This document shows, in pieces, positions 1 through 34,304 of a stretch of 34,304 bases of DNA. Position numbers and translations under genes: made by a program. Below the pieces are notes generated by a model. The model saw nothing but the letters and a program-made list of their open reading frames with translations. It was not told where the DNA came from and did no database searches. Every line of letters starts with the position of its first letter. The first letter of the stretch is position 1. Source of the stretch: Saprospiraceae bacterium (GTDB lineage Bacteria; Bacteroidota; Bacteroidia; Chitinophagales; Saprospiraceae); the NCBI GenBank assembly GCA_021739645.1, contig JAIPBL010000072.1, positions 1 to 34,304 of the forward strand, read 5' to 3'.

Positions 1-555
1 CAGAAATGCTCAACCTTGTAACGGCGGACATGACTCCGAGAGCTATCCATTTTTAGGTGGGACTGCGACGTCCTTGGCAGCGGAATGCGCCAGGTCGCGG
101 TTCTCCGAGAGCTATCCATTTTTAGGTGGGACTGCGACAAGTGAAAAACATTTGGCTGATAATAATTATCAGCTCCGAGAGCTATCCATTTTTAGGTGGG
201 ACTGCGACACGAGTTCCCAGCTGTTGGTGTGGTACTGCAGGACTCCGAGAGCTATCCATTTTTAGGTGGGACTGCGACGCAGGATACTATTGTCCTCCGC
301 GATGTTCCCCTCTCCGAGAGCTATCCATTTTTAGGTGGGACTGCGACAAGCCACTGTCAATTCTCTGCCTTGGCTGGTAAATCTCCGAGAGCTATCCATT
401 TTTAGGTGGGACTGCGACCAAAATGGCCAGAATCAACAAGATGTAAGGTAGCTCCGAGAGCTATCCATTTTTAGGTGGGACTGCGACTAAGTTATGCCGA
501 CCAATACTCCTGATGTGTCGTTGAAGTGCCTTTCCAATTAAGTGAGGACTGCGAA
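1..555. CRISPR. CRISPR array, trailer end, truncated by window start
   Basis: Seven identical 36-bp repeats start at 34, 103, 173, 243, 312, 383 and 452. Each begins CTCCGAGAGC and ends GGGACTGCGAC. The spacers are unrelated and 33, 34, 34, 33, 35 and 33 nt long. An eighth, degenerate repeat lies at about 520-555, conserved mainly at its 3' end (GGACTGCGA), after a 32-nt spacer. Bases 1-33 are exactly spacer-sized, so another repeat should end just left of the window and the array continues there. A decayed terminal repeat normally marks the trailer, so the leader and any cas genes are probably to the left; none occurs in the window. The repeat has no strong internal palindrome, and I cannot assign a CRISPR type. 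Short ORFs through the array are repeat artefacts. Confidence 0.97.
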
Positions 556-609
556 CTTATTTTAAAGAGGGATACATGTAATTCCTAAAATCAGAGGAGG
601 TGGTAAAAC

Positions 610-638
610 AAAAAAGGCTGCCCCAAACGAGGGCAGCC
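610..638 (-). terminator. Rho-independent terminator of the surface-protein operon
   Basis: Read on the minus strand, an 8-bp GC-rich stem (GGCTGCCC / GGGCAGCC) with a 7-nt loop is followed by a run of six T. It lies about 30 bases after the stop codon of the minus-strand gene ending at 666, so it closes that transcription unit and separates it from the CRISPR array. Confidence 0.9.
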
Positions 639-665
639 ATAGGGTTTTAGGGTGGTTCAAGTGGG

Positions 666-3600
666 TTATTTTGTGATAACCATACGCCTAGTAATCATTT
701 TTTCACCTATTGCCATTTTCACAAGATAAACGCCAGACGGTCTATCCGAGAGGTCAAAGGGAATTTTGAGTGTATTGCCGTACTGTTCTGCAACTAGAAG
801 TTGACGACCAGTAATATCATAAATAGCGACTTGCACTTGCATCGCCTCCGCCATTTCAAGGCTTATTGAGAATTTGCCAGTCGATGGATTGGGTGACATT
901 TCAATCCCCAAGACATTTTCGATTGTCTGACTGCCAGACACAATACCTATATTTTGAACTGCCGTGCAACCATTTGCGTCGGTGACGGTGACGCTATAAG
1001 AGCCGGTTGGTAGGTTTGTGGCTGTCTGAGTGGTTTGCCCGTTCGACCAATTGTAGGCATAAGGTGACACTCCATTTGTTGGAGTCGCCGTTGCCGTGCT
1101 GTTTCCATTGTCAACCACTGATAAGGATAGCATACTGTTCGCACATGGCAGGATACAGTTGGCATTGCTGATACAGGTAATGGCTGGCCAGCCATTGTCG
1201 GTGGAGAGGTTGCTTCCGCCACCACAATGCCCGGCTTCATTGATGATGATGAGGTAGGTGCCGCTCTGGCTGGCTGTCCAGGTGATGGTGCAACCGTCGC
1301 CATCACCGAGGCCAGATTTGTCCACATTGCCATTAGGGGCGATGATGGTAAAATCCGGCACCCAAGTACCTGCTCCAACGCCATTGCACATGCTGAATGC
1401 GTAGGTGCCGCCTTGGATAAACCCTTCGATTTCATAAGCTTCCGAGGCCCACACGGAGAAATCAGAAATTTCGTAAAATGGGCAACCAGTGCCATCATTG
1501 CACGGTGCGCCTCCAAATTCTTGATTGAAGTTAATCCAACCTGTTGTTGGGCTTGGGTTTACCCAGTCGGAGCAGGGCAAGCTAGGGCCGACCGTAATGC
1601 TTCCTGAAGCGGAACAGCCATTGCCATCCGTTGCCGTTACAGTATATGTCCCAGTTGTCAAGCCAGTTGCCGTTTGCGTGTTCTGACCATTCGACCATTG
1701 ATAGCTATAGGGCGGAGTTCCACCCTGTACGATTGCAGTAGCAGTTCCATTTCCGTTGTTGGTTACGGATACTGAGCTTGGCCCGGAAGTACCGCAGTTA
1801 AAGGTAATTGTAATGGTGCCATTGCTCATGCTTGCCTGAACCTCATCATTTAGGTCAACGAAGTATTGTGATGTTGGGTCATCCGTGAATGCCAATGTTG
1901 TGGTGCCCGTATTGCCTACTGCTTTGAAGCGAAGCGTGAAAACGGTGCTTGCATCTGGCAATGAAATTCCAGCTCCGTTGAACCAAGTGAAACCCAATTT
2001 CCCCTGTGACACAGTGGCTTGATTGAAGTTTGTAGCTTGAAGTGCTAGCGTCGGATTCATAGTGGGGATGCCCTGGAACTCCAGTTTTGAAGCATCCCAA
2101 CCCATCGAGAATTGGACACCGGTCATGTTTTGGAACCCGCTGGTTTTCACTGGAATTTCCACAAAATCGCCTGATTGCACGGTTGCATTGTCAAGATAGA
2201 AACTCAAAGCAACACTGTTCCCATCGCTTACGGCAGACACGTTGTTCCCAAGCAATCCAGGAGGATTGGTCAAGGTGACGTCTCCCATTTTTACTCCGGT
2301 AAAATCAATATCCGTAGCACTGGAATTAACGGCGTTCAATGTGATGGCTTCCGGAAAAGCACTCGCAAAAGGGTTCTGTGGGTTTGGGAAAACAAAGGAT
2401 TTTGGAACAAAGCGCCAAGAATCCACTTCGGGAAAGTCGTTGATGATTCCAAGTATCAATCTTTGGATCTCTGATAGGTCACCAACATTGATACCTGTGT
2501 TGGAAGGCTTTGCATTTGCTGCAATTCTTTTGTAAGGGGTACTTAGTGGCTCCAGGTTCAGAATATGCCTTTGTATCTTGGAGAGGTCGCCAACGTTCAC
2601 GTTATTGGTGTAGTTAATATCCCTTTTCGGGGTTAACACATAATTCCCTCCGGCACTCAAGTTCTGGAAACAGTAATTTCCTTGTGCATCGGTAGTGGCG
2701 GTCTGGGTTGATGTCCCGCCAGATAGCGTTACAGTTACATTAGGGATGGGTGCATCATCTTCCCTTTTTATTTTGCCACAAAGCTGTATTGCCGTAGAGA
2801 CACATGCTGATCCATTGTTCATTATAGGAGCTACACCAATTGAGGCACCATTTACGGAAACCTCTGCATAAACTGGGGTTGGATCATCTGTAAAGGAGAT
2901 GGTAGAGTTTTGCCCATTTGCTCCATTTATCTGAATCCGAACCGTGCCAATAACAGAATTATCTGCCAAAGTCAACGGATTGCCATCAGACCATAGCATA
3001 GAGCCGACGCTTGAATTATCATCTGAGGCAATTGCCGAGCCGGGCAAGTTACTAGCTGGGATTATCTCTGTCAAAAGGCCAACAGCCGTATTGTTGAGCT
3101 TTATGGAAAATTGAAAATTCAGCACATTGGTAAAATTGGATACCCGTATTGGGACTTCTATAATTTGTCCTTGTGCGCCACAAATATTATCAGCAATATC
3201 AAACTGCATGGAGCTGGCAGCTGGTATCGGCACAATCATACATTTTTGTTGCGAAGCACAGCTGCTGTTCGACACCGTCAGGCAGCAGTTCCAAGTGCCG
3301 GGCGAAAGTGCCTGCACTGGATTAGCTTGGGTACTGGTCAATGTGGTGGCGCCATTCGTGAAGGTCCATGCGCTGGCCGTGTAGGAAGGTGAACCTGAGC
3401 TTGAATTTGTAAAGGTCACCGTAGTTCCAGCAACTACATAGGTATAATTGGCTGTCAACTGGCACGGAGGCGGGTTGAAAGGCACGCTGAGCGTCTTACA
3501 ACAGTAGTAGTAGCATCCTGAACCAGTATCATAATACCTGACATAAATTGTAGGCGAACTGCCAGGTTGGAAAGTTGTCGTGATGGGATTATTGCTCCCA

Positions 3601-6600
3601 AGGGCATTTGTTCCGTCAAACCACTGGACTTGCTGATATGCAGGGCTAACCTGTAAAGTAGTGCTGCCATTCTGCCCATAGGTAGGCGTTATCGTCGTTG
3701 AACAACCAACTGGGTCGCAGAGGTAAAAGGTCAAACAGCAGATGCGCCAGCAATTGCAGGACTGGTCGAAGTAGCGGACGCTGACCGTTCGAAACCCACA
3801 GCTTCCTGGAGCAGGTACAGGTAATGGCTGCGAAATATTACTGCCCGTACCCAAAGGAATGATGTTAGGGCTGTCCACCTGCCATGAAATATTCTGATTG
3901 TTGTTGGATGGAGCCAAGGTAAAAATATAGCCCTGATTGGCCGTGTAATTCAATGTAATGCTGCCGCAATTAAATGGGTTGCATAAATAAACCTTGCGGC
4001 AGCAGATATACCAAGCCCCATTCCAAAAATACCGCACAGTGATGGTGCGCTCGATGCATGTTCCCGGTACAGGAAGGATGGTGGATTGGGTGCCCGTGCC
4101 AAGGCTTGCGCCAGTTTCGTCCACAACCCAAGAGACATTGGTGGCCCCGCTAAGGTTCAAGGTGAATTGATAGCCAGGATTGCCCGTGGATATGTAGTTG
4201 TAAGAAAAGTCAAAACAGCTGAAGGGATTGCACAAGTAAACCTTGCGGCAGCAGATATACCAAGCCCCATTCCAAAAATACCGCACAGTGATGGTGCGCT
4301 CGATGCACGACCCAGGAACTGGAAGGATGGTGGATTGGGTGCCCGTGCCAAGGCTTGCGCCAGTTTCGTCCACAACCCAAGAGACATTGGTGGCCCCGCT
4401 AAGGTTCAAGGTGAATTGATAGCCAGGATTGCCCGTGGATATGTAGTTGTAAGAAAAATCCAAACAGTTGAATGGGTTGCATAGGTAAACCTTGCGGCAG
4501 CAGATACGCCAGCAAGTGCCGTCAAAATATCGAACGGAAATCGTCCTTACCGTACATTGTGATGGAATAGGAACACTGATTTGGGTGCCTGTCCCGATTT
4601 GGACGCTGGGATTGTCATCCCAAGACCACGTGGCGGAACTGGGCTGCCCACCAGTTTGCAGGTTGAATACCATCTGGCTGCCATTGAAAGAATATAGCAC
4701 GCTAGACTCACAATTTACGGGTGCCGCAATGCAGTATTTGCGGCAGCAATATTCAACGCAGCCATTAGAGCCAATGTAAGGGAAGCAAACATCGTAACTG
4801 TCTGGTCCAGGAAAAGTAATAGGGACTGAAGTGTTGGTAGCTCCAGCCACATTTTGGTAGCCAGATTGTGCAGTGCCGATTTGCCAAGTGTATCCAGGTG
4901 CCATTGTTTGGCCTGTGGAAGTAAAGGTGTATAGGAGCGGATTGGAATTTCCGCCAGCTTGGATATAAACAATATTGCCACAGTTGAAATTGTAGGTGGG
5001 GGCAGGGCAGCAGTTCCAATCCACCTTCAAGGTATAATCGCCAAAAATACCATTGTAGCCATCCACGACCACATAGTAAGTTCCAGCTGTAAGGGTAACT
5101 TGTATTTGTTCGTTCAAAGTCCCTGCATTGGTGCTCCATTCAATGCATTGGTCTTTGTCGCAGGTAGAAAGCAAAAAAAGTTCAAGGTTGGAGGAAATGT
5201 TAGTCAGGCTTATATTAACCAATCCCGTGGTTGGCAGGATAAAGCGATGGATGCGTTCAGGGCCAGTATTGGATGAGTTCCGCTGAAGTGGGCTAGTATT
5301 TGGTTTGGTGTATATACTGGCATTGCTTTGTGAGAAATTGGTCGAACTGGAATAAATAACTCCACAGGTTAAGTTTGGCGCAATAACACTGCTACAATCC
5401 AGTTCTTTGCAGAAAAAATCAATGCTGAAGCTCCCTTGGGAAGTTGCATATTCCCCATCCACGACGATATAATAGGTTCCTGCAGCAACCGGATACACGA
5501 TTGCTTCAAGATTACTTGTGGTATTGCTTGAAGTGCTCGATGATAGGCACGTCACAGTATTGCAGTTGTCAGCCAATAAAAAGAGGTCCAAGTCAAGACC
5601 GGGAATTAATATCTCCATGCCAATCTGTAAATCACCGGGCTGCGTGAGCGTGATTTTATAGACTTTTTCGGGGCCAGCGAAACCTGCGTTTGACACACAT
5701 GGATAGCTGGAAATATTGTTATTGCCGCCAATAGTGCTTTGGTTGGGAAGGAATGTTCCGCATGAGACGGGTGTTGTATTTGCACAGAAGGAAGTAGAAC
5801 CGCAGTTGGGGTCAGGATTCCATTTCACTAATGAAAAATCATAATTATCTACATTGGAATTGTAGTAATTGCCTGCAACAAAATACTTATTGTCAGCGGT
5901 TTTTTCAATATCCTTCGAATAACCACCAAAATTTGGAACAAGATAAGAAGTCGTCCAAATAATGCTATTACTGTTGTGCTTTTCTATGATTTGAGAGTAC
6001 CCACTGAATTGGTAGCTGTCAAAGCAGATTACATAATTGTTGTCACATGAATTGACTAAGCCCCTTGGAACTATAGGATGACCAGTTCCTGTACCGCCAA
6101 AACCTACGGTTTTTTTCCAATTTACAGCTAAGGAAGCATTCCCTTTTAACAGCCAATACCTATTCATCGGAAAGTTAGATGCAATATTTTCGTAGCCAGT
6201 ATTTCCATTTGTGCTTTTACAGTAGGAATCAGCAAGCAATGCGAATCCCCCATCGGGAGTGGCAATGCCATCAATGAAGCCATCTGGCGTATTACCACCT
6301 AAATATAAAGGGTTAACTATCATATTTAATGAACTATTGAATTTGTCAACCACTACATCACTGTAGTAACCATTATAATTGATAGCAAAAGTGCCGCCAT
6401 TCGATGGGAAATATGGCGAATCAGTTAATACCCAAACTGGCCCACCGCCTGTCCAGCAATCCTGTTGGTTGGAAAAATACTTTTCGCCAAAAGCATAGTA
6501 GGATGAATTGTCAGAACTTTTTTCGATTTTAAGGACTGCATAGCCGCTTGAAGCAACACCACTATTTACAACTCCAAAGCTCTGGTTAAACATCCAAACA

Positions 6601-7160
6601 CGCCCTTCGGAATTGGGTGCTGAACCATACGGAGGAACAGCACCAGTTGTCCAACGTGCCCCTCCCACAACCAAATCTGAATTGTTTGTTGCTTTTGCTA
6701 TCGTATATCCTGTGTTAGATAAGGCAGGATTTGCATTTGCATAGGCTTGCTCTGTGAAAACTCCTGCGAAAGTATATTTCACCAACCAAACCAAGGCTTT
6801 TCCCGTAGCAGCATCCTGTTTTTCTCCGATGATGAAATAGCCATCGCTGACTTCCACAGCCGACCGCAATACATCGAATCCAGCGCCGCCTGGTTGTTTA
6901 TCCCAAACTACTCCACCATTGGAGTTAAGTTTGATGACACGACCATCCCAGTCATCGCCACCACATTGGAACGAGCCAACTAGGAGTTGCCCACCGTCAC
7001 TGGTAGCAAGCACAAAAGCTGCCTGCTCTTCTTTGTTGTCAAAGCCACATAGTGGGGGTGAAACTGGATAAGCGGTGGAATTTAAAAAAGTCGGGGCATT
7101 TTGGGCAAGCCCAATTATAGCCCAAAGCCATAAAAACAATGTCAATGTAGTGAATTTCAT
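666..7160 (-). CDS. Giant multidomain T9SS-secreted surface protein (2164 aa)
   Basis: Starts with a signal peptide (about residues 1-19, ending GLAQ) and ends with a type A T9SS C-terminal domain (about 2082-2164: MSPNPSTGKF, YDITGRQLL, PSGVYLVKM). It should therefore cross the outer membrane by type IX secretion and be surface-attached or released. In between are: a kelch/propeller-like region (about 30-450, repeats such as 'ATSDGGQLLVGS'); two pre-peptidase C-terminal beta domains (about 495-590 and 630-717); Cys-rich repeats ending CWRICCRKVYLC (about 730-1230); a PKD-like domain (about 1233-1315); two cohesin-like domains (about 1318-1460 and 1645-1785) flanking a Cna-B-like segment and a dockerin-like pair (NVGDLSKIQRHIL, NVGDLSEIQRLIL; about 1515-1570); and SprB-type repeats (about 1791-1856 and 2011-2069). 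It is the last gene of the minus-strand operon, about 110 bases after its neighbour. Function is unknown; adhesin or matrix scaffold is likely. Confidence 0.93.
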   Translation of the reverse strand: MKFTTLTLFLWLWAIIGLAQNAPTFLNSTAYPVSPPLCGFDNKEEQAAFVLATSDGGQLLVGSFQCGGDDWDGRVIKLNSNGGVVWDKQPGGAGFDVLRSAVEVSDGYFIIGEKQDAATGKALVWLVKYTFAGVFTEQAYANANPALSNTGYTIAKATNNSDLVVGGARWTTGAVPPYGSAPNSEGRVWMFNQSFGVVNSGVASSGYAVLKIEKSSDNSSYYAFGEKYFSNQQDCWTGGGPVWVLTDSPYFPSNGGTFAINYNGYYSDVVVDKFNSSLNMIVNPLYLGGNTPDGFIDGIATPDGGFALLADSYCKSTNGNTGYENIASNFPMNRYWLLKGNASLAVNWKKTVGFGGTGTGHPIVPRGLVNSCDNNYVICFDSYQFSGYSQIIEKHNSNSIIWTTSYLVPNFGGYSKDIEKTADNKYFVAGNYYNSNVDNYDFSLVKWNPDPNCGSTSFCANTTPVSCGTFLPNQSTIGGNNNISSYPCVSNAGFAGPEKVYKITLTQPGDLQIGMEILIPGLDLDLFLLADNCNTVTCLSSSTSSNTTSNLEAIVYPVAAGTYYIVVDGEYATSQGSFSIDFFCKELDCSSVIAPNLTCGVIYSSSTNFSQSNASIYTKPNTSPLQRNSSNTGPERIHRFILPTTGLVNISLTNISSNLELFLLSTCDKDQCIEWSTNAGTLNEQIQVTLTAGTYYVVVDGYNGIFGDYTLKVDWNCCPAPTYNFNCGNIVYIQAGGNSNPLLYTFTSTGQTMAPGYTWQIGTAQSGYQNVAGATNTSVPITFPGPDSYDVCFPYIGSNGCVEYCCRKYCIAAPVNCESSVLYSFNGSQMVFNLQTGGQPSSATWSWDDNPSVQIGTGTQISVPIPSQCTVRTISVRYFDGTCWRICCRKVYLCNPFNCLDFSYNYISTGNPGYQFTLNLSGATNVSWVVDETGASLGTGTQSTILPVPGSCIERTITVRYFWNGAWYICCRKVYLCNPFSCFDFSYNYISTGNPGYQFTLNLSGATNVSWVVDETGASLGTGTQSTILPVPGTCIERTITVRYFWNGAWYICCRKVYLCNPFNCGSITLNYTANQGYIFTLAPSNNNQNISWQVDSPNIIPLGTGSNISQPLPVPAPGSCGFRTVSVRYFDQSCNCWRICCLTFYLCDPVGCSTTITPTYGQNGSTTLQVSPAYQQVQWFDGTNALGSNNPITTTFQPGSSPTIYVRYYDTGSGCYYYCCKTLSVPFNPPPCQLTANYTYVVAGTTVTFTNSSSGSPSYTASAWTFTNGATTLTSTQANPVQALSPGTWNCCLTVSNSSCASQQKCMIVPIPAASSMQFDIADNICGAQGQIIEVPIRVSNFTNVLNFQFSIKLNNTAVGLLTEIIPASNLPGSAIASDDNSSVGSMLWSDGNPLTLADNSVIGTVRIQINGANGQNSTISFTDDPTPVYAEVSVNGASIGVAPIMNNGSACVSTAIQLCGKIKREDDAPIPNVTVTLSGGTSTQTATTDAQGNYCFQNLSAGGNYVLTPKRDINYTNNVNVGDLSKIQRHILNLEPLSTPYKRIAANAKPSNTGINVGDLSEIQRLILGIINDFPEVDSWRFVPKSFVFPNPQNPFASAFPEAITLNAVNSSATDIDFTGVKMGDVTLTNPPGLLGNNVSAVSDGNSVALSFYLDNATVQSGDFVEIPVKTSGFQNMTGVQFSMGWDASKLEFQGIPTMNPTLALQATNFNQATVSQGKLGFTWFNGAGISLPDASTVFTLRFKAVGNTGTTTLAFTDDPTSQYFVDLNDEVQASMSNGTITITFNCGTSGPSSVSVTNNGNGTATAIVQGGTPPYSYQWSNGQNTQTATGLTTGTYTVTATDGNGCSASGSITVGPSLPCSDWVNPSPTTGWINFNQEFGGAPCNDGTGCPFYEISDFSVWASEAYEIEGFIQGGTYAFSMCNGVGAGTWVPDFTIIAPNGNVDKSGLGDGDGCTITWTASQSGTYLIIINEAGHCGGGSNLSTDNGWPAITCISNANCILPCANSMLSLSVVDNGNSTATATPTNGVSPYAYNWSNGQTTQTATNLPTGSYSVTVTDANGCTAVQNIGIVSGSQTIENVLGIEMSPNPSTGKFSISLEMAEAMQVQVAIYDITGRQLLVAEQYGNTLKIPFDLSDRPSGVYLVKMAIGEKMITRRMVITK
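3991..4488 (-). repeat. Two nearly identical 249-bp tandem copies inside the surface-protein gene
   Basis: The segments 3991-4239 and 4240-4488 are almost identical. The 10-mer ACCTTGCGGC recurs at 3991, 4240 and 4489, exactly 249 bp apart. Each copy encodes an 83-aa Cys-rich module that includes NYISTGNPGYQF, SWVVDETGASLGTG and WYICCRKVYLCNPF. Neighbouring Cys modules are much more diverged, so this duplication is recent, and copy number could change by recombination without a frame change. Confidence 0.9.
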
Positions 7161-7271
7161 AAGATGAGGGTTTAGAAAATGGATAATAGAATTTCACCCC
7201 TACTAGTAGAACTTGTAAAGGGGAAAAGATGAATTTGATAGTTAAGCTGTTGTCCTAAGCAGTTACAACGG

Positions 7272-7616
7272 TTATACCTGCTGCTGTGATTTCAAAGCGC
7301 TTTGTGCAATCTTGAGATTTTCCTGCGCTTGTTCTTGTAGCAACTTATTTGTGTTTTCAAGTTGCCGAATGGTGGCCTCAGCCTGCTTGGTTCCAAAATA
7401 ATAGGCAATGATTGACCCAATCCACGCTCCCAGCAAGGGAAGTACCGAATTGAAAATGGACTTGGCAGCATCCAAGGCCGGGGCGTTGCCTCCACCTGCA
7501 TACTTCATCACAACTATGGCCAGCACAATAATGCCTCCAAGGCAGAGTACAAGCAGCAGAAGGGCCAGCCAGAATTTTTGAAAATCGTTGGGTGGGTTGT
7601 TAGATGTTTGTGACAT
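7272..7616 (-). CDS. Small membrane protein: two TM segments plus coiled coil (114 aa)
   Basis: Family not recognised. The protein has a short polar N-terminus, a first hydrophobic segment at about residues 16-38 (LALLLLVLCLGGIIVLAIVV), a linker with GGGNAPALDA, a second hydrophobic segment at about 57-73 (VLPLLGAWIGSIIAYYFG), and a Gln/Glu-rich predicted coiled coil to the end (QAEATIRQLENTNKLLQEQA). That layout fits an inner-membrane protein with a cytoplasmic or periplasmic helical tail. It lies 30 bases after the outer-membrane protein gene and about 110 bases before the giant surface-protein gene in the same operon. A role in assembly or signalling for that surface protein is only an inference from position. 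Confidence 0.75.
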   Translation of the reverse strand: MSQTSNNPPNDFQKFWLALLLLVLCLGGIIVLAIVVMKYAGGGNAPALDAAKSIFNSVLPLLGAWIGSIIAYYFGTKQAEATIRQLENTNKLLQEQAQENLKIAQSALKSQQQV

Positions 7617-7646
7617 GAATTTATTATTGAAAATTGAACACGATTT

Positions 7647-8414
7647 TTAAAACTTTGGCTCAGCAGTATTTTCCTCCGATTTGGTAACATTGAAAAACAC
7701 ATTGACACCTAGTCCGAGCCATGCCTTGCTATTGTATTTCCATTTGACAGTATCTTTGTCTGGATTTCCCAGCCAATCCCCTCCCCAAAACAGACCAATA
7801 TTTACGTATGGTTTCGGTTTTACTAATACCCCTAAAGACGCAGTAAAGGCCGCAGCCGTCCTTTGGTCTTCGGTTATTTCGCTATTATTTTTTGTCAATA
7901 CGACACTCGTCAACCCGACACCAAGTGCAAGGTCAATAAAAGACTCGGGCGTATCTTTGCAGCCCCATCCAACTACAAAATTGGCAGAAAGCGAAAGGCT
8001 GGATTCAAAGTCAAAATTTGACTTTTTGCCGATGCCACGCAACCTTACTGGTATGGTATAGGCTCCCGCAGAAAAACCTTTGAAGACCCTGTAAATCGGC
8101 TCTGTCAGACGCTCAAATTTTTCCAACGTCATTTGAAGCACTTCATCGCTGGTTACCCCGTCAGCCAAGGATTCCCAATAAGTGTAGCTTACCAAGTTTT
8201 CCTCAATATCTACATCTAGCACATTAATTTTTTTGCCTTTCACCACCTCCACAGGTGTTCCGGTTTCTGTCAATTGATAGTTATCGTTTTGAGGAATATT
8301 TGATAAAAACCTATAATTTCCACCTATCACAATTTGTGCTTTTGCGTTTTGAACGAAAAAGGCCAAAACGAACCCTGTCAACAGGACAGCCTGCTGAAAA
8401 AAATGCTTTTTCAT
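7647..8414 (-). CDS. Predicted outer-membrane beta-barrel protein (255 aa)
   Basis: I chose the ATG at 8412-8414. It gives a clean signal peptide (MKKHFFQQAVLLTGFVLAFF..NAKAQ) and clears the preceding gene by 11 bases; the frame opens upstream to 8474 but would then overlap the receiver-like gene. The mature part alternates hydrophobic and polar residues in Gly-rich strands such as LSANFVVGWGCKD, FIDLALGVGLTSVVL, AAFTASLGVLV, YVNIGLFWGGDW and AWLGLGVNVFFNV, typical of a small outer-membrane barrel. The first half (about 30-130) is less barrel-like and contains 'DEVLQMTLEKFERLTEP'. No named family recognised. Operon position suggests it could anchor or sense the T9SS substrate encoded downstream. 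Confidence 0.78.
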   Translation of the reverse strand: MKKHFFQQAVLLTGFVLAFFVQNAKAQIVIGGNYRFLSNIPQNDNYQLTETGTPVEVVKGKKINVLDVDIEENLVSYTYWESLADGVTSDEVLQMTLEKFERLTEPIYRVFKGFSAGAYTIPVRLRGIGKKSNFDFESSLSLSANFVVGWGCKDTPESFIDLALGVGLTSVVLTKNNSEITEDQRTAAAFTASLGVLVKPKPYVNIGLFWGGDWLGNPDKDTVKWKYNSKAWLGLGVNVFFNVTKSEENTAEPKF

Positions 8415-8425
8415 TTGATAAGAAT

Positions 8426-8746
8426 TTAATGTTGTGAAAGAAAATGCAAGAGCGCATCTATATCGCCATGACAATCAAAAACAGCCAAAAACTTATCGTT
8501 ATTCGGACTGGTCAAGGCCAGAAGGTACTGGCAACTTTCCCGAAGTTGAAATAATGCTTGAGGCTTAATAAGCTGTTTTTCATAATCTATTAGCACCACA
8601 TCCGGTTGTAACCGTTGTGCTGCCTGTATTCCCTCAGACCAAGTATAGCACTTCCCGATGACCCGTAGCGCTGGCAATTGCTGCTGGAGTTTAGCTTCCA
8701 GTTCGTCCATCGCTACGGGGTCTTCGGAAAGGAGGAGGAGTCGCAT
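8426..8746 (-). CDS. Stand-alone receiver-like protein, short and atypical (106 aa)
   Basis: The N-terminus MRLLLLSEDP, with acidic residues E8/D9, and the strand VVLIDYE with D54 match the first and third beta strands of a two-component receiver domain; D54 would be the phosphoacceptor. LALTSP (T79) matches the conserved Thr/Ser strand. The expected Lys after strand five is not seen: that region reads FDCHGDIDALLHFL. There is no output domain and the length is slightly under the usual 120 aa. Either it is a single-domain receiver with altered phosphochemistry or a degenerate pseudo-receiver acting by protein binding. Neighbours are 18 bases upstream and 11 bases downstream. No histidine kinase is in the window. 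Confidence 0.7.
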   Translation of the reverse strand: MRLLLLSEDPVAMDELEAKLQQQLPALRVIGKCYTWSEGIQAAQRLQPDVVLIDYEKQLIKPQALFQLRESCQYLLALTSPNNDKFLAVFDCHGDIDALLHFLSQH

Positions 8747-8764
8747 GGGTGTGCCTTTATGAGC

Positions 8765-9226
8765 TTAATCGTTATAACCTCCTTCTACAATAAGTTCATT
8801 GCTCTGGAAATTGATATTGACTCCATTTTTACTGTTGCCATTGAGTTTGAACTTAAAATAGCATTGAGAAAAATTCCCTCTAATATCGTCAATGCCGATG
8901 AAATAATAATCGCCAACACTATCTTTTTGGATTTCAAATTCTGGCCTCCTATTGGTATTAGTTGGCATTTTAACTGTAATGAATCGGTTATTATGAGGGG
9001 CGGATATCACTAATACACCATTATCCACGCGTAGTCCAAACTTTGTAGTTCCAATGTTCTGGCAGCATACCAATGTGCCATTTGTGCCATTCTCCCACAA
9101 TTCGAGGTTGTTATAGACAATTGAGCCAGTATTGATAAACTCAAATTGTTGTTGAACTTTTCCAGATGTGGTGCCTGAAGGCAGTGTCAAGGTTCTGGTT
9201 TTGTTGATGCAGTTGTTTTCGCACAT
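8765..9226 (-). CDS. Beta-rich hypothetical protein with N-terminal CxxxC (153 aa)
   Basis: Not recognised. There is no signal peptide or membrane segment. The N-terminus has MCENNC, a CC pair lies near residue 54, and one more Cys sits near 121. The rest is short alternating strands rich in Asn, Thr and Gly (FEFINTGSIVYNNLELWENG, LRVDNGVLVISAP, YFKFKLNGNSKNGVNINF), suggesting a small all-beta fold. It lies 18 bases after the deiminase-like gene and 18 bases before the receiver-like gene, so the three are almost certainly co-transcribed. It could be a partner or substrate of the deiminase-like enzyme, but nothing in the sequence proves that. Confidence 0.65.
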   Translation of the reverse strand: MCENNCINKTRTLTLPSGTTSGKVQQQFEFINTGSIVYNNLELWENGTNGTLVCCQNIGTTKFGLRVDNGVLVISAPHNNRFITVKMPTNTNRRPEFEIQKDSVGDYYFIGIDDIRGNFSQCYFKFKLNGNSKNGVNINFQSNELIVEGGYND

Positions 9227-9244
9227 GATAATCTATTTTAGATG

Positions 9245-10522
9245 TTAATTGATGAAATCTCTCACGAGTTCCTTGGTCAAGCAATGCAGCCCTCCCTTCT
9301 CGGTTAAGAAGGGGATAAAATCTGCACTGATTGACACTATTTGAAAGTGATACTTAGTCCAAAAATCTTGATTTTTTTTTTGAATTGCCCTTAATTGTCC
9401 AAAAACTGGTTCCTTAGCATCAAAGGAAGCCAAGTAATCTGGAAGCCACACAATTTTTTCTCCACCACTCCTTTCCACAAGGCAATTGTTGTAGAACAAA
9501 AAAGTCCAACTCCCATTATTTAGGGAAACACATGGAATCTCGTTTCGTACTATCTCAAAGGCAGATTGGAGTTGTGCTTTTATAGTGTTTAATTTACCGT
9601 TCAACTCATCAATCCGCTTACCATAATTTGTATTCACGTCCAACAAAGTAGCTAAGAGTATCAGTGGTTTAGAATTCAATTGTTCACCAGTTGGGGTAAT
9701 AAAAATATCTATGTGGATTAAATCATCGTCTATAGCCATTAATGCATTCTGTTTCTTCAATGAATTTTTGTTTGAACAAAACCAATTATTCTTGTTGAAC
9801 AAAACATTTGATTCCTTTACTGGAAGAGCAACCGGAACTATCTTGTTTATATCACAATAAAGATTTTCAGAGATGAGTCTGAGCACATGTTCCCGTTTAA
9901 TGCTATCTGGCAAATTGCGTTCCCCAAAAAGATGAAATTCAGTTTCTTTAATGGTAGTTTGGCCAACCAAATAGTAGCCTTCTATTTCAAAAATATCTCC
10001 TCCCGCAAATACAATATCTCCACTGTAACTTACCTCTCTGAACAAACCCACCGTTTTTAATTCGTCAAGAATAGGGTAATCGCCATTGTGTGTTGTCCCA
10101 AGTAAATATTGAGCACTACTCCCGTCTTCAAAAACTAAAAACGGGTCTCTTACCCAGCGGCTAAAAGTTCCAACATGCCTACCAGCCTCTGGTGAAATGA
10201 GTAAGAGTTTTGAGGGGTCAATATCACTCGTTTCGTTAAGAACAACTATGCTTTGAATCCTTTCTTTAAACCACAACTCCAAAGTATTGGATTCATCACG
10301 AGTCCTACTCCAGACTATCAATTGAGTATGCTTCGGCTTCTTTTTGAAAACCTGTAAGAGGATTTCTAAAAAACTGGCTCTTTCGAAGGTGTCAAGTCCG
10401 GTTTCATCCACCATCAACAACCTCCTTATTCTCCCATGCACAGATGACTGCAATCGTAACGCCATAGTTTTATTTTTCCGAAGGCCAAACACAATCGTTT
10501 TCAATTGCATTTTCGCCTTCAT
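9245..10522 (-). CDS. Divergent guanidino-group-modifying enzyme (agmatine/peptidylarginine deiminase fold)
   Basis: Numbering from the ATG at 10522 (425 aa). The protein shows the ordered signature of the penten-fold deiminase/amidinotransferase superfamily: W123-V-R-D126 (like the WxRDxGP motif of agmatine deiminase), GGD at about 174-176, H270-x-D272 (HIDIF), and C414 in GGLHC close to the C-terminus, the usual place of the nucleophilic Cys. These are the Asp/His/Cys elements that hydrolyse guanidino groups. Overall similarity to agmatine deiminase is low, so arginine, a peptidyl-arginine or another guanidine are all possible substrates. No signal peptide is seen, so it is probably cytoplasmic. 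The frame opens at a GTG at 10561, but the best promoter lies inside that extension; ATG 10510 and ATG 10465 are also possible starts. It is the first gene of the operon. Confidence 0.72.
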   Translation of the reverse strand: MKAKMQLKTIVFGLRKNKTMALRLQSSVHGRIRRLLMVDETGLDTFERASFLEILLQVFKKKPKHTQLIVWSRTRDESNTLELWFKERIQSIVVLNETSDIDPSKLLLISPEAGRHVGTFSRWVRDPFLVFEDGSSAQYLLGTTHNGDYPILDELKTVGLFREVSYSGDIVFAGGDIFEIEGYYLVGQTTIKETEFHLFGERNLPDSIKREHVLRLISENLYCDINKIVPVALPVKESNVLFNKNNWFCSNKNSLKKQNALMAIDDDLIHIDIFITPTGEQLNSKPLILLATLLDVNTNYGKRIDELNGKLNTIKAQLQSAFEIVRNEIPCVSLNNGSWTFLFYNNCLVERSGGEKIVWLPDYLASFDAKEPVFGQLRAIQKKNQDFWTKYHFQIVSISADFIPFLTEKGGLHCLTKELVRDFIN

Positions 10523-10535
10523 TTTTTCGATGAAA

Positions 10536-10565
10536 CAAAAGTACCTGTTCAAAACAGCCACTCAA
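10536..10565 (-). promoter_or_regulatory. Bacteroidota-type promoter of the six-gene minus-strand operon
   Basis: On the minus strand TTG (10563-10565) is followed after exactly 19 bases by TACTTTTG (10536-10543), a full match to TTG-N19-TAnnTTTG. Transcription should start near 10529, a few bases before the ATG at 10522. This argues against the upstream GTG at 10561 as the translation start of the deiminase-like gene. Confidence 0.7.
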
Positions 10566-10599
10566 AAAAAAGAAACTTGATTTGTAAAAACCCAAACAC

Positions 10600-10629
10600 T
10601 TGCAAACTCGCCAAAACGCCCTATTTTGC
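10600..10629 (+). promoter_or_regulatory. Promoter of the helical-repeat protein gene
   Basis: TTG (10600-10602), 19 bases, then TATTTTG (10622-10628), a near match to the Bacteroidota -7 box lacking one T. The ATG follows 30 bases later. It is divergent from the minus-strand operon promoter, with about 35 bases between the two -33 elements. Confidence 0.55.
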
Positions 10630-10658
10630 GGGCATTTCTATGAGAAACCAACAAAAAG

Positions 10659-12206
10659 ATGCAATACTCTGACGACCTCTTCCAATTGACGAAATCCCTC
10701 ACAAAATCTGAGAAAAGATACTTCAAGATGCAGGCTGCCTTGCAAAAGGGGGAAAAAGACTACCTACTGCTCTTTGAAGAGATGGACGCCTTGGTCAACA
10801 AGGAAGACGGCGATTCAAAATATGATGAGGTCAAGTTACGCACCCGTTTGAAGGGAAAGGTTGGTTCCAACCAGTTCCATGTACTGAAGAACTACCTGTT
10901 GGGGTTGATAATGAAATCACTTCGGAGCCTCAGTGAAAAAAATGACTACGAAGAACAGATTACGACCCTGTTGTCCGATGCCCGGATATTAGAGCAAAAA
11001 GGGGTCTATGACCTCAGTTTCAAGAAATTGGAATCACTAAAAGCGCTCTGTCTTAAATACGAGAAATACACATTTGTCATAGAAGCATGTTCGATGGAAG
11101 CCACCCTTCTGGCTAGAACAGCCATCAATGAAGCAGAGGAAAAGCTTGGCGCATTGAAAAACGCCATTGACAGGTTCAGCAATTTACTTTTTAACATCAA
11201 TTCGTACAATGACCTCAAACACCGAGTGTTGGCACTATACAGACAGGAAAACAGGGCTAGGAATGAGGCAACCAAGGCAAAGCTAGATGCCATGCTCGAA
11301 GAAGAGTTGATGCAAAACGAAAATTTACCGGCCACATTTCATTCAAAAGTGGCGTTTTACCACAGTTGGGCATTGGCCTCACTGATGCAAAGTGAACTTG
11401 AAAAGGCCAAACACTACTATAAGTGTCTCTTGGAGATTTGGGCAGGTTATCCGCACTTCAAAGAGGCACATCCTTCCTTGTACATCATTTATTCCTCAAA
11501 TTATTTGGTGTGTTGCCACGCAGTCCAGGATTATGCTCCATTTGAAGAATTGCTAAATGAATTAAAATCACTGCCTGTCCATACTGTTTACGAAGAGGCT
11601 GAAGCATTTCAAAATATCTATTTTTTGGAGCAATTGCAGTTCATGAACAGCATTATGCTGTCACCTTTACTTTCTGTAGCAAGTAAGGCAAAAACTCTTT
11701 CCAATGAAATTGAAGTAGGGCTGAAAAGGCATGGAAATAAAGTCGTCAAATCACGGGAACTTTCATTGTTGCACAATACTGTGGTAATGTTTTTTGCCTT
11801 AGGCGATTTCAATGAGGTGTTGCATTGGGTAACAAAAATCCACCAAGCATTGGCGGGTTCGGACCAACGAAAGGAAATTCAGCTATTTGCAAAGCTCATC
11901 CAGTTGGTGATATACATGGAAAAAGGTGAACATCTTTACATAGACACCGCCTTTAAGAGCTTTGAGTACCACCTCAGGAAAGAGGATAAAATGCATGATT
12001 TTGAAGGGCGAGTGACCTTCTATCTAAAGCTGATAGCAACGAAAAAGCAAGATAAAAAAACTGCTTTACAGGATTTCAAAGAAGAGTTAAGTCAATTCAG
12101 TGCTCAGAAACTACCCGGTTATGAAGAAATCTGTATTTGGGTTGAGAGCAAAATTAAGAATGTGTCCTTTTTGGAAGTGATGAGGGAGCGATCGAGGGCT
12201 TTCTAA
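10659..12206 (+). CDS. Large all-helical repeat protein, TPR-like (515 aa)
   Basis: Function not recognised. The protein has no signal peptide or TM segment. It is almost entirely amphipathic helices of about 30-40 residues, for example 'AEEKLGALKNAIDRFSNLL', 'LASLMQSELEKAKHYYKCLL' and 'LLHNTVVMFFALGDFNEVLH', the pattern of TPR-type superhelical scaffolds. The N-terminus (LTKSLTKSEKRYFKMQAALQ) is strongly basic. ATG 10659 follows a good promoter by 30 bases, and a strong hairpin terminator follows the stop, so it is monocistronic. It is transcribed divergently from the deiminase/T9SS operon, so a regulatory or scaffold link is possible but unproven. Base composition matches the genes to its left and contrasts with the GC-rich genes to its right. 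Confidence 0.82.
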   Translation: MQYSDDLFQLTKSLTKSEKRYFKMQAALQKGEKDYLLLFEEMDALVNKEDGDSKYDEVKLRTRLKGKVGSNQFHVLKNYLLGLIMKSLRSLSEKNDYEEQITTLLSDARILEQKGVYDLSFKKLESLKALCLKYEKYTFVIEACSMEATLLARTAINEAEEKLGALKNAIDRFSNLLFNINSYNDLKHRVLALYRQENRARNEATKAKLDAMLEEELMQNENLPATFHSKVAFYHSWALASLMQSELEKAKHYYKCLLEIWAGYPHFKEAHPSLYIIYSSNYLVCCHAVQDYAPFEELLNELKSLPVHTVYEEAEAFQNIYFLEQLQFMNSIMLSPLLSVASKAKTLSNEIEVGLKRHGNKVVKSRELSLLHNTVVMFFALGDFNEVLHWVTKIHQALAGSDQRKEIQLFAKLIQLVIYMEKGEHLYIDTAFKSFEYHLRKEDKMHDFEGRVTFYLKLIATKKQDKKTALQDFKEELSQFSAQKLPGYEEICIWVESKIKNVSFLEVMRERSRAF

Positions 12207-12265
12207 TCTTGAATTGAATTTCATGAATAGTTTTTAGCCAAACTACCGTCTCCCCCGCCCAAAAA

Positions 12266-12306
12266 AAACGCCCGTTTTCCCTATACGAAAACGGGCGTTT
12301 CTTCTT
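12266..12306. terminator. Strong, probably bidirectional terminator
   Basis: A perfect 14-bp stem (12266-12279 with 12287-12300, arm AAACGCCCGTTTTC) with a 7-nt loop is preceded by an A-run and followed by a T-rich stretch. It can therefore stop transcription in both directions. It closes the 515-aa gene and marks the point where composition changes to the GC-rich region. Confidence 0.88.
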
Positions 12307-12364
12307 ACCTTTAATCCCGTCAAATCCAGCCTAAGAAAATAACACACCAACCTTTTTCCTCGCC

Positions 12365-12961
12365 ATGCCCAAAATTTACGCCTACATCCGCATCTCCAAG
12401 GACTCTTCCGACGCCGAAAACCAGCGCTTCGAACTATTGCAACGATACGGTGACGATGACGGCATAGAATTCATCGAAGAAACCGTTTCCGGCAACACCG
12501 ACGCCAGCGACCGACAGCTCGGTGCATTAATCGAATCGCTAGAACCCGGTGACACCCTCGCCGTCGCCGACGTCTCCCGCCTGGGCCGCCGCTCCCTCGA
12601 TGTCATGGAAACTTGCGCCAAGGTGATGAAACGAAAAGCCAGGCTCGTGGCCGTGAAGTCAAACCTCGAACTCAAAGACGACATCGGCTCCGAAGTCATG
12701 TTCTTTGCCCTGAGCATCGCCGCCCGGATTGAACGGGAAATGATTTCCGAGCGAACCAAAGCCGCCCTCAGCCGCAAGAAGTCAGAAGGCAAAAAACTCG
12801 GTCGCCCCAAAGGCTCCACCAGTACCAACCCCACCCTCGAAGCCCACGCCGCCGACATCGCCACCATGCGCCGCAACGGCATCAGCGCCGCCGCCATCGC
12901 CCGCACCCACGGCGTAGCACGGGACACCGTCCGGAAGTTCCTCAAAGAAAAAGGCCTGTAA
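12365..12961 (+). CDS. Serine recombinase, resolvase/invertase family (198 aa)
   Basis: The N-terminal catalytic domain opens YAYIRISKDSSDAENQ; S11 is the expected nucleophile and R9 an active-site Arg. It continues with DVSRLGRRSLD (the conserved SRLxR block) and IAARIEREMISERTKAAL, the start of the long helix E. The C-terminal part has GKKLGRPKGS and a Hin-like helix-turn-helix (about 155-195: IATMRRNGISAAAIARTHGV, then RDTVRKFLKEKG). The length of 198 aa is normal for small serine recombinases. It likely catalyses resolution, inversion or integration at a nearby crossover site; the GC-rich inverted stretches just downstream (12966-13005) are candidates but are not proven. It is the first gene of the GC-rich region, transcribed inward. 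Confidence 0.93.
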   Translation: MPKIYAYIRISKDSSDAENQRFELLQRYGDDDGIEFIEETVSGNTDASDRQLGALIESLEPGDTLAVADVSRLGRRSLDVMETCAKVMKRKARLVAVKSNLELKDDIGSEVMFFALSIAARIEREMISERTKAALSRKKSEGKKLGRPKGSTSTNPTLEAHAADIATMRRNGISAAAIARTHGVARDTVRKFLKEKGL

Positions 12962-13116
12962 ACCTGCACCCCCGCTGGGCTTCGCCCCCGGTCGGTGGGG
13001 ATGGGACTGCGCTATTTTCTCCGCAGGACGAAATGCCAGTCCAATCCGGTCATCCCCCACTTGATTTGAAATGTGCTTTTTAGTGCAAAATATGTGCTTA
13101 TGAGTCTCATTTTCTG

Positions 13117-13228
13117 TATCTTGCCCCGATATGTAGCACCCCTACACATCGCAGTCCGGATGCGTCAATGCCGGGTAAACTAAGCTGGATTTCTCCACCC
13201 CCGGACGCCTCAGGACGGGGGTGTTTTC
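13117..13228 (+). promoter_or_regulatory. Structured leader with possible promoter before the phage-like operon
   Basis: TATCTTGC at 13117-13124 resembles the -7 box without one T; no good -33 TTG is seen. Downstream there is a small hairpin (CGCA..TGCG, about 13150-13164), then an 8-bp stem CACCCCCG / CGGGGGTG (13196-13203 with 13216-13223) followed by TTTT. The ATG of the first gene comes 20 bases after. The arrangement looks like an attenuator or a short terminated RNA in front of the operon. The whole gap 12962-13243 holds no gene I can support. Confidence 0.35.
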
Positions 13229-13243
13229 AAAAACCCACCTACC

Positions 13244-13555
13244 ATGCTGCGAAACATCGAAGCCATCACCAAGGACGCCGACAACGTCACCCGGGAACAG
13301 GCCATCGCCGAACTCAACCGGGAAATCGAAATCCGTGTCGGGACAACCAAGAAGCCAGGAGGAGTCTATACCCGTTGGGCCAACGCCGAGCCAGGCGCCA
13401 TCACAAAGCACCAAGCCTACGAACGCCAAACCGCACGGATGATAGCCTTGCTCCACGTCCTCGAAATGATGGAGGACAAAGACTGGGCCCGGATGCAGCT
13501 CCGCTGGAAAACACTCACCATCCAACTTGCCGCTCAAACTTCACTCTTCCAATGA
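13244..13555 (+). CDS. Small hypothetical protein, first of a coupled phage-like operon (103 aa)
   Basis: Family not recognised. The protein is hydrophilic and mostly helical (LRNIEAITKDADNVTREQAI, ARMIALLHVLEMMEDKDWAR), with no signal peptide or TM segment. The ATG is preceded by a hairpin leader. The stop overlaps the ATG of the DEDDh exonuclease (ATGA), so the two are translationally coupled. A longer frame beginning at 13168 reads through this gene in another register, but its translation is Arg/His/Pro-rich low-complexity sequence and I treat it as a shadow until the exonuclease start. Confidence 0.72.
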   Translation: MLRNIEAITKDADNVTREQAIAELNREIEIRVGTTKKPGGVYTRWANAEPGAITKHQAYERQTARMIALLHVLEMMEDKDWARMQLRWKTLTIQLAAQTSLFQ

Positions 13556-14154
13556 CCTACCTAATCTTCGACACCGAAACCACCGGCCTGCCACGCCGCT
13601 ACGACGCCTTGGCCTCCGACCTCGACAACTGGCCACGAATCGTGCAGCTCGCCTGGGCGCTTTGCGATGAAAACGGCAACCGGCTCAAAACCGCATCCAG
13701 CATCATCCAGCCAATCGGCTACCAAATCCCTGCCGGCATGATTCACGGAATATCCCACGAGCAGGCACTCCGTGAGGGAAAGCCAGCCAGCGAAGTCCTC
13801 AACCAGTTCCTTTTTGCGCTCCTCGAATCCAATGCCGCAGTCTGCCACAACTACGACTTCGACGCCCCAATCGTCGGCGCCGAATTCCTGCGACTGGGCT
13901 GGAAAAACGCCCTCGGTGGATTCCCCGCCTACTGCACCAAGGAACAAACCACCAATTGGTGTCGAATCCCCGCCAAAGGCCGCAACCGTGGCTACAAATG
14001 GCCCTCCCTCGCCGAGCTGCACCGCCTTTGTGGCTACGGTGAAATCCCCAACGCCCACGACGCCAGCGCCGACGTGGACGCCACCGCCAACTGCTTCTTT
14101 CACCTGCTGTACACGGAGCCGGACGTGTTCAGGCAACCTTATATTTCAGCATGA
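13552..14154 (+). CDS. DnaQ-like 3'-5' exonuclease, DEDDh family (200 aa)
   Basis: The protein starts MTYLIFDTETTG, giving D7 and E9 of Exo I; HNYDFD supplies the Exo II Asp (D104); HDASADVDA supplies H169 and D174 of Exo III. All DEDDh metal-binding and catalytic residues are therefore present, and the protein should be an active DNA or RNA 3' exonuclease. At 200 aa it is a single-domain form without polymerase, helicase or HTH fusion. The start is fixed by the ATGA overlap with the preceding 103-aa gene; the open frame extends upstream to 13168 but the extension is not protein-like. It overlaps the next gene by another ATGA. Such exonucleases are common in phages and integrative elements; repair, proofreading or nucleotide salvage are possible roles. 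Confidence 0.92.
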   Translation: MTYLIFDTETTGLPRRYDALASDLDNWPRIVQLAWALCDENGNRLKTASSIIQPIGYQIPAGMIHGISHEQALREGKPASEVLNQFLFALLESNAAVCHNYDFDAPIVGAEFLRLGWKNALGGFPAYCTKEQTTNWCRIPAKGRNRGYKWPSLAELHRLCGYGEIPNAHDASADVDATANCFFHLLYTEPDVFRQPYISA

Positions 14155-14363
14155 AAAAGGAAGATATCTCAATCCTGAAAGGGAAAATGAGCCACCAAGT
14201 AAGCTACAAAAAACAGAAAGCTTTGCTCAACGATTCCGGAAAAAAAAACATTGTCGAAATCATCAACGAAGGCGCAATCTGCGAATTGAGAGAGAAGCAA
14301 ATCCTCGACAACCGAGCGCAAACCATCACCATCAAAATCTATTTCAAACCTACCGAATCATGA
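14151..14363 (+). CDS. Small basic hypothetical protein (70 aa)
   Basis: Not recognised. It is Lys-rich at the N-terminus (MKKEDISILKGKMSHQVSYK) and has predicted strand at the C-terminus (AQTITIKIYFKPTES). ATGA overlaps at both ends with the exonuclease gene before and the Zn-knuckle gene after support it as a real, co-translated gene despite its size. It is somewhat more AT-rich than its neighbours. Confidence 0.65.
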   Translation: MKKEDISILKGKMSHQVSYKKQKALLNDSGKKNIVEIINEGAICELREKQILDNRAQTITIKIYFKPTES

Positions 14364-14728
14364 AAATCAAAGACTTCAACAACCTCCGACCCTCCGACCG
14401 CATCGAACACAAGCACTATGGCCATTGTGCCGTCCAAAAATTCATCCCAGATTTCGGCCCAGTCATCCAGCCGCTCACGCACGAGGGGAAAATGAAATTG
14501 TACCATCACAGCGCCTACAAAGGAGGACGATACGGAATGCCGCTCCTCGAAAACTCCTACCGAATGTGCCAGCCATCAGCAGCGCCATACCTGCCCATCC
14601 AAACCTGCCGCATCTGCGGCTGCACCGACCTCGACTGCACCATGTGCATCGCTATAACGGGTCATCCCTGCCACTGGGTCGCCCCAGACCTTTGCAGCCG
14701 CTGCGCCCCCAATTCCCCAATTTCCTAA
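14360..14728 (+). CDS. Cys-rich zinc-knuckle protein (122 aa)
   Basis: The start at ATG 14360 overlaps the previous stop; the same frame is open upstream but only as a shadow of the exonuclease gene. The N-terminal half is predicted beta (RIEHKHYGHCAVQKFIPDF). The C-terminal part carries CRICGCTDLDCTMC, then GHPCHWVAPDLCSRC: eight Cys arranged as two CxxC-type knuckles around the motif PCHWVxPDLCSxC. I have the impression that this motif is widespread in small phage and plasmid proteins, but could not check it. It probably binds one or two zinc ions and perhaps nucleic acid. It is followed by a short repetitive AATTTCC-type tract (14711-14748) and then the methylase-like gene. Confidence 0.75.
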   Translation: MKIKDFNNLRPSDRIEHKHYGHCAVQKFIPDFGPVIQPLTHEGKMKLYHHSAYKGGRYGMPLLENSYRMCQPSAAPYLPIQTCRICGCTDLDCTMCIAITGHPCHWVAPDLCSRCAPNSPIS

Positions 14729-14751
14729 TTTCCTAATTTCCCAATTCCCTC

Positions 14752-15564
14752 GTGTCCGCTCGCCACACCTGCACCTTCTGCCACGCAAAGCGCTACGCCG
14801 ACGAAATGTCCCTCGTCCGGCACCGACTTTTTGGCCAGAAAACCGCTTGGGTGTGCTCCTCCCACGTGTCCGAATTTTCGGACATTTTCGACCTAAGAAC
14901 CCCGCAGCCAAAACCCGTTTTCCTCGAACTTTTCGCAGGCTCCAAGCACATCGCCACCGCCGCCTCGATGCGGGGATTTGAAACCATCACCGTCGATATC
15001 GAACCCAAATTCAAACCCGACATCCTCACCGACATCTGCAACCTCCGACGCACCGCCCTCCCCGGTCGTGTGGATGTTGTATGGGCCTCCATCCCCTGCA
15101 CCGTGTACAGCGTCCTCAACCTCGCCAACCACTGGGACAAAATGTGCATCGGTTACCGCAGGTATTACTACGTCCCGGCCACGCCCGAAGCCCGCCAGGC
15201 TTTGCGCATTTTGGGCGCCACCATCCGGCTCATCAAAAAGCTGAAGCCCATCTACTACTTCATCGAAAACCCACGTGGCGCCCTTCGCCACATGCCGCAC
15301 GTCCAAGCCATCCCGTACCGTCGCACCGTCCACTACACCGACTACGGCTTCGACTACCCAAAGCCCACCGACATCTTCACCAACTGCCCGCACTTCGTCC
15401 CCATCGAACCAAAGGGCGCTCCCAGGCTCAACGGCCATGCCGGAATCAGCGAACTAAACAGCGCCTACGAGCGGGCGCTGCTGCCACCCAAACTGATTGG
15501 GTATTTGATGGATTGCTTGGGGTTTTTGGTGAGGGAAGAAGCTCCGGACTGCCTTGAAAGCTGA
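14752..15564 (+). CDS. Phage-type DNA (cytosine-5) methyltransferase-like protein with N-terminal Zn finger (270 aa)
   Basis: GTG start at 14752. The N-terminus has CTFCHAKRYADEMSLVRHRL with a later CSSH, a four-ligand zinc-finger pattern (C7, C10, C35, H38). The core has FLELFAGSKHIATAA (motif I, SAM binding), VDIEPKFKPDILTDI (motif II/III), WASIPCTVYS with C116 as the motif IV nucleophile, and FIENPRGALRHMP with E172 like the motif VI ENV. No large target-recognition region or clear motifs IX/X are seen. This fits the short cytosine-methylase-like proteins of phages and mobile elements. It may modify cytosine in DNA, possibly to protect the element; no cognate restriction gene is directly coupled, though the AT-rich endonuclease downstream is a candidate. 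Confidence 0.8.
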   Translation: MSARHTCTFCHAKRYADEMSLVRHRLFGQKTAWVCSSHVSEFSDIFDLRTPQPKPVFLELFAGSKHIATAASMRGFETITVDIEPKFKPDILTDICNLRRTALPGRVDVVWASIPCTVYSVLNLANHWDKMCIGYRRYYYVPATPEARQALRILGATIRLIKKLKPIYYFIENPRGALRHMPHVQAIPYRRTVHYTDYGFDYPKPTDIFTNCPHFVPIEPKGAPRLNGHAGISELNSAYERALLPPKLIGYLMDCLGFLVREEAPDCLES

Positions 15565-15886
15565 AGGGAAAAATTTCTCAAAGGAAAGTCTTGCTTTGTT
15601 GGGTTGATTGTTTGAAATTGCCCCCGCATTCAAAGCGCTTTGGCGCTGAATTCACTGAACACACTGAGGGGAAACTTAAAACCAATCGAATGAAAGTCGT
15701 GCCTTGAGCGGTAGGGCTTTTTCTCATTGGATTGACACGCTGAATGATAAGACGTTGAATTTCAATGGGTTGTCGTTCTGTGGGGTGAGGGAATAAAGTT
15801 GTTAGTGGCAAGGCTACAGGCCGACAAATACTCGACAAAAAAATTGACCCGCCCATGGATAGTTTGGACTATATAAATAGTGTGGT
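15565..15886. other. 322-base gap without a supported gene
   Basis: Composition shifts here from GC-rich to AT-rich. It contains the perfect 12-bp palindrome CAAAGCGCTTTG at 15631-15642 (the same 12-mer also occurs at 7293-7304, inside a gene). TAGTTTGG at about 15859 is a weak promoter-like match ahead of the endonuclease gene. No convincing terminator for the methylase gene was found. The open frame on the minus strand looks non-coding. Confidence 0.6.
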
Positions 15887-17347
15887 GTGACAAATATTAT
15901 CGAGCATATCAAAAATGAAGGGGGTATTCTGTCAGGACAACTTGCGGAATACATCGCAAAAATCCAAAATATTGAAGAAAGTACTGCTCGAAAAAGAATT
16001 GAAAGACTCAAAAGCCCTATTCATAAATTAAGGGGATTTTTTGCGGACAACCAATCATTTATATACCATTCCAATAATTACAATAGCCAAGAATACTTTG
16101 GTAAACTTGAAGAGGCATTTGAAACATCTGCGAAACGTTGTTTTGCAGTAATTGTAGCCATCAATTATCATCACGGCATAATACTAAAATCAGATTTACC
16201 TAATTATACATTCAGCCCGACCTCCAAAATTAAAGGGCATGTACTTTACCCAACGCTAATTGAAAAACTTAAACAGGCAAATGTTCTTCAAGACTACGAT
16301 GACCAACATTACTGTTTGAACGGTTACATCGCCAAAAATGCTGAGCCAAACTTTAGGCATAATAAGTCTATTCAGTTTGTCAAGGACTTAGTATTAAATC
16401 AGTTTGCAAATTGGAGCAAAAATATTGGACTTTGTTCATTTAAAACAGGAGAGACAAATAAGGAAGTTGGTGGTTTTCAATTTGCGTTTGCTTCTCCCTC
16501 TTACATAAATGGGCTTGTGCAATACAAAGAAAGTGTTCCAAAACCTGGGTTTGTTGTTGCAGATGTACTTATTGGAAATTCAACGACTACAGAAGAAGTA
16601 GAATTCTTTTTACAAAAAATCAATGCTATTCGTGCGTCAAATCCTTCGCTAAAACTATTTCCCGTGTTAATTCTTGACGGTGTAGAAATCAACGCAATGA
16701 ACAAACTAAAAAAGACAGGGGTTCTGATTGCGACTATCCGAGAACTTTTTGGAGAGAGCTACAACGAGCTTTTAAAGAATCTTATCAATACAATCACTAA
16801 TGCTGGAGTAATATTAAAAAAGGACCCTGAGAGTTATATCAACTTAATGGCACAACTGACAAAGTTGGTTCATGGAAAAACAAACAATTTAAGAGGGGAC
16901 TTATTTGAATTAGCAGTAGGTTATTATTACGGCAAGCAATGCACGTCGTTAGACATTGGGAAAAAGGTGAGAATAGAAAATGACATTAAAACAAGGGAGA
17001 TAGACGTTTTGGCTAATTATGAAAGTGAAGTTAGAGTTGTCGAATGTAAAGGATACAACTATCCTGTTGACAAAGACTATGTAGAGAAATATTTATCTGA
17101 CAAAATTCCAGCAGTTAGAAAGTGGCTTGAAAAGGCATATCCTAATAAGCGACAAGTTTTTGAGATTTGGAGTACAGGTGGTTTTGAAATTGAAGCGACC
17201 GAAATACTACTAAAGGCAAAAACTATCACCAAGAAATATTCGATTGATTATTTAGACAAAACAGATATTCTTGAAAGAGCAAATCAATTACAGACAAGCA
17301 AATTTGCTGACATATTGAGAGATTATTACTTTAAAGAAATTATATGA
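15887..17347 (+). CDS. PD-(D/E)XK restriction-endonuclease-like protein (486 aa)
   Basis: GTG start at 15887 (MTNIIEHIKNEGGILSGQLA). The N-terminal ~60 residues look like a winged helix (GILSGQLAEYIAKIQN..STARKRIERL). The C-terminal part carries a PD-(D/E)XK core: FELAVGYYYGKQC (helix with catalytic-site Glu), REIDVLA with D373, and VRVVECKG with E386-C-K388, the E-x-K pair, followed by helices. The middle (about 200-300) includes 'LFPVLILDG'. A metal-dependent DNA endonuclease is likely, perhaps targeting modified or invading DNA in the manner of Mrr-like proteins. It is strikingly AT-rich compared with both sides, a sign of separate acquisition. No methylase is directly coupled; the upstream methylase-like gene is 320 bases away. 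Confidence 0.8.
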   Translation: MTNIIEHIKNEGGILSGQLAEYIAKIQNIEESTARKRIERLKSPIHKLRGFFADNQSFIYHSNNYNSQEYFGKLEEAFETSAKRCFAVIVAINYHHGIILKSDLPNYTFSPTSKIKGHVLYPTLIEKLKQANVLQDYDDQHYCLNGYIAKNAEPNFRHNKSIQFVKDLVLNQFANWSKNIGLCSFKTGETNKEVGGFQFAFASPSYINGLVQYKESVPKPGFVVADVLIGNSTTTEEVEFFLQKINAIRASNPSLKLFPVLILDGVEINAMNKLKKTGVLIATIRELFGESYNELLKNLINTITNAGVILKKDPESYINLMAQLTKLVHGKTNNLRGDLFELAVGYYYGKQCTSLDIGKKVRIENDIKTREIDVLANYESEVRVVECKGYNYPVDKDYVEKYLSDKIPAVRKWLEKAYPNKRQVFEIWSTGGFEIEATEILLKAKTITKKYSIDYLDKTDILERANQLQTSKFADILRDYYFKEII

Positions 17348-17445
17348 GTACAAAAGCCCGTCACACACCCCCTTCCCAATTTCCCCCAAAACCCCCATCT
17401 TTACATCAGAAATCCAGCATTGCATCACCAACCTACCGATAGCTC

Positions 17446-17880
17446 ATGCTACGATTTCTCGCTTTGGCCGCCATTGCCGCAGCCGCCATCACCCTCCATT
17501 CCTGCAAACCTGAACCCGACCAGCCGCCGCCCGAGTACTGCCCGGAAGCCACCAAGTTCAGCGTCAACCTCTGCATCGACGACAACCAGGACATTTACTG
17601 GACTGGCCTCTGGGACGAATGTTTCAACCTCGGCACACAAACGAGCTGGACGCCCGAACTTGGCATCATCACCATCCGCTCCACTTGGCAGCTCTGCAAT
17701 TTCGGTTTCCGCTGGAAATCCGTGCAGTACATCTGCCCAGTGCCAGCCTACACCTGGTCCGTCGAACCCGAATACAACTACTGGGTAGGCACCATCAAGT
17801 TCCCGCCGAACGAGTGCCTCGCCGAGTCCATCCCGAACTGCTACAACCTTATCATTTACGGGTCGGGATGCCCTTACTGA
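17446..17880 (+). CDS. Small Cys-rich lipoprotein (144 aa)
   Basis: The N-terminus MLRFLALAAIAAAAITLHSC ends in a lipobox-like TLHSC, so Cys20 should be lipidated. The exported part (about 125 aa) is Pro/Trp/Tyr/Cys-rich, with eight or more further Cys (EYCPE, NLCIDD, ECFNL, QLCNF, YICPV, NECLAE, NCYNL, GSGCPY), suggesting a disulfide-stabilised beta domain. Family not recognised. It is GC-rich, unlike the endonuclease gene just upstream. Its promoter is unclear, and a downstream promoter-like box overlaps its last codons. It could be a surface-exposed immunity or entry-exclusion lipoprotein of the element, but that is speculation. Confidence 0.72.
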   Translation: MLRFLALAAIAAAAITLHSCKPEPDQPPPEYCPEATKFSVNLCIDDNQDIYWTGLWDECFNLGTQTSWTPELGIITIRSTWQLCNFGFRWKSVQYICPVPAYTWSVEPEYNYWVGTIKFPPNECLAESIPNCYNLIIYGSGCPY

Positions 17881-17903
17881 AATTGAGAACTTGGCTACAT
17901 TTG
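17874..17903 (+). promoter_or_regulatory. Promoter for a candidate small RNA
   Basis: TTA (17874-17876), 19 bases, then TACATTTG (17896-17903), a perfect TAnnTTTG box with a one-base-off -33 element. It overlaps the end of the lipoprotein gene. Expected start is near 17910. Confidence 0.5.
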
Positions 17904-17909
17904 CGTCAA

Positions 17910-17972
17910 ACCTGCATACTGAATAAGTATGCTTACCCAGAGAGGCGGCGTTCGGTGACGGACGCCGTTTTT
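17910..17972 (+). ncRNA. Candidate ~60-nt small RNA with two hairpins
   Basis: Immediately after a TAnnTTTG box come a perfect 7-bp hairpin, GCATACT / AGTATGC (17914-17920 with 17926-17932), and an 8-bp GC-rich hairpin (17946-17953 with 17960-17967, one G-T pair) ending in TTTTT (17968-17972), a standard terminator. No ORF fits inside. Promoter, structure and terminator in 60 bases suggest a discrete small RNA. The alternative is that the second hairpin is simply the terminator of the lipoprotein gene. Confidence 0.35.
17946..17972 (+). terminator. Rho-independent terminator after the lipoprotein / small RNA
   Basis: Stem CGGCGTTC / GGACGCCG with a 6-base loop followed by five T. Confidence 0.8.
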
Positions 17973-18070
17973 GTTGCTCACCTTTACATTCCCGCCGCCG
18001 TTTATATCTCCAATAAATATCTAAACACGACATATCGTGCCACGACACTTTCGCCTTAACTTGCCATCGG

Positions 18071-18160
18071 TTAAAGTTTCCCTATGCACCCAAGGCGCTT
18101 GGGAAATCTCATAGTATGTTTGAGTGCCGTGCAACACTTCTGTGTTTCATGGCATTTTTA
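18071..18160 (+). ncRNA. Candidate structured RNA or leader before the 140-aa gene
   Basis: A nested hairpin, CTATG..CATAG (18082-18086 with 18110-18114) enclosing CCCAAG-gcg-CTTGGG (18089-18103), is followed by a second hairpin, GCCGTG-c-AACAC-ttct-GTGTT-t-CATGGC (18126-18153), and then ATTTTTA. A weak -7-like TAACTTGC lies at 18057-18064, and the imperfect palindrome CACGACATATCGTG (18026-18039) sits where a -33 element or operator would be. The 140-aa gene begins 38 bases later, so this may be an attenuating leader and not a free RNA. Confidence 0.35.
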
Positions 18161-18198
18161 TCGAAGCGCCCAGAACATGCCTACAACCAAGCCATCCA

Positions 18199-18621
18199 AT
18201 GAACCTGTACAACTATTGGCTCCGAATCAAAGGCATGTACCCCACCGCCGTCGCTGACTGCGTTTCCCATTTCCAGCAATCCCACCCGCAGGACTGGCGT
18301 GACCACTTCCAAGACCCCGACCAAATCCTCGCCTACCTCGAACGCCGCCGAATCCACATCATCACCCGTAAGCGGGAGGAGCACCAAATCCGTTTCGAGC
18401 TGAAAGCCTACGAAGAAACCACCGTCACCGCCTTTCATTTCACCAGTCGGGAAACCGCCCTCTATGACGCCATCGAGCGAGCCTTCCGCATCCTGGAGCA
18501 GCGGGAACTTCGCCGCCTCGCCAACGGTGGTGAACAATCCACACGGCGGCGAAAAGCCAAACCGCAGCCCACATACGGGCCATCGTGGGGAGAGCAGGTG
18601 AAGAAACAGGAATTTGGGTGA
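18199..18621 (+). CDS. Small hypothetical protein (140 aa)
   Basis: I chose ATG 18199 (MNLYNYWLRIKGMYPTAVAD); the frame opens at 18124 but that would place the start inside the hairpin leader. The protein is hydrophilic with helices and a short beta section (HIITRKREEHQIRFELKAYE, TVTAFHFTSRETALYDAIER) and a very basic tail (TRRRKAKPQ). There is no signal peptide or TM segment. Not recognised; size, charge and context resemble small phage or element-encoded DNA-binding accessory proteins. The GC-rich composition matches the neighbouring element genes. An inverted TTCCCA / TGGGAA pair (18629-18653) follows the stop. Confidence 0.65.
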   Translation: MNLYNYWLRIKGMYPTAVADCVSHFQQSHPQDWRDHFQDPDQILAYLERRRIHIITRKREEHQIRFELKAYEETTVTAFHFTSRETALYDAIERAFRILEQRELRRLANGGEQSTRRRKAKPQPTYGPSWGEQVKKQEFG

Positions 18622-18675
18622 TTTTAGGTTCCCAGGTTTGCGGGTTGTGGGAAGTTAATTGTAAAAGCACGAGAT

Positions 18676-19599
18676 TTATTTGTTCATTCTCGCCCAATAA
18701 TCCCATCTATCCTTGACTGTTTGAGCAACCTTGTCCAATGAAGGCATTAACTGCGATTCGTTAATTCCTTCTCTGTCAAGTAACTGCAAAAGCTGTTCGG
18801 CTTCAGATGCAGGCAACACAATTTGGCGTAATAAGGGAGGCTGTGTTGCACCTAAATATTTTTCTGGAAAATTCTGGATAAATTCTTTCATATCTGGAAA
18901 GTCACAATGAACCGTGAAAAGCCCATGCTGTGCTCCTAAATATTGATTGGCGTGTCTGGAAACTCTTAAGCTTTTAATTGAATTAATGTTTTTGATGTAT
19001 TTTGAGTGCTGGATAGCTGGTGCACAATCAGTATTAAATGCCCAGACGCAGATGTTTTCGGGCTGAGAATTTGTTCGGAAGCCACGTCCGACGGCGAAGT
19101 ATGCCGCAAAATATGGGTTGAGAGTCCAGTCTATTAGCAAGGTAGGGATTCCATGATGTTGAGCAAGCGGCCCTATGTGGAACAACAACTCTTGGTCTGC
19201 AAAGGGGTTGTAACGTTCACCAAATAGCAATGGGCTGTGATGCTGTACTAATAAATCTTGCCCGATTTGGGTACCAAGGCTTTCTGCGAGCACGGCAAAC
19301 TGATAAAGAGCCTCTGTTGCTGTAATAACATCAAGTCTTTCAACAAAAGGTTCTTCAAGTAATTTCGTATGCTTTCTAGTGATTCTTTCTTTGAGATTCG
19401 ATAACGGATTGCCTGCCTCACGTAAGGCTGATGGGTTCAGTAACCAACTGGCATCCCAATGCCCACGAAAGACCCAAGGGGTTTCAGTTCTGTCATCTTC
19501 CCACCAAATAGGATTTGAGCGGCGGATATATAAAAGAAATGATTCGGCATTGAATGGGACACCATTTTTATCCGTAGAAATAATTTCAATATAATCCAT
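18676..19599 (-). CDS. FRG-domain protein (307 aa)
   Basis: The FRG domain takes its name from the Phe-Arg-Gly motif, here WVFRGHWDASWLLNPSALR with FRG at 44-46. The second signature, LAQHHGIPTLLIDWTLNPYF followed by AAYFA (about 145-170), and R-x3-NQYLGAQHGLFTVH (about 215-230) are also clear. FRG proteins are often found in defence islands and may act as nucleotide-dependent effectors, but the biochemical activity is not well established to my knowledge. No second domain or TM segment is visible. It is AT-rich relative to surrounding genes. It lies downstream of the PLD-like gene on the same strand, separated by 130 bases, so they may form a two-gene cargo unit. Confidence 0.85.
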   Translation of the reverse strand: MDYIEIISTDKNGVPFNAESFLLYIRRSNPIWWEDDRTETPWVFRGHWDASWLLNPSALREAGNPLSNLKERITRKHTKLLEEPFVERLDVITATEALYQFAVLAESLGTQIGQDLLVQHHSPLLFGERYNPFADQELLFHIGPLAQHHGIPTLLIDWTLNPYFAAYFAVGRGFRTNSQPENICVWAFNTDCAPAIQHSKYIKNINSIKSLRVSRHANQYLGAQHGLFTVHCDFPDMKEFIQNFPEKYLGATQPPLLRQIVLPASEAEQLLQLLDREGINESQLMPSLDKVAQTVKDRWDYWARMNK

Positions 19600-19601
19600 T
19601 T

Positions 19602-19627
19602 AGGGTAAATTTTGGAATTAGTGGGAA
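19602..19627. repeat. Short composite direct repeat, copy 1
   Basis: AGGGTAAAT (19602-19610), 8 bases, TAGTGGGAA (19619-19627). The same two 9-mers in the same order occur at 20956-20996. This copy lies directly upstream of the FRG gene start; the other lies upstream of the PLD-like gene. Confidence 0.4.
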
Positions 19628-19729
19628 GTGATTTCCCAACCTCATTACTAGGTTATTCAGTTAAAGTGCATTTGCTGCCGAGGGTCAGCCAGTATCTTAA
19701 TGGAGTGGTGAAGCACCGTTGTATTTACT

Positions 19730-20788
19730 TCAAATCCACACCTTGTGGAATTCGGAGAGTAAATTTTCTTGCAAAAACGGTTCTTCGATTCTTGAAAACA
19801 TAAAGCCTTTATTTCCTGCGTCTTTCATTGATGCGCCGATATGATAAAACTCTGTTCCATCGAGAATTAAAAATCTGTCGTGAAAAGCTTCGCTGGTTTT
19901 AACTTCGAGTTGATTTGCATATTGCATATTGAATGCAGTAACCAAAGCAGTGAAAGCTGGTGAAGCTGATTTTGCCTTAGTTAATATTTTGATACTTACT
20001 TTACCCTCTGTAATCGCAAAAATTTCTAACACTTTCTCGTTAACATAGCCATCAATGAAGATAATCTCGGATTTTGCAGTTTTGATTATGTCAACAAGTT
20101 TTGAAAGCGCTTCAAAATATTGGCCAGCAAAAAAAAGCCCTTCACTGGTAATTTTCAGGTTCGGCAATTGAACAGACTTAATATTATCTATGTATGTGAT
20201 AAAATAATCAATGTCACTAATCAGTGCTCGTGGTGCCCATTTATAGTAATGGATTTCACTTCCAGGAACCTTAAATTTGAAATAATTTTCAGGTACAAAG
20301 TCGGCAAGAATTGGAAATTCTAATTTTAGCTTTTCAGCTTCTTTTAAAAATTGGTCTCTCAAACTCTCAAACGTAGACGCTGGGGGCTGACTATGCAGTT
20401 CCATCAAAGCATTTGCCCGCTCTCTTATTGCTTTAAGCTTTGCGAATGATTCGCTCATATACGTTAAGTTTTTATTGGTGGATACACTCTCAATTTTTAT
20501 TGAGAGTGGTTGACTATTAAGTAAATCTGGGTGGTCGAGGAATTTTTGTGTTTCAAATGTTGATTTCAGTGTTTTTCCATTTTTTCTATCGAGCGTCCTT
20601 TGGATTTCGACAGCACGCTTATTTTGCAAGAATTCAGCAATTCGATTAACTTCCGCTACTGGAATTTTTTCATTTTTGGCGAACATTCCTGTTGTTGGAA
20701 GTGAATGTTTTTTTTCTGTGATTTGTACGTATTTTAAGAGTCCAACTGCTTTTAGTATCTGTTCTTTGGAATATTCGGGTGAGTCCAT
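19730..20788 (-). CDS. Phospholipase-D-like domain protein, putative defence-associated nuclease (352 aa)
   Basis: Start placed at ATG 20788 (MDSPEYSKEQILKAVGLLKY); the open frame extends to 20905, but the -7 box lies within the extension. The N-terminal part (about 1-75) looks like a helical or winged DNA-binding region (EQILKAVGLLKYV, IPVAEVNRIAEFLQNKRAVE). The C-terminal PLD-like domain has 'SEIIFIDGYVNEKVLEIFA', then H303-D-R-F-L-I-L-D310, an HxRx4D variant of the HxKx4D motif, and GASMKDAGNKGFMFS. The Lys-to-Arg change and the single visible HKD half suggest a dimeric or altered enzyme. It is AT-rich and upstream of the FRG gene. Anti-phage nuclease activity is inferred. Confidence 0.75.
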   Translation of the reverse strand: MDSPEYSKEQILKAVGLLKYVQITEKKHSLPTTGMFAKNEKIPVAEVNRIAEFLQNKRAVEIQRTLDRKNGKTLKSTFETQKFLDHPDLLNSQPLSIKIESVSTNKNLTYMSESFAKLKAIRERANALMELHSQPPASTFESLRDQFLKEAEKLKLEFPILADFVPENYFKFKVPGSEIHYYKWAPRALISDIDYFITYIDNIKSVQLPNLKITSEGLFFAGQYFEALSKLVDIIKTAKSEIIFIDGYVNEKVLEIFAITEGKVSIKILTKAKSASPAFTALVTAFNMQYANQLEVKTSEAFHDRFLILDGTEFYHIGASMKDAGNKGFMFSRIEEPFLQENLLSEFHKVWI

Positions 20789-20823
20789 TTTGTTTGTTTG
20801 TTGATGCTGACAATCGGATGATG

Positions 20824-20831
20824 CAAAGATA
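20824..20831 (-). promoter_or_regulatory. Promoter -7 box of the PLD-like gene
   Basis: On the minus strand TATCTTTG is a perfect TAnnTTTG box 35 bases before ATG 20788, followed by an A-rich leader (AACAAACAAACAAAATG). No good TTG is seen 19 bases further upstream. Confidence 0.5.
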
Positions 20832-20955
20832 AAAAAAGGAATGAACCCCACTTCCCAGAATGGGCCAATGTGGGAGATAAACAAAGGGAGTGTAGAGAAT
20901 TTCAAAATCTATAAAGCACTGTTTTTCAAAATGAAATAAAATGGAGAGATGCTAA

Positions 20956-20996
20956 AGGGTAAATCAAATTTCCCACTTGGCTTAGAATAGTGGGAA
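20956..20996. repeat. Short composite direct repeat, copy 2, containing an 8-bp hairpin
   Basis: AGGGTAAAT (20956-20964) and TAGTGGGAA (20988-20996) repeat the pair at 19602-19627. Between them TTCCCACT (20970-20977) pairs perfectly with AGTGGGAA (20989-20996). On the minus strand the hairpin is followed by a T-containing stretch, so it may also terminate the KilA-N/integrase-relic transcript. Confidence 0.4.
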
Positions 20997-21010
20997 CTAA
21001 GCTAATTTTC

Positions 21011-21124
21011 TCAAAGTAGTTCGTCCAACCTATCCAATTCTATATCCTCAAACCTTTTCAAGCAGGCGTTCGTCGTGCCAATGTCCAAATGTCCAAGGGC
21101 GCCAATTGAGTAGGTGGTGGAAAT
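21011..21124 (-). pseudogene. C-terminal relic of a tyrosine recombinase/integrase
   Basis: The minus-strand frame ending at 21011 reads ISTTYSIGALGHLDIGTTNA, then CLKRFEDIELDRLDELL. This matches the C-terminal end of Bacteroidota XerC/D-like integrases: ALGHxxxxTTxxYLKxFE, then LDELL. The catalytic Tyr position appears as Cys (NACLKRF instead of NAYLKRF), and everything upstream of the His motif is missing. The frame continues to a GTG at 21208 that overlaps the KilA-N stop (GTGA), so a 65-aa fusion remnant may still be translated. I regard it as debris of an earlier integration event. Confidence 0.6.
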
Positions 21125-21204
21125 GAACGAAAACACAATTTTAATGGTAAAAATTAGCTCGACTAAAACGCCCACCTTTTCAGCCACTCCAAAAAGGTCA
21201 ACAC

Positions 21205-22035
21205 TCACCCCAACCTCTTCAAATCCTCCATCGCCGGAATCGCCGAGAGCAGTTCCATGATATACCCTGCTTTCTGGTGCAGCCGCTGTAGCCGGTCCTC
21301 CTTCGAGACACCCTCCTCGATATAGCTGGCGTTCAATGTTTGCAAATTGGCAAGCGTAACCAATTGCTCCGGAGAAGCCTGGTCACGGACATTGCCCTTG
21401 GCTTCCGGGTGCTGAGCCCGCCATTCCTTCGCCGTCATCCCAAACATTGCTAGGTTCAGCAAATCAGCCTCCGAGGCCATCTGTATGGCTTCCCGCTTCG
21501 TGTTCCAGTCCATGATAGGCACTAGGTTCTTGCGGACAGCATCCGTGTGCAGGTAGTAGTTCACCTTGGCCAGCTCCCGTTTCCAGTCCCAGCCGAGCTT
21601 GTTCCGTTCATCGTCCTCCACCTTCAGCCGCTGGAACTCCTTGATGACGTACAGGTAAAAAGTAGGACTGAGCCAGTTCGCAAACTGGATGGCAATGTCC
21701 CGGTGCGCATAGGTACCGCCATACCGCCCCGCCGTCGCATGAATGCCGATGGCCGCCGTCTCGCCGACCCACTGCTTCACCGTCATGATAAAGGCATTGG
21801 CCGTACTCTCGAATCTAAAACGGTTGTAGGCAACCGTTTTAAAACCCTCGTTGTGGAAAATCTCCCAAGTCCCAAGGAACTCGATGTTCGCCGAGCTGCG
21901 CATCCATGCCTTCAGCACGTCGTTCGGCACCGGGTTGAACTTCCGAGCCATGTCCGTCAAAGAGATGTACTCGTCATTTCGCTGTGAAATCAGGTTAATC
22001 TCAGTGCCATCCGCAATGATTTTTCGATTCGCCAT
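21205..22035 (-). CDS. KilA-N domain protein (276 aa)
   Basis: The KilA-N domain covers about residues 1-140. It opens with NDEYISLTDMARKFN and ANIEFLGTWEIFHNEGF, and contains AIGIHATAGRYGGTYAHRDI followed by AIQFANWLSPTFYLYVIKEF, the most conserved block of this phage and element DNA-binding domain. The C-terminal half is helical (WDWKRELAKVNYYLHTDAVR, LVTLANLQTLNASYIEEGVS). The length matches other bacterial KilA-N proteins. A DNA-binding regulatory role in a phage-like element is the usual guess, but the target is unknown. It is GC-rich like the element, with no clear promoter upstream. An 11-bp perfect inverted repeat (21816-21826 with 21831-21841) lies within the coding sequence. The stop overlaps the GTG of the integrase relic. 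Confidence 0.92.
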   Translation of the reverse strand: MANRKIIADGTEINLISQRNDEYISLTDMARKFNPVPNDVLKAWMRSSANIEFLGTWEIFHNEGFKTVAYNRFRFESTANAFIMTVKQWVGETAAIGIHATAGRYGGTYAHRDIAIQFANWLSPTFYLYVIKEFQRLKVEDDERNKLGWDWKRELAKVNYYLHTDAVRKNLVPIMDWNTKREAIQMASEADLLNLAMFGMTAKEWRAQHPEAKGNVRDQASPEQLVTLANLQTLNASYIEEGVSKEDRLQRLHQKAGYIMELLSAIPAMEDLKRLG

Positions 22036-22374
22036 CGTGGGTTTAGTTTTTTAGTAAAGCAGCAAGGAACGGCCCGCTGCCCAGCATTTTTATCAGGAAA
22101 GTATGTACTGGAATGAGCCTGCAAGGTACAAGAAAGCCCGGTTCATATCCAACCCCTCCCCCGAAAAAACGCCCGCCAATCCGACCCCTTCCGCCATTGA
22201 CCACCCCCTATAATTCCCATTCGTAAATCGTAAATCCAAAATCGTAAAACCCCGTCCGCTTTTCCCATCCCCACAAAGCGGACAGAATCCTGATTCTGTA
22301 CTCCCCCGCACCCCCCCAACGCAACAAGTTTTTTTCGCAGAAAACCGTGACATTTGTAGGAAAACCGCCATGCG
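22036..22374. other. 339-base divergent intergenic region
   Basis: It lies between the divergent KilA-N gene and the recombinase-ATPase gene. It holds a short direct repeat (ATCGTAAA at about 22217 and 22233) and a promoter-like GACATTTG at about 22349 (one mismatch to TAnnTTTG) 20 bases before ATG 22375. No gene, terminator or strong hairpin is apparent. Two overlapping minus-strand frames look non-coding. Confidence 0.55.
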
Positions 22375-23886
22375 ATGATTGAATCAAGCAAGAAAATCAG
22401 GCTCGTCCCAAGCAATTACCAGGACATTTTGGCCAACCACAGGAACCGGAAAACGAAGCTGCAGGCGATGCTCATGCTCGACTGCGGGCTACGGGTGAGC
22501 GAGGTGGTGAAGCTGAAGGTGAAGCATTTCGATTTTTACCGAAGGGTAGTGAACGTGGAGAGCCTGAAGAAGCGGGAATCCGGCGTTTTCCGCCCCATCC
22601 CGATGACGGACCGGGTGTTTGCGGCGCTCGCCGACTGGTACGAGCGGATGCCTGACCGCAAGAACCCCGAAACCTGGCTGTTTCCAGCGGGAAAAGGCAG
22701 CCACAAGGAGCACATGGACCGCAAACAGGTTTGGCGGCGGGTGAAGAAGTGGACGGACGGCGTCGCCAGTCCCCACGACCTGCGGCACACGTTCGCCACC
22801 CGCATCGTCAGCGAGGGAAACGACATCCGGGTAGCGCAGAAACTCCTCGGACACGCCAGCCAGACCACCACGGAAATCTACCTGCACGTGCCACAGGAAC
22901 AATTGAGGCGGGCCATCCGGAGCCTGGAGCGGAAAAGCTGGGGCGAGAAGGTTTTCGAACGGTTTTTCCCAAAAAAGCCCATCCATATCCTGCCCGTCGA
23001 GAAGGGTCTGACCAAGTACCACATCGGGCGCAAGGACGAACTGGCCAAGCTGTACTTCCTGTCGGAACGCAAGATTAACACCCTCATCATCGGCCCGCAG
23101 GGCATCGGGAAATCGCACCTCGCCGACAACTACACCGGCAGCGAGAACATCATCCGCATTGACGAAATGACGGCCATCAACAAGATGCTCAGCGGCTGGA
23201 TTTGCGCCATCTCCGAGAAGTTCCCCGAACGCACCGAAATGCTTTACAACGACCCGGAGAAGCCCGTCGCAGACATCGTGGAAAAGAAGGCCATCAAGTT
23301 CCTGGTCGAAGACCTCATTGCGCTCACCACGAAGGGCGAGTGGACGCTCATCATCGACGACGTCTCGAACATCACCCCACGGGGCATCAACACGCTGGAG
23401 CGCCTCAAAAACCACTTCCACATCATTTGCTGCGCACGAAAGGTCGAGGTGAAGAAAGGCACGTTCCTCTCCAATTTCGAGCGGATTGACCTCAAACCAC
23501 TGCCACGGGCCGAAGCCACCGAACTGGCCATGAAGCTAAGCCGGTCATTCCTGGACAAAGTGGAGGACATCGAAGCCTTCAAAAACCACATCTGGGAGAA
23601 CACCGTCGGCGTACCGCTTTTCATTTACGAAATGGTCGAACGCTACTCGAAAGAAGAGCACATCAGCCTCGAAATAGTGAAGGAAGTCAGGCACACCGCA
23701 GCCGTACCGGAAACCAACGCCGCCCCGTTCGTCATTGGCTTCCTGGCCAGCTTCAGCGTGTTGAGGTATGCCGCAAGGGCCATCGGCGGCGACATGACGC
23801 CCATCTACATCCTGACGGCCATCGGCATGTTGTTCCTGATTTTCGGCCGCCAGTTCATCACCGCCACCAAACGCAAGTACGTATGA
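22375..23886 (+). CDS. Tyrosine recombinase fused to a P-loop ATPase and two C-terminal TM helices (503 aa)
   Basis: Residues 1-185 are a tyrosine-recombinase catalytic domain: CGLRVSEVVKLK (R40), HDLRHTFATRI (H134, R137), LGHASQTTTEIYLHV (H160, nucleophile Y169). The usual N-terminal core-binding domain is absent. Residues about 205-440 form a STAND/AAA-like ATPase: a lead-in YHIGRKDELAKLYFL, Walker A GPQGIGKS (240-247), Walker B TLIIDDV (D328/D329), and LKPLPRAEATELAMKLSRSF, resembling the winged-helix side of STAND ATPases. Residues about 452-470 and 476-492 are hydrophobic (FVIGFLASFSVL, IYILTAIGMLFLIF) and end in KRKYV. This would be a membrane-bound recombinase with ATP-dependent control. 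The gene overlaps the next by ATGA. I know no named family with this order. Confidence 0.9.
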   Translation: MIESSKKIRLVPSNYQDILANHRNRKTKLQAMLMLDCGLRVSEVVKLKVKHFDFYRRVVNVESLKKRESGVFRPIPMTDRVFAALADWYERMPDRKNPETWLFPAGKGSHKEHMDRKQVWRRVKKWTDGVASPHDLRHTFATRIVSEGNDIRVAQKLLGHASQTTTEIYLHVPQEQLRRAIRSLERKSWGEKVFERFFPKKPIHILPVEKGLTKYHIGRKDELAKLYFLSERKINTLIIGPQGIGKSHLADNYTGSENIIRIDEMTAINKMLSGWICAISEKFPERTEMLYNDPEKPVADIVEKKAIKFLVEDLIALTTKGEWTLIIDDVSNITPRGINTLERLKNHFHIICCARKVEVKKGTFLSNFERIDLKPLPRAEATELAMKLSRSFLDKVEDIEAFKNHIWENTVGVPLFIYEMVERYSKEEHISLEIVKEVRHTAAVPETNAAPFVIGFLASFSVLRYAARAIGGDMTPIYILTAIGMLFLIFGRQFITATKRKYV

Positions 23887-25715
23887 GTGGCCCTAATCAC
23901 ATCGTCGGAGGAACTGTTTTCACTGGGCTTTTCGGCTCGTTAATGTTCGGCATCAACATCCTGGCCTCGCCCGTCACCATCGGCATTGCCATCGTTGCCA
24001 GCCTCTTGCCGGACATTGACCACACCCGTTCCACGGTCGGGAAAATCGTTTATCCCCTCGCAAAATGGATAAACCGCAAGTACGGCCACCGCACCATCAC
24101 GCACGGGATGCCGTGCTTTGCCGTGCTGACCCTCCTGAGCGGCGCCATCGAGCGCACGTTCTTTGGGCACCTGGAATGGACGGCTATTTTCGCACTGGGC
24201 TATTTTTCGCACCTGGTCCTCGACATGTTCACCCTGCAGGGCGTCCCGCTGATGTACCCGTTCAGCCGCAGCCCGTGGGTGATGATTGGCAACCCCGACA
24301 AGCGAATCCGAACCGGCGATTACCGAAAGGAAGCCGTCGCATTTTCCATTTTCATCTTGATGGGAATGTTCCTGCAGCCGCTTTTCTCGAAAGGATTTTG
24401 GACGGTCTGGAATCAGAAACTCGCCACCCTGCAGCACGTCCACGGCGAATTCCTCAACAGCCACGACCTGCTGAAAGTCACGTACACCATTACCGAAGGC
24501 ACCAACAAACGCCACGGCAGCGGCATCCTTATCGAGAGCAAAACGAACGAAGCATGGTTGATTGACAGCACCGGCCAGTGGGTATTTTTGAAAGAACCGA
24601 CTTGCACGAGGGCATTTCCTGAGCATACCGGCCAACCGCTCAACATCCAATCCGCCAACCTTATCAACCTAACTACCGACAGCCTCAACGCCGTACTGTT
24701 TGGCAAAAAGCTCCTCTCCATCGAAGTACAGGCAAACACCAACTTCCAAGTGACCGAATCAGGCAACTACCCAAAAACCGGGAACGCCTACACCGGAGAC
24801 CACCTCTCAACCCCGCCCAGCTTCGCCGCCATCAACCAATCCCCCAGACTGGACACCTTCATAAACGACCGCAGCTATATGGCAGAAATAGCGGAAATAC
24901 AAAGCGAAATCCAGCGCATCAGAGCCGACGCCAGCCAAGCCCAAAGCGCACAGCGCAGCCACGAAGCCCTCATTTCCAACCTCAGAAGCCAATACGCCGC
25001 CACCGACGACATCACCGAACGCCAGCGCCTGCACGACGAAATCGAAACAGCCTTGTCATCCTGGAAGGAACCCCAGGTGGACGAATCCAGGACCGAGGCA
25101 TTGAAAGGCCGCATCGCAAAAATCCGAGCCGAAGCAGGCTTGAAGGAATCCGCAAAGGAAACCGAGGTACAGGTGAAAAACCGGACAGCCATCAGCCAAG
25201 TCGTGGAGCTGCGGTTGACCGGAATCATCACGTTTTTGGGCGAAGAAAAACCCGTGCCCAGCAGAGCGCCAATGCCACAGGACACCATCCTTCCCAAAAC
25301 CTACCGGGTCATTGGCGTAAAGGACGGCGACAGCATCGAAGCCTTCGACCCCGACTCAAGTCGGGGCACCAAAACCCGTTTCGTCATCCGCCTTGCCCAC
25401 GTGGACTGCCCGGAGAAGCGGCAGCCGTTCGGACAGAAGGCCAAGCAGTTCACCTCCGACTTTTGTTTCGGCAAGCAAATCACCATCCAGCAGACCGACA
25501 CCGACCGCTACCGACGGAAAGTCTGCCTCGTGTATGTCGATGGCCGGGAACTGAACTTGGCACTCGTCGAATCCGGCTTCGCATGGCACTACAAAAAGTA
25601 CAGCAAAGACCCAAAGTATGACACCGCCGAAAAAGCCGCCAGAACCGCCCATGCAGGCTTGTGGGCCGACGCATTGCCCATCCCGCCATGGGAATGGCGC
25701 AAAATCAAAAAATGA
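23883..25715 (+). CDS. YdjM-like membrane metal hydrolase fused to a staphylococcal-type nuclease (610 aa)
   Basis: Residues 1-175 match the YdjM/YfhO-type inner-membrane hydrolase family (DUF457-like): GPNHIVGG (H6), LLPDIDHTRSTVGK (D44, D46, H47), GHRTITHG (H69, H74), FSHLVLDMFT (H110, D114), with several TM segments. Residues about 180-330 form a soluble beta domain of unknown type. Residues about 340-440 are coiled coil (IQSEIQRIRADASQAQSAQR, LKGRIAKIRAEAGLKESAKE). Residues about 465-605 are a thermonuclease (SNase) domain: VIGVKDGDSIEAF, RLAHVDCPE, DRYRRKVCLVYV, LNLALVESGFAWHYKKY, RTAHAGLWAD; the two Arg, the Glu and the Asp of the active site appear present. It is translationally coupled to the recombinase-ATPase. 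A membrane-anchored nuclease is the most direct reading. Confidence 0.88.
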   Translation: MSGPNHIVGGTVFTGLFGSLMFGINILASPVTIGIAIVASLLPDIDHTRSTVGKIVYPLAKWINRKYGHRTITHGMPCFAVLTLLSGAIERTFFGHLEWTAIFALGYFSHLVLDMFTLQGVPLMYPFSRSPWVMIGNPDKRIRTGDYRKEAVAFSIFILMGMFLQPLFSKGFWTVWNQKLATLQHVHGEFLNSHDLLKVTYTITEGTNKRHGSGILIESKTNEAWLIDSTGQWVFLKEPTCTRAFPEHTGQPLNIQSANLINLTTDSLNAVLFGKKLLSIEVQANTNFQVTESGNYPKTGNAYTGDHLSTPPSFAAINQSPRLDTFINDRSYMAEIAEIQSEIQRIRADASQAQSAQRSHEALISNLRSQYAATDDITERQRLHDEIETALSSWKEPQVDESRTEALKGRIAKIRAEAGLKESAKETEVQVKNRTAISQVVELRLTGIITFLGEEKPVPSRAPMPQDTILPKTYRVIGVKDGDSIEAFDPDSSRGTKTRFVIRLAHVDCPEKRQPFGQKAKQFTSDFCFGKQITIQQTDTDRYRRKVCLVYVDGRELNLALVESGFAWHYKKYSKDPKYDTAEKAARTAHAGLWADALPIPPWEWRKIKK

Positions 25716-25730
25716 CCAAACCCATCAACG

Positions 25731-26399
25731 ATGAACCCGACTGCAAAACCCACCCCCTCTTTTTTTCATCCCGTAGGGACCTGTTCCATCATTTTCGCCC
25801 TTCTCCTTTTCACCAACCACGCCAACAGCCAACCACCAACAGCCAATAACCAACTGCCCTCAGCCGACTCCCTACACGCCGCCCTCACCCAATACCACCA
25901 ACGCCTCACCGCTGCCACTCTCGCCGAGTTCGATGATGCCACGCCTGGCCAGTGGATGAATTACGTCCCATCCGTAGGCATCGGTTACAACCTCGCCACC
26001 GACGCCGAAGGCCGCATCACCTCCAAGCCCCGCCCCGCCATCTCCTTTTCCCTCGCCCAAGTCCTCACCGCCCGCCGTCAGCGCCTCGACCGCCGAGCCA
26101 AGCGCCGCAGCATCGAAGCCACCGCCGACATCGCCCTCGATGACGCCCACCGGCAGCTCGACCAACTCCTCTCCAAATACGAACTCCTGACCCTCGAACT
26201 CCTAACCATGCGGAAGCTGCACGAAATTGACGAATCGCTATACGAACTGGCCGTTTTGGATTACGAAGCAGCGAAGCTGGCGCCGAGCGGGTTTCTGCCG
26301 AAGCGGAAGGCGTTTTTGGAAAGTGAGCTGGATTTGCTACGGAAGGAGATGGAGGTGAAGGCTTTGGAGGGGGAGATATTGAGCGCTGCGCACTATTAA
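25731..26399 (+). CDS. Secreted/periplasmic helical protein, weakly TolC-like (222 aa)
   Basis: Start at ATG 25731, 15 bases after the nuclease stop. A hydrophobic stretch (GTCSIIFALLLFTNHANS, about 17-34) serves as signal peptide. The mature part begins with a Pro/Asn-rich linker, then PSVGIGYNLATDAEGRITSK followed by PRPAISFSLAQVLTARRQRLDRRAK, a pattern reminiscent of the strand-then-long-helix layout of TolC-family proteins, followed by long helices to the end (LSKYELLTLELLTMRKLHEI, FLESELDLLRKEMEVKALEG). It is about half the length of a TolC, so any kinship is uncertain; it may be a cut-down outer-membrane or periplasmic partner of the coupled membrane nuclease. GC-rich like its two upstream neighbours, with which it probably forms a three-gene operon. 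Confidence 0.7.
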   Translation: MNPTAKPTPSFFHPVGTCSIIFALLLFTNHANSQPPTANNQLPSADSLHAALTQYHQRLTAATLAEFDDATPGQWMNYVPSVGIGYNLATDAEGRITSKPRPAISFSLAQVLTARRQRLDRRAKRRSIEATADIALDDAHRQLDQLLSKYELLTLELLTMRKLHEIDESLYELAVLDYEAAKLAPSGFLPKRKAFLESELDLLRKEMEVKALEGEILSAAHY

Positions 26400-26609
26400 T
26401 TTGAAATTGTTATGTGTTGTGCTGCGATATGTCGTGTGGAGATGGTAGATTGCGGCGCTGAAAATAACCGTTTCGGTTTGGCGACGCCCGGGAACGGTTG
26501 AATGAAATAACTCATCACAAAAATACAAAGCCTTTCCTTGTCGTATGGGCCATTTTGTGTGCATGGGTTATTCAACAGAATTTAAGACCCATTCAAATCA
26601 ACCCTAAAG
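26400..26609. promoter_or_regulatory. Intergenic region before the type I R-M operon
   Basis: 210 bases without a supported gene. A -7-like TAGATTGC lies at 26446-26453. CGATATGTCGTGT at 26425-26437 is the reverse complement of ACACGACATATCG in the leader at 18025-18037. AACCGTT and AACGGTT (about 26467-26498) could form a hairpin around a GC-rich loop. Together these suggest a promoter and operator for hsdR with a leader of about 150 bases, but support is weak. Confidence 0.3.
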
Positions 26610-29600
26610 ATGGCTACAAAAGAATCCCAAATAGAACTCTCCCTCATCCAAAAACTCACCGACCTCAAATACACCCCTCGCCCGGATATCCGGGACAGAG
26701 CAGCGCTTGAACAAAACTTCCGGCAAAAATTCCAGGCCCTCAACCGTTGCAACCTCTCCGACGCCGAATTCGCCCGCCTGCGGGACGAAATCATCAACGC
26801 CGACGTATTTGCCGCCTCGAAAATGCTACGGGAAATGAACACCTTCCTGCGGGAAGACGGCACGCCCCTGCAATACACGCTGGTGAACATCAAAGACTGG
26901 TGCAAAAACGAGTTTGAAATCGTCAGCCAGTTGCGGATGAACACCGAGAACAGCTTCCACCGTTACGACGTGATTCTGCTCATGAATGGCGTGCCAGTGG
27001 TGCAAATTGAACTCAAAACTTATGAAGTCAGGCCGCAAAAAGCCATGCAGCAAATCGTGGACTACAAGAACGAACCCGGCAATGGCTACACCAATTCGCT
27101 GCTTTGCTTCGTGCAGCTTTTTATCGTCAGCAACCAGAAAAGCACGTACTACTTCGCCAACAACCACAACCAGCATTTCAACTTCAACGCCGAAGAGCAG
27201 TTCCTGCCCGTCTATAAGTTTGCCAACGAGGACAACAGTAAAGTAGATGACTTGCACCGCTTCGCCGAAAAGTTCCTGACCAAGTGCACCCTCGCCCAGA
27301 TGATTAGCCGCTACATGGTACTCGTGGCCACCGAGCAAAAAATGCTCGTCATGCGCCCCTATCAAATCTATGCGGTGAAACACATCGTGGATTGCATCCA
27401 CCAGAACCGGGGCAATGGCTACATCTGGCACACCACCGGCAGCGGCAAGACGCTCACTTCCTTCAAAGCCTCCACGCTGCTGAAAGACAACCCCGACATC
27501 CACAAATGCCTCTTCGTCGTGGACCGCAAAGACCTCGACCGCCAGACCCGCCAGGAATTCAACAAATTTCAGGAAGGTTGCGTGGAGGAAAACACCAATA
27601 CGGAAGCCCTCGTCCGGCGCCTGCTCTCCGGCGACTACGCCAACAAGGTCATCGTCACGACCATCCAAAAACTCGGCCTGGCGCTTAGTGGCTCCCCGGC
27701 CACGTCCACCACGTTTACTAAACCTTCGAGGTTTAGTAAACGTAATGCCGTGAGCTACAAGGAGCGGCTGGCGCCCCTGAAAAACAAGCGCATCGCCATC
27801 ATCTTCGACGAGTGCCACCGCTCGCAGTTCGGCGACAACCACCAGGCCATCAAGGAGTTTTTCCCCAATGCCCAACTCTTCGGCTTCACGGGTACGCCCA
27901 TTTTTAAGGAAAATGCAAACTACGTGAAAGTGGACGGGCAGGAGGCTTCCCACATGACCACCGATGACATTTTCCAGAAGGAACTCCACGCCTACACCAT
28001 TGCCGACGCCATCGACGACAGGAACGTCCTGAAATTCCACATCGACTACTTCAAGCCCGACGGCAAGGAAAAACTAAAGTCCGGCGAGGTGCTTGCCCCC
28101 AAGTCGCTGGTGAATGCCATCCTCTCCAAGCACGATGCCGCCACGCACCAGCGGCGTTTCAATGCCCTGCTGGCCACCCAATCCATCAACCACGCCATCG
28201 AGGTCTATCAGGCTTTCAAGGAAATACAGGCCCAACGGCTGGCCGAGGACGAAAACTTCAGGCCCCTGAACGTCGCTTGCGTCTTCTCCCCGCCTGCCGA
28301 GGGCGACAAGGACGTGAAGCAGCTACAGGAAGACCTGCCGCAGGAAAAGGCCGACAACGAGGTGGAACCCGATAAAAAGAAAGAAGCCCTCAAAGCCATC
28401 ATCGCCGGCTACAACCAACAGTACGGCGCCAACCACCGCATACAGGAATTTGACGGCTATTATCAGGACGTGCAGCAGCGCATCAAAGACCAGCAATACC
28501 CCAACGCCGACTACCCGCACCAAAACAAGATTGACATCACCATCGTGGTGGATATGCTGCTCACGGGCTTCGATTCCAAATACCTGAACACCCTCTACGT
28601 GGACAAAAACCTCAAGTACCACGGACTCATCCAGGCTTTCAGCCGCACCAACCGCATCCTGACGGGCAACAAACCCCAGGGCAACATCCTCGACTTCCGG
28701 GCACAGGAAAAGCAAGTGGACGAGGCCATCAGGCTGTTTTCGGGCAAAAAAGCCGAACAGGCCAAAACCATCTGGCTCGTGGAACCCGCCCCCGTAGTGG
28801 CCGCCAAATACGAGCAGGCCGTGGCCAAGCTGGAAACCTTCATGCAATCGCATGGGCTGGATAACAAACCCGAACAGGTGAGCAACCTCAAGGGCGACAC
28901 CGCACGGCTCGGCTTCATCCAACACTTCAAGGAAGTACAGCGCCTGAGAACCCAACTCGACCAGTACACCGACCTCGGCGACGACCTAAAGGCCACCATC
29001 GAAAAGGCCATACCGTCCGACGACCTGCGTTCCTTCCGGGGCAAATACCTCGAAGTGGCCCGGCAGTTCAAGCCCACAGGCCCCGGCGGCAATGACCCCG
29101 CCAACCAACTCGATTTTGAGTTTGTGCTGTTCGCCTCCGCCCTCATTGACTACGACTACATCATGGGCCTGATAGCCAAGTCGCAGGGCAAACCCTCGAA
29201 GGCCAAAATGACCCGTGAGCAGATTATCGAACTCCTCAGCAGCAGCGCTAACCTGATGGACGAGCGGGACGACATGGTGGACTATATCCAGCTACTGGAT
29301 TTCAGCAAAGGACTATCGGAACAAGCCATACGGGACGGCTTCCTGACTTTCAAGGAGGAAAAAAACGCCAAGGAACTGGCCGCCACCGCACAAAAGCACG
29401 GGCTGGAACCCGCCGCCCTGCAAGCCTTCGTGGACGGCATCATGGGCCGCATGATTTTCGACGGCGAGCAGCTCAGCGACCTCCTCGCCCCGCTCGGACT
29501 CGGCTGGAAAGACCGCAAGGATAAGGAACTGGCCCTCATGGAAGACCTCGTACCACTTTTAAACAAACTCGCCCAGGGGCGGGAAATATCCGGACTATCG

Positions 29601-29612
29601 GCTTATGAATAA
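26610..29612 (+). CDS. hsdR: Type I restriction enzyme R subunit (1000 aa)
   Basis: Motor and nuclease subunit of a type I restriction-modification complex: it translocates DNA using ATP and cuts at a distance when the HsdS-recognised site is unmethylated. The N-terminal nuclease core has YDVILLMNGVPVVQIELKTY (about 118-137), with the E-x-K pair. Helicase motifs follow: IWHTTGSGKTLTSFKA (Walker A, about 271-286), IIFDECHRSQFG (DECH, about 398-409), LFGFTGTPIF (motif III), VVDMLLTGFDSKYLNTLYVD (motif V) and LIQAFSRTNRI (motif VI). The C-terminal ~300 residues are helical. Length is normal. Codons 368-378 (TFTKPSRFSKR) are exactly a 33-bp palindrome inserted between helicase motifs. The stop overlaps the hsdS start by 8 bases. 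Confidence 0.97.
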   Translation: MATKESQIELSLIQKLTDLKYTPRPDIRDRAALEQNFRQKFQALNRCNLSDAEFARLRDEIINADVFAASKMLREMNTFLREDGTPLQYTLVNIKDWCKNEFEIVSQLRMNTENSFHRYDVILLMNGVPVVQIELKTYEVRPQKAMQQIVDYKNEPGNGYTNSLLCFVQLFIVSNQKSTYYFANNHNQHFNFNAEEQFLPVYKFANEDNSKVDDLHRFAEKFLTKCTLAQMISRYMVLVATEQKMLVMRPYQIYAVKHIVDCIHQNRGNGYIWHTTGSGKTLTSFKASTLLKDNPDIHKCLFVVDRKDLDRQTRQEFNKFQEGCVEENTNTEALVRRLLSGDYANKVIVTTIQKLGLALSGSPATSTTFTKPSRFSKRNAVSYKERLAPLKNKRIAIIFDECHRSQFGDNHQAIKEFFPNAQLFGFTGTPIFKENANYVKVDGQEASHMTTDDIFQKELHAYTIADAIDDRNVLKFHIDYFKPDGKEKLKSGEVLAPKSLVNAILSKHDAATHQRRFNALLATQSINHAIEVYQAFKEIQAQRLAEDENFRPLNVACVFSPPAEGDKDVKQLQEDLPQEKADNEVEPDKKKEALKAIIAGYNQQYGANHRIQEFDGYYQDVQQRIKDQQYPNADYPHQNKIDITIVVDMLLTGFDSKYLNTLYVDKNLKYHGLIQAFSRTNRILTGNKPQGNILDFRAQEKQVDEAIRLFSGKKAEQAKTIWLVEPAPVVAAKYEQAVAKLETFMQSHGLDNKPEQVSNLKGDTARLGFIQHFKEVQRLRTQLDQYTDLGDDLKATIEKAIPSDDLRSFRGKYLEVARQFKPTGPGGNDPANQLDFEFVLFASALIDYDYIMGLIAKSQGKPSKAKMTREQIIELLSSSANLMDERDDMVDYIQLLDFSKGLSEQAIRDGFLTFKEEKNAKELAATAQKHGLEPAALQAFVDGIMGRMIFDGEQLSDLLAPLGLGWKDRKDKELALMEDLVPLLNKLAQGREISGLSAYE
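27711..27743. repeat. In-frame 33-bp palindromic insert in hsdR
   Basis: A perfect 15-bp stem (left arm 27711-27725, ACGTTTACTAAACCT; loop TCG 27726-27728; right arm 27729-27743). It is exactly 11 codons, 368-378, in register, and adds a basic loop peptide between the Walker A and DECH motifs. The AT-rich arms contrast with the GC-rich gene. Confidence 0.85.
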
Positions 29613-30882
29613 GGATACAAAAAAAACAGCGGCGCCTAAGCTGCGCTTTCCGGAGTTTCGGGAGGCGGAGGGATGGGAAGAAAAACCCTTAGAAAAGATT
29701 GCAACTTTTTCGAAAGGCAAAGGAATTTCTAAGTCGGATATTTCTGAAAATGGTGTGCTTCCTTGCATCAGGTATGGCGAACTTTATACTTATTACAGTG
29801 AAACTATTGATGAGGTAATTTCTTACACAAATCTCCCAAGAAAAGATTTGGTACTTAGCCAAGCTAATGATGTAATCATCCCAGCATCAGGTGAAACACA
29901 AGAAGACATTGCTACGGCTTCATGTGTTCTAAAAAATGGTATTGCACTTGGAGGGGACTTAAATATTATCCGCTCAAAAATGAATGGTGTCTTTCTGTCT
30001 TACTATTTGAATAATGCAAAGAAGAAAGACATTGCTCAAATGGCACAGGGGATTTCAGTTGTTCATCTTTATTCGGGGCAACTCAAACAACTTAATATCA
30101 ATATCCCAAAGCCCCCCGAACAACAAAAAATCGCCGCCTGCCTCACCTCCCTTGACGAGCTCATCAGCGCCGAAAGCGACCAACTCGCCGCCCTCCAGGC
30201 CCATAAAAAAGGGCTGATGCAGCAGCTTTTTCCGGCGGAAAGGGAGACGGCGCCGAGGAGGAGGTTTGGGGAGTTTGAGGGGGAGTGGGAGGAGAAGGTT
30301 TTGGGGAAGTGTTTGCTACAAAAGCCAGATTATGGAATCAATGCACCAGCAGTCCCATTCTCCGATAACCTTCCAACTTATTTGAGGATAACGGACATTT
30401 CAGAGGATGGACATTTCCTTCGGGAAAACAAGGTTTCAGTGGCAAAAGAGGTTACAGAAGATAATTACCTAAAGGAAGGTGACATTGTACTTGCCAGAAC
30501 GGGAGCAAGTGTAGGTAAGTCATATAAATATCGAACCACTGACGGCAGACTTGTTTTCGCTGGCTTTTTAATTCGGATGAAACCCAACGAGAAAAAAATT
30601 AACTCGGAATTACTGTTTCAATTTCTTTCAACTGAAACTTATTGGCGTTGGGTAGCTTTTGTTTCAGCTCGAAGCGGGCAACCTGGGATAAATAGTACGG
30701 AATATGCATCAATGCCTATTCCCTTGCCTCCAACCCTTGCCGAACAACAAAAAATCGCCGCCTGCTTCACCACCCTCGACGAGCTCATCGCCGCCCAAGG
30801 CGAAAAAATCGCCGCCCTGCAAGCGCACAAGAAGGGGCTGATGCAGGGGTTGTTTCCTAATCCAAATGAGACACAATCATGA
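29605..30882 (+). CDS. hsdS: Type I restriction enzyme specificity subunit (425 aa)
   Basis: It determines the bipartite DNA target of the R-M complex. Two target-recognition domains alternate with conserved helical spacers: TRD1 at about residues 15-170; spacer 1 at about 171-215, including EQQKIAACLTSLDELISAES and LQAHKKGLMQQLFP; TRD2 at about 225-380; spacer 2 at about 380-422, EQQKIAACFTTLDELIAAQG and LQAHKKGLMQGLFP. The two spacers are near duplicates at DNA and protein level. The TRDs are clearly AT-rich and the spacers GC-rich, a mosaic expected from TRD exchange between strains. The length of 425 aa is typical. It overlaps hsdR by 8 bases and hsdM by 4 bases. Confidence 0.96.
   Translation: MNKDTKKTAAPKLRFPEFREAEGWEEKPLEKIATFSKGKGISKSDISENGVLPCIRYGELYTYYSETIDEVISYTNLPRKDLVLSQANDVIIPASGETQEDIATASCVLKNGIALGGDLNIIRSKMNGVFLSYYLNNAKKKDIAQMAQGISVVHLYSGQLKQLNINIPKPPEQQKIAACLTSLDELISAESDQLAALQAHKKGLMQQLFPAERETAPRRRFGEFEGEWEEKVLGKCLLQKPDYGINAPAVPFSDNLPTYLRITDISEDGHFLRENKVSVAKEVTEDNYLKEGDIVLARTGASVGKSYKYRTTDGRLVFAGFLIRMKPNEKKINSELLFQFLSTETYWRWVAFVSARSGQPGINSTEYASMPIPLPPTLAEQQKIAACFTTLDELIAAQGEKIAALQAHKKGLMQGLFPNPNETQS
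30118..30765 (+). repeat. Pair of direct repeats in the two hsdS spacers
   Basis: An identical 24-base segment (ending ATCGCCGCCTGC) occurs at 30118-30141 and 30742-30765, exactly 624 bp apart, with further similarity after it (GACGAGCTCATC and GCCCTGCA/CCAGGCC-type sequence). It encodes EQQKIAAC in both spacers. Recombination between the copies would delete or swap one TRD in frame. Confidence 0.85.
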
Positions 30883-32567
30883 GTGACAACAATAATAACA
30901 ATCAACAACAACTCGGCAAAACCCTCTGGGGCATCGCCGACAAGCTACGGGGCGCCATGAATGCGGACGACTTCCGTGATTACATGCTCTCCTTCCTGTT
31001 CCTGCGCTACCTCTCCGACAACTACGAGGCAGCCGCCAAGAAGGAATTGGGGCGGGACTATCCCGTACTGGAAGATGCCGAGCCAGAAAACTCACCGGGT
31101 GACTTCGAGTCACCCGGTGAGTTGAAAGCATACCGTCATGCGCCCCTGTCCGTGTGGTATGTCAATGAGCCGGACGATGTGACGGAATTTGAAAAGCAGA
31201 TGCGCCGCAAGGTGCATTACGTCATCGAGCCAGCGCATTTGTGGAGCAGTATCGCAGAAATGGCCCGCCTACAAAGCGGGGATTTGCTGCGCACCTTGGA
31301 AGCGGGCTTCAAGTACATCGAGGAGAAATCCTTCAATAGCAGTTTTCAGGGCTTGTTCTCGGAAATCAACCTGAACAGCGAGAAGCTCGGCAGAACCTAC
31401 ACCGAGCGCAACGCCAAGCTTTGCACCATCATCCAGAAGATAGCCGAAGGCATCGCCGATTTCTCCACCGACAGCGACACCCTGGGTAATGCCTACGAAT
31501 ACCTCATCGGGCAGTTTGCCGCCGGCAGCGGCAAGAAGGCCGGGGAGTTCTACACCCCGCAGCAGCTTTCCACCATCCTGTCCAACATCGTCACGCTGGA
31601 CAGCCAGGAACCCAAGACGGGCAAAAAGAAAAAGCTCGACAAAGTGCTGGATTTCGCCTGTGGGTCGGGTTCGCTCCTGCTCAACGTCCGCAAGCAAATG
31701 GGCCCCAACGGCATCGGGAAGATATACGGACAGGAAAAGAACATCACCACCTACAACCTCGCCCGCATGAACATGCTGCTGCACGGGGTAAAGGACACGG
31801 AGTTTGAAATCCACCACGGCGATTCCCTGCTCAACGACTGGGACATCCTCAACGAGATGAACCCCGCCAAAAAGCAGGAATTCGACGCCATCGTCGCCAA
31901 TCCGCCGTTCAGCTACCGCTGGGAGCCGAAGGAAGAAATGGGGCAGGATTTCCGATTCAAAAGCTACGGCCTTGCGCCCAAGTCAGCGGCAGACTTCGCC
32001 TTCCTGCTGCACGGTTTTCACTTTCTGGGCAAGGAAGGCGCCATGGCCATCATCCTGCCTCACGGCGTACTGTTCCGGGGCGGCGCAGAGGCCCGCATCC
32101 GTGAAAAGCTCCTGAAAGACGGCAACATCGACACCGTCATCGGCCTGCCCGCCAACCTGTTTTATTCCACCGGCATCCCCGTGTGCATCCTCGTCCTAAA
32201 GAAGTGCAAGAAATACGAGGACGTGCTGTTCATCAACGCCGCCGAACACTTCGAAAAAGGCAAGCGCCAAAATCAACTACTGCCCGAGCACATCGATAAA
32301 ATCGTCACCACCTACCAGCAGCGACCAGCAGAAGGAGTAGAACGCTACGCCCGGCGTGTGCCGATGGAGGAGATTGAGCGGAATGACTACAACCTGAATA
32401 TTTCGAGGTATGTAAGTACGGCGGAGGATGAGGTGGAGATTGACCTTGGGAAGGTGAATGAGAAGCTGGTACAGATAGAAAAAGATGCTAAGAAGGCGCT
32501 GGATGCGCATAATGGGTATTTGCGGGAGTTGGGGTTGGCGACTATTCCGATGGGGGGAGGGAAGTGA
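30879..32567 (+). CDS. hsdM: Type I restriction enzyme M subunit, N6-adenine methyltransferase (562 aa)
   Basis: It methylates adenine in the HsdS-defined target. The N-terminal HsdM_N helical domain (LGKTLWGIADKLRGAMNADD, then FRDYMLSFLFLRYLSDNYE) spans about 10-150. The catalytic domain has VLDFACGSGSLLLNV (motif I, D258 onward, SAM binding) and VANPPFSYRW (N341-P-P-F344, catalytic motif IV), with LAPKSAADFAFLLHGFHFLG and AMAIILPHGVLFRGGAE following. Length is normal. Around codons 71-81 (SPGDFESPGE) sits a 33-35-bp perfect palindrome within the HsdM_N domain. The gene is last in the operon (R-S-M order), coupled to hsdS by ATGA. Confidence 0.97.
   Translation: MSDNNNNNQQQLGKTLWGIADKLRGAMNADDFRDYMLSFLFLRYLSDNYEAAAKKELGRDYPVLEDAEPENSPGDFESPGELKAYRHAPLSVWYVNEPDDVTEFEKQMRRKVHYVIEPAHLWSSIAEMARLQSGDLLRTLEAGFKYIEEKSFNSSFQGLFSEINLNSEKLGRTYTERNAKLCTIIQKIAEGIADFSTDSDTLGNAYEYLIGQFAAGSGKKAGEFYTPQQLSTILSNIVTLDSQEPKTGKKKKLDKVLDFACGSGSLLLNVRKQMGPNGIGKIYGQEKNITTYNLARMNMLLHGVKDTEFEIHHGDSLLNDWDILNEMNPAKKQEFDAIVANPPFSYRWEPKEEMGQDFRFKSYGLAPKSAADFAFLLHGFHFLGKEGAMAIILPHGVLFRGGAEARIREKLLKDGNIDTVIGLPANLFYSTGIPVCILVLKKCKKYEDVLFINAAEHFEKGKRQNQLLPEHIDKIVTTYQQRPAEGVERYARRVPMEEIERNDYNLNISRYVSTAEDEVEIDLGKVNEKLVQIEKDAKKALDAHNGYLRELGLATIPMGGGK
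31089..31123. repeat. In-frame palindromic insert in hsdM
   Basis: A perfect 16-bp stem (31089-31104 with 31108-31123; arm core ACTCACCGGGTGACT) around the loop TCG (31105-31107). Without the outermost pair it is 33 bp, the same 15+3+15 geometry and the same TCG loop as the palindrome in hsdR, but the arms are unrelated. It encodes SPGDFESPGE in HsdM_N. Confidence 0.85.
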
Positions 32568-32610
32568 TTTTTGTTCACAACTGGTAATCACTCAAAATAT
32601 TTTATCACGT

Positions 32611-33213
32611 ATGATGGCAAAGCTAGTAAAGGTCATTGTTCTAATATTTATAGGTGCTTGGGCAGGTTCCTCTTTTGTTGGTGATGGAACTGATGCGTAT
32701 GGCAATGTAGAAGAGCAAATAGATTACGAAAAAGCACTGTATGCTACAGGCGCTGTGGTGTTGATTGCAGCCGTAATTGCCATTGTTCGAAAAAGGTATG
32801 ACAAGTGGGACAGGGTAAAGAAAATGGATTACGACTGGCTGGGTAAAATAAGCCTTCTCCAGATATTCTCATTTCCAATAGGCGTAATACTTATTCTTTG
32901 GGTTCCTCAAATAGGAAAAGACCATCAAAAAATCAGGCTAACAAAAGAGGCCGTAAAATTTGAGGAAGTTCTCTTATCAAAAGGTACGTGGAGCTGTCCT
33001 GACATGGAATACGAGTGGACTTTTTTTATATCGAAAAGATACGATAGTGAAAACTTTGGCAAGGGCGAGTATAGCCTTGATGTGCCTGCAAATTCTGACA
33101 ACTTTGATATTACCCTTTCTTCGAAATCTGGAAGCGTCAATACATTTTCTATTATTTATTTTGATGATAACTCTTTCATAACCTCGGACTCTTTAAAATT
33201 CACCTCAAAATGA
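32611..33213 (+). CDS. Hypothetical membrane protein with three TM segments (200 aa)
   Basis: Start at ATG 32611 (MMAKLVKVIVLIFIGAWAGS), after a leader with TTTTATCACGT; the frame is open upstream only inside hsdM. Hydrophobic segments lie at about residues 5-24, 45-62 (ALYATGAVVLIAAVIAIV) and 83-103 (LLQIFSFPIGVILILWVP). The remaining C-terminal ~95 residues are soluble, probably beta-rich (WSCPDMEYEWTFFISKRYDS, SIIYFDDNSFITSDSLKF), and likely face the periplasm. Not recognised. It is AT-rich, in contrast to hsdM 43 bases upstream. The stop overlaps the OmpA-family start (ATGA), suggesting a two-gene envelope operon. Confidence 0.75.
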   Translation: MMAKLVKVIVLIFIGAWAGSSFVGDGTDAYGNVEEQIDYEKALYATGAVVLIAAVIAIVRKRYDKWDRVKKMDYDWLGKISLLQIFSFPIGVILILWVPQIGKDHQKIRLTKEAVKFEEVLLSKGTWSCPDMEYEWTFFISKRYDSENFGKGEYSLDVPANSDNFDITLSSKSGSVNTFSIIYFDDNSFITSDSLKFTSK

Positions 33214-34109
33214 AATCAACTTTCTTCATTGGATTTATAATGATGTTCAGTTCATACGCTGCTGCTCAAACAGACTTGCAAAGCATCGACCACAATATCA
33301 AAATACAAAAATGTGTCATCAGGGAGCCAATAAAGCCAAAAGACAATGATGACTCCAAAATCAATCAAGACCGAGGAGCGTATAGAATTGTGAGAGAAAT
33401 TGCTATCGATAGTATTCAAATAGCTGTCGAATTAGCCGAAGACATAAAATGGAGAAAATATGAAAGAAATTATCCTATCGTCTACCATCTTCTTCGATCA
33501 AACTTGCATGCAGACTCAGGCCAAAGATCTTCGGCATTACATCACTTACAAATTGCTCAAGCAAGATACCACTTGAAGGATCCATACAATAGGAAATTTA
33601 AAGATAAGGAATTAGAACTGATCAGAAAATGCAGAGGTTGTCTCGAAGACGGTTTCCAAAATACATCTAACTTCATCAATCGTCATACAGGGCCTCCTCT
33701 CATAGATACTGTCAAAGTTGTTCAAAAAGATACGGTTCTAAAGTACTTTATTCCGGAAAGGAAAAGAGTCCATACTGTTGACACCATCTATTACAGGCCG
33801 GACCATTTCAAAGCAAAATACTTAGACAGTCTGAATCTTGCCAAATTAAAGGAGGTCGCCGAACGATTAAGGCCTTGCCAAGATTGCAAGGTTGTTATTA
33901 TGGGTTTTGCTGATGACACTGGAAATGAAAAGTATAATGAAGAACTCAGTAAAAACCGAGCCGAAGAAGTTCAAATGTTTTTTAAACGAAGTAAACTCGA
34001 TGTGGCTGACTACCAAACCAAATCCTTCGGTGAACGAGGGAGTTGGGGAGATAACAAAAGGAAGGTTGAGATACATGTTTATGATTGGGCATTGCCTATT
34101 AAGCCTTGA
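33210..34109 (+). CDS. OmpA-family peptidoglycan-binding protein (299 aa)
   Basis: A signal peptide (MKSTFFIGFIMMFSSYAAAQ, cleavage near residue 20) directs export. Residues about 20-190 are mainly helical and polar with a CRGC motif (about 145) and contain 'SALHHLQIAQARYHL', suggestive of a TPR-like helical pair. The C-terminal ~90 residues are an OmpA-like domain: LKEVAERLRPCQDCKVVIMG, then FADDTGNEKYNEELSKNRAE (the family NxxLSxxRAxxV motif) and GERGSWGDNKRKVEIHV (the RRVEI-like end). Such domains bind the diaminopimelate of peptidoglycan. A pair of Cys (CQDC, about 225) within the domain is unusual. It is coupled to the preceding membrane protein by ATGA and probably acts with it at the cell wall. 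Confidence 0.88.
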   Translation: MKSTFFIGFIMMFSSYAAAQTDLQSIDHNIKIQKCVIREPIKPKDNDDSKINQDRGAYRIVREIAIDSIQIAVELAEDIKWRKYERNYPIVYHLLRSNLHADSGQRSSALHHLQIAQARYHLKDPYNRKFKDKELELIRKCRGCLEDGFQNTSNFINRHTGPPLIDTVKVVQKDTVLKYFIPERKRVHTVDTIYYRPDHFKAKYLDSLNLAKLKEVAERLRPCQDCKVVIMGFADDTGNEKYNEELSKNRAEEVQMFFKRSKLDVADYQTKSFGERGSWGDNKRKVEIHVYDWALPIKP

Positions 34110-34212
34110 AAAGTCCAGCTGGTGCCAGAATGTGCCTGGCTTACCCGCACTGGTGGGGAAAATGAGGGGAGTGTTCAATTAACTGTGTCAAAAACTTTGA
34201 TTAAAGCGATGA

Positions 34213-34278
34213 GGGTTATTCCGTCCCTGTAAAAAAAGAACACTTTAAAGTTCTTTTTTACGGGGATGGAAATAACCC
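34213..34278. repeat. Long imperfect inverted repeat at the right end
   Basis: Left arm 34213-34241 (GGGTTATTCCGTCCCTGTAA, then AAAAAGAAC) pairs with right arm 34250-34278 with only a few mismatches around an 8-base loop (ACTTTAAA). An A-run in one arm and a T-run in the other mean it could also act as a bidirectional terminator after the OmpA-family gene. The remainder of 34110-34304 has no supported gene. Confidence 0.7.
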
Positions 34279-34304
34279 GGTCATTGATTCAGGTACGGCA
34301 CTAT

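Follow-up and report, generated by a model that had tools for sequence, protein, structure and literature searches.

The window analysed here is a 34,304-nucleotide stretch of contig JAIPBL010000072.1 from a Saprospiraceae bacterium. It contains two overlapping genes on the forward strand, followed by a third. The features are as follows.

21205..22035, − strand: KilA-N protein (Pfam, 1.9e-20; PADLOC, PDC-S22)
22375-23886, + strand: recombinase-ATPase open reading frame, 503 aa
22375..22932, + strand: tyrosine recombinase catalytic core without a core-binding domain, residues 1-186 (Pfam; 27-protein alignment)
22933..23886, + strand: P-loop ATPase with a C-terminal two-TM hairpin, residues 187-503 (A1 alignment; hydropathy)
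23883-25715, + strand: YdjM-SNase open reading frame, 610 aa
23883..24371, + strand: YdjM membrane hydrolase domain, residues 1-163 (Pfam; invariant columns; AF2)
24465..25190, + strand: beta-rich domain (195-316) and long helical hairpin (331-436), predicted to be adaptor-like (AF2)
25386..25670, + strand: SNase domain, residues 502-596 (Pfam; alignment to stand-alone SNases)
25731..26399, + strand: single-repeat TolC-like protein, 222 aa, the module's third gene (family HMM, AF2, profile)

An ATGA overlap joins the stop of the recombinase-ATPase gene to the start of the YdjM-SNase gene, from which synthesis of both proteins in fixed proportion may be deduced. The reading frame, Pfam matches, residues and hydropathy confirm the architecture given for the first protein in the original prediction: a complete recombinase core, an ATPase and two TM helices. 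Coordinates and Pfam also uphold the second, a YdjM protein with a C-terminal SNase domain whose start overlaps the upstream stop. The description was correct for both genes; it overlooked residues 195-436 of YdjM-SNase and the third gene. The contig was rejected as circular, as its ends lack a terminal overlap, and no relatives of the Rep or ParA queries were found in it. By Pfam and PADLOC, the window is a defence-rich stretch. The KilA-N gene recurs beside the module in Saprospirales, with homologues at loci L008 and L026-L030, and is possibly not a part of it.

Pfam places a Phage_integrase domain at residues 12-173 of the 503-aa protein (1.2e-34), with no SAM-like core-binding domain or any other match ahead of it. 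In an alignment of 27 recombinase-ATPases, the window protein contains R40, K65, H134, R137, H160 and Y169 in the recombinase part, and Walker A K246 and Walker B D328/D329 in the ATPase part. Of the residues singled out for a conservation check, Y169 and R137 belong to the recombinase catalytic set, which is complete in 23 of the 27 proteins, and K246 is present in the window. Walker B is altered in several homologues. A frameshift between recombinase and ATPase is ruled out as the origin of the fusion, because these 23 proteins, five of them from complete plasmids, have the whole set in one frame with the ATPase; its occurrence in the spirochaete Thiospirochaeta also counts against an artefact. 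Next to the window gene (22030-22380), no inverted repeat of at least 10 nt with arms within 40 nt was found. The palindrome scan used 8 block shuffles per locus.

The ATPase part of the window protein gives weak AAA and nSTAND matches below the Pfam cut-offs and none to the FtsK family. The STAND type suggested earlier was not confirmed: nSTAND_NTPase5 scores 19.1 bits against a cut-off of 34, sensor repeats are absent, and the protein ends in a TM hairpin. The ATPases of Thermococcus and Stanieria do exceed the nSTAND1 or nSTAND3 cut-offs. The hairpin (hydropathy, 449-467 and 472-490) coincides with RYxGxGxGDxxLYxxGG, the family signature in alignment A1, which comprises 15 proteins from five bacterial phyla and an archaeon. 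Among cyanobacterial ATPases, the P-loop is degenerate at locus L023 and lies upstream of the annotated start at L019.

In the 610-aa protein, YdjM (PF04307) matches residues 1-137 (7.7e-27; 94.3 bits against a cut-off of 29). The AF2 model gives this domain about six membrane helices, and its invariant alignment columns (H6, PDxD, GHRTxTH and HxxxD) form a pattern that appears metal-ligand-like. Residues 195-436 are modelled as a beta domain followed by a long helical hairpin, mostly at a pLDDT of about 75-90, an anatomy that would resemble an adaptor (membrane fusion protein). In Foldseek, the best non-SNase matches to the model were MscS-type channels (YnaI, 0.0046), which are not significant. 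The SNase match covers residues 502-596 (5e-24). The domain retains the residues common to seven aligned SNases, some of them presumably catalytic.

Coupling to an SNase was part of the original prediction, and here the comparison disagrees. Among 44 module loci and 20 further regions, YdjM is fused to SNase only in this window. An SNase or DNA/RNA non-specific endonuclease lies inside the fetched stretch at 11 of the 44 loci, a count made with HMMs built partly from those same loci and with flanks of varying length. None is seen at the other 33, whose flanks are unequal in length, and no SNase occurs in the 20 further regions. SNase was therefore rejected as a conserved partner. The N-terminus is hydrophobic in all six stand-alone SNases tested.

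ATPase and YdjM keep together across genomes. At 25 of 26 Bacteroidota loci, a YdjM gene sits no more than 2.5 kb from the recombinase-ATPase gene and in the same orientation, and it likewise accompanies that gene at 16 of 19 further loci (41/45 in total). YdjM is within 5 kb of the ATPase in 61 of 67 ATPase-bearing plasmid records. The earlier view of the two as a conserved pair, membrane-bound and DNA-related, is upheld. The two proteins diverge in step (Spearman 0.71; 0 of 2000 permutations) in a mirror-tree analysis of 29 chosen pairs, two of which had recombinase residues left in the ATPase part. ATPase and YdjM are found on plasmids of cyanobacteria, Thermus, gammaproteobacteria, Fusobacteria, a spirochaete, Desulfocapsa and Thermococcus, including model plasmids: Synechocystis PCC 6803 pSYSX (two copies), a Picosynechococcus PCC 7002 plasmid and Thermus plasmids. 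A single-sequence search of 296 genomes of the phylum returned only the window and two partial matches; profile A1 matched all 100 relatives searched through P-loop noise and was full-length in 8 genomes, including the window's. Judged from sequence, the conserved core is ATPase plus YdjM, on plasmids, often with TolC-like and adaptor-like genes nearby. Fusion of recombinase and ATPase is limited to Bacteroidota and one spirochaete. In the other groups the recombinase has a gene of its own in the operon (Desulfocapsa), lies elsewhere on the plasmid, or is absent. Routinely separate genes had been named as grounds for refuting the original prediction, so this counts in part against it. A phage origin was rejected: the ATPase part matched no phage record, and the viral scans gave no match at first and later one viral contig.

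For the TolC-like protein, a family HMM matches 18 of 27 loci, and the best PDB match of the family profile (A7) is CmeC (E=0.0064). The 222-aa window protein has no Pfam match, including PF02321. Its AF2 topology (helix-strand-strand-long helix-helix) fits the TolC/OEP repeat order. Foldseek gave no significant TolC match; V-ATPase subunit D was best (E 0.03) and TolC ranked 18 and 35. TolC/OEP is over the cut-off in the Thermus (1.9e-9) and Nostoc (1e-5) counterparts and just under it in those of Fusobacteria (1.8e-4) and Flavobacterium (5.4e-4). Three of one set of eight OEP-like proteins match OEP, none over the cut-off; gammaproteobacterial and Desulfocapsa proteins have no OEP match and were called OEP-like by eye, and a second OEP set gave nothing notable against solved-structure sequences. 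In Thermus, pSYSX and Microcystis, weak lipoyl-like motifs occur within the adaptor-like parts. Biotin_lipoyl_2 falls under the cut-off in those of L015, L073 and L025 (0.0019-0.0036) and is unmatched in L019, L023, L074 and L075, and searches against solved-structure sequences returned coiled-coil noise only. The HMMs for pump, adaptor, cyanobacterial TolC, OEPg, OEPf, OEPt, SNX and NUCA necessarily match the seeds they were built from; seed-independent matches are, in L020, those to pump, adaptor and TolC and, in L025, that to adaptor. For the window proteins, both the TolC-like and the adaptor fold are putative.

A T4CP/HerA-type DNA pump is encoded one or two genes after YdjM at four of seven cyanobacterial loci. 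TrwB_AAD_bind matches these as whole proteins above the cut-off (2.3e-10, 5.8e-9, 3e-7 and 1e-6), and the Stanieria protein also holds a GIY-YIG nuclease domain. The pump was found only in cyanobacteria, and not on the records of three of the seven loci; a six-frame scan of whole records placed TrwB_AAD_bind above the cut-off in 1 of 21. The relaxase search, which covered the PF03432 family alone, matched none of 21 module plasmids (control match in Lactococcus), nor did that for a VirB4-type ATPase (PF03135; control match in Caulobacter). No transfer origin was found. PLSDB typing classes the ATPase-bearing records as non-mobilizable (19/19, 25/25 and 41/43).

We propose that the locus encodes the version found in Bacteroidota of an apparatus that is carried by plasmids, spans the envelope and handles DNA, its likeliest purpose being transfer independent of type IV secretion. 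To this reading we assign a probability of just under one half (about 0.48). The comparison supplies the domain content, the conserved partnership, the frequent plasmid location and the lack of PF03432 and VirB4 matches on 21 plasmids; the DNA cargo, its direction and every catalytic step we infer. The fused recombinase domain, relaxase-like in build, would cut a plasmid site through its tyrosine. The ATPase, anchored in the inner membrane by its hairpin, would dock the DNA on the YdjM assembly and drive that assembly. The periplasmic adaptor-like hairpin of the YdjM protein would contact a TolC-like outer-membrane tube, giving plasmid DNA a way out of (or into) the cell that needs no type IV secretion system. 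The T4CP/HerA-type pump of some cyanobacteria may take over part of the job, and in the window SNase may trim DNA on the periplasmic side.

This reading is supported by the linkage and correlated divergence of ATPase and YdjM, the complete recombinase set, the T4CP-type ATPase, the TolC/OEP and lipoyl-like matches, the hydrophobic N-termini of SNases, the lack of PF03432 and VirB4, and the relaxases described in PMC8152469. It is weakened by the lack of a transfer origin, the non-significant Foldseek matches, the weak or missing lipoyl and OEP matches, a pump found only in cyanobacteria, recombinases away from the module, altered Walker B motifs and the degenerate L023 P-loop. A nuclease next to exported DNA is also odd for transfer. 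More tentatively, the module could represent a kind of DNA-transfer machine not described before, which would work apart from type IV secretion and be spread over at least seven phyla of bacteria and an archaeon by plasmids that typing classes as non-mobilizable. Its parts would be a core of membrane AAA ATPase and YdjM, an adaptor and half-TolC tube where there is an outer membrane, in some cyanobacteria a T4CP-like pump, and the relaxase-like recombinase fusion of Bacteroidota.

The same parts might serve plasmid maintenance: the fused recombinase would resolve dimers, the membrane ATPase would control it as in FtsK-XerCD, and YdjM would be a membrane anchor. A tyrosine recombinase is present on 19 of 21 module plasmids, and in the five Bacteroidota plasmids the fused form is the sole one. 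The others mostly carry a longer recombinase away from the module, an arrangement that suits plain dimer resolution. Genes for ParA and Rep often lie nearby, and the 14.4-kb plasmid pA5BP1 retains the module. We nevertheless consider maintenance unlikely: it leaves unexplained the TolC-like and adaptor-like partners, the SNases with secretion-like N-termini, the T4CP-type pump and a membrane hydrolase with an invariant, putatively metal-ligand-like pattern, and no inverted-repeat site adjoins the window gene.

Export is the usual job of TolC-type parts, and the module could secrete effectors or form a barrier in which periplasmic SNase traps incoming DNA, in defence against or exclusion of plasmids and phages. 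The nucleases at 11 loci (HMMs partly built from these) and the defence-rich surroundings agree with this. However, no conserved cargo gene was recognised next to the module, no such nuclease is seen at 33 loci with unequal flanks and no SNase in the 20 further regions, and occurrence on plasmids of many phyla and of an archaeon better suits transfer or maintenance. PADLOC found no system match for the pair; its matches were to the SNase domain (C3a212, 1.9e-8) and, weakly, to coiled coils or P-loops, and a known defence system was rejected on this ground. Secretion or a barrier thus seems improbable, and of the mobile or defence role originally suggested, the mobile-element side is favoured and the defence side is not. 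It is very doubtful that YdjM, which bears a weak likeness to zinc phospholipase C, hydrolyses phospholipid so that plasmid-loaded vesicles bud: sub-threshold Zn_dep_PLPC matches (0.0019 in the window, 0.0012 in Thermococcus, 0.00033 in Thermus) and the module's presence in Thermococcus, an archaeon with no outer membrane, are in its favour, but the TolC-like and T4CP-like parts indicate a channel.

Numerous plasmids lack recognised transfer genes, which raises the question of how they spread. The module is a testable candidate for their spread and sits on model plasmids. If its role is not transfer, it is still a conserved plasmid-borne apparatus, common to bacteria and an archaeon, with no function described in the literature searched; nor did that literature describe the recombinase-ATPase/YdjM pair, in line with the original prediction.

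Several known systems resemble parts of the module. According to PMC8152469, tyrosine recombinases without a core-binding domain serve as conjugative relaxases, namely MobK of pIGRK, TcpM of pCW3 and MpsA of SGI1, and MobK is mobilised in trans by a type IV secretion system. As described there, these share a catalytic pentad plus tyrosine, lack arm- and core-binding domains, and reside on plasmids or mobile islands. The window recombinase has the pentad and tyrosine, with its integrase domain starting at residue 12; the likeness drawn here is one of domain description. It differs from those relaxases in being fused to a membrane ATPase, and the 21 module plasmids are without VirB4. The TrwB_AAD_bind ATPases after YdjM at four cyanobacterial loci recall TrwB/TraD and HerA, but the module plasmids are without VirB4 or PF03432, and the window is without the pump gene. 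XerCD with FtsK ties tyrosine recombination to a membrane-anchored ATPase. The window likewise links a recombinase to a membrane ATPase, but in one polypeptide, with an ATPase unmatched by the FtsK family and with envelope partners. Finally, the TolC-like protein and adaptor-like hairpin resemble tripartite TolC/CmeC exporters, although the window protein has one repeat rather than two. The inner-membrane part of tripartite TolC-type exporters is an ABC, RND or MFS protein, whereas in the module it would be YdjM together with an AAA-type ATPase.

Three genes of the window form the core of this analysis; locus numbers (L) mark module loci and fetched regions.

22375-23886, recombinase-ATPase ORF, 503 aa
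23883-25715, YdjM-SNase ORF, 610 aa
25731-26399, forward strand, third gene, TolC-like, 222-aa product

The first two ORFs, which the original prediction had described as overlapping, were both found in place and are joined by an ATGA overlap. The domain order proposed for the 503-aa protein (a recombinase domain without a core-binding domain, a P-loop region and two TM helices) was recovered: Phage_integrase covers residues 12-173 (Pfam, 1.2e-34) with no Pfam match N-terminal of it, the P-loop region gives AAA/nSTAND matches that are all sub-threshold, and two hydrophobic helices follow in the hydropathy profile. The 610-aa protein likewise joins YdjM (7.7e-27) to a C-terminal SNase domain (5e-24), and residues 195-436 between them are a part absent from the earlier description. 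In an AlphaFold2 model (11 sequences, mean pLDDT 68, pTM 0.36), roughly six membrane helices are joined by a beta domain at residues 195-316, a long hairpin of helices at 331-436 and a strand that returns; the SNase part of the model is of low confidence. The single Foldseek match at E <= 0.001 is staphylococcal nuclease, and the next-best matches are MscS-type channels (YnaI, 0.0046).

The ATPase and YdjM are conserved partners, as had been expected. A tblastn search with the ATPase part matched 19 of 72,556 plasmid records, headed by two Haliscomenobacter plasmids (41.8% identity) and with Flavobacterium, Flammeovirga and Spirosoma plasmids among the best matches. On the plasmids of these four genera, each recombinase-ATPase lies close to a 'metal-dependent hydrolase' (split in Flammeovirga). 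Weaker matches in Methylobacter, Nitrosococcus and Thermus are stand-alone 'ATP-binding proteins', and these too lie close to YdjM. A YdjM search of plasmids gave 145 records, 60 of them listed, and among the matches listed the pair also occurs in Thermococcus, cyanobacteria, Fusobacteria, Allochromatium and Thiospirochaeta; two of ten inspected neighbourhoods, on a large Azospirillum replicon and in Flammeovirga kamogawensis, have no such ATPase. The ATPases have in common a TM hairpin at the C-terminus, marked by the signature RYxGxGxGDxxLYxxGG. With three ATPase queries, YdjM lies within 5 kb in at least 61 of 67 plasmid records among the matches listed (at least 18/19, 25/25 and 38/43 per query). 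The recombinase-ATPase fusion held for the Bacteroidota and for Thiospirochaeta, which has the same arrangement, but not beyond: besides the stand-alone ATPases, Desulfocapsa has an overlapping gene run in which an unfused tyrosine recombinase comes first, followed by an OEP-like gene (by eye), the ATPase and YdjM. On a contig of a viral collection (L072:4051-6879), YdjM, the recombinase domain and the ATPase are three separate ORFs. Envelope-type neighbours behind YdjM are a CHAP domain protein in Allochromatium (L022:8197-9084), a NEW3/CARDB-type protein in Thermococcus (L018:8927-10861) and BACON repeats in Thiospirochaeta (L017:5822-7474).

Within the Bacteroidota, a first census comprised 26 recombinase-ATPase loci (five from plasmids, 16 from a genome-contig scan, five more from relatives). 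In 25 of them YdjM is at most 2.5 kb away on the same strand, and in 22 at most 600 nt; the single locus without it, L032, stops at the contig end. L011, L028, L029, L031, L038 and L039 have a split or cut YdjM frame. A second census of 20 regions from the host's family, 19 counted since L132 repeats L031, has YdjM in 16; L121 and L129 show none, and the L120 sequence breaks off some 1.1 kb downstream. The recombinase-ATPase itself occurs in 31 of 398 genomes of that family. Of 27 proteins aligned, 23 have the whole catalytic set R-K-H-R-H-Y; Walker A is present in 27/27, and Walker B is changed in several. Two of the four exceptions, L063 and L039, are cut or split and two, L070 and L071, are degenerate. 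The latter, both from one genome (L070:1493-2998, L071:4459-5847), have lost several catalytic recombinase residues, while the ATPase, YdjM and TolC-like genes are all retained there. ATPase and YdjM show correlated divergence (Spearman 0.71, 29 pairs, 0/2000 permutations), for which shared host descent is a possible cause. In L040, the intact gene is followed after 1.7 kb by an extra copy of the ATPase C-terminal hairpin alone (7394-7639), and a lipoprotein-like gene lies between the two.

Coupling to an SNase did not prove a general trait of the pair. Among the loci seen, the fusion to YdjM occurs in the window only, and an SNase or DNA/RNA non-specific endonuclease is found within the fetched stretch at 11 of 44 module loci, window counted. 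Stand-alone SNase genes lie in the fetched stretches of Riemerella columbina (where the gene overlaps YdjM), a Prevotellaceae MAG, Fusobacteria, Thermus and cyanobacteria. A hydrophobic N-terminus was seen in all six that were tested (at least 2.36; the set does not include L023 and L077, which match more weakly), so these SNases probably act outside the cytoplasm. From this, and from its place behind the hairpin, we infer that the window SNase domain lies in the periplasm.

The 222-aa third-gene product has no match in Pfam. In Saprospirales its homologues follow YdjM, and in Flavobacteriaceae and two Bacteroidales MAGs they precede the recombinase-ATPase; they occur in 18 of 27 loci, including one 60-aa remnant and one several kb off (Spirosoma), and in 7 of the 19 regions of the second census. 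Counterparts exceed the Pfam OEP cut-off in Thermus (1.9e-9) and Nostoc (1e-5) and fall below it in Fusobacteria (1.8e-4), Flavobacterium (5.4e-4) and L027 (0.006); five other OEP-like proteins, three of them gammaproteobacterial, and that of Desulfocapsa gave no OEP match. The AlphaFold2 model (pLDDT 71, pTM 0.43) runs helix, two strands, 76-residue helix, helix, as does one TolC repeat. Among solved structures, a profile of 17 sequences matches CmeC, a member of the TolC family, best (E 0.0064). Foldseek places V-ATPase subunit D first (0.03) and TolC at ranks 18 and 35, leaving TolC unconfirmed. Of 23 OEP-like proteins, 11 have an N-terminus that scores as hydrophobic (2.0 or more), versus 21% of 400 background ORFs. 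We therefore call the product TolC-like, short of TolC.

Adaptor-like parts take two forms. In the Thermus YdjM protein, lipoyl-like motifs (Biotin_lipoyl_2 0.0019, below cut-off) lie close to a coiled coil. In cyanobacteria, a part of similar look is a separate gene, with Biotin_lipoyl_2 again below cut-off in L073 (0.0029) and L025 (0.0036) and not found in the adaptor-like proteins of L019, L023, L074 and L075. The L023 ATPase (5877-6671) has a degenerate P-loop and keeps its TM hairpin; that of L019 (6189-6956) is annotated with too late a start, hiding an intact P-loop upstream. Of the seven cyanobacterial loci, those of Synechocystis pSYSX, Nostoc 7524, S. elongatus UTEX 3055 and Stanieria have a TrwB_AAD_bind/HerA-type ATPase one or two genes behind YdjM, with TrwB_AAD_bind above cut-off in 4/4 when whole proteins were tested; the Stanieria protein also contains a GIY-YIG domain (1.1e-7). 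Scanning the remaining three records gave no such match. pSYSX carries the module set twice with identical protein accessions (L073:4346-10895, L137:4065-10614); each copy has an SNase gene behind it and a short recombinase upstream on the opposite strand (188 and 187 aa, at distances of 2.2 kb and about 6 kb).

Judging by replication-initiator relatives near the gene (L008, L010, L016, L026-L032, L036, L039, L041), several MAG loci are plasmids or plasmid-derived. The Rep and ParA queries found no relative in the window, where the pair lies in a defence-rich stretch.

12365-32567, serine resolvase, DEDDh exonuclease, FRG protein (PDC-S15), VPA1262-like protein (PDC-S05), KilA-N (PDC-S22), type I restriction system hsdR, hsdS, hsdM

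The KilA-N gene beside the pair is also present on a Haliscomenobacter plasmid and in L026-L030. In 21 complete module plasmid records, PF03432 relaxase and VirB4 were found in none, TrwB_AAD_bind in five (above cut-off in one, stretch-wise scan) and a tyrosine recombinase in 19; on the five Bacteroidota plasmids the fused recombinase is the sole one present. In PLSDB, almost every record with the ATPase is typed non-mobilizable; for these phyla that label may be weak.

Directly 5' of the recombinase-ATPase gene, four Flavobacterium plasmid-like loci have a long imperfect palindrome, and three have a Flavo-1 RNA (RF01705) behind YdjM on the opposite strand (about 45 nt away in two, 1 kb in one).

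L010:9298-9369, L035:5311-5382, L036:5331-5402, L037:5314-5386 (about), palindromes
L037:8652-8726, L036:8659-8736, L035:9618-9694, Flavo-1 RNAs

The palindrome arms vary in sequence yet pair, with the inner loop AANGCAAGC and a CCCC/GGGG tip conserved. Rfam has no match there; the palindrome may act as single-strand DNA, in the manner of an attC or transfer-origin site, or may belong to an RNA leader. Upstream of the recombinase-ATPase gene, L027 (5236-5273), L028, L029 and L030 carry a perfect inverted repeat (GGGAATGCACGGA/TCCGTGCATTCCC) with a T run after it, a terminator-like arrangement.

We propose that the parts would form a tube leading out of the cytoplasm, whose inner end bears an enzyme that cuts DNA: the recombinase domain, which has no core-binding domain, would come first, then the ATPase, the polytopic YdjM, the adaptor hairpin and the TolC-like protein. 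Because of this tube-like set, and the likeness of the recombinase domain to the relaxases MobK, TcpM and MpsA, we tentatively favour a role in plasmid transfer, with a probability of roughly 0.48. Against transfer, no transfer origin was found, and the available part of a Synechocystis study reports small plasmids moving by transformation alone (PMC10667661); transfer was measured there for pCA2.4 and pCB2.4, and pSYSX is merely named. The same two features lead us to consider a secretion or barrier system unlikely, and membrane-bound dimer resolution similarly improbable.

The pair had been thought to belong to no described system, and the literature searched, which included few subscription papers and preprints, describes neither the module nor its parts as a set. 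No described system combining these parts turned up in this analysis, and we know of none. The published tyrosine-recombinase-like relaxases MobK, TcpM and MpsA have no arm- or core-binding domains, and MobK transfer depends on its tyrosine (PMC8152469); the module recombinase domain resembles these relaxases in being without a core-binding domain.
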